Below, in pieces: positions 1-64,000 of a DNA stretch of 64,000 nucleotides (position 1 is the first letter of the stretch; each line of letters starts with the position of its first letter). Made by a program: the position numbers and the translations under genes. The notes under the pieces were generated by a model that worked only from the letters and a program-made list of their open reading frames with translations, searched no databases and had not been told where the DNA came from. Source of the stretch: Candidatus Krumholzibacteriota bacterium (GTDB taxonomy: Bacteria; Krumholzibacteriota; Krumholzibacteriia; Krumholzibacteriales; Krumholzibacteriaceae); the NCBI GenBank assembly GCA_016932415.1, contig JAFGCX010000031.1, positions 6,792-70,791 of the forward strand. Reading direction: 5' to 3'.

Positions 1-284
1 ATCCTTCCGTTGTGAGCCGTGATGACGTTTCCGAAGAAGATCTTGAGCGTGAAAGAGAGATATTCAGAAACCAGGCGCTCAAGTCGGGAAAGCCGGAAAA
101 GATACTTGATAAAATCGTTGAAGGAAAGATTGAAAAGTTCTACAGTGAGAATGTACTTCTTGAGCAGACCTATATAAAAGATGACAAGATCGTCGTCGGG
201 GATCTGATCAAGGAAGTAATAGGGAAACTTGGAGAAAACATGGTTATTAGACGTTTTGTCCGGTTCCAGCTGGGAGAGGAATAA
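1..284 (+). CDS. tsf: Elongation factor Ts, C-terminal part (5' truncated by window edge)
   Basis: EF-Ts is the nucleotide exchange factor that recycles EF-Tu-GDP. The reading frame is open from base 3 and the visible 93 residues match the conserved C-terminal part: a VSRDDV...EREREIF stretch, then GKPEKILDKIVEGKIEKF and LLEQTYIKDD. The gene begins left of the window, so the GTG at 12 is an internal codon, not a start. Its position before pyrH and frr is the usual rpsB-tsf-pyrH-frr order. A hairpin terminator follows at 328-361. Confidence 0.95.
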   Translation, partial: PSVVSRDDVSEEDLEREREIFRNQALKSGKPEKILDKIVEGKIEKFYSENVLLEQTYIKDDKIVVGDLIKEVIGKLGENMVIRRFVRFQLGEE

Positions 285-314
285 TCCTGAACGGTGAAAC
301 AGGCTAAGTGAGAC

Positions 315-323
315 TGGTATAAT
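315..323 (+). promoter_or_regulatory. Extended -10 promoter for pyrH operon
   Basis: TGGTATAAT is a perfect extended -10 element (TG-n-TATAAT, hexamer at 318-323). No good -35 lies 17 bp upstream (TGAAAC at 295-300), as is common for extended -10 promoters. Transcription would start near base 330, inside the 5' arm of the terminator hairpin, so this promoter could restart transcription for pyrH just where tsf transcription ends. Confidence 0.45.
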
Positions 324-327
324 AAAG

Positions 328-361
328 AAAGCGTGGGAATATATAATTCCTGCGCTTTTTT
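328..361 (+). terminator. Rho-independent terminator between tsf and pyrH
   Basis: Arms 329-340 and 346-357 can pair over 12 bp (10 Watson-Crick pairs and two adjacent G-T wobbles) around a 5-base ATATA loop. A T-run at 356-361 follows directly. This is a standard intrinsic terminator shape after the tsf stop at 284. Confidence 0.75.
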
Positions 362-377
362 ATGAAGGGAGATCTCG

Positions 378-1091
378 ATGACAGCGCGTCCAGAGATCAG
401 GAGAGTGCTTCTGAAAGTAAGCGGGGAGGTCTTCGGTGGGGTGGAACAGAGTATAGATCTTGATATGACAGGAGAGTTCGCATCCGATTTAAAAGAGGCG
501 CTTGAAACGGGAGTCGAGATCGCCGTGGTCGTGGGAGGTGGTAATATACTCAGGGGGTCGATGATCAGCGGAAAGAAGGTCCAGAGGATATCGGCGGACT
601 ATATGGGTATGCTCGGTACGGTCATAAACGCTCTCGCGCTCCAGGGTGTCCTGGAGGAAATGGGCGTGGAAGCAAGGGTGATGACTCCTTTCGGAGTAGG
701 ACAGGTCGCAGAACGGTTTATCAGGAGGGAAGCAGCCGGTCGTCTCCGCGAAGGGATGTTGCTGATTCTTGCCGGAGGAACGGGAAACCCTTATTTTACG
801 ACGGATACCGCGGCAGCGCTGAGAGCGGCGGAAATCGAGGCTGATATCCTGATAAAAGGGACAAAGGTGCAGGGTATCTATGACAGCGATCCAGTCAGGG
901 ATCCTTCAGCAAAACTGATAGAAGAGTTGAGTTTTTCTGAAGTACTCCGGGACGACCTTAGAGTTATGGATGGTACGGCGGTAGCATTATGCAGGGATAA
1001 CGATATTCCGATCATTGTCTTCAATATAATGGAAAAGGGAAATCTCAAGAAGGTATTACAGGGCGAAAAGATAGGATCTATCGTAAGATAA
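378..1091 (+). CDS. pyrH: UMP kinase
   Basis: Cytoplasmic uridylate kinase of the amino-acid kinase fold, converting UMP and ATP to UDP and ADP in pyrimidine nucleotide synthesis. At 237 residues it has the normal family length. Visible motifs are the N-terminal LLKVSGEVFGG loop, VVVGGGNILRG, ADYMGMLGTVINALALQ, GGTGNPYFTTDTAAALRA and the uracil/ATP-site GTKVQGIYDSDP. The ATG at 378 is preceded by GGGAG at good spacing. It heads the pyrH-frr-uppS-cdsA-dxr-rseP run and lies 10 bp from frr, so co-transcription is likely. Confidence 0.97.
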   Translation: MTARPEIRRVLLKVSGEVFGGVEQSIDLDMTGEFASDLKEALETGVEIAVVVGGGNILRGSMISGKKVQRISADYMGMLGTVINALALQGVLEEMGVEARVMTPFGVGQVAERFIRREAAGRLREGMLLILAGGTGNPYFTTDTAAALRAAEIEADILIKGTKVQGIYDSDPVRDPSAKLIEELSFSEVLRDDLRVMDGTAVALCRDNDIPIIVFNIMEKGNLKKVLQGEKIGSIVR

Positions 1092-1101
1092 GGAGGTTAA
1101 A

Positions 1102-1665
1102 ATGGATCAGATTGACAAGATATTCTCGGAAACTGAAGATCATATGAAAAAATCGATTGAGATGACAGAGATGGAATTGGCTTCTATAAGGACTGGAAAA
1201 GCATCTCCCACGCTTCTCGACAGTGTAAAGGTCGACTATTACGGGTCTTCAGTACCTCTTAAACAGATCGCAAATATCGCGATCCCCGATGCCAGACTTA
1301 TCACTGTTCAGCCCTGGGAAAAACCTATCGTAGGCGAAGTCGTGAAAGCGATACTCGCCTCGAATCTTGGACTGACTCCCCAGAGTGATGGCACCTTTAT
1401 TCGAATACCCCTGCCGCCGCTGACTGAGGAAAGAAGGATCGAACTCGTAAAGTCAGTAAAGCACATAGTGGAGGACGGAAGGATAGCGATCAGAAATATT
1501 CGGCGGGAAGCCAATGACAGGGTGAAAAAACTGGAGAAATCCCATGATATATCAGAGGACGATTCTCATAAATACCAGAAGGAAATACAGGAAATGACTG
1601 ATGAGTCGATCAAGGTACTCGACAATGTCTCTGACGTAAAAGAACAGGAAATAATGGAATTTTAA
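1102..1665 (+). CDS. frr: Ribosome recycling factor
   Basis: RRF works with EF-G and IF3 to split post-termination ribosomes. The 187-residue protein matches the usual ~185. It shows the conserved start (sequential helices with MELASIRTGKASPTLLD), the domain II stretch YYGSSVPLKQIANI, and the C-terminal helix RIAIRNIRREANDRVKKLEK. A strong AAGGAGG Shine-Dalgarno precedes the ATG. Its TAA stop overlaps the ATG of uppS (TAATG), which points to translational coupling. Confidence 0.97.
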   Translation: MDQIDKIFSETEDHMKKSIEMTEMELASIRTGKASPTLLDSVKVDYYGSSVPLKQIANIAIPDARLITVQPWEKPIVGEVVKAILASNLGLTPQSDGTFIRIPLPPLTEERRIELVKSVKHIVEDGRIAIRNIRREANDRVKKLEKSHDISEDDSHKYQKEIQEMTDESIKVLDNVSDVKEQEIMEF

Positions 1666-2456
1666 TGACGAAGTGGTGGGAGGAGACGATCGGGACTGAG
1701 ATGAAAGAAGAAGAAATAGAAAATGAGATAGAAGCCCTTAAAAAGACAAAAGGACTGCCGGAACATATAGCGATAATCATGGATGGAAACGGCAGGTGGG
1801 CCAGGAAAAGGAAATTGCCCCGGATCGCCGGACACAGGTCGGGAAGGGAATCAGTCCGCACGACCGTCCAGACATGCGCCAGGATAGGAATACCTGTCCT
1901 TTCCCTCTACACATTCTCGCTTGAAAACTGGAACAGGCCCGCGGGGGAAGTAAAAGCACTTATGTCGTTTCTAAGGAGAGTCCTTGAATCTGAATTCCTT
2001 GAACTCGACAAGAACAACATTCAGCTGAGGGCCATGGGAAGGCTCGACCTCCTCCCGAAGTCGACTAAAAAAGTCCTGGACGAGACGATTGAAAAGCTGT
2101 CCCGAAACGATGGAATGATCCTTAATCTATGTCTGAGTTACAGCGGCAGGGCCGAGATCGTCGATTCGGTGAAAGGGATCGCCCGTGATCTGATCGAAGG
2201 GAAAATCCAGGTCGATTCGATCGATGAGACACTTTTCAGGCAGTACCTTTACTCTCCCGATCTGCCCGATCCGGATCTTCTGATCAGAAGCAGTGGGGAA
2301 TTGAGAATAAGCAACTTCCTTCTCTGGCAGATAGCCTATTCCGAAATTTTCGTCACGGATGTCCTCTGGCCCGATTTTCGGGAAGAGCACCTGTTGAAAG
2401 CTATCAATGAGTATCTGTGCCGTGATCGAAGATTCGGGGGTTTAAAAAGCAGGTAA
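1665..2456 (+). CDS. uppS: Isoprenyl transferase (undecaprenyl diphosphate synthase)
   Basis: Cis-prenyltransferase that adds isopentenyl diphosphate to farnesyl diphosphate to build the C55 carrier lipid for peptidoglycan and O-antigen. Family signatures are present: IAIIMDGNGRWA with the catalytic Asp, HRSGRESVR, SLYTFSLENWNRP, and the C-terminal DPDLLIRSSGELRISNFLLW. At 263 residues it carries about 30 extra acidic N-terminal residues. The start at 1665 overlaps the frr stop by one base; an in-frame ATG at 1701 is an alternative with a less acidic leader. Confidence 0.95.
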   Translation: MTKWWEETIGTEMKEEEIENEIEALKKTKGLPEHIAIIMDGNGRWARKRKLPRIAGHRSGRESVRTTVQTCARIGIPVLSLYTFSLENWNRPAGEVKALMSFLRRVLESEFLELDKNNIQLRAMGRLDLLPKSTKKVLDETIEKLSRNDGMILNLCLSYSGRAEIVDSVKGIARDLIEGKIQVDSIDETLFRQYLYSPDLPDPDLLIRSSGELRISNFLLWQIAYSEIFVTDVLWPDFREEHLLKAINEYLCRDRRFGGLKSR

Positions 2457-2461
2457 TAGGG

Positions 2462-3340
2462 ATGAACGAAGATCATTCGGGCAGAGCCGGGAAGGCTGAA
2501 AAGTCCGGCGGCAAAAAAAGTACGATCCTTGACAGGCTGATAATGTCAGCGATATTCATTCCATGTTTTTTGATCACGGCAAGAAGAGGGGGGATCTATT
2601 ACCTGATCCTGATCGATATGATCATCCTCGTGGGATTGTGGGAATTCTACCGGATGATGGAAGCAAAAGGGTTAAAACCATACAAGATAATAGGTATCCT
2701 GAGTGGAATAGCGCTTCCATGGTATATTTTCTTTCAGCAGGGTGTGTACGCCAACCTCCTTCTGACAGTCATCTTTATAGGAATTATGACGAGTGAACTC
2801 TGGAGAAAGGAAAAAGAAAGGGCTGTCTATCATATCTCCGTCACGATCTTTGGAGTCTTCTATGTCGCGTGGCTGGGAAGTCATTTTATACTCGTCCGCG
2901 AACTGCCGCAGATCCTCGGGCAGGATTATTCTGCTGGTTATTCATATGTCGTAATGATATTCGCTCTGACATGGAGCTATGACACGGGAGCTTATACGAC
3001 AGGAAGGCTCTTTGGCAGGCACAAGTTATTTCCCTCGGTCTCGCCCGGCAAGACTGTCGAGGGCTCTATCGGGGGAGTCTTCTTCTCGATCGGTGGTATA
3101 TTCATCGTCAGGGCTATAATGGCTCCTTACATCGGATGGATCGACGCAGTTCTTCTCGCCGTTGTAGCCTCTGTAATAGGACAGATCGGCGACCTGGTCG
3201 AATCGATGCTGAAAAGAGATGTCGATGTAAAGGATTCTTCCGAGACTATTCCCGGACACGGGGGAGTACTTGACAGGTTCGATTCAGTCCTGTTTACTGC
3301 TCCGGTGATATATTATCTGCTCAGATACTATTTGTTCTGA
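2462..3340 (+). CDS. cdsA: Phosphatidate cytidylyltransferase
   Basis: Integral inner-membrane enzyme making CDP-diacylglycerol from phosphatidic acid and CTP, the entry to phospholipid synthesis. The 292-residue protein has a polar 25-residue N-terminus followed by multiple hydrophobic segments. The C-terminal CDS signature is seen: SPGKTVEGSIGG, GDLVESMLKRDVDVKDSS and PGHGGVLDRFDS. It begins 5 bp after uppS, the classic neighbour, and precedes dxr by 20 bp. Confidence 0.96.
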   Translation: MNEDHSGRAGKAEKSGGKKSTILDRLIMSAIFIPCFLITARRGGIYYLILIDMIILVGLWEFYRMMEAKGLKPYKIIGILSGIALPWYIFFQQGVYANLLLTVIFIGIMTSELWRKEKERAVYHISVTIFGVFYVAWLGSHFILVRELPQILGQDYSAGYSYVVMIFALTWSYDTGAYTTGRLFGRHKLFPSVSPGKTVEGSIGGVFFSIGGIFIVRAIMAPYIGWIDAVLLAVVASVIGQIGDLVESMLKRDVDVKDSSETIPGHGGVLDRFDSVLFTAPVIYYLLRYYLF

Positions 3341-3360
3341 TTACAGAGAAGGTAGCTACT

Positions 3361-4524
3361 TTGAAAAAAGTCGTCATTCTTGGTTCGACCGGATCGATAG
3401 GTAGAGCCGCGGTAGAGATCATTTCCCAGGCAAGTGATGATTTTGTCATAACGGGCCTGGCCGCGGAAAGCAATATCAATCAGATGCAGGAACAGCTTGC
3501 CGATTTTCCCGACGCATTTTTCTCGCTATACAGCGAGGCGGCTCTGAACAGGTTGATCAAAAAGGATCCTCTTCTTGGAAAAAGGGAGAGGGGGTCGGGA
3601 TCGGATGGAGTCCTTGCCCTTGTAGAGGAAGGTGCCGCCGATATTGTGATAAATGCCATGGTAGGGATCTCGGGCCTGTTGCCGACGATCAAAGCTCTTG
3701 AAATGGGTAGCAGCGTAGCTCTGGCAAACAAAGAGGCTCTCGTAACCGGTGGTCATATAATAAACGACCTGATCCAGAATACTGCGGGACGGATCATACC
3801 GGTCGACAGTGAGCATTTCTCGCTTTCGCGATGCCTGAGGGGCAACAGGGAAGATACTCTGGAGATCATCCTGACCGCTTCAGGAGGACCTTTTTATAAA
3901 AGGGATATGACGGGCCTGTCAGACGTAACGGTAGAAGAAGTGCTCGACCATCCCACATGGAAAATGGGCAAAAAAGTCACCGTCGATTCGGCTCATCTTA
4001 TCAACAAGGGACTTGAAGTAATAGAAGCGCACTGGCTTTTCGATTTCCCGTATGATTCGATAGGCGTGGTAATTCATCCTCAATCGATCGTGCATTCCCT
4101 TACCAGGATGAAAGATGGTTCGCTTCTGGCTCATCTCGGACCAGCGGATATGCGTCTTCCCATAATCAATGCCCTGTATTATCCCGTCGTAGCTCAATAT
4201 CCGTGGGAACCACTGTCGGTAAATGATTTTGGAAGGCTTGATTTCGTCCAGTTTGAGAGGAAGGATTATCCAGGGTTCGATATCGTAATGCAGGCGGCGA
4301 AAGCCGGAGGCACCGCGCCGACCGTTCTAAATGCCGCTGATGAAGTAGCCGTCTCATCTTTTTTATCAGGAAAGACGGGATTTATGACGATTATAGATTG
4401 GATAAGAGAAGCGCTGGACGCGCATATTCCGTCTGAAGCTTCCTCTCTCGAAGATATTATTGAAGCGGACAGATGGACAAGAAGGTTTTTGAGTGAAAGA
4501 CATAAAGATGCTGTTATAACCTGA
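3361..4524 (+). CDS. dxr: 1-deoxy-D-xylulose 5-phosphate reductoisomerase
   Basis: NADPH-dependent second enzyme of the MEP isoprenoid pathway, converting DXP to 2-C-methyl-D-erythritol 4-phosphate. Length 387 is typical. The N-terminal Rossmann motif LGSTGSIGRAAVEI, ALANKEALVTGG and the metal-binding PVDSEHFSL are all visible, as is the conserved HPTWKMGKKVTVDSA block. The start is TTG at 3361 with an AGAAGG-type ribosome site upstream. It supplies the precursors used by UppS in the same operon. Confidence 0.97.
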   Translation: MKKVVILGSTGSIGRAAVEIISQASDDFVITGLAAESNINQMQEQLADFPDAFFSLYSEAALNRLIKKDPLLGKRERGSGSDGVLALVEEGAADIVINAMVGISGLLPTIKALEMGSSVALANKEALVTGGHIINDLIQNTAGRIIPVDSEHFSLSRCLRGNREDTLEIILTASGGPFYKRDMTGLSDVTVEEVLDHPTWKMGKKVTVDSAHLINKGLEVIEAHWLFDFPYDSIGVVIHPQSIVHSLTRMKDGSLLAHLGPADMRLPIINALYYPVVAQYPWEPLSVNDFGRLDFVQFERKDYPGFDIVMQAAKAGGTAPTVLNAADEVAVSSFLSGKTGFMTIIDWIREALDAHIPSEASSLEDIIEADRWTRRFLSERHKDAVIT

Positions 4525-4534
4525 TGGAGGTTCC

Positions 4535-5875
4535 ATGTTTCTAACAATAATCGCTTTTGTTTTTGTCTTGAGTATTGTTGTCCTGGTTCATGAACTGGGT
4601 CATTTTCTCGTGGCAAAGTTGAACGGGATTTACGTCATAACTTTTTCAATCGGTTTCGGCCCGAAAATACTCAGGTTCAAGTACGGGGAGACGGAATATG
4701 CGCTTTCAGCGCTTCCATTCGGCGGATACGTAAAATTTGCCGGAGAAAACGAGGGAGAAGAAGACAAGGAAGACGATTTCGAGAAGGATATTCCGGAAGA
4801 GAGACTGTATAAAAGCAAAAAGCCTGTCCAGAGGATGTCTGTTGTCCTCGCGGGACCGGCGATGAACGCGATTCTGGCTATCGTCCTTTACATATCGACT
4901 ATATGGATACAGGGCATCTTCGTGAGGAATCCTGGCGATGTGGTCAGTGGTGTCATTGATGATTCTCCCGCCGCCGTGGCTGGCTTTCAGACGGGAGACA
5001 GGATTATAGAGATCAACTCGAAGATTTTAAAACCCGGCGAGGAGATAAGCGACCTGGTCGATTACACTGAAGGCGCGAGTTCCACATTCCGGTTTTTAAG
5101 AGGGATCGACACTCTTACCGCGCAAGTGACGCCCGAATGGAATGAGGAAGCGGGCCGGCTTACGATAGGGATCTTTTCGAGCAGCAGGCCGATAATCGGG
5201 GACGTAAAAAAGGACAGTCCGGCTTATAAAGCCGGGATCCGTAGCGGTGCGCTAATCCTGGCCATGAATGATACGACTGTCTATACCTACCTTGAAATGG
5301 CAGAGAAAATCTATTCGCGCAACGGGATCCCGATAGAATTCAAGTGGGAACTCAATGGGGAGATACACAGTTCCGTGATCACTCCCACATCGATGGACGC
5401 TCCATCAGGAGGAGAAAAACTCGATGTGATCCAGGTCGGCGCGATCGGTGTAGGGGAGTTTTACGAGAAGCAGAGAGTCTCTTTTCCCGTTGCCGTCAAA
5501 TACGGGGCGAAGGCTTTCAGCAACCTCTTCGTGTCGATAATGAGTTTTCTCGGCAAACTGGTTACGGGAAAAGCCACACTCAAGGCTGTCGGAGGGCCGA
5601 TAAGAGTCGGTGTCATGGCGGGGGATATGATCAGATGGGGATTCAGCTATCTGATTAACTTCCTGGCGTTTTTCTCGATGAACCTGGCGATCTTCAATCT
5701 GTTGCCGATCCTTCCATTTGACGGAGGCCATTTCGTCATTTTTGTGGTCGAGGCTCTGACCGGGTATAAACCCGGACCGAAGGTTCAGAATGTGATGGCC
5801 CAGACAGGATTTATCATCCTGATAATTCTAATGGTGTTCATACTTTTCCTTGATCTGTTCAATCTTGTGAGGTGA
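4535..5875 (+). CDS. rseP: RseP-type site-2 protease (M50 family, two PDZ domains)
   Basis: Intramembrane zinc protease that cleaves anti-sigma factors or signal-peptide remnants in the inner membrane. The first membrane helix carries HELGH (His19, Glu20, His23); the last region carries the NLLPILPFDGG motif supplying the third metal ligand. Two PDZ-like segments lie roughly at residues 125-200 and 205-290. At 446 residues it matches RseP. Its site before an Omp85 gene follows the common dxr-rseP-bamA order. The anti-sigma factor at 27.0 kb is a possible but unproven substrate. Confidence 0.95.
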   Translation: MFLTIIAFVFVLSIVVLVHELGHFLVAKLNGIYVITFSIGFGPKILRFKYGETEYALSALPFGGYVKFAGENEGEEDKEDDFEKDIPEERLYKSKKPVQRMSVVLAGPAMNAILAIVLYISTIWIQGIFVRNPGDVVSGVIDDSPAAVAGFQTGDRIIEINSKILKPGEEISDLVDYTEGASSTFRFLRGIDTLTAQVTPEWNEEAGRLTIGIFSSSRPIIGDVKKDSPAYKAGIRSGALILAMNDTTVYTYLEMAEKIYSRNGIPIEFKWELNGEIHSSVITPTSMDAPSGGEKLDVIQVGAIGVGEFYEKQRVSFPVAVKYGAKAFSNLFVSIMSFLGKLVTGKATLKAVGGPIRVGVMAGDMIRWGFSYLINFLAFFSMNLAIFNLLPILPFDGGHFVIFVVEALTGYKPGPKVQNVMAQTGFIILIILMVFILFLDLFNLVR

Positions 5876-6232
5876 TCACGGCTTTTCACGTTCAATGAGT
5901 AGTTCGATTCTGCTGAAAACGGCATGCCATCTCTCAGGGTTTTCCTTCAGGCTGTCAATTGTCCTGAGGATCCTTTCCTTATCGACACCTTCTTTGAGGG
6001 TATCCCATTTTTTTAGGCTGTCAGACGGATTATCTTGGAGATTTTTCTCTAATTCGTTTATTTTTACGTAGAGTTGGACAATATACCGTTCATCGGCTGT
6101 CAGAGTAAAATCCTTTTCCGGAGTTTTACCACCCGGGTTATCGCAGCCCGCGTGAAGAACAAGGAAGACCTGAATGACAGGAATGAAGATCAGTGATCTT
6201 ATCCTCGAAATATTGCGAAACAAAGAACTCAT
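5876..6232 (-). CDS. Small predicted lipoprotein, DUF4296-like
   Basis: 118 residues: a charged N-terminus, a hydrophobic stretch, then LHAGC, a lipobox with Cys near position 30. The mature part is short, helical and charged, with a repeated RYIVQLY.KINELE and LRTIDSLKENPERW pattern. This recalls the DUF4296 lipoproteins of Bacteroidota, but I cannot confirm the family. The stop abuts the rseP stop with no gap (tail to tail), and the start faces the Omp85 gene across an 89 bp divergent gap. The lipobox and clean fit between neighbours support a real gene of unknown function. Confidence 0.7.
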   Translation of the reverse strand: MSSLFRNISRIRSLIFIPVIQVFLVLHAGCDNPGGKTPEKDFTLTADERYIVQLYVKINELEKNLQDNPSDSLKKWDTLKEGVDKERILRTIDSLKENPERWHAVFSRIELLIEREKP

Positions 6233-6321
6233 GCTTTATCCGTGGTTGGTAGTTTCAATACAGTCTCACGAGATCCAGAGTAAGACATCATATCGCCACG
6301 TGAAGAACTTAAATATAAAAT

Positions 6322-8265
6322 ATGAAGTTGTCAATTAATATGGTGGCGAGGACAATCAATCAGAATTCTGGAAGAATCGTCATTATACTTTTTCTTGTAA
6401 TGCTGATCGCCGGATATTCCTCCGATCTGTTATCAGATGATTTCGGTCTCGATCTCCCTTACGTCAAAAGGATCGTCATACTTGGCAACGTGACTTTTGA
6501 CGACGGTATTCTCAAAAAGAGGATGAGGACCAGGGAAGCACGTTATTATAATATCTTCAACAAGCCACGTTTCAGAAGGGATTTCATCCGAAGGGACCTT
6601 GAAAGCCTGAAGACTTTCTATAGACTTAACGGATTTTTCGAAGTCACCGTTAATCTCGAGTCCATAGACAGGGATAAAAAGGGGAATCACGTCACATTAC
6701 GTATCTTGGTGAATGAAGGTCCGCAATCGATTGTACGCAGTCTGCATTTTTCCGATCAGGATGCAGTCGCTCCGGAAACGCTGATAAAAGGCCTCAGACT
6801 TACAAAAGGTATGCCTTATAACCCGAACCTGGTGGAGACGGACAGGTACACCCTTTTCAGCCATTTTTTCAGAAAGGGATATCTTGGCGCGATGGTCGCC
6901 TGCAATACGAGGGTAGATTCAACGGATATTGATATATCGTGGGAAATTGCTCCAGGATCCCCGGTCAGAGTGGAGAAGATAGACATAAGCGGAAACCAGA
7001 AGGTCCGGGATGAGCTGATCCGAAGGGAATTAAAGATAGGATCGGGACAGTATTTTCAGCTCCGGAAAATAATCGAAAGCAAACAGAACCTTTATGATAC
7101 GGGATGTTTCAGCTCGGTGGAGATAGAACCCAAAGCGTTGGATGTTGATAGCGGAAAAGTCGATCTTCAGTTACAGGTCAGGGAAAGGAAGATGGGATAT
7201 CTCGAATCGGGTCTCGGTGTCGGAAATGTTCACGCTAACAGGGTCTTTGCCGAATGGGGGCAGAGGAATCTTCTGGGACGGGGATACGCGCTGGATATCA
7301 AAACGGCTTTTGCTTTCAGGATCTTCGAGGATAACAAGTATGCATTATCGGACGTCAAGTTTGAGAATAAATATCAACGGCACGAAGGCGAACTTAGATT
7401 CCCGCACATCCTGTCGACATGGAACACTTTTTCAGTGGGATCTTTTTACGAACGCGACGCCACAGTGGAACCGGTTATTGTCGAAGCGATCAGTTTTAAC
7501 GGTACCGTATCGCGCAGGATCTCAAGGCAGACTTCACTTCTTCTTGGATATGTCTATGAAAAAATAAGAAGGCAGGATGCTATCGATGAAAAGGAAAGGT
7601 CACTTCGAAGGTCACTCGATTTTACTTACCACAGAGATACGAGGGATTTCTATTTTAATCCGCGGCGGGGAAGATACATCGCGCTTGAGGCGAGATACGC
7701 CGGTGGGATCCTCGGGGGAGACGATCATTACTATTCCATAGTACCGTCATTTCAGGATTATCGCCGCCTGTCAGAAGAGACGGTCCTTGCGTACAGGGTA
7801 AGGGCCGGTTACGCAAAAGCTTTTGGAGATAGCCGGGATACCGGGTTGCCGATCGAAAGCAGGTTTTTCCTCGGAGGAGGTAACTCTGTCAGGGGTTACC
7901 GCGAAAACACACTGGGACCTCTTAACAGCACGGGAACAGCCAGGGGAGGCAACATCATGCTTCTGGCGAATATTGAGATGAGGTTTCCACTGCCAGTGAT
8001 CTCAAAATATAACTTCGGAGGAGCATTCTTCCTGGATGGCGGAAATGTCTGGGACTCCGTTTCCGATATAAAATTTGAAGAATTTGTTTTCATGAAGGAA
8101 AGATCCGATATATCGACCGCGGATTTCAGGTACAGTGCCGGTTTTGGATTGAGGTACTACACTCCGGTAGGACCTATCAGAATAGACGCGGGATTTCCGA
8201 TAACCCGGCCCGTAGACATCGATTACGATTACTGGATCCACATCAGCCTCGGACAGATCTTTTAA
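6322..8265 (+). CDS. Omp85 family outer-membrane assembly protein (BamA/TamA-like)
   Basis: Outer-membrane barrel that inserts or exports proteins across the outer membrane. The 647 residues comprise a hydrophobic signal segment (about 17-35), about three POTRA modules (roughly 48-290), and a 16-strand-type barrel with the lid-lock motif SVRGY (Arg524-Tyr526) and a C-terminal GPIRIDAGF...SLGQIF ending in Phe. Its place after rseP is that of bamA, but three POTRAs and the following tamB fit TamA better; if no other BamA exists in the genome it may serve both roles. No strong ribosome site precedes ATG 6322. Confidence 0.9.
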   Translation: MKLSINMVARTINQNSGRIVIILFLVMLIAGYSSDLLSDDFGLDLPYVKRIVILGNVTFDDGILKKRMRTREARYYNIFNKPRFRRDFIRRDLESLKTFYRLNGFFEVTVNLESIDRDKKGNHVTLRILVNEGPQSIVRSLHFSDQDAVAPETLIKGLRLTKGMPYNPNLVETDRYTLFSHFFRKGYLGAMVACNTRVDSTDIDISWEIAPGSPVRVEKIDISGNQKVRDELIRRELKIGSGQYFQLRKIIESKQNLYDTGCFSSVEIEPKALDVDSGKVDLQLQVRERKMGYLESGLGVGNVHANRVFAEWGQRNLLGRGYALDIKTAFAFRIFEDNKYALSDVKFENKYQRHEGELRFPHILSTWNTFSVGSFYERDATVEPVIVEAISFNGTVSRRISRQTSLLLGYVYEKIRRQDAIDEKERSLRRSLDFTYHRDTRDFYFNPRRGRYIALEARYAGGILGGDDHYYSIVPSFQDYRRLSEETVLAYRVRAGYAKAFGDSRDTGLPIESRFFLGGGNSVRGYRENTLGPLNSTGTARGGNIMLLANIEMRFPLPVISKYNFGGAFFLDGGNVWDSVSDIKFEEFVFMKERSDISTADFRYSAGFGLRYYTPVGPIRIDAGFPITRPVDIDYDYWIHISLGQIF

Positions 8266-8279
8266 CGGAGCCAAGGGAT

Positions 8280-11200
8280 TTGGTTAAAAAAATATTAAAA
8301 TCAAGGATCACGTCATTCGTTTCGCTGATAATAAGCCTTCTGCTGACAATGACGATTGTCGCCGGGATCATCTTTCATACTGATTTCTTCGCGAAGAGAA
8401 CGTCAACGATGTTTTCCCGGTATCTTTTCAGAGGGACCGGGTACACGCTGGAATTCAGGGCGATCTCCGGAAATCCGCTGGAGAGGATAAAAATCGAAGA
8501 TCTTCGTATCAGGTACAGGAGCAGTGAGTACGCCTTTGACCTTCTGCGTGTCGAAGAGATCTTCCTTAGCTATGATCTCGCGTCGCTATTCTCAACCGAG
8601 CCGTCGATAAACGAAATTATTTTCAATAGACCTCATGCGTGGATCAAGCCTGATTCCACGGGGGAGAATATACTGCCATTTAATGGGACTTCCACGGGTC
8701 GGTCAGGCCAGGTGAGATTCAGGGTGGAAAAATTCGATATCAATAACGGACAGTTAATATACCAGGGGAATCAGAGAGCCGACGCGTTGAAGAATCTGAA
8801 TCTGGAAGGTGCCGTACGTTCCGGGGAAAAAGGGATAATAGCCGATATCGGCTCGGGGAGTGCCGAGGATATAAGGCGAAAACTTCATATCAGGAATATA
8901 AGTGGCAATATAAGAAAGAACTCGGGAAGTCGATCTCCTGTAGACCGGATCGAAGTCAGTGACCTGTTCCTTGAACTGGATGAATCGTCGTTGCTGATCA
9001 ACGGGACATTCGATCCCGATTCAACAAGGTTCGGGCTGAATATCGCCGCTGAACCATTTGATGTCGAGGAGATATCAAGGCTTGTAGGTATAGAATCGGG
9101 ACAGTTTGGAGAACTGCAGGGAGTCCTCGCGGTAGAGGGTACGACGGGAGATCTCAAGATACGCGGTATGTTGAACGGTATATTGTCAGGATTCGCGCTT
9201 GATGGGTTCAAACTCGACCTCCGGTACGACACAAGAGCGGTTATGCTGAACAGTGGAGAAGGAAGATTAAATGGCGCCCTTGTGAATGGTAGCGGTGTTA
9301 TGCCGGTCAGTGGTGAGCGGATCATCAAACTTGATCTCGACGTCAATGATCTTGACCTCTCTGCCGGTTTCATAAGAAATAATTCGATTCCCGACACAAG
9401 GTTCAACGGTATGTTGATATTGAGATATGATGTCGATTCGAAAGAATTGTATTTCACGATGGACCTGAAGGAAGGGCATCTCAGAAAAATACCATTCAGC
9501 ACAATGACTGCTTCGGGCTCATACAGGGCTGATACTCTCTTTATGGACCAGATGACAATGGCATATCCGACTCATGATATTTCGACTACAGGTACGATAT
9601 CCAGGGATGGTGGGATAAGGCTGTTCATCGATACCGAATGCGCTAAAGATGACACTTTGTTTTCATATTTCAATATAGACGAATATCGGGCGAATCTTAA
9701 GTTCAACGGAATATGGGAAGGCAGTTTTGCCCGATGGGACCTCAGGGCCAGCGGATGTTGCACGGACATATTCTACAAAGGAGCGTACGTTCCTTCCGGA
9801 GATATTAAATTTGCTTTAAGCAGGGACGAATCATTTCGTTTCCTTTTTGAGATGCGGGGGGATAGCTGCGATATTGCGCCGTTGTCGTTTTCAGGGATAG
9901 ACCTGTCCCTGGAATACAATGACAACATAACAAGTATCAAGAGACTGTACCTGCAGAGGCCGGGCCTGGTCGCCGACATGCGTGGAGATCTGATAAAAAA
10001 CGAAGATATAACCGAGATAGTATTCAATGAAGTCTCAATAGATGCCCTCGAGGAACGCTGGTTGAGCAATGGAAAATTCAGCGTCAACATAAGTGAATCA
10101 AGGATCGAGTTCGATGACCTGCAGCTTCATTCCAGGCTCGGGGCTCTCTATATGGGGTGTGTCGTGGGAAGAGAAGACCGGAGGATCAACGGGAACTTTA
10201 CTTTCGACAGGCTTGGGCTGTCACTTTTTAACGCGGCTGGACTGATCAATAAGCCGGTAACGGGGAAGGGAGCGGGAGTGATAAATTGCCGAGGAACGAT
10301 CGACCAGCCCGGTTTTGACCTCGATATGGTTCTTGAGCAGATGATCTATGACAGCCTTTCCGTGGATTCTCTGAAACTTGTCGCGAACTATTCGGACCGG
10401 ATATTCGAGATCGATACTTTGTATATCGATTCTCCTGAAGGCATCCTTGAGATGAAAGGCACAGTCTCGGGAACTGATCCAAGAGAACTTTTAAAAGGGA
10501 GGGAAAAGGCGCTGCGCGGAGCCGTTGCCGATTTAGACGCCGTATGCGAGGATCTTTCACTCGTACCGCTTTTTTCACTTTCGGAAAAATCACCTTTTTC
10601 AGGTGGTGATTTTACGGGAATAATATCGGTCAGGGATTCACTGACCCATCCCCTTCTTGGAGTCGAGGGAAAGATCTCAGGGCTTTCAACCGATCGGTAC
10701 AGGATCCCGATGATCGACATTTCAGCCGATATAGACAGACAGTCGCTCAAGCTCGATGGGATAATGGAATTATCACAAGGACAGAGAGGGAGATTCAACG
10801 GAAATATCAATCTGAATCACGAGAAATGGTTCTATTCGATAGACCAGCATGAACCGATATCGGTCGGATTGAGTATTCCCGACGGGGAGTTGTCCAGCAT
10901 CACAGGCATGACCGATATAATCGCCGAGGCCGAAGGAAGGTTTTCAGCCGAATTCACCGTAACCGGTACTGCTTCAGAACCCAAGCTGCGGGGAAGACTG
11001 GATCTTGACCAGGCAGGTTTCAGGCTGGGAGGGATGGAGGAAAGATACAGGGGGATCAGGGCTGTAATAACCCTGGACGATACGCTGGTCACGATCAGGG
11101 AACTGCACGGGAAGGAAGGTAAGAACGGCAATTTCAATTGCGTGGGCAGCGTATCGCTCAAGGGATGGAGGCCAGAAAGGTATGACATAGATATAGAAGT

Positions 11201-12173
11201 CGACAAGATTCTCATAGCGAGCATTCCCGATGTAATGGCGATAGTAAGTGGAAACCTTGCAGTCGGAACTACTGAAAGCGGTGGAAAGAAGATTCCCGTA
11301 GTCACGGGCGACCTGAGTGTCAACAGGGCTGAGGTGTATATAGATTTCGGCGATTTCGCCTCTGTGCAGAAAAGTGGATCGCTTGAGCCGCCGGGATGGA
11401 TGGCGGAGGTCGACCTGGAAGTGAAGGGAAATACGTGGCTGAAGACACCGGACGCCAACGTCGAGATGGAAGGTGCTGTCACTCTGCATCATGATCAGAA
11501 GGGGTCATACGTGCGCGGTTCCCTTAATCTTATAAGGGGCTGGTATAATGTCTATAATAACAAGTTCCGGGTATCTTCGGGGAAACTGGAATTCGTGCAC
11601 GCCGACAGTTTCAGGCCTGTCATAGACGTTCAAGCCGAGACGAACGATCCCGAAGGCAGAAAGATCTATCTTACCCTTTCCTGGCACCAGGACGATATCG
11701 AACCGAGGCTTTCCCTGTATCACGAGGACGCTGGATACAGCGAGACTGATATCTGGAAAATGCTCGGAGGAGGAGTCATCGGAACGTCGGAAGGGGCGGG
11801 TGCGAGCTGGGATGCCATGAATACAGCCCAGAACCTGGCGGCCAACTACATAGAACGGATGTTAAACTCCCAGATGCAGGGAGTATTAATAGAAGTCGAG
11901 ACGAGTGGAGGAGCAAGCAGCGCTACAGAAGGGTTCGAGCCGGAAGAGACGATTGTGGCGATCGGCAAGTATCTCTCGGAAGGCCTTTATGTCAAATATA
12001 AACAAGGGTTGTCTATCTCAACGGCGCGTCATTTCGAGGTAGAATACAGGTTGAGCCGGCTCTTCCTGATCCGTTCCGAAGTCATAATGTATTCCGAGAA
12101 AGTACTTCAGGGCAGAAGCAAAAGAAACAGCGATGAGATCAACGTGGATTTCAAGGTCCGCTGGGAATTCTGA
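8280..12173 (+). CDS. tamB: TamB-like translocation/assembly module protein (DUF490)
   Basis: Long periplasm-spanning protein thought to work with an Omp85 partner or to move phospholipid between membranes. The 1,297 residues have one N-terminal membrane anchor (about 10-32), a long beta-rich repetitive middle like the AsmA/VPS13 bridge proteins, and a C-terminal DUF490/TamB domain (about 950-1297) with a conserved GLYVKYKQGLS...VEYRLSRLFLIRSE end. Start is TTG at 8280, 14 bp after the Omp85 stop, with AAGGGA upstream. Tight linkage to the Omp85 gene suggests a TamA-TamB pair. Confidence 0.92.
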   Translation: MVKKILKSRITSFVSLIISLLLTMTIVAGIIFHTDFFAKRTSTMFSRYLFRGTGYTLEFRAISGNPLERIKIEDLRIRYRSSEYAFDLLRVEEIFLSYDLASLFSTEPSINEIIFNRPHAWIKPDSTGENILPFNGTSTGRSGQVRFRVEKFDINNGQLIYQGNQRADALKNLNLEGAVRSGEKGIIADIGSGSAEDIRRKLHIRNISGNIRKNSGSRSPVDRIEVSDLFLELDESSLLINGTFDPDSTRFGLNIAAEPFDVEEISRLVGIESGQFGELQGVLAVEGTTGDLKIRGMLNGILSGFALDGFKLDLRYDTRAVMLNSGEGRLNGALVNGSGVMPVSGERIIKLDLDVNDLDLSAGFIRNNSIPDTRFNGMLILRYDVDSKELYFTMDLKEGHLRKIPFSTMTASGSYRADTLFMDQMTMAYPTHDISTTGTISRDGGIRLFIDTECAKDDTLFSYFNIDEYRANLKFNGIWEGSFARWDLRASGCCTDIFYKGAYVPSGDIKFALSRDESFRFLFEMRGDSCDIAPLSFSGIDLSLEYNDNITSIKRLYLQRPGLVADMRGDLIKNEDITEIVFNEVSIDALEERWLSNGKFSVNISESRIEFDDLQLHSRLGALYMGCVVGREDRRINGNFTFDRLGLSLFNAAGLINKPVTGKGAGVINCRGTIDQPGFDLDMVLEQMIYDSLSVDSLKLVANYSDRIFEIDTLYIDSPEGILEMKGTVSGTDPRELLKGREKALRGAVADLDAVCEDLSLVPLFSLSEKSPFSGGDFTGIISVRDSLTHPLLGVEGKISGLSTDRYRIPMIDISADIDRQSLKLDGIMELSQGQRGRFNGNINLNHEKWFYSIDQHEPISVGLSIPDGELSSITGMTDIIAEAEGRFSAEFTVTGTASEPKLRGRLDLDQAGFRLGGMEERYRGIRAVITLDDTLVTIRELHGKEGKNGNFNCVGSVSLKGWRPERYDIDIEVDKILIASIPDVMAIVSGNLAVGTTESGGKKIPVVTGDLSVNRAEVYIDFGDFASVQKSGSLEPPGWMAEVDLEVKGNTWLKTPDANVEMEGAVTLHHDQKGSYVRGSLNLIRGWYNVYNNKFRVSSGKLEFVHADSFRPVIDVQAETNDPEGRKIYLTLSWHQDDIEPRLSLYHEDAGYSETDIWKMLGGGVIGTSEGAGASWDAMNTAQNLAANYIERMLNSQMQGVLIEVETSGGASSATEGFEPEETIVAIGKYLSEGLYVKYKQGLSISTARHFEVEYRLSRLFLIRSEVIMYSEKVLQGRSKRNSDEINVDFKVRWEF

Positions 12174-12249
12174 GAGAAATGCCTTGAAATCAACGGAATG
12201 GAACGACATCTTTCAAGTGAAGCAGAGATTGAAGATTCGGAGGAGGAAG

Positions 12250-15200
12250 ATGAAGAAAACTGCCGGAATAGTGTTATTTTTTCTGGCCCTTGATCTTTTC
12301 CTTTTACACCTGCCCCTTTCCAGTGTCAGCGCCCAGGCATGGTGGTTCGGAAAGAACAAGGTACAGTACAAGGATTTCGAATGGCAGATTCTCAAGACTC
12401 CTCATTTTGATATCCATTTCAACCAGGGGTACCGCGATCTCGCCGGCAGGACTGGCGTCGTCCTTGAATACGGTTACGGCAAGCTCTCCGTGGACCTGAG
12501 GCATCACATATCATGGCGTATACCGGTGATCCTTTACGGCAGCCATTCGGATTTTCAACAGACCAACACGACCTGGCAGCTGCTTCCCGAGGGCGTACAG
12601 GCTTTCGCCGAACCGAGCAGAAGGAGGGTCGTCCTTCATTTCAACGGTTCAAACGTCGATTTCAGTCACACCGCGATACATGAACTTGTCCATATTTTTC
12701 AATTCGACATTATATACGGAAGCCTTCTCAGATCAGTGTTTTCAAGGAATATGCTTTTTAATATTCCTCTCTGGTTTGCGGAGGGTACTGCGGAATATTT
12801 CTCTGCCGGAGGAGTCGACGATGAATGCAGGATGTTCATGCGCGACGGTACGATCTTCGATTATCTTCCTTACGATCTGAATTATGCCGGTGGATACATG
12901 AATTACAAGGCCGGACAGTCAGCAATATCCTATATCGCCGAGACTTATGGTAAGGAAAAGGTCATTGAACTGATGGATCAACTTCGGTTCAACAGGTCGA
13001 TGGAGATGTCCCTTCATCGTACTATAGGTATCTCGACAGAGGAGCTTACGAAGAATTGGAAAAACAATCTCAGGCGGGAATACTGGCCCGAGTACGCCGA
13101 TAAGATGGAGGCGGAATCAATCGCCAGAAAAGTCACCGATCATCTTAAGAAGCATAACTATATAAACTCAAAACCCGTATTTTCGCCTGATGGAGAGTAT
13201 ATCGCCTATTATTCTGACAGGAGCGGTCTTGAAGGTATCTATATAATGGATTCAGTCACAGGCAAGAAGAAGAAAAAACTTCTTGTCGGGTCGACATCGA
13301 GTCAGTTCGAATACATAAGGACGAGACTTTCAAGCCTGACGTGGAATCCTGAATCGTCGGAGATTGCTTTTGTCGCCAAGTCGGATGGAAGGGACAGGTT
13401 GTTTCGGATGGGTGTCCCGGGGGGAAATATCATCGAGGAGATAGACCTTCCACTCGATTTCTTTTTCAACCCGGTATGGTCGCCGGACGGAGAAAAGATC
13501 ATTGTCGTGGGCACGCTCAGGGGGCAGACAGATCTCTTTTTTTATGACCTTGGAATGAAGAAACTTTTCCAGGTCACCGATGATACATGTGATGAAAAAT
13601 ATCCCGCCTGGTTCCCCGACGGAAAGAGGATCGTATATACACGTTATCCCGAACCCGTCAAGCAGCCTGTCTTCACGACTGACAGCACCGGAGTGGACAG
13701 GATTGAGAACCTCGACTATGCTGACATGAGTAACGTTCTTTCCGTCAAGGGTGATATCTGGATGATAGATATCCTGAGCGGAGAGAAAAGGCTCGTTATC
13801 TCCACTCCAGGCAACGACGAATCGCCACAGATACTATCCAATGGCCTGGAACTGTTATTTGTCTCGGATGAATCAGGGATAAGCAATCTTTACCGTGGAA
13901 GCTTCGAAATCGGAAGCTACCACCGTTTTACCGACATACTCGGAGGCCTGTTCAATCCTTCCGTCTCAAACGTCAAGGACCGTCTGGTCTTCTCCGCTTT
14001 TAACGCCGCCGGGTATGATCTTTTCATAATGGATAATTTCGAGGAAAAGTCGAGGGTGTCATATTCGACGGGTGGGCCCCTGTTGGCCGGGATCAAGGAG
14101 GAAAAATGGCCTTCGTTCGGAGTGCTTCCGGAGATCGATCCCTATGGAGGTTCCGGGTTGGAAGGTCCTGACCCTGAGGTTGAGCGGATCACTGTGGAAG
14201 AAAAGATGCCAGGGTCGCCCGACGGGAAGGAAGATCAATCGGTCGATACAAGTTCCGGTGCTGGAACCCCCCAGGGAGGAAGGTTTCCCGGCAGGAGATG
14301 GGAAAACGGAGCCGAAGTACCTGACGTGGTTATCAACGAAGATTCAAAAGAGAGGATCGATCCAGATTCGCTCGAGGCCCTGCGCGAATCTTTCAGAAAA
14401 CGTGTGGGCACAGTTGAAAAGTACAGAATCAAATTCTCTCCCGACTACATAGGAAACGGAATGGGGGTCTATTTCGCGACCGGACTCGGGTTCGGACTGT
14501 CCAACCAGATCGCGTTCAGCGACCTTCTGGGTGACCATCACCTCTTTCTGGCGTTCAGCCTCTATGGATCGGTAGAAGACAGCGATATGATGCTGTCATA
14601 TTACTATGTCAAGAAGAGGATCGATTATTCGCTCGGTATCTTTCAGTTCAAGAACTACCTCAATTCCAGGTTCTCCTCCGTGGGGGAGACATTTCTGGAC
14701 TACAGATATTTTACCGAGAGGAACTACGGCCTTTTTGGTAATGCTTCTTTTCCCTTTTCTACTTTTACAAGGGCGGAGATGGAACTCCAGGCGTACATGA
14801 GTGAGAGGGAGTTTCTTATACTCGATGATGGATCGTATTACGGGTATACCGTTTATGACAGCGATGTATCGGTAAAGAGGATGTTGCAACCATCTTTTTC
14901 CATAGTTCATGACTCGGCTTACTACGGGTCTTTCGGACCAGTGATAGGGTCCAGATGGATGCTCAGTTTTTCAAGGGCCCTGTCGTTCAGTGGACGCGAC
15001 ATATCGAGGACGACGGCGTTTCTCGATTATCGCAGGTACAGACCTCTCTTCTACAGGAACTACCTTGCCTTCAGGACAGTGGCAAGCAGCAGCAACGGGG
15101 AAGATAGGCGGTATTTCTTCCTCGGAGGCCCGACGACGATGCGAGGATACGATTACCTGCAGTTCCAGGGTTCAAGGATGATGCTTTTCAACCTCGAGTA

Positions 15201-15501
15201 CAGGTATCCACTCGTTGACGCGATAATATTCGGATGGCCGGGCAGATGGGCCTTGACGAATATCGGAGGGACGTTGTTTTTTGATACGGGATCTGTTTGG
15301 GGTGATGGAAGATATATCGAGAAGCTGCCCGCCGCAATAGACCCGGTGATGATAAACGATCTGGAGTTTTACAGTGATTTCGGGGTTGGATTCTATATGA
15401 GGATGGGTTTTCTCATATTTAATTTTCAGCTTGCCTGGCCGACTGATTTTTCAAATACCGGTGAACCGGTGTTCCATTTTTATCTGGGTCCGCAATTCTG
15501 A
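12250..15501 (+). CDS. Metallopeptidase (HExxH)-PD40 propeller-Omp85 barrel fusion protein
   Basis: I chose ATG 12250 because GGAGGAAG lies just upstream and a signal peptide (MKKTAGIVLFFLAL...VSAQA) follows; the frame extends further upstream over the tamB end but without these features. The 1,083-residue product has a gluzincin-type peptidase segment with HELVH (His144, Glu145, His148) and WFAEGTAEY (Glu178), PD40 propeller repeats (about 325-610, e.g. FSPDGEYIAYYSD), an acidic Pro/Gly-rich linker (about 650-740), and a C-terminal Omp85-like barrel with TTMRGYD and FDTGSVWGDG, ending in Phe. It has no POTRA modules. The peptidase fold resembles the peptidase MA-like family. Likely an outer-membrane protease; substrate unknown. 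Confidence 0.85.
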   Translation: MKKTAGIVLFFLALDLFLLHLPLSSVSAQAWWFGKNKVQYKDFEWQILKTPHFDIHFNQGYRDLAGRTGVVLEYGYGKLSVDLRHHISWRIPVILYGSHSDFQQTNTTWQLLPEGVQAFAEPSRRRVVLHFNGSNVDFSHTAIHELVHIFQFDIIYGSLLRSVFSRNMLFNIPLWFAEGTAEYFSAGGVDDECRMFMRDGTIFDYLPYDLNYAGGYMNYKAGQSAISYIAETYGKEKVIELMDQLRFNRSMEMSLHRTIGISTEELTKNWKNNLRREYWPEYADKMEAESIARKVTDHLKKHNYINSKPVFSPDGEYIAYYSDRSGLEGIYIMDSVTGKKKKKLLVGSTSSQFEYIRTRLSSLTWNPESSEIAFVAKSDGRDRLFRMGVPGGNIIEEIDLPLDFFFNPVWSPDGEKIIVVGTLRGQTDLFFYDLGMKKLFQVTDDTCDEKYPAWFPDGKRIVYTRYPEPVKQPVFTTDSTGVDRIENLDYADMSNVLSVKGDIWMIDILSGEKRLVISTPGNDESPQILSNGLELLFVSDESGISNLYRGSFEIGSYHRFTDILGGLFNPSVSNVKDRLVFSAFNAAGYDLFIMDNFEEKSRVSYSTGGPLLAGIKEEKWPSFGVLPEIDPYGGSGLEGPDPEVERITVEEKMPGSPDGKEDQSVDTSSGAGTPQGGRFPGRRWENGAEVPDVVINEDSKERIDPDSLEALRESFRKRVGTVEKYRIKFSPDYIGNGMGVYFATGLGFGLSNQIAFSDLLGDHHLFLAFSLYGSVEDSDMMLSYYYVKKRIDYSLGIFQFKNYLNSRFSSVGETFLDYRYFTERNYGLFGNASFPFSTFTRAEMELQAYMSEREFLILDDGSYYGYTVYDSDVSVKRMLQPSFSIVHDSAYYGSFGPVIGSRWMLSFSRALSFSGRDISRTTAFLDYRRYRPLFYRNYLAFRTVASSSNGEDRRYFFLGGPTTMRGYDYLQFQGSRMMLFNLEYRYPLVDAIIFGWPGRWALTNIGGTLFFDTGSVWGDGRYIEKLPAAIDPVMINDLEFYSDFGVGFYMRMGFLIFNFQLAWPTDFSNTGEPVFHFYLGPQF

Positions 15502-15511
15502 TAATCCCGTA

Positions 15512-15540
15512 TTTACCACATGGATCAGTAATGGTATTAT
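15512..15540 (+). promoter_or_regulatory. Sigma-70-type promoter for pcrA/uvrD
   Basis: TTTACC (15512-15517), a 17 bp spacer, and TATTAT (15535-15540), with TG-n directly before the -10 (extended -10). It lies about 78 bp before the chosen pcrA start in a gap with no gene. Confidence 0.5.
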
Positions 15541-15617
15541 ATCCGGCACGGTATTTCGCGACTGCCGGTGAGCCGGACGATAGGTTTGCGGGTGAACAGC
15601 AAAAGGAAAAGCGCTTC

Positions 15618-17777
15618 ATGATGAAATTCGATCTTAATCCGCGGCAGAAGGAAGCAGTGCTATCCACTGATGGATACTATCTTATTCTCGCCGGCGCGGG
15701 AAGCGGGAAAACAAGGGTCCTGACTGAAAGGATCGCCTACCTGATAAGAGAAAAAAATGTATCTCCGGAAAGGATCCTCGCCTTCACCTTCACTAATAAA
15801 GCGGCCGGAGAGATGCGAGCCCGCGTTGAAAGATCCCTTTCGCAAAGAAAAATTCCTTTCTGGGTCTCCACGTTCCATTCTACGGGGCTGAAAATATTAC
15901 GGAAAGAGGCGAACAGGATCGGGTTCAGGAACAATTTCGCGATATATGACGAGGATGATTCGATCAGGTTGATCAAGGATATCATCAGGAAGAAAAACTG
16001 GAATCTCGATGAATATCCGCCTTCGATCGTCCGGAACAGGATCTCCGCGTGGAAGAACAGTCTTGTCACTCCCGACGAAGCGGTCGAGACAGCCATCGAC
16101 GGTATTGAAGAGCTTCAGGCAAAGGTCTATCTTGCCTATGACATCGAACTGAAGAGATCCAATTCCTTTGATTTTGACGATCTGATAACCAGGGTCGTCG
16201 AACTCTTTACCGCCCATCCAAAGATAAGGGAAAGGTATGCCAGGCAATTCAAGTACGTCCTCGTTGACGAGTTCCAGGATACCAACACGATCCAGATGAT
16301 GATGATCGATATGCTCGCGTCGAAGAACAGGAACCTGTTTGTCGTCGGAGACGACGATCAGGCTATCTATGGATGGCGGGGGGCGACGATCGAGAATATA
16401 CTCCAGTTCGACAGGCTGTATGAAGGGACCGTAACGATCCGCCTCGAGGAGAATTATCGCTCTACAAACAATATTCTGTCCGCTTCCAACGCTGTCATAT
16501 CGAATAATCTCGATCGCAAAGGGAAGAAGCTCTGGTCAAAAAAGGGTGATGGTGAAAAAGTACGGACAGTCTACGCGTCTGATGACAGGGGAGAGGCCCT
16601 CGCGGTAAGGGAAGCCGTGATGAGATTGATAAGGAACGGATACAGGAGGGATGAGATAGCAGTCCTCTACAGGACTCACGCCCAGTCAAGGGCGCTCGAA
16701 ACGGCAATGATAAGGGGAGGGCTCCCATACCAGATAATCGGAGGAGTTAGGTTCTATGAGAGAAAAGAAATAAAAGACCTTCTCGGGTATCTGAAACTGG
16801 TCAACAATCCTGATGACAACCTTAATTTCAAGCGAGTGATAAATGTCCCGAAGAGAGGTATTGGAAACGTTACGATAGAAAGGATAGAGGAAGAAGCGGG
16901 GGACGGGAGTCTTCTGCCGGCAATCATATCGGGTGAGATACTCGACAGGTTTTCCTCATCCCAGAGGAAGCGTATAGAAGAATTTTCAAAACTGATTTCA
17001 GTAATGCGATTAAGGGCCAAAAACGACACGGCTTATGAAATACTGTCATATCTAATAGAAACAATTGGATACAGAGAATACTTAAAGGAAGATATCAAGA
17101 CTGCGCAGGTGAGGCTGGAGAATGTAGAGGAATTGCTCAACGAGACGAAGAGATTCGCCGCTGTCTCGGATGACCCCTCGCTACCCGCATTTCTCGAGGA
17201 GATAGCTCTGATAAGCAATGTCGATTCGATGAGAGATGAAGACAAAATCGCTCTTATGACCCTTCACAATTCGAAAGGCCTCGAATACAGATCAGTGATG
17301 ATCACGGGGCTCGAGGAAGGCCTGTTACCGCATTTCTCGTCTTTTGATGACGAGAGGGAGATGGAAGAGGAAAGAAGGCTTTTTTACGTCGGAATGACAA
17401 GGGCGAAAGAGGAATTATATCTTTTCTGCGCGGCAAGCAGGATGCAATTCGGCAACTGGAACGACAACCGACCTTCCAGGTTTCTCGAAGAGATCCCTGA
17501 AAAGTATAAGGAGATAACCGGCGTAAACCGGCAGATCGAAGGAGGGGGCGATATTTTCAGGCAGGTAGATCAGATCGAATCGCTGGAACGCGGTGAGGAC
17601 AGGATAAGCAATGACAGCAGGTTCAGAGTAGGGGTCTCGATCTCTCATCCATCATTCGGCGAAGGGACGATAAAGAAGGTGGAAGGGACGGGGATGGAGA
17701 TGAGAGTGACCGTTCACTTCACCGGATTCGGGCAGAAGAAATTCCTGGCTCATTACGCGCCATTCAGGTTCAATTAA
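15618..17777 (+). CDS. pcrA: UvrD/PcrA-type superfamily 1 DNA helicase
   Basis: ATP-dependent 3'-5' helicase acting in excision repair, replication restart and recombination control. Start at ATG 15618 gives 719 residues, the usual size; the frame is open upstream from 15531 but adds non-conserved residues. Visible are the Walker A AGAGSGKT (25-32), VDEFQDTN, GDDDQAIYGWRGA, LEENYRST, LMTLHNSKGLEY and VGMTRAKEELYLF. The last 50 residues (VGVSISHPSFGEGTI...VHFTGFGQKKF) form the Tudor-like tail known from PcrA. A single-gene unit is likely; the next gene is on the other strand. Confidence 0.95.
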   Translation: MMKFDLNPRQKEAVLSTDGYYLILAGAGSGKTRVLTERIAYLIREKNVSPERILAFTFTNKAAGEMRARVERSLSQRKIPFWVSTFHSTGLKILRKEANRIGFRNNFAIYDEDDSIRLIKDIIRKKNWNLDEYPPSIVRNRISAWKNSLVTPDEAVETAIDGIEELQAKVYLAYDIELKRSNSFDFDDLITRVVELFTAHPKIRERYARQFKYVLVDEFQDTNTIQMMMIDMLASKNRNLFVVGDDDQAIYGWRGATIENILQFDRLYEGTVTIRLEENYRSTNNILSASNAVISNNLDRKGKKLWSKKGDGEKVRTVYASDDRGEALAVREAVMRLIRNGYRRDEIAVLYRTHAQSRALETAMIRGGLPYQIIGGVRFYERKEIKDLLGYLKLVNNPDDNLNFKRVINVPKRGIGNVTIERIEEEAGDGSLLPAIISGEILDRFSSSQRKRIEEFSKLISVMRLRAKNDTAYEILSYLIETIGYREYLKEDIKTAQVRLENVEELLNETKRFAAVSDDPSLPAFLEEIALISNVDSMRDEDKIALMTLHNSKGLEYRSVMITGLEEGLLPHFSSFDDEREMEEERRLFYVGMTRAKEELYLFCAASRMQFGNWNDNRPSRFLEEIPEKYKEITGVNRQIEGGGDIFRQVDQIESLERGEDRISNDSRFRVGVSISHPSFGEGTIKKVEGTGMEMRVTVHFTGFGQKKFLAHYAPFRFN

Positions 17778-17861
17778 AAGAAGAATAAGGCGAGAGACCG
17801 GGATATGATGATCACTCCGCGCTCTTTTTCCGAAGATGATGCCTCACAGCTCCACGGTCGT

Positions 17862-19886
17862 TTAAAACCGTCTGTCTGGCCGGATTCTTTCCCTCAGCCG
17901 TCTGAATGAATCTTTCGATCTTTGATCAGGCGCGGCTGTTTCCGCTTCTTCCAGCAGCTCGACGGCTTTTTCAGGACTATGTGTTGCCAACAGGCACCGG
18001 GTCATTCCAAGGATAAGAGAATTGTAACTCGAACTCCTCACTACGGGGAAATTGAAAGCGAGTTGATACGAGGCGATAGCCTGCCTGTAATAACCGAACG
18101 CTTCATAGTTAAGACCGAGATCGAGATAGAAAAGCTCCTCGCTTCCCGTTGCCAGGTCACCGGAAAGACTGAGTAAAGAAGGGAACTCGATCTCTTTCCT
18201 GCGCGAGAATTCCCGATGGTGGCGAGTGCTCCTGAATATCGTCAGAACGGGGCCGCTGGAAGCATCTTCCGCGCTTTTAAATACGATATCATAGTCTCTG
18301 GCCAGAGCAACGTAAAAAGCGTTCTGCTTTGAATATCTGGCCGGATCTTTCATATACCTCGAACAGACAGAACTGCTTGTGATTATTATATCGGCCATCC
18401 TGTAGAGAGAAAGGTCATAAAAACTCTCAGAACGTTCCGACACGGACTGGAACATCGGTATCGGAAGCAGAGCGTAATCGACGCGGCCGCCGATCCTTTC
18501 GAGGATCATCTTTCTGACCTTTTCCGGCTGGGCCGCGATCACCTGCGGTTTTATAAACTCCGGGCCGTAAGCTTCAGTCACAATAAACGAACCACTGGGA
18601 ATATTCTCTCTGATCCATTCTTTCGCGATCGTTCGGTTATCCGGCCGGTATTTCTGAATATGCTCCGGACAGGAAGCGGCTATCGGAAAGGCGATCAGGA
18701 AAGAGAGGACAGACAGGGTGGAAAATCTGATCAACCGGGACAGTCTGGCCGTGAATATATACCGGTATGTCCCGGCGATCGCTGCCGAGGCAAAGATCAG
18801 CAGCAGCGGCAGGACGGGAAGGAGATATCTGTCCGCTTTCATCGACCAGGAGGATATTACCAGTAAATAAGGCAACGCGAATGAGGCGAATATTATCGAA
18901 TTTTTATCGCGAATCCTGACCGCAAAGTAAAAGATGGCCGAGATCGAAAGAAAGAGAAGCGGCCATCCGGGCAACAGGCCGGGTAGCGAGCCGGCGTAGA
19001 ATCTCAGCGATGACGTACTTTCGAGGCCAAAATGTCCGGATTGCATATGCTGACGCTCAAGGGAGATATCCTTCCAGAACTCCGGCCAGTCGAGGACGGT
19101 ATATGGAGAGGTGATTATGAAGACGGCGATGGCTGTTGCCGACACGAGAAGGAGGGACCTGATGATGGAAGAGACGCTTTGATGTTTTGATCCTATCGCG
19201 GCGCGATCTTCACTCTTGTCAAAAAAAGCCGCGGCATGGACTGCCAGGAGCGGAATAAAAAGAAGCGCCGCCGTGTATTTCGTCGATATCGCCAGACCGG
19301 TAAATATCCCCGTGATTATCCTGACGCGGAAGCTGTCGCTTTTCAACAGTCTCGTCATCAGGATCAGGGACGCCGTGATGAAGAAGGTCAGTGGAATGTC
19401 TACTTCGATCAGCTGTGATTTGGAGATATGGAATGTGTTGAGTGCGAGAAGGATCGCTGAAATGATCCCGGCCGTTCTGCCGGCGAGTATCCGGCCGGCA
19501 TGGAAGACCGCCGCTATCGTGGCGACACCGAACAGTGCTCCCACCGCGCGACCGGCATAGTAAAAGAGAGTCTTGTCGATTATATAGGCTGCCTGGAAAT
19601 GGGCGGTTGATGAGATGATACCGGAGATCTTCATTGACAGAAAGAGTATCCCCTGGACCGCGAAATGGAGGTAGATCATAAGACCGGGATAATTAAAGAA
19701 ATGTGGATTGAGATCAGGCGTCCTTCCGGTTCCCCAGCCCCACATCTCCCACGCTTTGATCAGCGGCGTCGCTTCCTCATATATCTCGGGCAGGGCCCAG
19801 CCCAGCCCCAGGAATCTAAAGACTGTTCCGGAGATCAGGACTATAAAAAGGACAGGGATATTCTTTTCAAGAAATAAGCGTTTCAT
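17862..19886 (-). CDS. GT39-type glycosyltransferase (PMT/ArnT-like) with C-terminal TPR region
   Basis: Polytopic membrane protein of 674 residues. The N-terminal half has about ten hydrophobic segments and the pattern of the PMT_2/GT39 family: an acidic first loop (LPEIYEEATPLIKAWEM), then FNYPGLMIYLHF and ISTKYTAALLFIPL. Such enzymes transfer sugars from polyprenyl-phosphate donors outside the inner membrane. The soluble C-terminus (about 580-670) shows TPR-like spacing (LGLNYEAFGYYRQAIASYQLAF, SPEKAVELLEEAE), which is less usual. It starts 13 bp after the PD40 lipoprotein and is last in a four-gene minus-strand set. Donor and acceptor are unknown. Confidence 0.8.
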   Translation of the reverse strand: MKRLFLEKNIPVLFIVLISGTVFRFLGLGWALPEIYEEATPLIKAWEMWGWGTGRTPDLNPHFFNYPGLMIYLHFAVQGILFLSMKISGIISSTAHFQAAYIIDKTLFYYAGRAVGALFGVATIAAVFHAGRILAGRTAGIISAILLALNTFHISKSQLIEVDIPLTFFITASLILMTRLLKSDSFRVRIITGIFTGLAISTKYTAALLFIPLLAVHAAAFFDKSEDRAAIGSKHQSVSSIIRSLLLVSATAIAVFIITSPYTVLDWPEFWKDISLERQHMQSGHFGLESTSSLRFYAGSLPGLLPGWPLLFLSISAIFYFAVRIRDKNSIIFASFALPYLLVISSWSMKADRYLLPVLPLLLIFASAAIAGTYRYIFTARLSRLIRFSTLSVLSFLIAFPIAASCPEHIQKYRPDNRTIAKEWIRENIPSGSFIVTEAYGPEFIKPQVIAAQPEKVRKMILERIGGRVDYALLPIPMFQSVSERSESFYDLSLYRMADIIITSSSVCSRYMKDPARYSKQNAFYVALARDYDIVFKSAEDASSGPVLTIFRSTRHHREFSRRKEIEFPSLLSLSGDLATGSEELFYLDLGLNYEAFGYYRQAIASYQLAFNFPVVRSSSYNSLILGMTRCLLATHSPEKAVELLEEAETAAPDQRSKDSFRRLRERIRPDRRF

Positions 19887-19899
19887 ATTATCCGCACGC

Positions 19900-20934
19900 T
19901 CACGGCCTGAGATCCTCTATAAACGAAGCGTCTATCCAGTATATCCCCGCGGATCCGCCGCCCGGTTCACTTGACATCCTTATCATAAGGTCGCGCGTCA
20001 TGCCCCCATCGGGATGTTCGAATTCCTTTTTCATCCTTGCCGACATAAAAAATAAATATTTTCCATCGGGGGATATATACGCGGAATGTTCACGCCCTCC
20101 TGGCGTGTTGACCTTCGCGCCCATATTGACAAGGTCGGACCATGTGTCATCGGGATCGCGGAAACTTATGAAATAATCATCCCCGCCGAGTCCGTCTTCT
20201 CTGCCCGCGACCGGGACGATAATGAAATCCTCATCGGGAGATATGAAAGCGTTATACTGAGCCGAAGTGGAATTGACGTTTTCCGGGAGCTTCTCCGCTT
20301 CGGTATATTTTCCATCAATGAGCCGTGATCTGAAGATGTAGCTCGACCTGCCCTCGTTACGCGTAAAATAGAGCGTACCATCCCTTGTAATCGATGGAAA
20401 GAATTCAGCCGCTTCAGTCGTGATCGGAGGCCCGGGCGTGTAAGGTTCGCTCCACGAATCGCCGATCCTGTCCATCATCCATATATTCTGGCTTCCCGCG
20501 GCGATCCCGTTCGCCGAGTCAGGTCTGGTGGACAGAAACATGAATCTGCTTCCGTCGGGAGAGATGGCAGGTTCAGCGTCCATATAATCGGGATTTCCCG
20601 AGAAAGAGGCGACTTCCGGTTTTGTCCAGACTCCGTTGATATTCTTCGTACAGAGGATCTGGGTTATCCTGTAGAACCCGACAATAGCGGTGAAATATAT
20701 CTCTTTTCCGTCCGGAGTCATGGCGATATCCCTCGTGAAGAGCCCTGTCGTCACAAGCCCCGGCGCGAACAGTTCAGGTTCGAGTCCGGGCGTGTCCTGT
20801 CCGAGATACTCGCCCGTAAGAACGGGAAACGTCTGGTCTCCGGACGAACGAGGACCGTCAGAGCAACCAGAAAGCATTATAAAAATGACCGGTACGACAG
20901 TGAGGGTCGATTTCAGTATCGAGGAAAGACGCAT
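19900..20934 (-). CDS. PD40 beta-propeller lipoprotein
   Basis: The start at 20934 is chosen because GGAGGT lies 8 bp upstream and the product opens with a lipoprotein signal (MRLSSILKSTL...IMLSGC, lipobox Cys near residue 24); the open frame extends further without these. The 344-residue protein carries WD40-like PD40 repeats with the SPDG turn: MTPDGKEIYFTA, ISPDGSRFMFLSTR, ITRDGTLYFTRN, ISPDEDFIIVP, ISPDGKYLFFMS. This matches TolB-like propellers that bind proteins or glycans at the cell surface. Likely anchored on the outer or inner membrane. No catalytic residues recognised. Confidence 0.8.
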   Translation of the reverse strand: MRLSSILKSTLTVVPVIFIMLSGCSDGPRSSGDQTFPVLTGEYLGQDTPGLEPELFAPGLVTTGLFTRDIAMTPDGKEIYFTAIVGFYRITQILCTKNINGVWTKPEVASFSGNPDYMDAEPAISPDGSRFMFLSTRPDSANGIAAGSQNIWMMDRIGDSWSEPYTPGPPITTEAAEFFPSITRDGTLYFTRNEGRSSYIFRSRLIDGKYTEAEKLPENVNSTSAQYNAFISPDEDFIIVPVAGREDGLGGDDYFISFRDPDDTWSDLVNMGAKVNTPGGREHSAYISPDGKYLFFMSARMKKEFEHPDGGMTRDLMIRMSSEPGGGSAGIYWIDASFIEDLRP

Positions 20935-21042
20935 CAGACATACCTCCGCTAAAAAGAGATGACAGCCAACGGGCAGGCGGGCATGAGAATTATACATCAG
21001 GCCAGGCGACCGGGCAACAGTGATCTTGAAAGGCCGCCGGGA

Positions 21043-21564
21043 TCAGCTGTCCAGGAACTCGAAATACTCGAGCTCCCTGAAATGGAATAACCGCGCGAGG
21101 ATAAGATCAGGAAAACTGCTGATCAGCGTATTGTACCGCATCACTATATCGTTGTAGATCTGCCTGGAGAACCTTATTTTTTCCTCCGTCTCCTTCAGTT
21201 CATCCTGTAGCCTGATAAAATTACCACTGGCTTTGAGTGATGGATACTGTTCCTTCAGGGCGATGAGTGATTTCAATGACTTCGACAGATTATTTTCCTT
21301 TCCAGTCCTCTCTTTCTGCCTGGCGGCGACAGCTTCAGAACGGCTTTTCGTGACTTCATCGAAGACTCTGGCTTCGTGAGCGGCGTATCCCTTCACGATC
21401 TCGACGATATCAGGGATCAGCTGATGCCTGCGTTTAAGCTGTATATCGATCTGGGATGCGGCGTTTGAGCACCTGTTTCTGTATTTTACAAACCGGTTAA
21501 AGACTATCGCTATCCATACGAAAAGGGACGCGGCGGCAATCGAATAAATATAGATCCGGGTCAT
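21043..21564 (-). CDS. LemA family protein
   Basis: 173 residues with a single N-terminal membrane helix, then the long-helical LemA fold: NRFVKYRNRCSNAASQIDIQLKRRHQLIPDIVEIVKGYAAHEARVF, and the C-terminal YNTLISSFPDLILARLFHFRELEYFEF. LemA proteins have no settled biochemical role but are very often linked to membrane proteins with DUF2207 or TPM domains, exactly the arrangement here (DUF2207 gene 63 bp upstream). Inferred to sit in the inner membrane as a partner of that protein. Confidence 0.92.
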   Translation of the reverse strand: MTRIYIYSIAAASLFVWIAIVFNRFVKYRNRCSNAASQIDIQLKRRHQLIPDIVEIVKGYAAHEARVFDEVTKSRSEAVAARQKERTGKENNLSKSLKSLIALKEQYPSLKASGNFIRLQDELKETEEKIRFSRQIYNDIVMRYNTLISSFPDLILARLFHFRELEYFEFLDS

Positions 21565-21627
21565 AACAGTTCACTTCCTGACTTTATCGATCAGCTTGCT
21601 GTATCCTCGAGCAATATCTCACGAATA

Positions 21628-23589
<1,962 letters not shown>

Positions 23590-23794
23590 GATTCCTCCAG
23601 GTTTATATGTGTATGCTAAAATCCCTATGCCAGGCGATTATCAAATGCCCTACCGAATATCTATACAATATAAGATAGATAATATTCAAGGAAATGATAC
23701 TATCGACCTGCGGAGTTGACATGTGGAGGTCAAACTTGATAGCTTCTGGAAGATCGGCAGAAAAAAGAGGAAGTTCTTCAAGATAGAGGTACAA

Positions 23795-24088
23795 ATGAGC
23801 CTGTCGGAAAAAGAACTGGAACACCTTCAGGACCTGGCGAGAATAAAACTTGATCCTGAACTGAGGGAGAAATTCCGGTTTCAGCTTGATTCGATAATAA
23901 GATTTGTCGACGAACTCGGCAATATCGATCTTTCTCCGCGCGAAGAAGACGGACCTGACGGCATCGATCCGCGCAGCCTTCGAGAGGATATGCCAGGAGA
24001 GAGCCTTAAAAGAAAGACGATCCTTGAGGAAGCTCCCGAGAGTGACGGAAAATATTTCAACGTACCGCCCGTTCTCGACACTGAATAG
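23795..24088 (+). CDS. gatC: Glu-tRNA(Gln)/Asp-tRNA(Asn) amidotransferase subunit C
   Basis: Small scaffold subunit of the GatCAB amidotransferase. Starting at ATG 23795 (AGAGGT upstream) gives 97 residues, the normal GatC size; the frame is open from a GTG at 23723 but adds a basic, non-conserved leader. The GatC pattern is seen: LEHLQDLARIKLDPE, then FVDELGNIDLSP and a C-terminal LREDMPG...NVPPVLD. It is 21 bp before gatA. Confidence 0.92.
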   Translation: MSLSEKELEHLQDLARIKLDPELREKFRFQLDSIIRFVDELGNIDLSPREEDGPDGIDPRSLREDMPGESLKRKTILEEAPESDGKYFNVPPVLDTE

Positions 24089-24109
24089 CGACCAGTACGA
24101 AAGAACAAT

Positions 24110-25570
24110 ATGTCGAATATCACCGATTTAAGTATAAGCGATCTCCAGCGCCTCTGCCGGGACAGGAAAATAGGTCCTGTCGAAGTTGTGAAAGCATATC
24201 TCGAAGAGATAGATTCAAAAGAACCTATCGTCAAAGCTTTTCTGGAAGTCTACCACGAATCGTCGATAAAGCGGGCGAGAGAGCTCGAAGTCGCGCGACC
24301 GGATAATATGCCTCTCTACGGAGTCCCCATAGCCTTGAAAGATAATATATGCATGAAGGACAGGTTGCTTACCTGCGGTTCGAGGATATTACGGCACTAC
24401 AGATCTCCCTATAACGCGACGGTCGTAAAGAGGCTGATTGAAGCGGGAGCGGTGATCATTGGTAAAACAAACCTCGATGAATTCGCGATGGGTTCCTCGA
24501 CGGAAAATTCCGCTTTCCAGGTCACAAAAAACCCATGGAACGAGGAATGCGCGCCGGGTGGATCAAGCGGGGGATCGGCGGCAGCAGTCGCGTCGGGAAT
24601 GGTTCCGGCAGCCCTTGGGTCGGATACCGGTGGTTCGATAAGACAGCCAGCCGCTTTCTGCGGCATCACGGGATTAAAGGGGACGTACGGGAGGGTCTCA
24701 AGATACGGACTGGCAGCTTTTGCAAGTTCGCTCGATCAGATCGGGCCTCTGGCGAGGGATGTAGATGATTGCGCCCTTATAATGGAAGTAATATCGGGCC
24801 ATGATCCGAAAGACGCCAGTACGATCGGTGGACCTTCTCCGGGGCTTATCCATTCCATCGATCAGGGAATCAAAGGTATGAAGATCGCCATACCAGCCGG
24901 GATAGTGAAATGGGAAGTGGAAAAACCGATACTTGATTTCCTCGACGAGGCGGTCCGGATGATGCGGGGAGAAGGCGCTACGATAGATGAGACGGCACTT
25001 CCCGGTATGGAAACGTCGATAGCCTGTTATTATATCCTGGCAACCGCGGAAGCTTCTTCCAATCTTGCCCGGTATGACGGCGTAAAGTACGGGATGAGGG
25101 TCGAAAGCCAGTCGCTTCAGGAGATGTACGAAAATACGAGGGGAGAAGGCCTCGGTGATGAAGTACAGAGGAGGATATTGCTGGGCACTTATGTACTCTC
25201 CTCCGGTTATTACGAAGCTTACTACGGAAAAGCTAAGAGGGTGAAGGAGATGATTCGGGCCAGCTACGGAAAACTATTCGAAAAATATGACCTGATCGTC
25301 ATGCCGACGACCCCGTCGACGGCTTTCAGGCTGGGCGAGAAAGTCGACGATCCGGTTTCGATGTATCTCTCGGATATATTTACCGCCTGGGTCAATATAG
25401 CAGGCCTCCCGGCAGTCTCGATCCCGGCAGGTCTATCTGATGACGGGTTGCCTGTCGGTATCCAGTTGATCGCCCCAACGGGAGAAGAGGTCCAATTAAT
25501 GAAAGCAGCCAAATCGCTCGAAAGATCATTCCGTTTCCGCCAGAGGTTTCTGCCCCGGTCGTTAGTGTGA
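24110..25570 (+). CDS. gatA: Glu-tRNA(Gln)/Asp-tRNA(Asn) amidotransferase subunit A
   Basis: Amidase-signature glutaminase subunit that releases ammonia from glutamine for transamidation of mischarged tRNA. Length 486 is typical. The Ser-cisSer-Lys triad is visible: Lys77 in IALKDNI, Ser152 in GGSSGGSAAAVASG and nucleophile Ser176 in SDTGGSIRQPA. Flanked by gatC and gatB. Presence of the complex implies that Gln-tRNA, and perhaps Asn-tRNA, is made indirectly in this organism. Confidence 0.97.
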   Translation: MSNITDLSISDLQRLCRDRKIGPVEVVKAYLEEIDSKEPIVKAFLEVYHESSIKRARELEVARPDNMPLYGVPIALKDNICMKDRLLTCGSRILRHYRSPYNATVVKRLIEAGAVIIGKTNLDEFAMGSSTENSAFQVTKNPWNEECAPGGSSGGSAAAVASGMVPAALGSDTGGSIRQPAAFCGITGLKGTYGRVSRYGLAAFASSLDQIGPLARDVDDCALIMEVISGHDPKDASTIGGPSPGLIHSIDQGIKGMKIAIPAGIVKWEVEKPILDFLDEAVRMMRGEGATIDETALPGMETSIACYYILATAEASSNLARYDGVKYGMRVESQSLQEMYENTRGEGLGDEVQRRILLGTYVLSSGYYEAYYGKAKRVKEMIRASYGKLFEKYDLIVMPTTPSTAFRLGEKVDDPVSMYLSDIFTAWVNIAGLPAVSIPAGLSDDGLPVGIQLIAPTGEEVQLMKAAKSLERSFRFRQRFLPRSLV

Positions 25571-25582
25571 CGGGAGAAGTAT

Positions 25583-27025
25583 ATGTCCGCTGAAAAATAT
25601 GAAGTCGTCATCGGATTGGAAGTCCACGCGCAGCTTAATACGAAGAGTAAAATATTCTGCGACTGCAGGGCCGAATTCGGAGAGAGGCCAAACACTCTGA
25701 CATGCCCGGTGTGTCTGGGGCTTCCCGGCGCCCTGCCGGTGCTGAACAGGGATGCGGTGCTTAAATGTGTCAGGCTCGGTCAGGCGCTCGGGTGTGACAT
25801 CTCCCCGGTAAGCGAATTTGCCAGAAAAAACTACTTTTATCCGGATTGCCCGAAGAATTACCAGATCTCGATGTACGATCGTCCATTGTGCAAAAACGGA
25901 TCGGTAGTGATCGAAACGGATGGAAATACGAAAAAGATCGGGATAGAGAGGATCCATCTCGAAGAGGACGCGGGAAAACTCGTTCATGGGATAGATGGAC
26001 ATAGCGGGATCGATTTCAACCGCTCCGGGATCCCATTGGCAGAGATAGTGACGAGACCGGAGATCAGCTCGGCGCCGGAGGCTGTGGAATTCCTCCGCCA
26101 CCTCAGGCAGACAGTGCGATACCTCGATATCTGCGATGGTGACCTGGAGAAAGGATCGCTCAGGTGCGACGTAAACATCTCGATCATGCCGGGCGGTTCG
26201 AAGACACATGGGACCAGAACGGAAATAAAAAACCTTAATTCATTCAGAGCGGTCAAGGCGGGCATAGAGTTCGAGATAGAGAGACAGAAAGATCTCATAG
26301 AGAGTGGGCGGAAGATAACCAAGGTGACCCAGTTATGGGATGAATCGGAAAAAAGACTCATCCAGATGAGGGGAAAGGAAGAAACGAGCGATTACAGATA
26401 TTTCCCTGAACCTGACCTTCCGCCTGTCATGGTGGATGAGTTTTTCATAAGAGAGGCCGAAGCTGAGATGCCTGAACTTCCCGATGAGAAGAAAAGAAGG
26501 TTCATCGAGGATTATCTGCTCTCCGAATATGAAGCCGGGGTTCTTACCGTGGAGAAGGGGTTGGCTGACTATTACGAAGCGCTGGTCGAGGAGACCCGCG
26601 ATCCGAAGACGAGCTGCCACTGGGTGATGAGGGAGATACTCGGCGAATTGAATGAATCTGCGATCGCAATCGAGGAATTTTCCCTGACACCAGTGATGAT
26701 CGCCGAACTTATCAGCCTGGCGGAGCGAGGCGTGATAAACGCTCCCGTAGCCCGCGAAGTATTCCTGGAGATGAAGTCGTCGGGAAGATCAGCCACCGAG
26801 ATCGTAAGTGAGAGAAACCTGGAACAGATCAGTTCACCGGACGAACTGGAGGTCATGGTCGATCAGGTGATCGCTGACAATCAGGAGGAAGTCGAGCGAT
26901 TCAGAAACGGCAATCCCAGGCTTCTCGGATTTTTTATTGGAGAGGCGATGAATAAGAGCGGAGGAAAAGCCAATCCACGGCTCCTCAATGAGATCTTCCT
27001 TAAAAAACTCCAGGATCCAGATTGA
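25583..27025 (+). CDS. gatB: Glu-tRNA(Gln)/Asp-tRNA(Asn) amidotransferase subunit B
   Basis: Kinase/tRNA-binding subunit that phosphorylates the misacylated Glu or Asp and receives ammonia from GatA. 480 residues. The N-terminal YEVVIGLEVHAQL signature, zinc-type cysteines (CDC...CPVC) and the FYPDCPKNYQISMYD block are visible; the C-terminal YqeY-like tail domain is complete (about 335-480). A GGGAGAAG ribosome site lies before the ATG, 12 bp after gatA. The gene converges on the anti-sigma factor gene. Confidence 0.97.
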   Translation: MSAEKYEVVIGLEVHAQLNTKSKIFCDCRAEFGERPNTLTCPVCLGLPGALPVLNRDAVLKCVRLGQALGCDISPVSEFARKNYFYPDCPKNYQISMYDRPLCKNGSVVIETDGNTKKIGIERIHLEEDAGKLVHGIDGHSGIDFNRSGIPLAEIVTRPEISSAPEAVEFLRHLRQTVRYLDICDGDLEKGSLRCDVNISIMPGGSKTHGTRTEIKNLNSFRAVKAGIEFEIERQKDLIESGRKITKVTQLWDESEKRLIQMRGKEETSDYRYFPEPDLPPVMVDEFFIREAEAEMPELPDEKKRRFIEDYLLSEYEAGVLTVEKGLADYYEALVEETRDPKTSCHWVMREILGELNESAIAIEEFSLTPVMIAELISLAERGVINAPVAREVFLEMKSSGRSATEIVSERNLEQISSPDELEVMVDQVIADNQEEVERFRNGNPRLLGFFIGEAMNKSGGKANPRLLNEIFLKKLQDPD

Positions 27026-27040
27026 AAAAAATGACCGGGA

Positions 27041-27634
27041 TCAATCCTGAAGGATCATCTTCGTCATGCGGAAGAAGACGACAACGATGGTCAGCGACAT
27101 GAGGGCGGATATGGAAATTATCAATGTCTGATCCATCTCACCCGATCTCATGACGAGAGAACCGGTATCCTCGATAAATTTTGTGACGGCAGAGCAATAC
27201 CGGGCCAATGCCGCTGAAAGGCTTGCCGTAATAGATTCGATCCCGTTACCGGTCAGACGATCGACAAGAGATGCATATTCCGAGGATAGCCGAAGCAGGA
27301 CAGATTCTACGTCCCTCCGAAAAATCGATACCGCGGTGGCGGATAAAGCTATAAGAGCAGGCATAAGGAAGGGAAGACGGAAGATTGCCGACAGGGAAGC
27401 TTTTTTCTTTCCGATGTTCAATCGATCAAGCACCGATGATGAAATGACAGAGAGATCGGGCAATTCGCCGCTGAGAGCCTCGAGTGATGATTCGAGTTCG
27501 ATATACCGGCCCAGGGCCATCGCGCAGCTCTCGCAGGTCCCGATATGATCTTTCACTGCCTTTGTCTCGGATACTGAAAGGTCTCCATCGATGTAGCGGG
27601 GCAGTATCTCTTCGAATTTCCGGCAATCATCCAT
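27041..27634 (-). CDS. Anti-sigma factor with zinc-finger (zf-HC2/ZAS-like) domain
   Basis: 197 residues from ATG 27634, chosen because AAGGAGAG precedes it; it overlaps the sigma-factor stop by 8 bp (ATGGATGA), showing translational coupling. The N-terminus has the zinc-binding anti-sigma motif, Cys near residue 4 and HIGTCESC (His-x3-Cys-x2-Cys). Two hydrophobic segments follow, about 85-110 and near the C-terminus (ISISALMSLTIVVVFF). Expected to hold the cognate sigma factor at the inner membrane until a signal is sensed or proteolysis occurs. Confidence 0.85.
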   Translation of the reverse strand: MDDCRKFEEILPRYIDGDLSVSETKAVKDHIGTCESCAMALGRYIELESSLEALSGELPDLSVISSSVLDRLNIGKKKASLSAIFRLPFLMPALIALSATAVSIFRRDVESVLLRLSSEYASLVDRLTGNGIESITASLSAALARYCSAVTKFIEDTGSLVMRSGEMDQTLIISISALMSLTIVVVFFRMTKMILQD

Positions 27635-28214
27635 TCCGGTCTCTCCTTCGATCATACTCGCTCTGATGTGAAAACATATCCTTCAATTCATTCCGGGCCC
27701 TGTGAAGATATGTCTTAACCGTTCCTATCGGGATCTCCATGATCTCGGATATCTCGATATATGATTTTTCCGCGAGGTACCTCAATTCGATCACTTCCCT
27801 GTATTTACCATCAAGCCTGGCGATAAGGCCGCGAATCTCGGCAGAATCCTGCCGGGCCAGGAATACCCTGTCGGGGCGCTGATTCGACGGCCCGGAAAGA
27901 TCGATGGTATCGACCGGCACTGTCTCGGGCCTTTTTTTTCCCCTGGCGTTGAAAGATTCGTTTCTGGCGATCGTATATATCCAGGTCGATAATCTCGAGT
28001 CTCCACGGAACCGGGAGAGTCCGCGATATATTTTAATGAAAATATCCTGGACGAGATCATCGATGTCGTCGCTGTTTCCGATGACCGATCTGACCGCTGA
28101 ATATACGACCGGGGCATGTTTTTCAATAATCGCACGAAAAGCTCTTTCACTTCCGTTAAGCGATTTTTTGACCAGTTCATTATCATCGGCACCTTTCAAA
28201 ACCCGGTTCTCCAT
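27627..28214 (-). CDS. ECF-type RNA polymerase sigma factor (RpoE-like)
   Basis: 195 residues with sigma region 2 (FRAIIEKHAPVVYSAVRS, DDIDDLVQDIFIKIYRGL, DSRLSTWIYTIARNESF) and region 4 (VIELRYLAEKSYIEISEIM followed by GTVKTYLHRARNEL), and no region 1 or 3: group 4 (ECF). It is coupled to the downstream anti-sigma gene. ATG 28214 has no ribosome site and lies only 11 bases from a TATAAT; a TTG at 28199 with GGAG 9 bases upstream is an alternative start. It is divergent from the small membrane-protein gene at 28406. Confidence 0.93.
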   Translation of the reverse strand: MENRVLKGADDNELVKKSLNGSERAFRAIIEKHAPVVYSAVRSVIGNSDDIDDLVQDIFIKIYRGLSRFRGDSRLSTWIYTIARNESFNARGKKRPETVPVDTIDLSGPSNQRPDRVFLARQDSAEIRGLIARLDGKYREVIELRYLAEKSYIEISEIMEIPIGTVKTYLHRARNELKDMFSHQSEYDRRRDRNG

Positions 28215-28225
28215 AACAGTATGAC

Positions 28226-28231
28226 ATTATA
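28226..28231 (-). promoter_or_regulatory. -10 element for ECF sigma-factor gene
   Basis: On the minus strand TATAAT sits here with transcription start expected near 28219. No convincing -35 TTGACA-like hexamer lies 16-18 bp upstream. GAAAC followed by GTC about 18 bp later overlaps the same place and could be an ECF-type autoregulated promoter instead. Confidence 0.35.
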
Positions 28232-28405
28232 AACCCAGGAAATGTTTCATTAATCTAATGATATTCACAATAATGACACAAAAAACAGAAAAATCATAAA
28301 CAATCCGATTATTCTGAAACAAATCGGAGGCCTGCCCGTCTAACTGGACAGAAAACGACGCAATCAGTCAGTTAAGGGTGGAAACGGTATTGAAAGGAGT
28401 ACAAA

Positions 28406-28771
28406 ATGCTTGAATTGAGTCCAGCGGTCGTGGGTATAGCTGTTCCGGTCATGTTTCTCATATGTGCTGTCGCGATCGTGATCACGGCCATTATAGTAAA
28501 CGGAGGGCAGAAGGAACTTCGTCATCGTGAAAGGATACTCGCGATGGAGAAAGGTCTGGATCTGCCGAAAGATCCCCCAAAAAAGAAGCGCCCGGCATAC
28601 CTGACGATGCGCGCCTGGGGACTTGTCTTTTCGTTCATCAGTATCGCTCTCCTCGTCGGATTGATACCGGAGGCCGGGTTTCGCCACGGTATGTGGGGAC
28701 TTATGCCGGGTGGGCTTGGGGCAGGTCTGCTTATCGCGGCTTATCTCGAACAGAAGGATAAGAGCGAGTAA
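28406..28771 (+). CDS. Small membrane protein, DUF6249-like
   Basis: 121 residues with three hydrophobic segments (about 8-32, 72-88, 95-112) and a basic cytoplasmic loop KELRHRERILAMEKGLDLP, a pattern I associate with DUF6249 proteins found beside ECF sigma/anti-sigma genes. GAAAGGAG precedes the ATG. It is divergent from the sigma factor across 191 bp, so may belong to its regulon. Function unknown. A strong terminator follows at 28797. Confidence 0.75.
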   Translation: MLELSPAVVGIAVPVMFLICAVAIVITAIIVNGGQKELRHRERILAMEKGLDLPKDPPKKKRPAYLTMRAWGLVFSFISIALLVGLIPEAGFRHGMWGLMPGGLGAGLLIAAYLEQKDKSE

Positions 28772-28796
28772 AAACAGTCTCGCACTCAAAGAGCAT

Positions 28797-28835
28797 AAAA
28801 GGAAAAGCAGGTTTGTCCGGCTTTTCCTTTTTTTT
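28797..28835 (+). terminator. Rho-independent terminator
   Basis: Perfect 12 bp stem (28797-28808 with 28820-28831), inner GG/CC pairs and a TTTGT loop, running into an 8-base T-tract ending at 28835. It ends the DUF6249-like gene transcript. Confidence 0.9.
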
Positions 28836-28940
28836 CCGCGCCCGGGGGACTGGACTCGACAGGGCGATTAAGATTTTGACTGCGATAATAAGCCGTATTA
28901 TCTTGAGATAGAGCCAGTTCCGGGAATCAAGAGGTGAAGG

Positions 28941-30425
28941 ATGAGATTGTTCGCCCTGGTAGTCTGCCTGTCGACCCTCGTTTCAAGCTGCGCATGGATC
29001 GGTGATGATATCGATACCGGAGTTCCTCTCGTCAAGCCCGGTCCCGGCTTCAGGATCCCGGCGGATACTCTGTACGGAGCCGCGGGCAGAGTAATAGATG
29101 TCGAATTCGTTCCGAAGCAGAACAGGCTCGTTTCGCTGGCTGCAACCGGCAGTGAAAGCTCGGTGATCTCATTTTTTCACGCCCCGTCAGGGAAACTCGA
29201 AAATACGATGGAGAACGACAGGTTTCTTGATCTCGACACGGGATTCAGTAACGATGGCAGAAAATGGGCGATCGGAAGCAGAACGGTTTTTCTACTCAAC
29301 ACGGAAGACAAGAGGATCATCAGGGTCTTCGAATCAGATTCATACCAGCATCAGAAACTGCTTGATATAGATATGACCGTAGCCTGGCCGTTCGGGATCA
29401 GGAATTACGAGGTGATGAAGAAATATCATTACGTGACCGCGCTTGCGTTTTCGCGCGACGACAGGTATATGGCCTCGGGGCATGTCAACTGCCAGGTCAG
29501 GGTATGGGAGATCAGATCGGGTAAACTCCTCCTGACTCTATGGCTTTCAAAAATACACGAAGCTGTCTCTGATCTTGAATTCAGTCCTGATGGAAGGTTT
29601 ATCGCCGCCACGCAAAATGACAGTAAGATCTACTTCTGGGAATTCCCTTCGGGAAAGGAGAGGCATATCGAGGGACACGGCAAATCGGTCAACGCTGTAT
29701 CCTTTGATCCCTCGGGGAGGTGGCTTGCTTCGGGCAGTGATGACAGAACCGTCAGATTGTGGGATACCGGTACCGGTGACCTGCTCAGGGTATTCACGGG
29801 TCACGAAGATGACGTCCTTTCGACCGCTTTCACATCGAACGGGGAGTACATAGCGAGTGCCGGGAGAGATGGAAAAATAAAAATATGGGAAGCGCGTTCG
29901 GGATATGAGATCGTCACCCTGGCCGGTCATTCGGCCCAGGTGAACAGTATCTCATTCAACTCGAATGCGTCTCTGCTCGCGAGCGGCAGTGACGATATGA
30001 CAGTAGTCATATGGGACATCTCCCGGTTTGACCTGGTGCGCGACAGTTCAGCGATCCCCATGGCGGTCTATCCCGCGAGGATAAGGGGGAAGGTCGAAGT
30101 TGATGACGAAAGCGGAGACGGCAGATTTTCACCGATGGAAAAGGGCAGCCTTTCCGTAACGGTGGAGAACACCGGAGAGGAAGCGGCGTACAGGGTAGTA
30201 ATGATGATCCTGCCTTCAGGCGATACATCCGATTTTATAACAGGCGATTCGGATGTGATCGAGATGATACTGCCGGGAAAATCGGTGACCTCTGTTATAC
30301 CGGTGATCCGAACGGAAAGCCCCGCAAACGGAGATGAAGCTGGATTTGAACTCCGATGCTACGAATTCAACGGTTTCCACCTGCAGGAACCGGTGAGGTT
30401 CTCGATCCCCAGGGCCCGGGAATGA
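28941..30425 (+). CDS. WD40-repeat lipoprotein with C-terminal CARDB-like domain
   Basis: 494 residues. The N-terminus is a lipoprotein signal with LVSSC (Cys17). The middle (about 55-365) holds WD40 repeats, clearest as LEFSPDGRFIAATQNDSKIY, SFDPSGRWLASGSDDRTVRLWD, AFTSNGEYIASAGRDGKIKIW and SFNSNASLLASGSDDMTVVIWD. The last ~120 residues (GRFSPMEKGSLSVTVENTGEEAAYRVVM) resemble a CARDB/Ig-like adhesion fold. AGAGGTGAAGG precedes the ATG. A cell-surface or periplasmic protein-interaction scaffold is inferred; no enzyme motif seen. Confidence 0.85.
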   Translation: MRLFALVVCLSTLVSSCAWIGDDIDTGVPLVKPGPGFRIPADTLYGAAGRVIDVEFVPKQNRLVSLAATGSESSVISFFHAPSGKLENTMENDRFLDLDTGFSNDGRKWAIGSRTVFLLNTEDKRIIRVFESDSYQHQKLLDIDMTVAWPFGIRNYEVMKKYHYVTALAFSRDDRYMASGHVNCQVRVWEIRSGKLLLTLWLSKIHEAVSDLEFSPDGRFIAATQNDSKIYFWEFPSGKERHIEGHGKSVNAVSFDPSGRWLASGSDDRTVRLWDTGTGDLLRVFTGHEDDVLSTAFTSNGEYIASAGRDGKIKIWEARSGYEIVTLAGHSAQVNSISFNSNASLLASGSDDMTVVIWDISRFDLVRDSSAIPMAVYPARIRGKVEVDDESGDGRFSPMEKGSLSVTVENTGEEAAYRVVMMILPSGDTSDFITGDSDVIEMILPGKSVTSVIPVIRTESPANGDEAGFELRCYEFNGFHLQEPVRFSIPRARE

Positions 30426-30592
30426 CCAAGGAAATAGCCCTGTCGGATATCTTTTCCGGACATTAAAATATCGCTGGCGAAAAATAGCGGAGAATGATAA
30501 TATCTGATCCGTCCGGATGATCCTAAAGCGGCGGATCGTAGAGTTCCGGATACGATGGATGTTTTCCGGGATGTGATGAAGGGAGGATGAAG

Positions 30593-31234
30593 ATGGGGAA
30601 AATATTCCGTTTCCTTATCCAGGTAACATTTCTAATCATAATTATTCTCGTTACTGCCTCTTCCGCGGGCGCCGAGGTCGTGATAAACGAGATCATGGCT
30701 GATCCGGCGAGGGACTGGGACGGCGACGGCGAGTACAATTACAGGGACGATGAATGGATCGAGATACTCAACACCGGCTCCTCAGGTGTCGATCTGTCAG
30801 GGTATCTGTTGAGCGACGGGGAAAGCGCGCCTGTCTGGAGATTCGGTTTTTCGGGGATGCTGATGCCGGGATCGGTGATGGTTGTATTTGGAAGCGATTC
30901 GAGGGCCTGGGAAGAATCGAATGACCAGCCGGTCTATGGCCTGAGCCTTAATAACGCGGGCGATCAGGTCTCCCTCTACCGCGTAGCAGATGGCGACACG
31001 ATACTCGTCGATCATCTTGTCTTCAGCGACAAGGCAGCGGAGGATGACCGTACGCTTGGACGCTCGTTGGCCGATACCTGGCGCTGGGAACTGTACGACG
31101 CGTATAATCCCTGTACCGGTACATGCGATCCAGCCGGAAACGGGTGCTTGCCGACTCCCGGCCATTCGAACGGGTGCATAACCGCGGCAGGGGAAGATAC
31201 CTGGGGGAGCATCAAACAGAAGTACCAGCAGTAG
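30593..31234 (+). CDS. Exported lamin-tail domain (LTD) protein
   Basis: The second of two ATGs (30587, 30593) is chosen since GAAGGGAGG touches the first but is 6 bases from the second. The 213-residue product has a signal peptide (GKIFRFLIQVTFLIIIILVTASSAGAE) followed by one LTD fold: VVINEIMADPARDWDGDG, DEWIEILNTGSSGVDLSGYLLSD, VMVVFGSDS, LNNAGDQVSLY. Acidic DWDGDGEYN may bind calcium. A pair of cysteines (CTGTC) near the end and a further Cys suggest disulphides. LTD modules occur in secreted bacterial nucleases and adhesins; no catalytic partner domain is present here. Confidence 0.8.
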   Translation: MGKIFRFLIQVTFLIIIILVTASSAGAEVVINEIMADPARDWDGDGEYNYRDDEWIEILNTGSSGVDLSGYLLSDGESAPVWRFGFSGMLMPGSVMVVFGSDSRAWEESNDQPVYGLSLNNAGDQVSLYRVADGDTILVDHLVFSDKAAEDDRTLGRSLADTWRWELYDAYNPCTGTCDPAGNGCLPTPGHSNGCITAAGEDTWGSIKQKYQQ

Positions 31235-31344
31235 AGTAGCGTAGAAAAACAGATCATTACGGACCGCTGAGAAAGAATCTAAAATAATGATCCGCCGCTT
31301 TTTTCTTTACCGCAGAGCCTGGTGTATGATAGCGTTTATCCGTT

Positions 31345-33072
31345 ATGGAATCTGAAAATACAGCAATATCCGAGGACAGGATCAACAGATGCTGGGAGTT
31401 TCTTTCCTGCGGGAGGGAGGACTGTCCCGCTCATGGCAAGACGGGGATCCCCTGCTGGGAGGTCACGGGACACAGGTGCCGCGACAAAGTCTTTGGCAGG
31501 ATAGAGGAAAAACTGATACAGTGCTGCTTCAAATGCGATTTTTTCATCCAGCTCAAGGAAAGGATGAAAGGGAGAAGATGGGCCGATATAACACTCCTGG
31601 AGACTCTCGAGGACGCGCTGATCAGATCTTCCAAATATTCGAGCAAGGTCGAGGAACTCTACATGGAGGTGATCAGGCGCAGCAAGCTGATGAATCTGCT
31701 CAGCGAGGTCAGCAAGATCATAGCTCATCTGGATAAAGAGGAAGATATCATACTAGCGATCCTCACTGTCATAACTGCAAGGGAGGGGCTCGGATTCAAC
31801 AGGGCGTTCATTTTTCTGAGAGGGAACGAGTATGACCTTCTCAGGGGAAAATATGCCCTTGGCCCGTCGACTCCGGAAGAGGCGGTCAATATCTGGAAGA
31901 TCCTGGACAAGGATACGAAAGGTTCGATCGAGAAGTTGGTCGCCAAGGGTAAGAAGCTTCACTATCTCAAAAACAGCCTACTGACAAAACTGACAAGCGG
32001 GTTGAGTATCCCGACCGAAGGGGACAGCGGGATCATTTTCAGGGGACTCGACGAGATCAGATTCGTTAAAAGAGAAGACCTGACCACAGAAAACGACCTT
32101 GTAATCGCGGACTCTCTAGGGCTTGAGGATTTCTGCGTATGCCCGATCGCCACTGCCAAGGACAGGCTCGGGCTCGTCATTGTCGACAACAAGTTCACCG
32201 GGAAAGAGGTGACGCCGGAAGACGCGCACCTTTTAGAAATGATCGTAAGCCACGCAACTTCATCGCTTAAGGCGGCGCAGTTAAAGGAGTCTCTAAGGAC
32301 TAATGTCGAGAGCCTCAAATCGGCATACAGAAAGTTGAAAGCGAACGAGGAAAGAATGATGAAAGCTGAGCGTCTCGCGATATCTGGCGAGATGACCTCT
32401 TCGGTCATTCATGAGATAAAAAACCCTCTCGTCTCGATCGGCGGATTCACCAGGAATCTTCTCAAGACCGGAGATTTCAACGAAAAAGACAGGGAGAAAC
32501 TCGAAATCATCCTCAACGAGACGATCCGGCTGGAGACCTACCTTGAGAGTCTCAGTTCGAGCGTCAGCGAACTCAATATCGAGGACAGTAATATCAACCA
32601 GATACTCGAGGATAACTGCAATCTTCTTGAGAATGAATTCGAGGAGAAGAAGGTGAGGCTTTTTAAAAGCTTTGATCCGAATCTTCCTTACGCTCCTGTC
32701 GACCACGTCAAGATACACGAAGTATTCCTCAATATCTTCCAGAACTCCCTTGAGGCGGTCGACATGGAAGGATCGATATGGGTCAGAACGATCTATTCCA
32801 CTGAGTCTAAAAGCGTTATCATAGAGATCTCGGATGACGGTTCGGGCATAGGGCAGGACCAGATGACCAGGATATTCACACCGTTCTTTACGACGAAGGA
32901 GAAAGGATCTGGACTCGGCCTCGCTTTCGCCCAGAGGATAATCAAGGACCATGGCGGGAATATAGCCGTCTCGAGCGTAAAGGGGCGAAAAACCTCATTT
33001 ATCATCACTCTGCCCTCGGTACACTGCCGATTCATTGAAATTCACGAGTCTGCAATTGACAAATCGTCGTAA
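31345..33072 (+). CDS. Two-CW/GAF sensor histidine kinase
   Basis: 575-residue cytoplasmic sensor kinase with no membrane helix. Residues 1-70 form a Cys-rich module with eight cysteines (16, 22, 27, 37, 45, 60, 61, 64) in CWEFLSCGREDCP...CWEV order, the so-called two-CW domain. A GAF-like domain spans about 115-310, a coiled linker follows, then HisKA with His356 in VIHEIKNPLVSIGGF and a HATPase domain with N-box FLNIFQNSLEAVD, DDGSGIG and GSGLGLAFAQRI. No response regulator gene is adjacent, so it is an orphan. The cysteines suggest metal or redox sensing (inference). Confidence 0.9.
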   Translation: MESENTAISEDRINRCWEFLSCGREDCPAHGKTGIPCWEVTGHRCRDKVFGRIEEKLIQCCFKCDFFIQLKERMKGRRWADITLLETLEDALIRSSKYSSKVEELYMEVIRRSKLMNLLSEVSKIIAHLDKEEDIILAILTVITAREGLGFNRAFIFLRGNEYDLLRGKYALGPSTPEEAVNIWKILDKDTKGSIEKLVAKGKKLHYLKNSLLTKLTSGLSIPTEGDSGIIFRGLDEIRFVKREDLTTENDLVIADSLGLEDFCVCPIATAKDRLGLVIVDNKFTGKEVTPEDAHLLEMIVSHATSSLKAAQLKESLRTNVESLKSAYRKLKANEERMMKAERLAISGEMTSSVIHEIKNPLVSIGGFTRNLLKTGDFNEKDREKLEIILNETIRLETYLESLSSSVSELNIEDSNINQILEDNCNLLENEFEEKKVRLFKSFDPNLPYAPVDHVKIHEVFLNIFQNSLEAVDMEGSIWVRTIYSTESKSVIIEISDDGSGIGQDQMTRIFTPFFTTKEKGSGLGLAFAQRIIKDHGGNIAVSSVKGRKTSFIITLPSVHCRFIEIHESAIDKSS

Positions 33073-33152
33073 AACGTTTACCCTCCTTAATCTGTGTTAG
33101 GATTGGAGCCGCCTTCAACCGCGGCCGCGATTATTATCTGTGAGATTTTTAT

Positions 33153-33677
33153 ATGGATGGCGAAAAAGGCATAATAATGCTCTTCACCGGAAACGGCAAG
33201 GGGAAGACTACCGCTTCTCTCGGAGCCGCGATGAGAGCGGCCGGCCATAATTCTCGCGTTTTCATGATCCAGTTCATGAAAGGCAGGCTCTACGGAGAAC
33301 TTGCCGCGGCAGAGGCGCTCGACAACCTGACAATCGAACAGCATGGCCGGGACGAATTCGTAGATCCTGAAGACCCGGAACAGATCGATATCGATCTGGC
33401 CAGGGGCGGTTGGAAAAGAATGCTCGAAGTCGTGGAGGAGGGTCTCTTCGATATGATCATTCTCGATGAGATCAACGTAGCCGTCTCTTTCGGATTGATC
33501 CCTCTCGAGGAAGTCATTCGATTCCTTGAAAGCAGGCCTGAAGATCTCGACGTCATCCTGACCGGCAGGTACGCTCCCGATGAGTTGGTCGAGCTTGCCG
33601 ATACTGTGACAGAGATGCGTGAGATCAAACATCATTACAACCAGGGTGTGCAGATGAGGAAAGGGATCGAGTTTTGA
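33153..33677 (+). CDS. cobO: Corrinoid adenosyltransferase (CobA/BtuR/CobO type)
   Basis: Transfers adenosyl from ATP to cob(I)alamin or cobyrinate, making the coenzyme B12 used by the mutases next door. 174 residues, usual length. The P-loop TGNGKGKTTASLGAAMRA starts at about residue 9; MIQFMKG and the Walker-B-like MIILDEINVAVSFGLI are seen, and the C-terminal REIKHHYNQGVQMRKGIEF matches BtuR proteins. The start codon lacks a strong ribosome site. It opens the plus-strand B12/acyl-CoA gene set. Confidence 0.93.
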   Translation: MDGEKGIIMLFTGNGKGKTTASLGAAMRAAGHNSRVFMIQFMKGRLYGELAAAEALDNLTIEQHGRDEFVDPEDPEQIDIDLARGGWKRMLEVVEEGLFDMIILDEINVAVSFGLIPLEEVIRFLESRPEDLDVILTGRYAPDELVELADTVTEMREIKHHYNQGVQMRKGIEF

Positions 33678-33753
33678 CAGGAAAAGATATTTCTCTTTTC
33701 CAACGGGACCAGAGTCGGAGTCTCAGTCAGACCACGATCCAGCAAGGTGACAG

Positions 33754-34719
33754 ATGAGGCCAGGATACGACATAGACAAGCTTCTCGAACGATTCGACGC
33801 GGGACAGGTCGCCGCCGCGGCGAGATTGATCACGATCCTCGAAAACGGTGGGGAAGACGCGGAAAAGGTACTTGATGGGATATTCAGCAAAACTAAAGAT
33901 GCTTACAGGGTCGGTTTTACAGGTCCTCCCGGAGCGGGAAAGAGCAGCCTTCTTTACAAGGTGACGGAAAAGTTCAGGGAGAAAGGGCGAAAGATCGGAA
34001 TACTGGCTATAGACCCGACAAGCCCCTTCAGCGGGGGAGCCCTTCTTGGCGACAGGATCAGAATGCAGAACCTTTCAGAGTATCCCGACGTATTCGTCCG
34101 GAGCCTTGCAAGCAGGGGAAGCCTCGGCGGTATCTCAAACTGCACCGATGAAGTCACCGACCTGATGGATGCCTTCGGGAAAGACCTCGTGTTGATCGAG
34201 ACAGTCGGAGTAGGGCAGTCCGAGTTGGAGATATCGGAGAAAGCGCATACAGTGGTAGTCATCCTGGTTCCCGAATCGGGCGACGCCATCCAGGCGATGA
34301 AAGCGGGATTGATGGAGATCGGGGATATCTTCGTGATGAACAAATCAGATCATAAGGACGCCGAGATGGCGGCCGGAGAAATAGCCAATTCACTCAGGCT
34401 GAAAGATATTCCCAAGGGGCACTGGGAACCGAAAGTCCTTCTTACCTCGGCTCGCGAGGGGACCGGAATAGATGAACTGGTCGAAACGATAGAGGAACAC
34501 AGGGCGTATCTGGTCGAGCACGATCTTATATCCGCGAAAAGGAGGGAGATCCTTTTTTCCAGGGTGCGAAACGCCCTCATGGACAGGATCGAGAAAAGAC
34601 TGAGAAACAGCGAGATCGTCAGGGATATCATGAAGAACCGGATGGAAGAGGTATATATGGGAAGACTCACTCCCTATGCCCTGGTCCATGAACTTGAAAA
34701 GACAGTTTCAATAAGGTAG
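33754..34719 (+). CDS. meaB: MeaB/ArgK-type G-protein chaperone of B12-dependent mutase
   Basis: GTPase that loads and protects adenosylcobalamin in acyl-CoA mutases. 321 residues with P-loop GPPGAGKS (57-64), the GGALLGDRIRMQ switch block, ETVGVGQSELE, NKSD (guanine specificity) and a C-terminal dimerisation arm. AAGGTGAC lies before the ATG. It is 27 bp upstream of the mutase large subunit, which supports a dedicated role for that enzyme. Confidence 0.95.
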   Translation: MRPGYDIDKLLERFDAGQVAAAARLITILENGGEDAEKVLDGIFSKTKDAYRVGFTGPPGAGKSSLLYKVTEKFREKGRKIGILAIDPTSPFSGGALLGDRIRMQNLSEYPDVFVRSLASRGSLGGISNCTDEVTDLMDAFGKDLVLIETVGVGQSELEISEKAHTVVVILVPESGDAIQAMKAGLMEIGDIFVMNKSDHKDAEMAAGEIANSLRLKDIPKGHWEPKVLLTSAREGTGIDELVETIEEHRAYLVEHDLISAKRREILFSRVRNALMDRIEKRLRNSEIVRDIMKNRMEEVYMGRLTPYALVHELEKTVSIR

Positions 34720-34746
34720 CTGCTTCATCGGAGACTGGAGTACAGG

Positions 34747-36405
34747 ATGGATAAAAAAAAGATCTACGAGGAACAGAAGAAAAAATATGAAGAGGAATAT
34801 TCAAGCCGTGGTCTTCAGGATATCGAGTTCACTACAGTCTCCGGCGCGCCGGTGAGGAAACTCGCCGTTCCCGAAGATATTGAAGGCATCGATTATTCCG
34901 ATGATCTTGGATTTCCCGGACAATATCCATATACCCGGGGCGTATATCCGACGATGTACCGCGGCCGTTTCTGGACAATGAGGCAGTTTGCCGGTTTCGG
35001 AACGGCATCGGATACCAATCAGAGGTATCACTATCTTCTCGATCATGGACAGACAGGACTTTCCGTAGCTTTTGATATGCCGACGATCATGGGATACGAT
35101 TCGGATCACAAAAGATCGGAAGGTGAAGTCGGAAGATGCGGAGTAGCAATAGATTCACTGCGGGACATGGAGATCCTTTTCGATGGAATAGACCTTGCCG
35201 GAATAACAACATCGATGACGATCAACGCTCCCGCTTCGATTCTGCTCGCTTTCTATCTTTCAGCCGGAGAGAAAAAAGGAACCTCGCTGGGCAGCATGGG
35301 AGGGACGATACAGAATGATATCCTCAAGGAGTATATCGCCCAGAAATCGTGGATATTCCCACCCGGGCCGTCGATGAGGATCATCACCGACATACTCGGT
35401 TTCTGCAGCGATCACGTTCCCAGGTGGAACACGATCAGCATAAGCGGATATCATATCCGGGAAGCCGGATCGACAGCGGTCCAGGAACTGGCCTTCACTC
35501 TTGCCGACGGTTTCGCCTATGTGGAAGCGGGAATAGCCGCCGGGCTCGATGTCGACAGGTTCGCTCCGAGACTCTCTTTCTTTTTCAACGCCCATCTCGA
35601 TTTCTTCGAGGAGATAGCCAAGTACAGGGCGGCGAGAAGGATCTGGGCAAAGAGAATGAAGGAAAAATACGGAGCAAAAGATGAACGTTCGCTTCTGCTG
35701 AGATTCCATACCCAGACGGCAGGATGTTCCCTTACGGCCCAGCAGCCCGAAAACAACATCGTGCGGACAGCTTTCCAGGGATTATCGGCCGTACTTGGCG
35801 GTACGCAGTCTCTGCATACCAATTCGATGGATGAGACCCTCGCGCTTCCTTCCGAGAAAGCCGTCAGGATAGCCCTGAGGACGCAGCAGATAATCGCCCA
35901 CGAGACCGGGGTGATCAATACGGCGGATCCCCTTGCGGGAAGTTATTTCATTGAGGCTCTTACCATGGAGATGGAAGAGGAAGCGGAAAAATATTTCAAA
36001 AAAATAGATGAGTTCGGGGGAGTAGTCAAAGCGATAGAAGAAGGGTTTTTTCAGAAAGAAATCGGAAAGGCGGCGTACGAATATCAGAAAGCGGTTGAAG
36101 CGAAAAGAAAGATCATAGTCGGGCTCAACGAATTCGGACTCGAAGGCGAGACGATAGATATCCCCCTTCTGAAGATCGACCAGAAGGTGGAAGAATCACA
36201 GCGCAAAGCGGTCGGCAGGGTGAGAGAGGAAAGGGATAACGACAAGGTGGAGAGGGAGCTCGAATCGCTCGAAAAAGCAGCCAGAGGAAATGACAACCTG
36301 ATGCCGCATATCATCCGGTGCGCGAAGTGTTACGCGACAGAAGGTGAGATTATAGAGACCCTGAAAAAAGTTTTTGGCGAGTATCGCGAACCGCTGTTCT
36401 ATTGA
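34747..36405 (+). CDS. icmA: B12-dependent acyl-CoA mutase large subunit, isobutyryl-CoA mutase type
   Basis: 552-residue catalytic subunit lacking its own B12 domain. The fold and motifs match methylmalonyl-CoA mutase ([78 protein letters not shown]). Two substrate-specificity positions differ from methylmalonyl-CoA mutase: Phe81 (RQFAGF) where that enzyme has Tyr89, and Gln199 (AQKSWIFPP) where it has Arg207. Phe/Gln at these sites is the known isobutyryl-CoA mutase signature, so isobutyryl-CoA to n-butyryl-CoA is the predicted reaction. The protein is followed by its B12 subunit gene. Confidence 0.8.
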
Positions 36406-36443
36406 TTCCGCGATACGGCGTGTCTGTAAGGAGGAAAGAAAAG

Positions 36444-36839
36444 ATGTCAAGAAAAGTAAGAGTCCTCGTCGCGAAACCCGGACTGGATGGACATGACCGG
36501 GGAGCAAAAGTCGTGGCGAACGCTTTGAAAGACGCCGGGATGGAGGTCATATATACCGGTCTTCACCAGACGCCGGAAATGATAGCCGAATCGGCGATAC
36601 AGGAAGATGTCGACGTGGTAGGGCTCAGCATCCTGTCAGGAGCGCATATGACGATGTTTCCGAGGGTGATGGAACTTCTAAGGGAGAAGGGTGCCGAACA
36701 TATAATCGTTTTCGGAGGCGGTATCGTACCGGTCGAGGACGTCGAAAAGCTTGAAAAGTCCGGAGTTTCGAAGATATTCGGGCCGGGGACTGACACGCGC
36801 GACATAATTGATTATATTAATTCGGTATTCGCGGAATGA
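36444..36839 (+). CDS. icmB: Cobalamin-binding small subunit of acyl-CoA mutase
   Basis: 131 residues, a stand-alone B12-binding domain. DGHDRG (Asp15, His17, Gly20) is the DxHxxG motif whose His replaces dimethylbenzimidazole as cobalt ligand; [14 protein letters not shown] and [12 protein letters not shown] complete the fold. Start ATG 36444 is chosen for the GGAGG 9 bases upstream; the frame extends back over the icmA stop without conservation. It is the only B12-binding subunit in the window, although two mutase large subunits are present. Confidence 0.92.
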
Positions 36840-36949
36840 TCTGACCGCGATCGCGTCGGGAAGCGGGGGCAGATATTGCCGGTCCGCGCCGGACAGCGGG
36901 AAATGGATATTAAAATAGTGTTGAACAACTCAAGAAGGAGGAACGGTAG

Positions 36950-38131
36950 ATGAGCGAAGTAGTGATCGCCGGCGCGGTGAGGACCGCGATGGGTAAATTC
37001 CAGGGAGGATTATCTTCCTTTACCGCGCCCCAGCTCGGGGCAAAGGCGATAGAGGAAGCAGTAAAAAGAGCGGGGATCGAAAAAAGCCTGGTCACTGAAG
37101 TAATCATGGGCAATGTGGTGGGTGCGGGGCTGGGGCAGAATCCCGCGCGCCAGGCGGCTCTCGGTGCAAAACTGGATTTCGCGGTCTCGGCTCTTACCGT
37201 GAACAAGGTATGCGGTTCAGGGTTGAAAGCGGTTGTACTCGGTACGCAGGCTCTGAAACTCGGTGATGAGGAGATCGTAGTCGCCGGTGGGATGGAATCG
37301 ATGAGCAACGCTCCGTATATCCTTCGACAGGCCAGGACGGGGTACCGTCTTGGTGACGGGAAGATAGTGGATACGATGGTGTACGATGGCCTGTGGGACG
37401 CCTATAACGATTTTCATATGGGTAACACGGGGGAGATCACGGCCGAAAGGTATGGCGTATCCCGCAAGGAGATGGACGAATACGCTTATAACAGCCACCG
37501 TAAGGCGGTCGCGGCGATCAAATCGGGAAAGTTCAAGGACGAGATCTTCCCGGTCGAGGTCCCGGTAAGAAAAGGTGATCCTGTCATCTTCGATACCGAT
37601 GAAGGCCCGAGAGCTGAAGTCAGTATCGAGACAATGGGAAAACTCAAACCTGTCTTCAAGAAAGACGGTGTGATAACCGCCGGTAACGCGTCGCAGATAA
37701 GCGACGGAGCGTCAGCGCTGGTCCTTATGACAGACACGAAAGCTTCCAAGCTTGGCATCGAGCCTGTGGCGAGGGTAACGGGCTACGCGACGGGGGGTCT
37801 CGAACCGGAACTCGTCATGATGGCCCCCACAGTGGCCGTTCCAAAACTTCTGAAAAAGACCGGCATGAAACTCGACGATTTCGACCTCATTGAACTGAAC
37901 GAGGCATTCGCCGTTCAGCCGTGCGCGGTCATGAAAAATCTAGGCATGGATCCGGAAAAGGTCAATATCAATGGTGGAGCCGTGGCGTTGGGACATCCGA
38001 TAGGTTGCTCCGGCACCAGGATACTGGTCACCCTTATACACGCGCTAATGCATACGGGCGGGAAAAAAGGCCTCGCGACTCTATGTCTCGGTGGAGGAAA
38101 CGCGGTCGCTTTAAGTATAGAGATGTTGTAG
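36950..38131 (+). CDS. Acetyl-CoA acetyltransferase (thiolase)
   Basis: 393-residue biosynthetic/degradative thiolase that interconverts two acetyl-CoA with acetoacetyl-CoA. Nucleophile Cys88 lies in [11 protein letters not shown]; the His in [14 protein letters not shown] and second Cys in LCLGGGNA are present, as is NEAFAVQ. AGGAGG before the ATG. It is followed 55 bp later by the 3-hydroxyacyl-CoA dehydrogenase, together forming the acetoacetyl-CoA/3-hydroxybutyryl-CoA steps. Confidence 0.95.
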
Positions 38132-38186
38132 GAGAGAGAGGCCCGCTCCGGCGCGGGACGTCTTTCGAGTTTTGAAGGAGAGTAAT

Positions 38187-39041
38187 ATGGCAATAGAAAA
38201 GGTCGCCGTAATAGGCGCTGGGACCATGGGCAATGGCATCGCGCAAGTGTTCGCGGCGCATTCATTCGAGGTCCTGATGATCGACGTGAAGGAAGAATTC
38301 GTCAAGAGAGGGCTCGACGCGATCGATAAAAGCCTGGCAAGGATGGTGAAAAAGGAAAAGATATCGGAAGGGGAAAAGGGCGAGATCCTCGGCAGGATCA
38401 CTACTTCGACCGATACCTCCGACGCGGCCTCATGCCAGGTGGTAGTCGAGGCGGTCTTCGAGGATTTTGAGGCGAAAGCGGCGATATTCAGAAAACTTGA
38501 CGATGTTTGCGGGAAAGAGACGATTTTCGCCAGCAATACATCCTCGATCTCGATCACCGCGCTCGGAGCAGCTTCAGGCAGACCGGACAGGTTCATCGGA
38601 ATGCATTTCATGAACCCCGTTCCCTTGATGAAACTCGTCGAGATCATCAGGGGGTTAGCGACAAGCGACGAGACGACAGGCCTGATAACCGGTCTCAGCG
38701 AAAAACTTTCCAAGACTCCGATAGAGGTAAACGATTATCCCGGTTTCATCGCCAACAGGATACTGATGCCGATGATAAACGAGGCTTGCTACTGTCTGAT
38801 GGAGGGTGTCGCGACTGCCGAAGCGATAGACGGAGTGATGAAACTCGGTATGGCCCATCCGATGGGGCCTTTGACGCTGGCGGACCTCATAGGTCTTGAT
38901 ATCTGTCTCAATATTCTCAGGGTCCTCCATGACGGTCTAGGAGACCCGAAATACAGGCCATGTCCCCTGCTTGTCAAAAAAGTTGAGGCGGGATACCTCG
39001 GAAGAAAGTCGGGGAAAGGTTTCTACGATTACGTAAGCTGA
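38187..39041 (+). CDS. hbd: 3-hydroxybutyryl-CoA dehydrogenase
   Basis: NAD(P)-dependent enzyme of 284 residues that interconverts acetoacetyl-CoA and (S)-3-hydroxybutyryl-CoA. Rossmann motif [17 protein letters not shown], active-site [14 protein letters not shown] and the C-terminal domain [12 protein letters not shown]...[15 protein letters not shown] are visible. Start ATG 38187 is chosen for AAGGAG 6 bases upstream, five codons into the longer open frame. It converges on the epimerase gene 12 bp away. Confidence 0.94.
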
Positions 39042-39053
39042 CAGATCTGGCGG

Positions 39054-39461
39054 TTATTTCTCCTCCAGTTCGATAAGGACTTTCATAGTCGATCCTGGAT
39101 GGAGGAACGCAACCGGGTGTCCTTCGGCTCCGTCGCGGGGCACCCGGTCGATCAATTCTATACCCTCGGAAGACAGTTCATCGAGAATCTTCCTGATATC
39201 ATCGACTTCAAACGAAAGGTGATGGATTCCAGGCCCGCGTTTATCGACGAATTTCGTTATCGCGCTCTCCGGTGTTATTCCCTCCAGAAGCTCTATCTTC
39301 GTGTTGCCGGTCGAAAGAAAAGCGATCTTCAATCCCCTGTCGGGAAGCGTCTTTTCTTCGATAAGTTCAAAACCGAGAATATCGCGATAGAGTCTTTTAG
39401 CCTCATCGATATCTTTCACGGCGATCCCAATATGATCAAGTTTTTTCAGTCTGTCCCGCAT
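39054..39461 (-). CDS. mce: Methylmalonyl-CoA epimerase
   Basis: 135-residue glyoxalase/VOC-fold enzyme that interconverts (R)- and (S)-methylmalonyl-CoA, linking carboxylation and the mutase. Metal ligands fit the family: His10 in LDHIGIAV, the Glu in KIELLEG, the His pair in GIHHLSFEV and a C-terminal Glu in VLIELEEK. Start ATG 39461 has AGGAGG at ideal spacing; the frame runs further upstream into the mutase gene. It is 37 bp downstream of the mutase large subunit. Confidence 0.94.
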   Translation of the reverse strand: MRDRLKKLDHIGIAVKDIDEAKRLYRDILGFELIEEKTLPDRGLKIAFLSTGNTKIELLEGITPESAITKFVDKRGPGIHHLSFEVDDIRKILDELSSEGIELIDRVPRDGAEGHPVAFLHPGSTMKVLIELEEK

Positions 39462-39498
39462 CTTTTTACCTCCTGAGGATCTGCCGGCGGCCGGCCAA

Positions 39499-41169
39499 CT
39501 ATATTGTCGAGCCAGGCGAGTAACGTCCGAAAACCTTTTCAAGCGACGTAGAGATCTCGCCGAGAGTGCAATTTCCTTTTACCGCTTCTATTATCAGAGG
39601 CATGAGGTTGCCAGTCCCTCTGCAGCCGTTCTCCACCGCGAGAAGGAGAGAGGCGATCTTATCCTTATCCCTTTTTTCCTTGAAAGCTTTCAATCTGGCG
39701 ACATGCCGTTTCTCGATATCGGGATCTATGATGAATTCCCTCACCCTGGCAGAGTCACCACCTGTATATTTATTAACGCCGACGACTATGATATCCTTTG
39801 CTTCGACGCTCTTCTGGTATTCATAAGCGCTTCTTTCGATCTCTTTCTGTGGGAACTGTGCTTCTATAGCTCTGGTCATTCCGCCGATCTCTTCGATACG
39901 GCCCATAAGATCGAGAGCCTTTTTCTCGATCTCATCGGTCATCTTCTCTACGTAGTAACTTCCGCCGAGAGGGTCTATCGTCTCGCACGCTCCCGATTCT
40001 TCCGCTATTAGTTGCTGTGTCCTCAGAGCTGTCAGCACTGAATCCTCGGATGGCAGGCTGAGAGCCTCATCCTTGGAATTGGTATGCAGCGACTGGGTAC
40101 CGCCAAGCACAGCCGCCAGCGCCTGCATCGCCACCCTTACGACATTGTTCTCGACCTGCTGCGCGGTAAGAGAGCAACCGGCCGTCTGTGAATGGAATCT
40201 AAGAAGACATGATTTGTCCTTTTTCGCTCCGAAGCGTTCCTTCATAATCCTGGCGTAGATCCTTCTTGCCGCCCTGAATTTCGCCACCTCTTCGAAGACG
40301 TTATTATGCACGCAGAAGAAAAACGACAACCTGGGAGCGAATTCATCGACTTCGAGCCCGGCATCGAGGGCAGCCTTTACATATTCGACAGCGTCGGCCA
40401 GGGTGAAAGCGATCTCCTGCACAGCCGATGATCCCGCTTCTCGAATATGGTATCCGCTTATGCTGATAGTATTCCATTTTGGAGCGTTCATCCTGCACCA
40501 TGAGAAGATATCGGTGATGATCCTCATCGAGGGAGCGGGAGGATAGATATATGTTCCCCTGGCGTAATATTCCTTAAGGATATCGTTCTGGATCGTTCCG
40601 GCTATCTTGTCAGTCGGTACACCTGTCTCTTCGGCGAGGGCGGCGTACATGGCGAGAAGGATCGAGGCGGTCGCGTTTATTGTCATTGAAGTCGAGACGC
40701 GGTCGAGTGGAATATCCTTCATGAGCCTTCTGAAATCCTCGATCGAGTCGATCGCGACTCCCGTCCTGCCGATCTCCCCTTCAGCCATCCTGTGATCGGA
40801 ATCGTATCCCATCTGTGTCGGGAGGTCGAAAGCTACGGAGAGTCCGGTCTGGCCTCTCTCGAGAAGATACCTGAATCTTTCGTTCGTCTCCTCAGCCGAA
40901 CCGAAACCGGCGTACTGTCTCATCGTCCAGAACTTTCCGCGGAACATCGTCGGATAGACGCCGCGGGTGAAGGGGAATGAACCGGGAAATCCGAGGCGTT
41001 TTTCGTAGGTGCTTTCCGGGGCGTCTTCGGGAAGATACAGCGGGCCGATCTCTATGCCGGAAGTCGTGGCGAAGCGCTCCCTGCGTTCATTACCCTTATC
41101 CTTGAAAGGAGTGTAGATGTTTTTCCACCAGTCGTCCTTCGTCACAGCGTTCCTCTTTGCATCTGGCAT
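39499..41169 (-). CDS. mcmA: Methylmalonyl-CoA mutase large subunit
   Basis: 556 residues from ATG 41169 (GGAGGT 9 bases upstream; an ATG at 41178 directly abuts the ribosome site). The catalytic TIM barrel without B12 domain. Unlike the plus-strand paralogue, it keeps the methylmalonyl-specific residues: Tyr86 in RQYAGF (Tyr89 of the family) and Arg204 in ARGTYIYPP (Arg207), which holds the substrate carboxylate. Linked to epimerase and carboxyltransferase, it should interconvert (R)-methylmalonyl-CoA and succinyl-CoA. Its B12 subunit is not adjacent, so it may use the one at 36444 or one elsewhere. Confidence 0.9.
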
Positions 41170-41189
41170 CGATCTCATACCTCCGGGTC

Positions 41190-42743
41190 CTACAGGGGGA
41201 TGTTTCCATGTTTTTTGGGGGGAAGTTGCTGTCTCTTGTTGAGAAGGCTCTCAAGAGCGCTTATCAGCATCGGTCTTGTACTGTCCGGAGAGATGACGTC
41301 GTCGAGATATCCCAGAGAAGCGGCGATGTAGGGGTTCTCAAACTGCTCCGCATAGTGATCTATCTGTCTCTGCAACTCCTTTTCGGGGTCATCAGACATC
41401 TTGATCTCTTTCCTGTAAAGGATATTGGCCGCTCCCTCGGCGCCCATCACGGCCAACTCGGCTGTCGGCCAGGCGATATTGTAATCAGAGCGGATATGCT
41501 TGCTCGACATGACGCAATAAGCTCCTCCGTAAGCCTTTCTCGTGACGACAGTCAGTTTCGGCACTGTCGCTTCACAGTAGGCATAGATAAGTTTAGCGCC
41601 GTGCTTTATTATCCCAGCCCATTCCTGGTCGGTGCCGGGAAGGAATCCAGGTACATCCTCGAAGGTTATGAGCGGGATATTGAAAGCGTCGCAGAAACGG
41701 ATGAACCTCGCTCCCTTTATCGAAGATTCAATGTCGAGGACTCCGGCAAGATGCTTCGGCTGGTTCGCCACTATCCCGACGACATGACCGTTGAGGCGAG
41801 CGTATCCGACGACGATATTTTTGGCGTACATCTTCTGGACTTCAAGGAATTCGCCGTCATCGACTACAAGGTTGATCACGTCGGTTATGTCATATGGGGC
41901 GTTAGCGTTTTCCGGTACGATCTCGTTGAGACGCGGGTCCATCCGATTCGGGTCATCGGAAGGTGGAAGATAGGGAGGGTCTTCGAGATTGTTCTGCGGA
42001 AGATATGAGAGAAGGCGATGGATCTGATCGATGCAATCGTCGTCGTCCTCGGCGAGGAAATGGGCGACGCCGCTCTTTGTGTTATGGGTTCTTGCTCCGC
42101 CAAGTTCTTCCTGCGTCACATCCTCGTGGGTGACCTTCTTGATCACGTTGGGGCCGGTGATGAACATATGGCTGGTACCGTCGACCATGAAGATGAAATC
42201 TGTCAGGGCGGGGGAATATACCGCTCCTCCGGCGCTCGGGCCCATTATCGCCGATATCTGTGGCACCACGCCCGAGGCGAGCGTGTTTCTCAGAAATATC
42301 GAAGCGTAGCCCGCCAGGCTGGCGACGCCCTCCTGAATTCTCGCTCCACCACTGTCGGAGAGCCCTACGACGGGAGCTCCGTTATCCAGGGCGATATCCA
42401 TCAGTCTTATGATCTTGCCGGCGTTCGATTCGCTTAAAGATCCTCCAAAGACCGTAAAGTCCTGCGCGAAAGCGTAGGTCAAACGGCCATTTACCAGGCC
42501 GTGACCGCATACGACACCGTCTCCCACCATTTTTTTTTCAGCAAGTCCCGGCCAGGTCGATCTATGCGTCACGAATACGCCAAGTTCCTGAAATGAGTCC
42601 TCGTCAAAAAGCAGATGAATCCTTTCCCGAGCGGTCAGTCTTCCTGATTTGTGTATCTTCTCGATCCGTTCCCTTCCTCCACCGAGAAGCGCCTGTTTGC
42701 GTTTTTTTTCGAGAGTCTCGAATTTCTCTTTTCTTGATTTCAA
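41190..42743 (-). CDS. Propionyl-CoA carboxylase beta / methylmalonyl-CoA decarboxylase alpha (carboxyltransferase)
   Basis: 517 residues from a TTG start at 42743, chosen for GGGGGAGG 7 bases upstream; the open frame from 42785 adds a low-complexity leader. The crotonase-like carboxyltransferase fold is clear: [69 protein letters not shown] and [12 protein letters not shown]. It moves CO2 between biotin and propionyl-CoA. No biotin carboxylase, biotin carrier or membrane decarboxylase subunit is in the window, so carboxylase (PccB) and decarboxylase (MmdA) roles cannot be told apart. First of a three-gene minus set with mcmA and mce. Confidence 0.9.
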
Positions 42744-42858
42744 AACTGATCCTCCCCCGGAGGGTTCCGGAATTCCTTTATACATAAATAATCGATATAC
42801 TTACTCACCTATATTATTTAAAGATCCAGTCGTGGTCAATGGATTATAATGAATTTGA

Positions 42859-42887
42859 TTGTAAAACTCGCCGCTTGGGATTATCAT
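42859..42887 (+). promoter_or_regulatory. Sigma-70-type promoter
   Basis: TTGTAA (42859-42864), 17 bp spacer, TATCAT (42882-42887), about 68 bp before the lipoprotein ATG at 42955. A second isolated TATAAT lies at 42845. Confidence 0.45.
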
Positions 42888-42954
42888 GTCACTTTCCATT
42901 TTGGCTCTTGTGCCGCCTGAAATGTTATTGCATTTTAATAAAAGGAGGTCAGCG

Positions 42955-43524
42955 ATGAACTGGAAATCACTGTTTTTCAGAACAGTCGTACCCGTCTTAT
43001 CGCTCGTATTCGTCTTTTCGTGCGCGAAGAAAGAGGAAGCGGCGACGGAAAACAAACCCGAAGGTGGAGAAGAGGTCTTATCTTACGTTTCCGACGAGGT
43101 CAGTTTCGGGCTTTTTTTCGACAGCGAGGGGACGAGCAGGACGATCAAACTGAAGAAGGACCAGAAGGAATTCACCGGTTATCTGTTCGTCGATCTTCCT
43201 CCGCAGACTTCGATAGCCGCTGTCCAGTGGAAGCTTGAACTGCCCGAAGGGGTAGAGCTTGTCAATGACAAGTACCGCGATGAGCGGATCATGTCTATTG
43301 GCCAGATAAAGGTAGGGTTGAGCGAAAGATTCAAACCTTGCCTCGAAGGGCCAAAGGTATTGATACATACCCTGACATTCCTGGTTGTCGCCGATCTGGA
43401 GAATGCCACCTTTTCTATTCTCCCGACCCAGGACAGCAAGACACTCGGAATCGCTTCATGCGAAGAAGGGTTCCCTGAGATCAGAGCTTCCGCGTACAAG
43501 GCGGTCGTAAACCCAGGCAACTGA
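42955..43524 (+). CDS. Predicted lipoprotein, possibly cohesin-like fold
   Basis: 189 residues from ATG 42955 (AAGGAGGT upstream). A signal segment ends in FVFSC, a lipobox with Cys near residue 23, followed by a charged linker. The remaining beta-rich domain has the run FTGYLFVDLPPQ...SIAAVQWKLELPEGVEL, which resembles cohesin-type domains, but I cannot name the family with confidence. Two later cysteines (about 133 and 173). The M6 peptidase gene begins 14 bp downstream, so the two are probably co-expressed. Function unknown. Confidence 0.7.
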   Translation: MNWKSLFFRTVVPVLSLVFVFSCAKKEEAATENKPEGGEEVLSYVSDEVSFGLFFDSEGTSRTIKLKKDQKEFTGYLFVDLPPQTSIAAVQWKLELPEGVELVNDKYRDERIMSIGQIKVGLSERFKPCLEGPKVLIHTLTFLVVADLENATFSILPTQDSKTLGIASCEEGFPEIRASAYKAVVNPGN

Positions 43525-43538
43525 TTTCCGGTGTTATT

Positions 43539-46382
43539 TTGAAACTGTTTTTTTCAACGACCAGATTTTTTTGCGGACTTGCCCTGGCTCTGATCCTGCT
43601 GGGCACGATCCCCGGCGCGGGCCTTTCGAGGCCGGTCTCTCCCCGAGACGGCGGCCCCATGCCCGAGTCCTGTCTGAAGACGCTCAAGGAAGAGAAAGGC
43701 GCTTTCAGGCCTGGGCTAAGGTGGTTGAAAAGCAGAAGGTCTTTTCTTCACGATAAAAATCATTTTATGCCGTTCCCCGATGCCTCTGCCGGAGGATCGG
43801 GAGCGGTCATCAAGGGGAGCACTCTGCCGCCGGTTACCGGTGATTTCGTAATACCTGTGATAACAGGCGCCTTCAGCGATTTCAGCGAGACGCCGGAGTC
43901 TGTGGAAGAACTCCAGAGAATACTCTTCGATGGTCCGGCTTTTCCGGGAACTTTTTCCGAATATTACAGCGAGAACTCTTTCGGGAATCTTGACGTCTCA
44001 GGAAAAGTATACGGCTGGGCGGAGCTTTCGCAACCAGAGATATATTATACAGGGCCGGTGAATCACGGCCTTACTCCCGGCGTATCGCACACGGACGAGA
44101 TGATCGCCGAGACTGTCGCCGCTCTCGACGGCGTCATCGATTTCGGTCTTTATGACAACGATGGCCCCGACGGTGTGGCAAATTCGGGGGATGACGACGG
44201 TTATGTCGATCTTCTCGTCATTGTTCATCCCGCAAGGGGAGGAGAATGCGGCGGTCCCGATCATATCTGGTCTCATTCATGGCAGTATTCATCATGGAAC
44301 GAAGAGAGGGAGCCTCTCGAGACGCAGGATATATCCGCCGGTGGAGGCCATATAGTCATCGATGATTATTTTATAGCCCCTGCAGTTTCCTGCGAAGGCG
44401 GTCTGATAGAGATAGGAGTCTTCTGCCACGAGTTCGGCCATTCCCTCGGGCTTCCGGACCTTTATGACTATAACGGCGGAGGAAGAGGGATAGGTTTCTG
44501 GGGACTGATGGGGAGTGGTAACTGGAATACTCCCAAGTCGCCGGCGCACCTGTCCGCGTGGTCGCGCGAACAGCTTGGCTGGATAGATCCTGTAGAGATC
44601 GGCTGGGTCGAAGAGGAGCGCGTTCTTGAATCGATAAACGAGGGTGGAACTGTCCTGAAACTGGTATTGCCATCGAAACGTTTCCGCAGGATGCCGAATC
44701 CGTTCCCAGTGGGCGGAAAAGCGATGATTTGCGCCTATACCGAAGCCGAGGCGTCGGCGAGGGGATGGAACGGAGGAGCGGGGTATGGGAACGGGTGGAA
44801 CGAATCGATCTTTCATCCATTTCACACTGATGGAAACGGCAGCTTGATCTTTGAATACAATATCGGCTTGGATGTCGAACCGGAGTACGATAACGTCTAT
44901 CTCTATCTCGACGCCGGTGGTAGTTCGCATCTCGTCGCTCAGTATACGGGAACGGTCTACCCGTTCAGGGAGGAGATAGACCTGGAGCCGTTTCTTCCCC
45001 AGGGTCCGGTGGATTTCATCATGAGGTTTCTCTTCGTCTCGGATTTTAATTTCAGCGACGAGGACAACAGGTACGATTCAATGGAAGGCTGGTCGCTGAA
45101 TATCGATAACGTCGGACTTTACGGGGGTGGTAACGAGTATACATGCGATTTCGAGAAAGATGAGGGGGGTTGGCGTTGCGGCTCTGATCCTGCCGAATAT
45201 TTTCTCGTCGAGAACCGCCAGCGGGGAGGTTTTGATATGAACCTTCCCGGTTCGGGACTTCTGGTGTGGCACGCCGAAAACAGCATAGCCTTCTCGGATC
45301 TTGGTAACAGTGGGGGATATTCCAATACGCAGGCGCGGGGTCTCGTCCTGCAGGAAGCTGACGGGCAGTTCGATCTGCTTGCGTATCTGGTCCCGCCCAA
45401 TACCGGCGACAAGGGCGACCCTTTTCCGGGAAGCACTGGAAATAGTGATTTCGACTCGTACACGGTGCCGTCGAGCAGGGGAAACGACGGGCTTTCAACC
45501 CCTGTTTCGATACGTGGGATCTCCGGAGGATCGGCATTCTTCAGAGCAGGGATGCCCGCCCCCGTGATTTCCTCAGTCGAGCCTGGTTCTGTTGTCAGGG
45601 GAGAGGATCAGACAGTGATCCTTGATATAGCAGGTTCCGGATTCCTCTATGGCTCGACCTGTTTCCTTTCCAACGGCGCGACGATCATTCCAGCCATGGA
45701 GACCGAATGGTTCGGAGAGGGATCGTTAGAGGGATCGTTCGAAGCGGAACAGCTCTACCGCGGCCTGTGGGATCTTACCGTCATAAGCGGAGACGCTCAG
45801 ACATCCTCTCTCCCCGGCGCTCTCGCTGTCGAGTCGGTCTTCGGTCCGTTCAGAGTAGAATCGATGAGAAGTACGATAGATATCTTATGGGATGTCTACC
45901 TTACCGAAGGGCTCACAGGGTGCATGCTTTACAGAAAGTCGGAAGGGACAGGTTTCGTACCGGTAAGGGCGGATACTTTCAGGGAAGGCTCTGGGGAATT
46001 CATCTGGTCGGACAGCGGCGTCATACCGGAGATAGAGTATTCATACAGGATAACCGCCTTTTATCCCGGCAGGTCGGAGGACCTGATCCTTGCCGGGCCG
46101 TGGAGTATCGAGGATGAACCCTTTTCTCTCGATCGTGCCTATCCCAACCCGTTCGCGGAATCGGTATCGGTCGATTTTTTCCTCGACCGGCCTATGATGA
46201 TAGAGATGCTCGTCTATGATGTGTCGGGCCGGCGCATCGATTCGATCGAACGGGCGCCGTACACGAGAGGTGAAAATACGATAGTATGGATCCCTCGCTC
46301 CGGGACATCGGCATCTGTCTATTTTATTATCCTTGATAACGGTACCGCGAAAAAAACCGTCAAAGTCGTATTCCTCCCCTGA
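43539..46382 (+). CDS. Secreted M6-type metallopeptidase with T9SS-like C-terminal sorting domain
   Basis: 947 residues from a TTG start with little ribosome-site signal, probably coupled to the lipoprotein gene. After a signal peptide (about 1-32) comes an immune-inhibitor-A (M6) catalytic domain: YYSENSFGNLDVSGKVYGWAE, HPARGG, and zinc site CHEFGHSLGLPD (His297, Glu298, His301). Then a jelly-roll-like region, an IPT/Ig-like stretch (VISSVEPGSVVRGEDQTV) and a final ~85 residues with AYPNPF, VYDVSGRRID and VYFIIL, the FlgD/T9SS type A sorting pattern. Expected to be exported and attached to or released from the cell surface. Substrate unknown. Confidence 0.88.
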   Translation: MKLFFSTTRFFCGLALALILLGTIPGAGLSRPVSPRDGGPMPESCLKTLKEEKGAFRPGLRWLKSRRSFLHDKNHFMPFPDASAGGSGAVIKGSTLPPVTGDFVIPVITGAFSDFSETPESVEELQRILFDGPAFPGTFSEYYSENSFGNLDVSGKVYGWAELSQPEIYYTGPVNHGLTPGVSHTDEMIAETVAALDGVIDFGLYDNDGPDGVANSGDDDGYVDLLVIVHPARGGECGGPDHIWSHSWQYSSWNEEREPLETQDISAGGGHIVIDDYFIAPAVSCEGGLIEIGVFCHEFGHSLGLPDLYDYNGGGRGIGFWGLMGSGNWNTPKSPAHLSAWSREQLGWIDPVEIGWVEEERVLESINEGGTVLKLVLPSKRFRRMPNPFPVGGKAMICAYTEAEASARGWNGGAGYGNGWNESIFHPFHTDGNGSLIFEYNIGLDVEPEYDNVYLYLDAGGSSHLVAQYTGTVYPFREEIDLEPFLPQGPVDFIMRFLFVSDFNFSDEDNRYDSMEGWSLNIDNVGLYGGGNEYTCDFEKDEGGWRCGSDPAEYFLVENRQRGGFDMNLPGSGLLVWHAENSIAFSDLGNSGGYSNTQARGLVLQEADGQFDLLAYLVPPNTGDKGDPFPGSTGNSDFDSYTVPSSRGNDGLSTPVSIRGISGGSAFFRAGMPAPVISSVEPGSVVRGEDQTVILDIAGSGFLYGSTCFLSNGATIIPAMETEWFGEGSLEGSFEAEQLYRGLWDLTVISGDAQTSSLPGALAVESVFGPFRVESMRSTIDILWDVYLTEGLTGCMLYRKSEGTGFVPVRADTFREGSGEFIWSDSGVIPEIEYSYRITAFYPGRSEDLILAGPWSIEDEPFSLDRAYPNPFAESVSVDFFLDRPMMIEMLVYDVSGRRIDSIERAPYTRGENTIVWIPRSGTSASVYFIILDNGTAKKTVKVVFLP

Positions 46383-46398
46383 CCTGTCGATACCCGTT

Positions 46399-47022
46399 CT
46401 AAAACGAGTATGATGCTCCCAGCGAGAAGGTATAATGGACGAACTGGGAGTTTTGCGCCGAGACGCTCTGCCGGTCGAAACGGTAGATAGTATACTCGTA
46501 CGGAGCATAAAGTACGTCGATTCCCGCCTCAACGAGCATCTTCTTCCATACATACCTTCCGAGGTTCAACCCGGTGACCAGGTAAAAGGTCGTCTGTGAT
46601 GGTTTGAAGGTGTCGGTGGGGGTGACCGTTATAGGGTTTGCCGATTGAAGCGCGAAGGCCGCTCTTACTCCGGGCCTGAACGGAAGGAAATGGGATGAGA
46701 AGGCGATCAGGCCTATCTGGCTGTTGAATCCATGAATATTCTCTCCGTTGCCGCTGCAGGCATACGATCCGAGCCTGCTTTCCAGATAAAGATTGGTATA
46801 TATCTCGTAACGGAACGCGGCATCGATCCCCGCGGCCTGATCGAGTCCGAAATAATCGGCGTCAAGCGCCGAAAAGGAACCAAGAAGCGCGATGTTTATC
46901 CTGCGGTCGGTCTGAGTCAACGCGGTGGAAGATAAAAGATGAAGGGACAAGAGGCAGATGACCAGTATTATCGCCGATCTGGCAAGAATCTTCGCGGACA
47001 GAGGAACTGAGTTAATCGCCAA
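46399..47022 (-). CDS. Small outer-membrane beta-barrel protein
   Basis: 207 residues from a TTG start with AAGGAG upstream. A signal peptide (about 1-37, ending STALTQ) is followed by alternating amphipathic strands such as GIDAAFRYEIYTNLYLESRLGSY and FYLVTGLNLGRYVWKKMLVEAGIDVLY, ending in a C-terminal Phe (LGASYSF), as in outer-membrane barrels of 8-10 strands. No close family recognised. It converges with the M6 peptidase gene and is divergent from the DtxR-FeoA gene, so iron-linked expression is possible. Confidence 0.7.
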   Translation of the reverse strand: MAINSVPLSAKILARSAIILVICLLSLHLLSSTALTQTDRRINIALLGSFSALDADYFGLDQAAGIDAAFRYEIYTNLYLESRLGSYACSGNGENIHGFNSQIGLIAFSSHFLPFRPGVRAAFALQSANPITVTPTDTFKPSQTTFYLVTGLNLGRYVWKKMLVEAGIDVLYAPYEYTIYRFDRQSVSAQNSQFVHYTFSLGASYSF

Positions 47023-47107
47023 TTCGTCTCCTTTCGAGTAGCGCCTTATCTTCCTTTTTCAGTACAAATATAATGATAAATATGATTTAAAGAAAGAAAT
47101 ATTGAGA

Positions 47108-47136
47108 TTGACAGGAGATAAGGCGATATTTAGACT
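47108..47136 (+). promoter_or_regulatory. Sigma-70-type promoter for dtxR-feoA/feoB
   Basis: Perfect -35 TTGACA (47108-47113), 17 bp spacer and -10 TAGACT (47131-47136), 29 bp before the regulator ATG. A metal-dependent repressor could bind here, but I see no clear operator palindrome. Confidence 0.6.
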
Positions 47137-47165
47137 CAGCCATCGTTGGAAGGGAGGTCGGCAGG

Positions 47166-47837
47166 ATGGATAAAAAAATTTGTTTTCATGATCCTGAAGA
47201 TGAAGTGCTGGAGGCGGTCTGGGTAATAATGGAACGCGGAAAACCTGTTGATGATGAAGGAATTATCAATAGAGACCACCGGGGGATCATAACGGCCGAG
47301 ATGATTCGTTCGCTTGTCGGCAGTGGACTTCTGAAAAAAAAGGGCGAAGGGTATGATTTCACGGTGGAAGGCAGGGCCCGGGGAGAAAAGATCATCAGGA
47401 GACACAGACTTGCCGAGAGGCTTCTTGCCGATGTCCTGAATGTCAGGAATAATGAATATATTGAGACGAACGCCTGCCGCTTCGAACATTTCCTTTCTCC
47501 CGAAGTGACAGATCATATATGCGTCCTGCTCGGTCATCCCAAGTTATGTCCGCACGGCAACCCGATTCCGCCCGGTGAATGCTGCGAGAGAGCTCAACGC
47601 CAGGTAGAATCGGCGGTGATACCGCTCAGCCGTCTTCGCTCCGGAGAAAAAGGAAGGGTCCTTTACATGACTATGAAAGACCATGACAGGCTCGATCGCC
47701 TTACTTCCCTGGGATTGTTTCCTGGGCGGCAGATCAAGGTCCACCAGAGAGAGCCATCATTTGTCGTCTTTCTTGACGAGACGCAGCTTGCTCTCGACAA
47801 GAAGATCGTAGAGGATATTTATATTATCAGAAGCTGA
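47166..47837 (+). CDS. DtxR-type metal-dependent regulator fused to FeoA
   Basis: 223 residues: an N-terminal winged helix (about 5-70, with VEGRARGEKIIRRHRLAERLL), the DtxR metal/dimer domain (about 70-145) with ETNACRFEH, HICVLLGHPKLCPHGNPIPPGECC, and a C-terminal SH3-like FeoA domain (about 150-222: LRSGEKGRVLYM, RLTSLGLFPGRQIKVHQREPSFVVFLD). It probably senses Fe(II) or Mn(II) and controls feoB, which starts 32 bp downstream. The FeoA part might also interact with FeoB directly. Confidence 0.9.
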   Translation: MDKKICFHDPEDEVLEAVWVIMERGKPVDDEGIINRDHRGIITAEMIRSLVGSGLLKKKGEGYDFTVEGRARGEKIIRRHRLAERLLADVLNVRNNEYIETNACRFEHFLSPEVTDHICVLLGHPKLCPHGNPIPPGECCERAQRQVESAVIPLSRLRSGEKGRVLYMTMKDHDRLDRLTSLGLFPGRQIKVHQREPSFVVFLDETQLALDKKIVEDIYIIRS

Positions 47838-47869
47838 ACGACAGCGAGAATAACGTTACGGATATTTCA

Positions 47870-49963
47870 GTGGAAACAGCCCAAAACAAAAAAATTCTCC
47901 TCGTAGGAAATCCAAACGTAGGTAAAAGCGTAATATTCAATTATCTCACCGGAAGCTATACCGTTATATCGAACTATCCCGGAACGACAGTCGAGGTATC
48001 ATCCGGGGCAATGAGACACAGGCACGACAGGGAAGTGATAGATACTCCCGGTGTCAACTCGCTTTTTCCCGCCAGCGAAGATGAAAAGGTCACCAGGGAC
48101 ATCCTTCTTCAGAACACCGATGCCACTGTCATCCAGGTGATAGACGCGAAAAACATATATCGTGGTCTTATCCTCACCACTCAGATCGCCGAAACAGGTT
48201 GCAGGATGATAGTCGTCCTGAACATGATGGATGAGGCGAGACAGAGGGGGGTCGAGATCGATGTCGAACTTCTTTCATCGGTCCTCGGAGTCGATGTGAT
48301 CGAGACGGTAGCTGTCGAAAAGCGCGGTCTTTCAAGGCTCGTGTCGGTCATCAATTCAGACAGCGCCGTAACGTGCGGGATCAGCGTCGAATATCCTCCT
48401 GTCATCGCCAGAGCGGTATCGGAAGCGAAAGAGCGCGTCAATGGCCTGGCTAAATACGATCTGTTCAGCCTGTTGACTCTGATCTCTGGCGACATCGATA
48501 TCTTCGAGGACGATCTGGAAGTGGACGGGAAAAAACTTGGTGGCATCACGGCGTTGATGAAACAGAAGGAAGAGGAGATGCCCGAGCCGGTCTCTTACCA
48601 GATAATCTCGGCGAGAAAAAAGGAAGTCGATAAGATCATCGATAAAGCGGTGATCAGAAAAGAGGCGGGGAGATCGGCAGGCGGCAGGGGATTCTTCAAT
48701 TTTATACCGGCGCTTTCGATAGCCGGCGTATGGCTGGTCCTGATCCTGTTTTTCGGGAGAGCGAATCTCATGGATTGGGGCCTCTGTCCGACCCTTCCGG
48801 TCCTCTTTCTCATGGTGCTGGGCATTTCGATCGCCGGCGCCGAGCGGATGGACCGTTTCACCCTTCACCCGGTCACGGGGTATCTGATGCTCGCCGCCGT
48901 GATATTTCTTATCTACGAACTGGTCGGGGTCTTCGCGGCCGGCAGTCTGGTCGATTTCCTCGAAAACGGCCTTTTTCGCAGGTTTGTGATCCCCTTCGCG
49001 GCAAAGTATTCAGGAGATGGTTTCATATCCGACCTTCTTGTCGGTGACTACGGCATCATCAGTATGGGGTTGACATATTCGATATCGATTGTTCTGCCGA
49101 TAGTAGTCATGTTCTTTCTCGTCTTCGGGATCCTCGAGGATACCGGGTATTTCCCCAGGCTGACGGTTCTGACTAACAATGGATTCAAGATCCTGGGTGT
49201 AAACGGAAAAGCGACCCTGCCGTTCGTTCTCGGATTCGGGTGCGTGACGATGGCTGTGCTTGCCAGCAGGATCCTTGAATCGAGAAAAGAAAGGATCATC
49301 GTCGTCACCCTTCTCGCCCTCGCTGTTCCATGTTCAGCGCAACTGGGCGTGATGCTGGCACTGATGTCGGCGATCTCGTTCAGAGCAGTCCTTATGATCA
49401 GCTTTATAGTCATCGCCGAACTTCTGGTCGCCGGGTTTATCCTCGGGCGCCTGCTCGCCGGAAAGACATCCGATTTCATAATCGAGCTTCCCCCGCTGCG
49501 AGTGCCGAGAGCGGCAAATATAATCCTTAAGACAGGGGCGAGGGCGAAGTGGTTTCTGAAAGAAGCTCTTCCATATTTCATACTTGCCACTTTGATCCTT
49601 TTCACCCTCGACAAGTCGGGCGGCATGAAGATCGTCTACTGGCTCGTCGAACCGGTGACGTCAAGATTTCTCGGGCTTCCGGTCGAGACGGCCGCGGTAT
49701 TCATAGTCGGATTTTTCAGAAGGGATTACGGTGCGGCTGGATTGTACAGTCTCTGGCAGAGCGGCCAGCTGTCGGGAAACCAGATCGTCGTATCGCTTGT
49801 CGTGATGAGTCTCTTTCTTCCGTGCCTTGCGACATTGATAGTCACGGTGAAGGAACTGGGCGTGAAGGTGGCGTCGGCGATATTGCTGCTTGTAGCGACA
49901 GTCTCGATCCTCACGGGAGGTCTTCTGAACTACCTGCTGACACTTCTTCGAGTCAATTTCTGA
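47870..49963 (+). CDS. feoB: Ferrous iron transporter FeoB
   Basis: 697-residue inner-membrane Fe(II) importer with an N-terminal G domain. G1 is GNPNVGKS (13-20), G3 DTPG, G4 NMMD; a helical linker follows and then about 8-10 membrane helices with GFGC in the first Gate half and LPCLATLIVTVKELG in the second. G3 reads DTPGVNSLFPASEDEKVTRDIL rather than the common DLPGTYSL form, and VGFFRRDYGAAG is also a variant, so it belongs to a divergent FeoB clade. GTG start with weak ribosome site, likely coupled to the regulator gene. Confidence 0.93.
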   Translation: METAQNKKILLVGNPNVGKSVIFNYLTGSYTVISNYPGTTVEVSSGAMRHRHDREVIDTPGVNSLFPASEDEKVTRDILLQNTDATVIQVIDAKNIYRGLILTTQIAETGCRMIVVLNMMDEARQRGVEIDVELLSSVLGVDVIETVAVEKRGLSRLVSVINSDSAVTCGISVEYPPVIARAVSEAKERVNGLAKYDLFSLLTLISGDIDIFEDDLEVDGKKLGGITALMKQKEEEMPEPVSYQIISARKKEVDKIIDKAVIRKEAGRSAGGRGFFNFIPALSIAGVWLVLILFFGRANLMDWGLCPTLPVLFLMVLGISIAGAERMDRFTLHPVTGYLMLAAVIFLIYELVGVFAAGSLVDFLENGLFRRFVIPFAAKYSGDGFISDLLVGDYGIISMGLTYSISIVLPIVVMFFLVFGILEDTGYFPRLTVLTNNGFKILGVNGKATLPFVLGFGCVTMAVLASRILESRKERIIVVTLLALAVPCSAQLGVMLALMSAISFRAVLMISFIVIAELLVAGFILGRLLAGKTSDFIIELPPLRVPRAANIILKTGARAKWFLKEALPYFILATLILFTLDKSGGMKIVYWLVEPVTSRFLGLPVETAAVFIVGFFRRDYGAAGLYSLWQSGQLSGNQIVVSLVVMSLFLPCLATLIVTVKELGVKVASAILLLVATVSILTGGLLNYLLTLLRVNF

Positions 49964-49965
49964 TC

Positions 49966-52677
49966 TTATTTGACGATCAGGACCGAGTTGAAACTTCCGA
50001 ATCCGTCAGGTTCCTGGTTCTCGTTCGCAGGGTCTATGATCTTCAGTTTCTTGTCGATCAGGAATCGATATGTGTACCTGCCGCTGGGAAGGGTAAGGAG
50101 CGCCTGCCAAGTCCCGCGAGCGCTCTTTCTCATCGGGGCGGCATCGGCCGCCCAGTTGTTGAATTCGCCGATGACCGACACTTCGGTGGCATCGGGATAA
50201 TTCAGGCTGAAAGTCACGCCGCGCGGCTGGTCGGTAACTTCTCCAGCGATCTGTCCGGTAGTATTTATTCGGTCCGAGGGTGGATCATCCGGCATGCTGT
50301 ATGTCTTGTTGACGAGACCGGCAACCGGCAATCCTGATTCATCGACGATCGTCAGAAGGACCGGCGATGGCTGATCGGTCCAGAAAGAAGAGATAAGGAG
50401 CGAATTATGTCCTTTTCTCAGGACCGCGGTCCCGGAGTATGCCTGCCCGGTGCTGCTGGCGGATAATATCTCCGTCGAATTGATCCAGAACGAGACTGAA
50501 TTCGGCGTATCGATCGACCATTTTACTTTTTTCCCCGTTGTCAGCTCGACGGCTGTGTAAAGAAGCATCGCCCTTTCCGATCCCGAGCCGTAAAGACGAT
50601 CGGGGAGAACGGCCCCGCGCGAATCTATCGCCCCCGGAGCCACATTTCTCCACCTCAGGGTCCTGCCGTCGACAGACATATAAGTGCTGTATAGATCGTC
50701 CTGGAGCTGGACCGCTTCTTCAAGAGCCCATCTTCGGTTCTTTACCGGGCCGAGGTGCAGCCAGTCGAAGGGCCTGAGGAGTTTCTCTTCGAAGAGCGCG
50801 ATTCTCTTTCCGTCAAGTATCACTGACAGGGAAAAGGGGTATACGCCTGGTGAAAGCCCGCCCGCGAGAGAAATTTCAAGAGGCAGCGTGGTGATCTCCC
50901 TGGAAGGATCGATTATGAATCTTGCCGGGAGTTCCGGAGAACAGCTCATTTTTTCAAGGAATACTCCATCTACGATACCTTGCAGCCGCTGATCAGGCCT
51001 GTACCTGACAGAGATGTTCACAGGTACCGGCCGGCCCTCCGATAACCTTCGGCCGGCGGGGAATTCAAGAGAGAGGTCGTACCCCGTAGTCAGCGTGACG
51101 CTTTCGACCATGTGGATCTCGATCCTCTTCCCTTCATGCATAAAATCAAAAAACAGCGGAAGGGTCACGACTCCCGGTTCGGAAGAGGGTGGAAGCACAA
51201 GCATTCGTTCCCATCTGTTCCGGTCTTCCGGGGCTCCTGGGGCAACTGAGATCCCCTCATCGGCAAGCATCCACCTGTTTCCCGAAATCTGGATATATAG
51301 TCTTTTTATTTCAAGGGGCGCCCGGGCGCTTCCGAGAGATATCCCGACCGGGACAGCCTCGCCGGTGCGCACAGCTTTTTCAGGGACGGTCACCGCCGCT
51401 TCGATACCGGTCGTTTCCATCATCATCGCCGAAAGGGCGGCCTTGGCCTCGAGCAGTTCCTCGATCGATTCGACTGATCCTTTCGCCACGATCTTCCTCG
51501 TCCTCGGGGAGAGGCGGTTCCACCTGGTCTCGTCGAGGATCTTCCAGAGTTTGTCTCCCGCGTTGAGTATCGATGAGACCTCACCCACGCTCATCAGCAA
51601 TCTGTTGACGATGGTGATCGACGATATATGATTTTCAAGATCGAGTTCGTTTTTTTCAAGGATTGACGACAGCGCCTCCACGTCGGAATAGAGAGCGGCG
51701 CGATATTTCTCATTAAGAAGCGATTCCCTTTTCAGTATCGATGTGAAATTGACGAGTGACGAAATAATGTCCGAACGGGGAAAAAGCGCGTTGCTCCTGC
51801 CGGGCCGGCTCCAGTATCCGGTCCACTCGTTATCGCCCCGCCGGGAGCCCGTCCCGCCCGTTTTGCTCTTCTGATCGTAAAGCTGAGCGAGCCGTTCGAT
51901 CGGGAATTTGTCTATATTCGACAGAAGGCTGAAAACCACCGGTCGCATATCGGGATCATCCCACATCGCCCCATTGATCATTTCACCGCCCTGTCCCGAT
52001 GCTGTCTTGTATATCGACCTGTCAGCGACGCTTATCCTCCTGCTCGGACCAAGCATCCTGTCGATCACCATCGGGAGAAGGAATTCCGGCGTAAAAAGGG
52101 TGAGATAGTGCCCTTTTTCCGAGACAGGAAAAAAGGCGTCCATCGAATGATCGAAGAATGTCCGTTCATTCTTCGCGGCAAGCTGTTTCGACCAGAGGTG
52201 AAGTTCCAGGGCTTCTTCATATTTTCCCGCTCCGGCAGCGATCATCGAAAGGGCGTGAAGCTCGATCGCGGCGAGACTGTTGACCGATGGCGAGAGAGCG
52301 ATCTTTTCCGTGTCGGTGCGTGCCGGGCTGCCCTTGATAAAACCATGACGGGTGAGCGCGTCATCCTTGAAATTATCAAGGGTGATCCTGCTGATGACGG
52401 GATAAAAGCGTTCCATCATCGCCGCGTCCCCATTCATCACCAGAAACGATGTCATCGCTGTCAAAGGCGCTTTTGAAAGAGGGTGCAGAAGATGCGAGGG
52501 AGGCAGATCCGATGGTTTCCCTCCCGACTGAAGAAACCCGATTATCTGCTGTCTCATGATACTCTCTACCGACTGCGTATCATTACCGGAGGTCTCAGCG
52601 GCGAGGTTGGCCCGTGTTGTAGAAAATAGCATAACCACCAATAATATAATCAGATATGTCGATTTATCCGATCTCAT
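49966..52677 (-). CDS. Large exported protein with C-terminal AMPK/CBM48-type glycogen-binding domain
   Basis: 903 residues with an N-terminal signal (YLIILLVVMLFSTTRANLAAE). The central ~750 residues have no family I recognise: an alpha-helical first half (to about 420) and a beta-rich second half. The last ~85 residues form an early-set domain of the AMPK1_CBM type: VTFSLNYPDATEVSVIGEFNNWAADA, then GTWQALLTLPSGRYTYRFLIDKK and a final FNSVLIVK. The domain usually binds glycogen or other glucans, but in exported proteins it may only be an Ig-like module. Stop lies 2 bp from the feoB stop (tail to tail). Confidence 0.75.
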   Translation of the reverse strand: MRSDKSTYLIILLVVMLFSTTRANLAAETSGNDTQSVESIMRQQIIGFLQSGGKPSDLPPSHLLHPLSKAPLTAMTSFLVMNGDAAMMERFYPVISRITLDNFKDDALTRHGFIKGSPARTDTEKIALSPSVNSLAAIELHALSMIAAGAGKYEEALELHLWSKQLAAKNERTFFDHSMDAFFPVSEKGHYLTLFTPEFLLPMVIDRMLGPSRRISVADRSIYKTASGQGGEMINGAMWDDPDMRPVVFSLLSNIDKFPIERLAQLYDQKSKTGGTGSRRGDNEWTGYWSRPGRSNALFPRSDIISSLVNFTSILKRESLLNEKYRAALYSDVEALSSILEKNELDLENHISSITIVNRLLMSVGEVSSILNAGDKLWKILDETRWNRLSPRTRKIVAKGSVESIEELLEAKAALSAMMMETTGIEAAVTVPEKAVRTGEAVPVGISLGSARAPLEIKRLYIQISGNRWMLADEGISVAPGAPEDRNRWERMLVLPPSSEPGVVTLPLFFDFMHEGKRIEIHMVESVTLTTGYDLSLEFPAGRRLSEGRPVPVNISVRYRPDQRLQGIVDGVFLEKMSCSPELPARFIIDPSREITTLPLEISLAGGLSPGVYPFSLSVILDGKRIALFEEKLLRPFDWLHLGPVKNRRWALEEAVQLQDDLYSTYMSVDGRTLRWRNVAPGAIDSRGAVLPDRLYGSGSERAMLLYTAVELTTGKKVKWSIDTPNSVSFWINSTEILSASSTGQAYSGTAVLRKGHNSLLISSFWTDQPSPVLLTIVDESGLPVAGLVNKTYSMPDDPPSDRINTTGQIAGEVTDQPRGVTFSLNYPDATEVSVIGEFNNWAADAAPMRKSARGTWQALLTLPSGRYTYRFLIDKKLKIIDPANENQEPDGFGSFNSVLIVK

Positions 52678-52733
52678 ACTTTTATATTCTCCTAACCTGC
52701 ATATTTTTCAATCGTTCATCAGGTAATTTTATA

Positions 52734-52762
52734 TTGACAGCAACGTGTATGCCATCTTTAAT
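52734..52762 (+). promoter_or_regulatory. Strong sigma-70-type promoter for crotonase gene
   Basis: TTGACA (52734-52739), exact 17 bp spacer, TTTAAT (52757-52762): 11 of 12 consensus bases. It lies 25 bp before the ATG at 52788. Confidence 0.75.
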
Positions 52763-52787
52763 GTCTCAGTCAAGAAAGGAGAATTTA

Positions 52788-53570
52788 ATGGGATATCAAT
52801 GTATCACGGTAGAGAAGAAAGACTGGCTGGCGAGAGTCGCGATCAACAGGCCTGATAAGCTTAACGCCTTGAGTATAAAGACAGTTATGGAATTAACCGA
52901 GGCGTTCACCGGGATAAGATCCGACGATTCGATATCGGTGGTGATCCTCGAGGGCGCAGGAGGAAAGGCTTTCGCCGCCGGAGCTGACCTCAACGAGCTT
53001 TCCAAGCAGGATATGCTCGACGGGAAGGAATATTCGGCAAGGGGCCACAGGCTTTGCAACCTGATAGAATTCCTTGAGAAACCGGTAATTGCGTCGATCT
53101 GCGGATTCGCGCTCGGAGGCGGATGTGAGATCGCGATGGCGTGCACGCTGAGGATCGCCTCGGAGAAAGCCCGCCTCGGCCAGCCGGAGATAAATCTCGG
53201 TACTATCCCGGGTTTCGGAGGGACGCAGAGGCTCGCGAGGCTGATCCCCCGGGGGATCGCGATGGAACTCGTGCTGACCGGAAGGGTTTTAAAAGCTGAT
53301 GAAGCGCTAGCCCTGGGGCTGCTGAACAGGGTAGTCCCGGACGGGGAACTCGAAAGCGCCGTCCTTGAAATGGCTGATACCCTCGCCGCCAAGCCTCCAT
53401 TCGCGCTGAGGGCTAATATGGAAGCTGTGTTGCACGGATCTGAAGTGTCGTTCGAGGAAGGGTGCAGGATAGAGACGAACCTCTTCGCGCTTACGTGCGG
53501 AACAGAGGATATGAAGGAAGGTACTCTTGCCTTCCTCGAAAAGCGAAAAGCCGAATTTACCGGGCGATAG
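52788..53570 (+). CDS. Enoyl-CoA hydratase / crotonase family
   Basis: 260 residues from ATG 52788, with AAAGGAG upstream and a promoter at 52734; the frame is open from 52656 but that region holds the promoter. Crotonase features: INRPDKLNALS, oxyanion-hole AAGADLNEL and FALGGGCEIAMACT, and catalytic-Glu loop GQPEINLGTIPGFGGTQRL. Hydrates crotonyl-CoA or similar enoyl-CoA. It would supply the step between the butyryl-CoA and 3-hydroxybutyryl-CoA enzymes coded at 36-39 kb, though it is separate from them. Confidence 0.93.
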   Translation: MGYQCITVEKKDWLARVAINRPDKLNALSIKTVMELTEAFTGIRSDDSISVVILEGAGGKAFAAGADLNELSKQDMLDGKEYSARGHRLCNLIEFLEKPVIASICGFALGGGCEIAMACTLRIASEKARLGQPEINLGTIPGFGGTQRLARLIPRGIAMELVLTGRVLKADEALALGLLNRVVPDGELESAVLEMADTLAAKPPFALRANMEAVLHGSEVSFEEGCRIETNLFALTCGTEDMKEGTLAFLEKRKAEFTGR

Positions 53571-53607
53571 ATCTCCTTGGGCTGGCAGGAGATTTGCTGT
53601 AAAAAGA

Positions 53608-53636
53608 TTGAATAATACGCTGTTACCTATTAGATT
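53608..53636 (+). promoter_or_regulatory. Possible promoter for tRNA-Leu/tig
   Basis: TTGAAT (53608-53613), 17 bp spacer, TAGATT (53631-53636). Each hexamer matches consensus at four positions. It lies 85 bp before the tRNA. Confidence 0.4.
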
Positions 53637-53684
53637 AACCGGTGACCGGCTGGGCTGTCGAATCGAATCGAATAAGACGCTGTT
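53610..53684 (+). repeat. Imperfect 15-bp direct repeat upstream of tRNA-Leu
   Basis: GAATAATACGCTGTT at 53610-53624 recurs as GAATAAGACGCTGTT at 53670-53684, exactly 60 bp apart with one mismatch. The second copy is preceded by a short TCGAA tandem run. It lies in the 150 bp gene-free gap before the tRNA. Could be a regulatory site pair or a remnant of duplication. Confidence 0.5.
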
Positions 53685-53719
53685 TTGAACCAGTTGGAAA
53701 AAAAGAAGATAGGATATAG

Positions 53720-53805
<86 letters not shown>

Positions 53806-53858
53806 GGAGAAAAATTACCAGCCGGAGGAAAAACTGGCCGTTTCAGAGGAAAGGAATC

Positions 53859-55157
53859 ATGGCAGAGAATCTTGAAGATCTCGGTATCAGCGTAAATATC
53901 ACCGAAGAGGATGATTGCAGGAAAATACTCAATATAGAGGTCCGATCGGATCTTTTCACCGGAGAGAAAGAGCGGATACTGAAGAATATGATGAAATCGA
54001 TCGTTCTCCCGGGATTCCGCAAAGGAAAGGCTCCAAGAGACAGGGTAAAGACCCAGTTTGCCGGCGAGATCCATAACGAGGCGATGAAGGTCGTATTGCC
54101 TATGGCCTACGAGCATGCTCTTTACAGCGAAAAGGTCCAGCCGATCGGAGAGCCGGTCTTCAGCGAGATAGTAGCCGAAGATGACAAGCCTCTTACTTTC
54201 AAGGTCGAACTTGAGACGGCGCCCCGGATAGAACTGAAGCAGTACAGGGGGCTTGCTTCGAAGCCCGAAGAGGTCAGTGTCGAAGATAAGGAGATCGAGA
54301 ATGTACTGAAGAATCTTCAGCAGCGCGAGGTCTCCTATAACACCGTCGACCATGAAGCGCGAAGCAACGATATGGTGACGATAGATTATGTCTCGATAGA
54401 TGAACAGGGGGAACCTGAAAACGACAGGGGAATGAAGGATTATCCCGTTCAGCTGGGCGAGGGGCAGCTTTTCCCCGAATTCGAGAAGGCGATCCTTGGG
54501 AAAAAAGCCGGCGAAGAGGGCGAAGTGGCGATAGACTATCCCGATGACTACAAGCCTGAAAGGCTTGCGGGACTGAAAGTAAGTTTCCGGTTCACAGTCA
54601 AGGAAGTGAAGGAAAAGATCCTTCCGGAGATCGACGACCAGTTCGCCGCGAGGATAGACGAGAAGTTCAAGACTGTCGATGACCTGAGGAATGACATCAG
54701 GGAAAAGCTCCTCGATGAGAAAAGCCGGGAAGCAAGGCGCAAGGTCGAAGAAGAGGCGGTGGACAGGATACTGGAAAAAAACCCGTTCGATGTACCCGGA
54801 AGCATGATAGAGCGATTCAGGAGCGAACTCGAAAGCGAGGACGAAAGAAGAAGATCGATGAGCGGGATGCCTCCGGAGGAGGATGAAGAGAAGAAGAAAG
54901 AGATGACGGAATTCTTTGACCGGATGGCAAGAAGAAATATCAAGAGGTATTTCCTTCTCGGCCATATCGCCAACCTCGAGAAAGTCGAGATCTCTGCCGG
55001 AGATATGGATAAAGAGATCGAAAGACTTGCCGAAGAAGGCGGTAGAGAGCTTGAAGAGGTCAGGAAGGTCATTGAGAAGGGAAGCGAGAATTATAATAAT
55101 CTGCGCAGCCGCTTGCGTGAAAAGAGGATCTTCGAGATCCTGCTGGAGAAGGAATAA
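53859..55157 (+). CDS. tig: Trigger factor
   Basis: Ribosome-bound chaperone with peptidyl-prolyl isomerase domain. ATG 53859 follows AGAGGAAAGG; the longer open frame runs through the tRNA and is not coding. 432 residues: N-terminal ribosome-binding domain with [11 protein letters not shown] (the GFRxGxxP signature), FKBP-type domain (about 155-240: [35 protein letters not shown]), and a long, highly charged helical C-terminal domain. The first gene of the tig-clpP-clpX-lon set. Confidence 0.96.
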
Positions 55158-55191
55158 AACCCTGGTTGAGAAATAGAGAAGGAGATCTGAA

Positions 55192-55809
55192 ATGGCCGAT
55201 AAAGTAATAAAAAATATTCCAATCCCGTACGTGATCGAGACGAGGGGGAGGGAAGAACGCACTTACGACATATATTCCCGTCTTTTGAAAGACAGGATAA
55301 TCTTTATCGGTACTCAGATCGAAGATAATATGGCGAACGCTGTAATAGCCCAGCTTCTTTTCCTTGAGGCGGAGGATCCGGAGAGGGATATCTTCATCTA
55401 TATCAACAGTCCCGGTGGCGTTGTCTCCGCCGGACTGGCGATTTACGACACGATGCAGTATATTTCCTGTGATATCGCGACGATATGCATGGGACAGGCG
55501 GCAAGCATGGGAGCGGTCCTTCTCTGCGCGGGAAACAAGGGCAAGAGATCGATACTTCCGCACGCGAGGGTCATGATCCATCAGCCATCGGGCGGTTCCC
55601 AGGGACAGGCCAGCACGATCGAGATATACACGAAGGAGATAATCAAGCTCAAGGACAAGCTCAACGGCATAATCGCCCACCACACCGGACAATCTGTAAA
55701 GAAGGTTGCCAAGGACACGGACAGGGACTACTTCATGTCCGCCGAGGAAGCTCTTGAATATGGACTTATAGATAACGTGCTTATATCGAAAAGCGATAAA
55801 AAGCAGTAG
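55192..55809 (+). CDS. clpP: ATP-dependent Clp protease proteolytic subunit
   Basis: 205-residue serine protease that forms the Clp tetradecamer. Catalytic Ser105 in MGQAASMGA, His130 in MIHQPSGG, Asp179 in DTDRDYFM. The N-terminus [16 protein letters not shown] fits mature-type ClpP with little propeptide. GAAGGAGATC precedes the ATG. It lies between tig and clpX, the usual order. Confidence 0.97.
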
Positions 55810-55839
55810 AACTTTGTGAACGATTCTCCGCTATTGTTG

Positions 55840-55845
55840 TATAAT
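55840..55845 (+). promoter_or_regulatory. -10 element for clpX
   Basis: Perfect TATAAT in the 80 bp clpP-clpX gap, about 45 bp before the clpX ATG. The -35 region is poor at 17 bp spacing, so this may be a weak or activator-dependent internal promoter. Confidence 0.35.
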
Positions 55846-55889
55846 ATAAGTAGAGGAAGATCTATACAATAAGGAGTGTTGAAAGCCCT

Positions 55890-57140
55890 ATGAAAAAGAA
55901 GACACAATCTCCAAGAGCGATAAAATGTTCATTCTGCGGAAGGGGACAGGATGAAGTCGCCAAGCTTGTATCCGGTCCTTCCGTGTACATATGCAATGAA
56001 TGTATAAGATTGTGTAATGACATCCTCGAAGACGAGATGTCGGGGGCTGTCCTGTACGATGAGGAGCATTTTCCAAAACCGGTCGAAATAAAGGAGAATC
56101 TCGACAGTTACGTCGTTGGCCAGGATGAGGCGAAGATCAGCCTTGCCGTCGCGGTCTATAATCACTACAAGAGGATCCGGCACGAAAGAGGGACGGATGA
56201 TATAGAGCTCGAAAAGAGCAACATCCTTCTTGCCGGGCCGACAGGCGTCGGAAAGACCCTTCTCGCGCAGACGCTGGCGCGTTTCCTGAAGGTGCCTTTC
56301 GCGATCGCCGACGCGACGAGCCTTACCGAAGCGGGCTATGTCGGCGAGGACGTCGAGAATATCCTTGTCAGGCTTCTGCAGAAAACAGACTACAACCTTG
56401 CCGCGACCGAGAGAGGGATAATCTACATAGACGAGATCGACAAGATCGCGCGAAAGAGCGAAAATCCTTCGATAACGAGGGACGTCTCGGGAGAGGGTGT
56501 CCAGCAGGCGCTGCTGAAGATCCTCGAGGGGACTGTCGCCAATGTCCCGCCGCAGGGAGGGCGCAAGCATCCGCAGCAGAAATTCATCGAAGTCGACACG
56601 AGAAATATCCTTTTCATATGCGGAGGAGCGTTCCAGGGACTAGAAGAGATCATCGAGCGCAGGATCGGGCGGAAGGTCGTCGGATTCGAGACAGACCGGG
56701 GACAGGGATATCGCAAGGAGATCAACGAGATCATGCAGCATATCCAGCCGGAGGACCTCGTTAAATACGGGTTGATCCCCGAGCTGGTCGGCAGGCTGCC
56801 GATAGTAGCGACGCTTCAGGACCTCGATCAGCAGGCGCTGATCGATATAATGATAAAACCGAAGAGCTCATTGCTTAAGCAGTACAAGAAGCTGTTCTCG
56901 ATGGAGGATGTGGAACTCGAGTTCACGCCCGGTGCTCTTAAGGCGATAGCGGACCTTGCCGTGCGAAGGAAGACAGGCGCGAGAGGATTGAGAGCGATCC
57001 TCGAAGACACGATGCTTCATATCATGTATGATGTTCCTTCTCGTCCGAATGTGCAGAAAATCCTTATCACCGAGGAAACAATCGTTGACAAGAGAGAACC
57101 GGAACTGTTTCTTGAGAAAGAAAACAAGAAGAGAGCCTGA
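55890..57140 (+). CDS. clpX: ClpX ATPase, specificity subunit of ClpXP
   Basis: AAA+ unfoldase of 416 residues. N-terminal zinc-binding domain with Cys13, Cys16, Cys35, Cys38; Walker [13 protein letters not shown], Walker [14 protein letters not shown], pore loop GYVGEDVEN, sensor region and the [13 protein letters not shown] block. The best ribosome site (AAGGAG at 55871) is 13 bases from the ATG, longer than usual, but the nearer GTG and TTG codons run into a stop, so ATG 55890 stands. Confidence 0.97.
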
Positions 57141-57187
57141 GCCCAGGTCTCCAGGAAGCAGATAACAAATACAGATATTGGAGCATC

Positions 57188-59611
57188 ATGAGTAAGAATG
57201 AAAACAGTATAGATACGCACCCCGACCAGATATTTCCGATCGTACCCCTTAGAGATGTAGTAATATTCCCGTCGATGGCGACAGCTATCCTCGTGGGAAG
57301 GCAGCCCTCGGTCAATGCCGTCGAGAGAGCGATCGAATCAGACAAGATACTGCTCGTAATAACCCAGAAGAATCCTTCAGACAACGACCCTTCTCCGGCC
57401 GAGCTGTATTCAGTGGGGACGATAGTGAGGATCGGGCTTTTCTTCAGGCTTCCCGACGGGACTATCAAGCTTATGCTTGAAGGGATCAACAGGGTCAAGA
57501 TAAAGAATTACGTGGAAAAGGATAATTATCTCGCCGCCAGGGTCGAGCCTTTCGAGGAGAAGGAACGGATCAGCCGCAAGATCGAGGCTCTCGCGAGAAA
57601 GGTCGAAACGCTCTTTTCCGATTACGTGCGGATGAACCACCGTATCCCCAACGAAGTGATGCTCTCTCTTCAGGGAAGCGACGACCGGGGTAATCTCGTC
57701 GATACGGTGGCTGCCCATATGATCATCAGGAACGAGATAAAACAGCAGATCCTCGAGACAGAGGACATAGAGGAACGGCTTATGATCCTCAGCCGGACCC
57801 TGGCCGAAGAGATAGAGATACTGAAAGTCGAGAAGGATATAGACGATAAAGTATCAAACCAGGTACAGAAGAGCCAGAAAGAGCTTTTTCTCCATGAAAA
57901 GATGAGAGCGATCCGCGATGAACTCGGACATGGCGACGAGATGGCCCAGTTCAGGGAGATCAAGAGCAGGATAAAAAAAGCGCGGATGAGCAAGGAAGCG
58001 AGAAAGATCGCTTACAAGGAACTCGACAGGCTCAAGATGATGTCACCGATGACTCCAGAGGCGACCGTGGTGAGAAACTACCTCGACTGGCTGACCTCTC
58101 TTCCCTGGCAGGAAAGGACGAAAGACAATCTCGACATCGAGGATGTGAGGAAGAAGCTCGACGCCGATCATTACGGACTGGCGAAGGTGAAGGAAAGAAT
58201 ACTCGAATTCCTTTCGGTGATGAAGCTGGTCAATAATCTCAAGGGACCGATCCTCTGTTTCGTCGGCCCTCCAGGCGTCGGCAAGACATCGCTTGGAAAA
58301 TCGATAGCCGACGCGATCGGAAGAAAGTTCGTGCGGGTATCGCTGGGCGGTACGAGAGACGAGGCCGAGATCAGGGGACACAGAAGGACATATATCGGAT
58401 CGATGCCGGGCAGGATAGTGCAGGGCGTGAGAAAAGCGGGGACGAGGAATCCCGTCTTTCTGCTCGATGAGATCGACAAGCTGAGTTCCGACTTTCGCGG
58501 AGACCCTTCATCGGCCCTGCTCGAGGTCCTCGATCCGGAACAGAACAGCAACTTCAGCGACAACTATCTCGAAGTCGAGTTCGATGTCAGTGAAGTGATG
58601 TTCATAACGACGGCAAACGTGATCTATTCGATCCCGCCGGCCCTGCTCGACAGGATGGAGATCATAAGGCTTCCGGGATACCTTCTGCTGGAAAAGATAA
58701 AGATCGCCCAGAAGTTCCTGCTGCCGAAGCAGCTCAAGGCGCATGGGATACGCCCCGAGCAGCTGAAGATATCCGAAGCGACGATGAAAGAGATAATACA
58801 GAAGTATACGAGGGAATCGGGAGTCAGGAACCTCGAGCGCGAACTTGCCGCGATATGCAGGAAAGTCGCGAAGAAGCTGGCGATGGATGAGAATGCCGGC
58901 AAGATAAGGCTGACGAAGAAGAATGTCGAAACGTACCTCGGAATTCCCAAGTTCACCGAGAGCGAGATAGAAAAGAAATCTTCCGTCGGAATCGCGACAG
59001 GGCTCGCGTGGACGGAAGCGGGAGGGGAGATCCTCAACGTCGAAGTGACGCTGATGCCGGGCAAGGGAGAGTTGATCCTTACCGGCCAGCTCGGCGACGT
59101 CATGCAGGAATCGGCAAGGATCGCCCTGAGCTACGCGAGGACAAAGTCGCAGATCCTCAACCTCGGGAATGATTTTTTCTCGACTATTGATGTTCACATC
59201 CATGTTCCCGAAGGAGCCATTCCGAAAGACGGGCCGAGCGCCGGAGTAGTAATGGCGACGGCTCTCATTTCCGCTCTTTTCGATATCCCGGTAAAGAGAG
59301 AGATCGCGATGACCGGCGAGTTGACTCTCAGGGGCAAGGTCCTGCCGATCGGAGGAATAAACGAAAAGTCAGTAGCTGCCCTTCGGGCCGGAGTCAAGAC
59401 GCTCCTTCTTCCCAGGGAGAACGAGAAGAACATCAAGGAGCTCCCTGAAGAAGTAAGAAAGAAGATGAAGATCATCACCGTCGAATCGATGGACCAGATC
59501 CTTAATAACGCCCTTACCAGGAAACTCGACTGGGGAGTCAAGCATCGGCGCAGGCTGGGCGGATTTTTCGGAACAGATATCCCGGCGGATATCTCGGATT
59601 CGACAAACTGA
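57188..59611 (+). CDS. lon: ATP-dependent protease Lon (La)
   Basis: 807-residue LonA: an N-terminal substrate domain (FPIVPLRDVVIFPSM...), an AAA+ domain with GPPGVGKTSLGKSIA and VFLLDEIDKL, and a C-terminal protease domain with catalytic dyad Ser684 (KDGPSAG) and Lys727 (GGINEKS). It follows clpX by 47 bp, completing a proteostasis block; the same order occurs in many bacteria. Confidence 0.97.
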   Translation: MSKNENSIDTHPDQIFPIVPLRDVVIFPSMATAILVGRQPSVNAVERAIESDKILLVITQKNPSDNDPSPAELYSVGTIVRIGLFFRLPDGTIKLMLEGINRVKIKNYVEKDNYLAARVEPFEEKERISRKIEALARKVETLFSDYVRMNHRIPNEVMLSLQGSDDRGNLVDTVAAHMIIRNEIKQQILETEDIEERLMILSRTLAEEIEILKVEKDIDDKVSNQVQKSQKELFLHEKMRAIRDELGHGDEMAQFREIKSRIKKARMSKEARKIAYKELDRLKMMSPMTPEATVVRNYLDWLTSLPWQERTKDNLDIEDVRKKLDADHYGLAKVKERILEFLSVMKLVNNLKGPILCFVGPPGVGKTSLGKSIADAIGRKFVRVSLGGTRDEAEIRGHRRTYIGSMPGRIVQGVRKAGTRNPVFLLDEIDKLSSDFRGDPSSALLEVLDPEQNSNFSDNYLEVEFDVSEVMFITTANVIYSIPPALLDRMEIIRLPGYLLLEKIKIAQKFLLPKQLKAHGIRPEQLKISEATMKEIIQKYTRESGVRNLERELAAICRKVAKKLAMDENAGKIRLTKKNVETYLGIPKFTESEIEKKSSVGIATGLAWTEAGGEILNVEVTLMPGKGELILTGQLGDVMQESARIALSYARTKSQILNLGNDFFSTIDVHIHVPEGAIPKDGPSAGVVMATALISALFDIPVKREIAMTGELTLRGKVLPIGGINEKSVAALRAGVKTLLLPRENEKNIKELPEEVRKKMKIITVESMDQILNNALTRKLDWGVKHRRRLGGFFGTDIPADISDSTN

Positions 59612-59626
59612 AAAGAAAACAATCAG

Positions 59627-60250
59627 TTGAAGATACGTGAACTCAGCCTCGTCTGCACAGAGCTGGAGCCTTCAAGGTTTCCCAACAGGCCCCTGCCCGA
59701 GATAGCCGTGTCCGGCAGGTCGAATGTCGGCAAGTCCTCTCTTCTCAACAAGCTTCTTGGCAGGAAGAATATCGCCAGAGTCAGCAAGGAACCGGGCAAG
59801 ACAAGGACTATAAATTTCTACCTTATAAATGAGAAACTCTTCCTGGTCGACCTTCCCGGATATGGATACGCAAAGGTCTCCAAGACGATGCGGGGAGGGT
59901 GGCAGAAGGTGCTCTATTCGTATATCGAAAAGAGAGAGAACCTCAAGGGTGTGATCCAGCTCGTCGATTCGAGGCACGCTCCGACGAAAGACGACCTTGT
60001 CATGATACAGCGGCTTGTCGACGCGGAAAGAGATTTTGTCACGGTCTTTACCAAGTCGGACAAGATCGGGCGCAACGAACGGGTAAAGACGCTGAACAGG
60101 TACCGTTCATTCTTCGAGGATTTTACCGTAAGGGAATTCGGGAAGAGTACGGGAAAGGGCGAAGATACAGATATTCCCGTGATCTTTACCTCCTCAAAGA
60201 CCGGTGAGGGCAAGGATGATCTCTGGAAATGGATCGAATCATTGATATAG
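59627..60250 (+). CDS. engB: Ribosome biogenesis GTPase EngB (YihA/YsxC)
   Basis: 207-residue GTPase needed for late 50S assembly. G1 GRSNVGKSSLLNKLLG, switch I PGKTRTINFYL, G3 DLPGYGYAK, G4 TKSD and G5-like TSSKTGEG. The start is TTG at 59627, 15 bp after lon. An insertion near residue 170 (GKSTGKGEDTD) is slightly longer than common. Its stop is 3 bp before the aminotransferase. Confidence 0.95.
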   Translation: MKIRELSLVCTELEPSRFPNRPLPEIAVSGRSNVGKSSLLNKLLGRKNIARVSKEPGKTRTINFYLINEKLFLVDLPGYGYAKVSKTMRGGWQKVLYSYIEKRENLKGVIQLVDSRHAPTKDDLVMIQRLVDAERDFVTVFTKSDKIGRNERVKTLNRYRSFFEDFTVREFGKSTGKGEDTDIPVIFTSSKTGEGKDDLWKWIESLI

Positions 60251-60253
60251 GGG

Positions 60254-61384
60254 ATGATCGATTTGAATGCCGACGACACGATCCTCATGACCCCGGGCCC
60301 CGTCCACATCCAACGTTCCAGCTGGGACGGTCTCGAAAATCTTCATCACAGGACAGGCCGGTTCAGAGAGATAGTGCTTGAGATCGAAGCGGGCCTTCGC
60401 AAGCTCGCCGGAACCTCGTCGCCGGCATACCTGCTGACCGCTTCTGGTACAGGAGCTATGGAGTCGGCGATAGTAAACCTCACCGTTCCCGGTTCGAAGG
60501 TCCTCGTCGTCTCCGGCGGAAAATTCGGAGACAGATGGAAGGAACTCGCCGATTCGAACAGGTGCAGCACCGACATATTGAAGTTTGAACCTGGCAGGGC
60601 GATCGATATTGAAATGGTAAGGGATAGGATTGCAGCCACCAGGCCCGAATTTCTCGCCGTTACGCACGTGGAATCCACTTCCGGGCTGCTTCTCGATCTC
60701 GAAAGGCTGGCAAAGGCCCTCTCTGAAGAGAGGCCATACCTGATCGTCGACGCGATCGCTTCGCTCGGATCGGAAGATCTGCGATTCGATGACTGGGGGA
60801 TCGATCTTCTAGTCGGAGCGGGCCAGAAGGCGCTTCAGGCCCCTGCCGGGATCAGTTTCGTGCTGATCTCCGAAAGGGCAAGGGCAAAAGCTCTGAAGAA
60901 CAGCCCGAGCGGTTATTATCTGAGCTATGAGAAGTATGACGGGGGAAGAGCAAGCGGAGACCTTCCATTCACGCCGGCGATCGATTCCTTCCAGCTTCTC
61001 CATCGGTCTCTCGGGAAGATATCCGCGACCGGCAAGGATATCTGGCTTGAGAGGCAGAGGGCATCTTCCGCCTCTCTTGTCGAAGCGGCATCATTTCTCG
61101 GGCTGGCCCTGTTTGCCGAGACCCCTTCATCTTCAGTCCAGGCTTTCATCATCCCTGAAACGGTCGACGCGGGTGATCTGATCGATGCCGTAGCAGAGCG
61201 CGAAGGGATCATAATCACGGGGGGCCAGGGGATCCTGGAGGGTAAGATAATCCGGACGGGGTTTACGGGGCTCTATTCGCGCGATATCGTCGCGAGATTG
61301 ATAAAAGCCCTGGGAAGGTCCCTGGAGGAGAGGGGCCTCGAAGTCGATATCGAAAGAGCTCTCCATTGCCTGATGCGGTCTTGA
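60254..61384 (+). CDS. Class V PLP-dependent aminotransferase (serine-pyruvate/glyoxylate type)
   Basis: 376 residues of the AGXT-like fold-type I family. Start motif MTPGPVHI, TASGTGAMESAI, HVESTSG, DAIASLGSEDLRFDDWGID and PLP lysine Lys192 in GAGQKALQAPAG are visible. Relatives transaminate serine, alanine or phosphoserine with glyoxylate, pyruvate or 2-oxoglutarate; the exact substrate cannot be read from the sequence. ATG 60254 directly abuts AGGGG; a TTG at 60263, 9 bases on, has better spacing and is a likely alternative start. Confidence 0.88.
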   Translation: MIDLNADDTILMTPGPVHIQRSSWDGLENLHHRTGRFREIVLEIEAGLRKLAGTSSPAYLLTASGTGAMESAIVNLTVPGSKVLVVSGGKFGDRWKELADSNRCSTDILKFEPGRAIDIEMVRDRIAATRPEFLAVTHVESTSGLLLDLERLAKALSEERPYLIVDAIASLGSEDLRFDDWGIDLLVGAGQKALQAPAGISFVLISERARAKALKNSPSGYYLSYEKYDGGRASGDLPFTPAIDSFQLLHRSLGKISATGKDIWLERQRASSASLVEAASFLGLALFAETPSSSVQAFIIPETVDAGDLIDAVAEREGIIITGGQGILEGKIIRTGFTGLYSRDIVARLIKALGRSLEERGLEVDIERALHCLMRS

Positions 61385-61409
61385 AATACTGTTACAATGG
61401 TAGTATAAT
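61381..61409 (+). promoter_or_regulatory. Sigma-70-type promoter for CxxCH protein gene
   Basis: TTGAAA (61381-61386), exact 17 bp spacer and perfect TATAAT (61404-61409), 11 of 12 consensus bases. It overlaps the aminotransferase stop codon and lies 22 bp before the TTG start of the next gene. Confidence 0.75.
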
Positions 61410-61431
61410 TCAGATAGATAAGGAGGTGGAA

Positions 61432-61839
61432 TTGCGTCCAATTCCGTCGTGGCGGGGTCTGTCTGTGCTTGGGATGTCTATTCTAGCGCTTGGCGCTGGA
61501 AAAATATCCGGCACTGAAGATTCAATGAAAAAACTACCCAATCATTCGCGTTACAGATGCGCGATCTGTCATGTCTCGGCAGAACCGAGACAGGGAAGCT
61601 CTGAGCTCAATCTGTTCGGGGTGGATTTCCTTGCCAGAGGCGGGGTATGGAGCGCCGTTCTGGCAGGGGAGGATTCCGACAAAGATACATATACGAACGG
61701 CTTTGAGATCGGAGACGACAACGGCGATGGAGTGGCGGAGATCGAGCCGGAGAGAAGTAACCCCGGTGATATCAAAGAGATCCCCAGTTCGATAGATCCG
61801 AAGACATGGGGATTGATAAAGAGCCTCTTCGACGATTAG
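61432..61839 (+). CDS. Small exported CxxCH protein with calcium-binding-type repeat
   Basis: 135 residues from TTG 61432, chosen for AGGAGG five bases upstream and the promoter at 61381. A hydrophobic N-terminal segment (about 8-24) suggests export. Then RCAICH (Cys43, Cys46, His47), a class-c heme attachment motif; LNLFGVDFL; and an Asp-rich stretch DSDKDTYTNGFEIGDDNGDG like thrombospondin type 3 or EF-hand loops. Possibly a periplasmic mono-heme c-type cytochrome, but no distal Met ligand is certain. Stands alone between promoter and terminator. Confidence 0.75.
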   Translation: MRPIPSWRGLSVLGMSILALGAGKISGTEDSMKKLPNHSRYRCAICHVSAEPRQGSSELNLFGVDFLARGGVWSAVLAGEDSDKDTYTNGFEIGDDNGDGVAEIEPERSNPGDIKEIPSSIDPKTWGLIKSLFDD

Positions 61840-61872
61840 AAAACGCCCCGAAATAACTGTTTTTCACGCAAA

Positions 61873-61898
61873 CCACCTGTCCCGGGTGGATTTTTTTT
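61873..61898 (+). terminator. Rho-independent terminator
   Basis: CCACC/GGTGG stem (extendable by a T-G pair) around a GTCCC loop, followed by an 8-base T-run (61891-61898). It ends the CxxCH gene. Confidence 0.75.
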
Positions 61899-61927
61899 GT
61901 ACTGGCCGGAGCAGGTGATAATTAAAG

Positions 61928-61956
61928 TTGCGAAAATGATCTTCATGCCATAGACT
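61928..61956 (+). promoter_or_regulatory. Likely promoter for purA
   Basis: TTGCGA (61928-61933), 17 bp spacer, TAGACT (61951-61956). The -10 is the same hexamer as in the promoter at 47131. It lies just after the terminator and 43 bp before purA. Confidence 0.5.
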
Positions 61957-61998
61957 TCACTCTGATTGTGACGTGTGGACGCAAAACAGGAGTAATAC

Positions 61999-63282
61999 AT
62001 GCCGGCAACAATAGTACTTGGAGGCCAGTGGGGCGACGAGGGAAAGGCGAAGGTCGTAGATTTTCTCATGCCGCATCATGACATCGTCATGAGATTTCAG
62101 GGTGGCGCGAACGCCGGGCACACGGTTGTGACTCAGGAAGGAAAGTTCGCCTTTCACCAGATCCCGTCCGGAGTCCTCTATCCCGGGGTCATCGCGGTAA
62201 TGGGGAACGGGATGGTAGTCGATCCGGAGGAGTTCCTTAAGGAACTCGGAGAACTGATGTCGAGGGGAATAGATTTTGAAGGAAGACTCTTCATCAGCTC
62301 CGCGGCGCAGGTAGTGATGCCGTACCATAAACTGCTCGACACTCTTTATGAAAGCGATCTTAAGAACAATTGTATCGGTAGTACGCGAAAGGGTATAGGC
62401 CCAGCGTATTCTGATAAATATACGCGCCAGGGAATCAGGATCGGCGATTTTCTCCTTCCAAAGGAAGAGTTCTTCGATCTCGTGTCGAGGAAGGTCGAGA
62501 ACGTGAACCGGGTGATAGAGATGCTCGGCGCGCCGGCTCTTTCTCCCGCCAAGATAGCCTCCGACCTGATTAATATCAGGGAACTGATCGACCTTATGGT
62601 GATAGATACGCAGGAAAAGATCCATCAATGGAAGAGCGAAGGGAAAAGGATCATGCTTGAGGGGGCGCAGGGCACTCTTCTTGACATAGATCATGGGACA
62701 TATCCCTTCGTCACCTCGAGTTCATGTTCGGTCGGTGGCGCGATGACAGGTTCGGGGCTCGCGCCGCGCGATATAGGCAGGGTGATAGGTATCTTCAAGG
62801 CTTATACGACAAGGGTCGGCAATGGGCCTTTTCCGACAGAACTGGATGATGATGACGGAAAATACCTGGCCGAGAAGGGGAACGAATTCGGGACGACGAC
62901 GGGAAGGCCGAGAAGATGCGGCTGGCTCGATCTGGTCGCCGCGAAATATTCGGTGCAATTGAACGGACTCTCCGAGATAGCCCTTACGAAACTGGATGTC
63001 CTTTCAGGGTTGAAGAAGGTCAAGGTCTGCGTCGCTTACGAGATAGACGGGAAAAAGATCGATCATTTCCCCCAGAACACAGCGATCCTTTCAAAATGCA
63101 AGCCTGTTTTCGAGGAGATGGATGGTTGGGATGATACCGGAGCGGAGAATGAAGAGTATGTTTCTCTTCCCGGCAAAGCTAGAGAATATGTCGAGATGAT
63201 CGAGAAGAGGCTCGCCGTCAAGGCGTCGTTCATATCCCACGGACCTGAAAGAAAGAAGACGATTATAAGAGACGGCTTTTAA
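61999..63282 (+). CDS. purA: Adenylosuccinate synthetase
   Basis: First step from IMP to AMP, using GTP and aspartate. 427 residues, typical. The N-terminal GGQWGDEGKAKVVD (catalytic Asp13), GGANAGHTVV (His43), TTGRPRRCGWLDLVAA and LTKLDVL are visible. The family normally reads GDEGKGK; here the second Gly is Ala (GKAKVVD). AGGAG lies before the ATG. Monocistronic, with its own promoter and a tRNA promoter right after its stop. Confidence 0.97.
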   Translation: MPATIVLGGQWGDEGKAKVVDFLMPHHDIVMRFQGGANAGHTVVTQEGKFAFHQIPSGVLYPGVIAVMGNGMVVDPEEFLKELGELMSRGIDFEGRLFISSAAQVVMPYHKLLDTLYESDLKNNCIGSTRKGIGPAYSDKYTRQGIRIGDFLLPKEEFFDLVSRKVENVNRVIEMLGAPALSPAKIASDLINIRELIDLMVIDTQEKIHQWKSEGKRIMLEGAQGTLLDIDHGTYPFVTSSSCSVGGAMTGSGLAPRDIGRVIGIFKAYTTRVGNGPFPTELDDDDGKYLAEKGNEFGTTTGRPRRCGWLDLVAAKYSVQLNGLSEIALTKLDVLSGLKKVKVCVAYEIDGKKIDHFPQNTAILSKCKPVFEEMDGWDDTGAENEEYVSLPGKAREYVEMIEKRLAVKASFISHGPERKKTIIRDGF

Positions 63283-63287
63283 TAGTG

Positions 63288-63316
63288 TTGACAGGCCGGA
63301 GTCCTCTTATTACATT
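63288..63316 (+). promoter_or_regulatory. Sigma-70-type promoter for tRNA-Lys
   Basis: Perfect TTGACA (63288-63293), 17 bp spacer, TACATT (63311-63316), ending 52 bp before the tRNA. It begins 5 bp after the purA stop. Confidence 0.6.
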
Positions 63317-63368
63317 GTATCGATGAGCCGGCAAGCCGGCGCTGGAAAAAATCAGAAAATCATATTAT

Positions 63369-63441
63369 GGGCCGCTAGCTCATCCGGTAGAGCACCTGCC
63401 TTTTAAGCAGGTGGTGCTGGGTTCAAGTCCCGGGCGGCTCA
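63369..63441 (+). tRNA. tRNA-Lys (anticodon UUU)
   Basis: 73 bases. Acceptor GGGCCGC pairs with GCGGCTC (one G-T wobble); anticodon stem CCTGC/GCAGG encloses CTTTTAA with anticodon TTT at 63402-63404; T-arm GGGTTCAAGTCCC. CCA is not encoded: the discriminator A is followed by seven T, which may also end transcription. Confidence 0.95.
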
Positions 63442-63921
63442 TTTTTTTATTCCATTATCGACAACAACTTACAGCCGAAAACCTCTAAGCCGCGATCACG
63501 CCTGATCTCTAAAAGTAAGATGATGGTAAGACCGGTCAGGGATCGCAGTAGATTTTCCCGAAATCTACTCGATAATAGACAGAAAACTTGAATTCGAATA
63601 ATTCTTCTGATACACTTTCCCCTCGAAGCGATTCTTGAATTTTAAGGGGCGGCAACTATCAATATTCAAATTGGTAATAGTGTTAATCGTTCAGTTGATA
63701 ATGGAATTTCCTCAGGGAGGATAACCGCAGTCATTATCCGGTTATCCAGCGAAGATCTTGCAGGATATCACTTAAAGACGGATGTGGCGAAAGCGTATAA
63801 AATTCTGGTTTTGAGGAGGTTCCGGCCTCCTGGGTCACTTTGACAGTTGGTCTATACTGCATTCCTTCGCAGTATTTATCCGGTTATATAGTTCAGTAGA
63901 CTTATTGTTAGCTAGGTTATT
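63442..63921 (+). other. 480-bp gene-free region with several inverted repeats
   Basis: No ORF of note. Visible structures: a 13 bp stem with 3-base bulge (GCGATC..CCTGATC near 63492 with GGTCAGG-GATCGC near 63535-63546), a perfect 9 bp hairpin (63547-63569), a 9 bp inverted repeat (63719-63727 with 63739-63747), a 6 bp hairpin (63814-63831) and a 7 bp hairpin (63854-63875). The 12-mer TTATCCGGTTAT occurs at 63734 and 63876. None has a T-tract. No known RNA class recognised. Confidence 0.5.
63734..63887 (+). repeat. Direct repeat TTATCCGGTTAT (two copies)
   Basis: Identical 12-mers at 63734-63745 and 63876-63887. The first overlaps the right arm of the 9 bp inverted repeat. May be protein-binding sites ahead of the partial gene at 63922, or chance. 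Confidence 0.4.
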
Positions 63922-64000
63922 ATGAAGATTAAGTTCGAAGAACTCGAAGAAGCATTCGATTTTGTGAGTTTCGGTGCAGTAGGAGAACATTCTGCTACAT
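63922..64000 (+). CDS. Partial ORF at window end, possibly UPF0158-like
   Basis: Only 26 codons are visible (MKIKFEELEEAFDFVSFGA then VGEHSAT), running off the right edge. The start KIKFEELEEAFDFVS is similar in pattern to UPF0158 proteins, but this is a guess from a very short piece. Ribosome site is weak. Function unknown. Confidence 0.4.
   Translation, partial: MKIKFEELEEAFDFVSFGAVGEHSAT

Follow-up and report, generated by a model that had tools for sequence, protein, structure and literature searches.

A protein of 1,083 amino acids from Candidatus Krumholzibacteriota combines a predicted zinc metallopeptidase, a TolB-type beta-propeller and a POTRA-less beta-barrel, which our models place in the Omp85 superfamily, in a single polypeptide, and its gene directly follows a tamA-tamB pair. 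Sequence comparison indicates that this fusion is an old family, present across Krumholzibacteriota and Bacteroidota and divided into several paralog clades, one of which lacks the zinc site.

The gene spans positions 12250 to 15501 (plus strand) of the window, the 64,000-nucleotide stretch of DNA analyzed here. The ATG at 12250 is preceded by a strong Shine-Dalgarno sequence, GAGGAGG (12240 to 12246, plus strand), recognized from the sequence, and a longer version of the open reading frame (ORF), starting at 12133, would overlap tamB. A fusion artifact or frameshift was ruled out, since dozens of genomes keep this frame open; the ORF is real. A probable signal peptide (residues 1 to 28, ending in SSVSA; 12250 to 12333), with a cleavage site predicted from the sequence, is followed by the mature N-terminal motif FGKNKVQY (residues 33 to 40; 12346 to 12369). 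The zincin domain (residues ∼45 to 286; 12382 to 13107) matched Peptidase_MA_2 (PF13485) at 5.3e-9 and the propeller (residues 290 to 603; 13117 to 14058) matched PD40 at 2.8e-21, both above the curated Pfam cutoffs in a scan of the whole protein. The HELVH zinc motif (H144 to H148; 12679 to 12693) and the third ligand, E178 of WFAEG (12781 to 12783), form an HExxH-plus-downstream-Glu signature that assigns the zincin to the Peptidase MA clan, and proteolytic activity is predicted. Up to E 1, the 1,083-residue protein matched neither POTRA in the Pfam scan nor an M48 peptidase profile, and the Pfam scan gave no match to a patatin domain. A sequence search of the PDB with the peptidase domain returned as its best match an uncharacterized protein at E 0.016. 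An earlier note, made from the sequence alone, had proposed a peptidase, a PD40 propeller and an Omp85 barrel, with protease and propeller as the soluble part in place of POTRA domains; the Pfam matches and the structural matches to BamA and TolB described below bear this out, and the residues that it named (H144, E145, H148, E178, R965, G966 and Y967) are at the correct positions.

A full-length structure model, computed with 13 sequences (pLDDT 65, pTM 0.48), was good for the zincin (pLDDT mostly 70 to 90) and the propeller and weaker for the barrel. The modeled propeller superimposed on E. coli TolB (1c5k) with a VIA Z score of 26.3 over 243 residues (rmsd 2.4), a whole-protein comparison that bears on the propeller only, the zincin being assigned by Pfam and its ligands. 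The propeller is followed by a low-confidence linker of ∼110 residues (604 to 716; 14059 to 14397; pLDDT ∼26 to 36 across most of residues 604 to 700) that leads into a predicted helix at residues 705 to 719. The barrel (residues 725 to 1083, with a C-terminal Phe; 14422 to 15498) was missed by Pfam in the whole-protein scan, where only NCBIfam Omp85_fam appeared (2.6e-6, under its cutoff); scanned alone, the region matched PF01103 at 1.4e-8, and a relative (L041) passed the cutoffs of all three domains simultaneously. A barrel profile also matched BamA chains by sequence. Folded alone, with middling confidence (pLDDT 63, pTM 0.64), the barrel aligned with E. coli BamA at Z 20.2 over 308 residues (rmsd 4.1), spanning the whole BamA barrel; Foldseek gave 5e-10, and every structural match among those listed was to BamA, TamA or Sam50. 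The predictions contain ∼16 strands, the last of them at low confidence, in agreement with the closed 16-strand barrel that the earlier note had expected. Its end at residue 1083 stands, and its start lies nearer residue 725 than the ∼745 first proposed. Omp85 proteins carry the RG(Y/F) motif in loop 6, which joins strands 11 and 12; R965-G966-Y967 (15142 to 15150) falls between predicted strands 11 and 12.

All genes of the surrounding locus lie on the plus strand: rseP (4535 to 5875; named from gene order and sequence), a TamA-type Omp85 gene with POTRA domains (6322 to 8265; POTRA 2.4e-33, Omp85 5.4e-56), tamB (8280 to 12173; 1,297 amino acids, PF04357 2.4e-34), the fusion gene, and a UvrD/PcrA-type helicase gene (15531 to 17777; named from sequence, with a start probably later than 15531). 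Pfam thus supports the position directly after an Omp85-tamB pair that had been read from the sequence. The 6322-to-8265 product also scored above the NCBIfam BamA (YaeT) cutoff; we took it as TamA-type because another gene of the same genome (on C20, 748 amino acids) has BamA length and more POTRA domains. No terminator-like site was found on the plus strand between tamB and the fusion gene. The same genome carries a second pair in the reverse order, tamB-tamA (contig C10, L172:4667-10530), encoding a TamB of 1,358 amino acids (PF04357 1e-41) and a TamA-type Omp85 of 597 amino acids with POTRA. Beyond the helicase, the minus strand of the window (19900 to 20997) encodes a further PD40 propeller protein whose signal peptide is lipoprotein-like.

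Close relatives that bear a name are mostly from Krumholzibacteriota, and full-length relatives occur throughout that phylum, with identities in related genomes ranging from 78 to ∼31%. Sampling 118 genomes of the Bacteroidota phylum (the GTDB phylum of Hymenobacter), we found a strong match in 79. A midpoint-rooted tree of 101 proteins, in which some nodes are weak, separated five groups: the tamB-linked Krumholzibacteriota group (A), shorter type-2 paralogs from both phyla (B), a third group (C), a Bacteroidota-phylum group (D), and a group with the named Bacteroidia members, Hymenobacter, Thermoflexibacter and Cytophagales (E). With such a root and such nodes, the tree gives no firm answer on orthology between the tamB-linked clades of Krumholzibacteriota and those of the Bacteroidota phylum. 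The window's genome has its own type-2 paralog (C1:35479-38265; L052:6480-9335), which is 952 amino acids long, has an intact zinc site and adjoins a gene resembling dapF and an ORF that looks like a Big_5 lipoprotein. A lipoprotein-like ORF follows the type-2 gene in several genomes of the Bacteroidota phylum; in L130 it matches PQQ_2 ("BamB," 1.2e-26).

Groups A to D, with 92 proteins, had the complete HExxH motif and downstream Glu without exception; all 8 group E proteins lacked them, and the loop 6 RG was present in 100/100. Among 20 further proteins, 12 had a complete zinc site and 8 did not, and 19 had the loop 6 RG; the 8 zinc-less proteins joined group E, which then comprised 16 tips with a support of 1.0 (three of them near-identical or duplicates). 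In total, the ligands are kept in 104/104 proteins outside group E and lost in 16/16 within it. The expectation that relatives would keep the zinc ligands was therefore correct for the window's lineage but not for the Bacteroidia clade. Group E proteins retain the propeller, the RGY barrel and the FGKNKVQY motif. In the simplest reading of the sequences, a single lineage lost the protease in one event and retained the remainder of the protein. Because group E lost the zinc site yet kept the rest, the scaffold would have a role of its own.

The motif FG(K/R/Q)N(K/R)VQY follows directly after the signal peptide in nearly every member of all clades, including the zinc-less one, and its conservation is roughly that of the active-site region. 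When the motif was searched for as a degenerate DNA pattern, the window's genome matched at four places, and only the fusion protein and the type-2 paralog carry a motif of this type at the N terminus; of the other two matches, one lies inside an unrelated protein and one where no gene fits. The structure model is not confident at the motif, for which we infer a docking function.

The gene lies immediately downstream of tamB in ∼30 Krumholzibacteriota genomes from families f1, f2, f4, f5, f6 and f7 (two of the f5 cases were judged by coordinates). Wherever the flank of a group A locus was long enough, tamB lay directly upstream and the helicase downstream, and the order rseP-tamA-tamB-gene-uvrD was present in all sufficiently long group A loci, down to ∼31 to 40% identity. 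In family f3, a small FG-GAP repeat protein (L048:8247-8990, L050:7479-8225; named by Pfam on the L048 copy) precedes the group C gene in place of tamB. Ten genomes of the Bacteroidota phylum show the order tamB-rnr-gene, in which Pfam identified RNase R and TamB, and a Bacteroidetes locus (L035) has a TamB-like ORF, then another ORF and then the fusion gene. The association with tamB noted for the window thus holds across two phyla, whose neighborhoods, apart from tamB, have little in common and differ in the intervening genes. In several other Bacteroidota-phylum genomes the fusion gene lies away from tamB, and one of these has only rnr adjacent. No TamB was found near group E genes in loci with long enough flanks, an association between group E and missing linkage that common ancestry confounds.

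The gene is also optional. Across the 29 genomes of family f5, a full-length relative is missing from 21; in four of these the locus runs rseP-tamA-tamB-uvrD, tamB being followed immediately by the helicase, and a fifth has tamB-uvrD on a short contig. From these loci, the fusion gene appears to be dispensable beside tamA-tamB, with TAM working without it. We set aside one apparent gene loss (G012), since the whole region, including the helicase, is missing.

Several known systems share parts of this design. TamA and TamL, the outer membrane Omp85 partners of TamB, likewise have an Omp85 barrel and a gene beside tamB; the fusion protein, however, has a zincin and a propeller instead of POTRA domains, and in Krumholzibacteriota its gene is additional to the TamA-type gene. 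Its propeller has the fold of BamB and TolB (Z 26 to TolB), but both are separate periplasmic proteins that are not fused to a barrel. In the patatin-like Omp85 protein PlpD (type Vd), too, an enzyme domain precedes the Omp85 barrel within a single polypeptide; the fusion protein differs from PlpD by another enzyme, a TolB propeller, the lack of POTRA and the link to tamB. BepA (YfgC) is a soluble periplasmic M48 peptidase with TPR. It works with BAM on LptD as a periplasmic Zn-metallopeptidase (PMC8423444). The likeness is that of metallopeptidases proposed for outer membrane protein (OMP) assembly, a comparison of the way of working only; the fusion protein, in contrast, has a Peptidase MA zincin joined to a barrel.

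The nearest published description is the WD40-Omp85 subfamily, defined by Heinz and Lithgow in 2014, who catalogued it without a function and suggested a BamA-BamB-like fusion (PMC4104836). As published, it has a propeller that is structurally closest to TolB and lies N-terminal to a POTRA-less Omp85 barrel, as in our protein, but the main text of that paper contains no peptidase (the word itself is absent), no FGKNKVQY motif and no link to TamB; its "Metallo" subfamily corresponds to PF00149, a different domain from Peptidase_MA_2 (PMC4104836). Under the terms searched, such a protein is not mentioned in a paper on TAM evolution (PMC4494059), in the TamL paper (PMC12045153) or in two 2025 papers on the Bacteroidota BAM (PMC12611786, PMC12578637). 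BamP homologs are restricted to Flavobacteriaceae (PMC12611786), and a PDB search, by sequence only, gave no match of two Bacteroidia relatives to the chains of the Flavobacterium johnsoniae BAM complex, including BamP. The open-license literature yielded nothing relevant on Omp85 combined with PD40, gluzincin or Peptidase MA; an earlier description elsewhere is possible. The fused protease, the TamB linkage, the N-terminal motif and the inactive clade thus appear to be undescribed so far.

We tentatively favor, at somewhat less than an even chance, a model in which the protein is an outer membrane-anchored, periplasm-facing accessory of TamA-TamB whose propeller binds clients and whose zinc peptidase edits them. 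The C-terminal barrel would sit in the outer membrane and, from canonical Omp85 topology, the N-terminal part would face the periplasm on its flexible linker; the propeller may bind a partner or client, and the peptidase may clip or remove stalled or misfolded TAM or OMP clients, by analogy with BepA at BAM. Both the partnership with TamB and client proteolysis are inferred here, and a conserved neighborhood can be inherited without shared function. The tamB linkage could be inherited gene order alone, the gene hitchhiking among rseP, rnr, uvrD and similar housekeeping genes while its product, perhaps a general envelope protease, functions elsewhere. The genome with rnr adjacency and no tamB, the many unlinked Bacteroidota-phylum copies and the undisturbed tamA-tamB left by gene loss agree with this explanation, but tamB is what the two phyla share while the intervening genes differ, and we consider hitchhiking improbable. 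We attach an equally low probability to surface delivery, in which the barrel or BAM would move a protease-propeller passenger across the outer membrane as in PlpD, an Omp85-family protein that exports its N-terminal enzyme (PMC4104836). The long linker and the predicted helix just before the barrel would suit such a route; the missing POTRA and patatin matches, the periplasmic N terminus of canonical Omp85 barrels and a gene tied to tamB rather than standing alone argue against it.

A less unlikely alternative, to which we still give only a minor share, is a POTRA-less assembly or insertion factor, handling for instance OMPs, lipoproteins or lipids. Its conserved work would fall to the barrel, the propeller and the N-terminal motif, leaving the zincin a regulatory or vestigial part. 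This alternative draws on the inactivated zincin of all Bacteroidia-clade proteins, in which the other parts stay, and on a motif roughly as conserved as the active-site region, but the unbroken retention of the ligands in the other clades points to strong selection for catalysis there. The earlier idea of a protease as the core role is accordingly weakened, by a whole Bacteroidia clade without the zinc site and by many intact tamA-tamB operons without the gene; quality control of outer membrane assembly is still a reasonable if hypothetical reading of the sequences, and the self-insertion that the earlier note also raised stays a conjecture. Proteolysis is probable in the window's lineage and probably not a universal role of the family. 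Since the Bacteroidia clade keeps the scaffold but not the zinc site, the more general role is probably docking or assembly, to which proteolysis would be added. More speculatively, and with a probability that we set low, the accessory of TamA-TamB favored here might represent a third kind of outer membrane TamB partner, a POTRA-less Omp85 protein that docks to TamB or the assembly machinery through its motif and propeller and brings its own editing protease, later switched off in Bacteroidia.

TAM is under active study as a device for OMP and lipid transport, and for most diderm phyla outside Proteobacteria there are little functional data. A gene of this kind beside tamA and tamB in the little-studied Krumholzibacteriota suggests an unstudied add-on to outer membrane assembly, and a conserved Omp85 that is linked to tamB and carries its own protease would be a candidate editing or docking module. 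The zinc-positive clades and the zinc-negative Bacteroidia clade offer a natural comparison that makes the role of proteolysis testable.

Elsewhere in the window, the ORF at 43539 to 46382 encodes an M6 (immune inhibitor A) metalloprotease whose C terminus weakly matches Por_Secre_tail (8.7e-4, under the cutoff), possibly a type IX-like sorting tail in Krumholzibacteriota. The listed start of the ORF at 53685 to 55157 crosses a tRNA-Leu gene (53721 to 53805), and the real trigger factor-like gene begins downstream.
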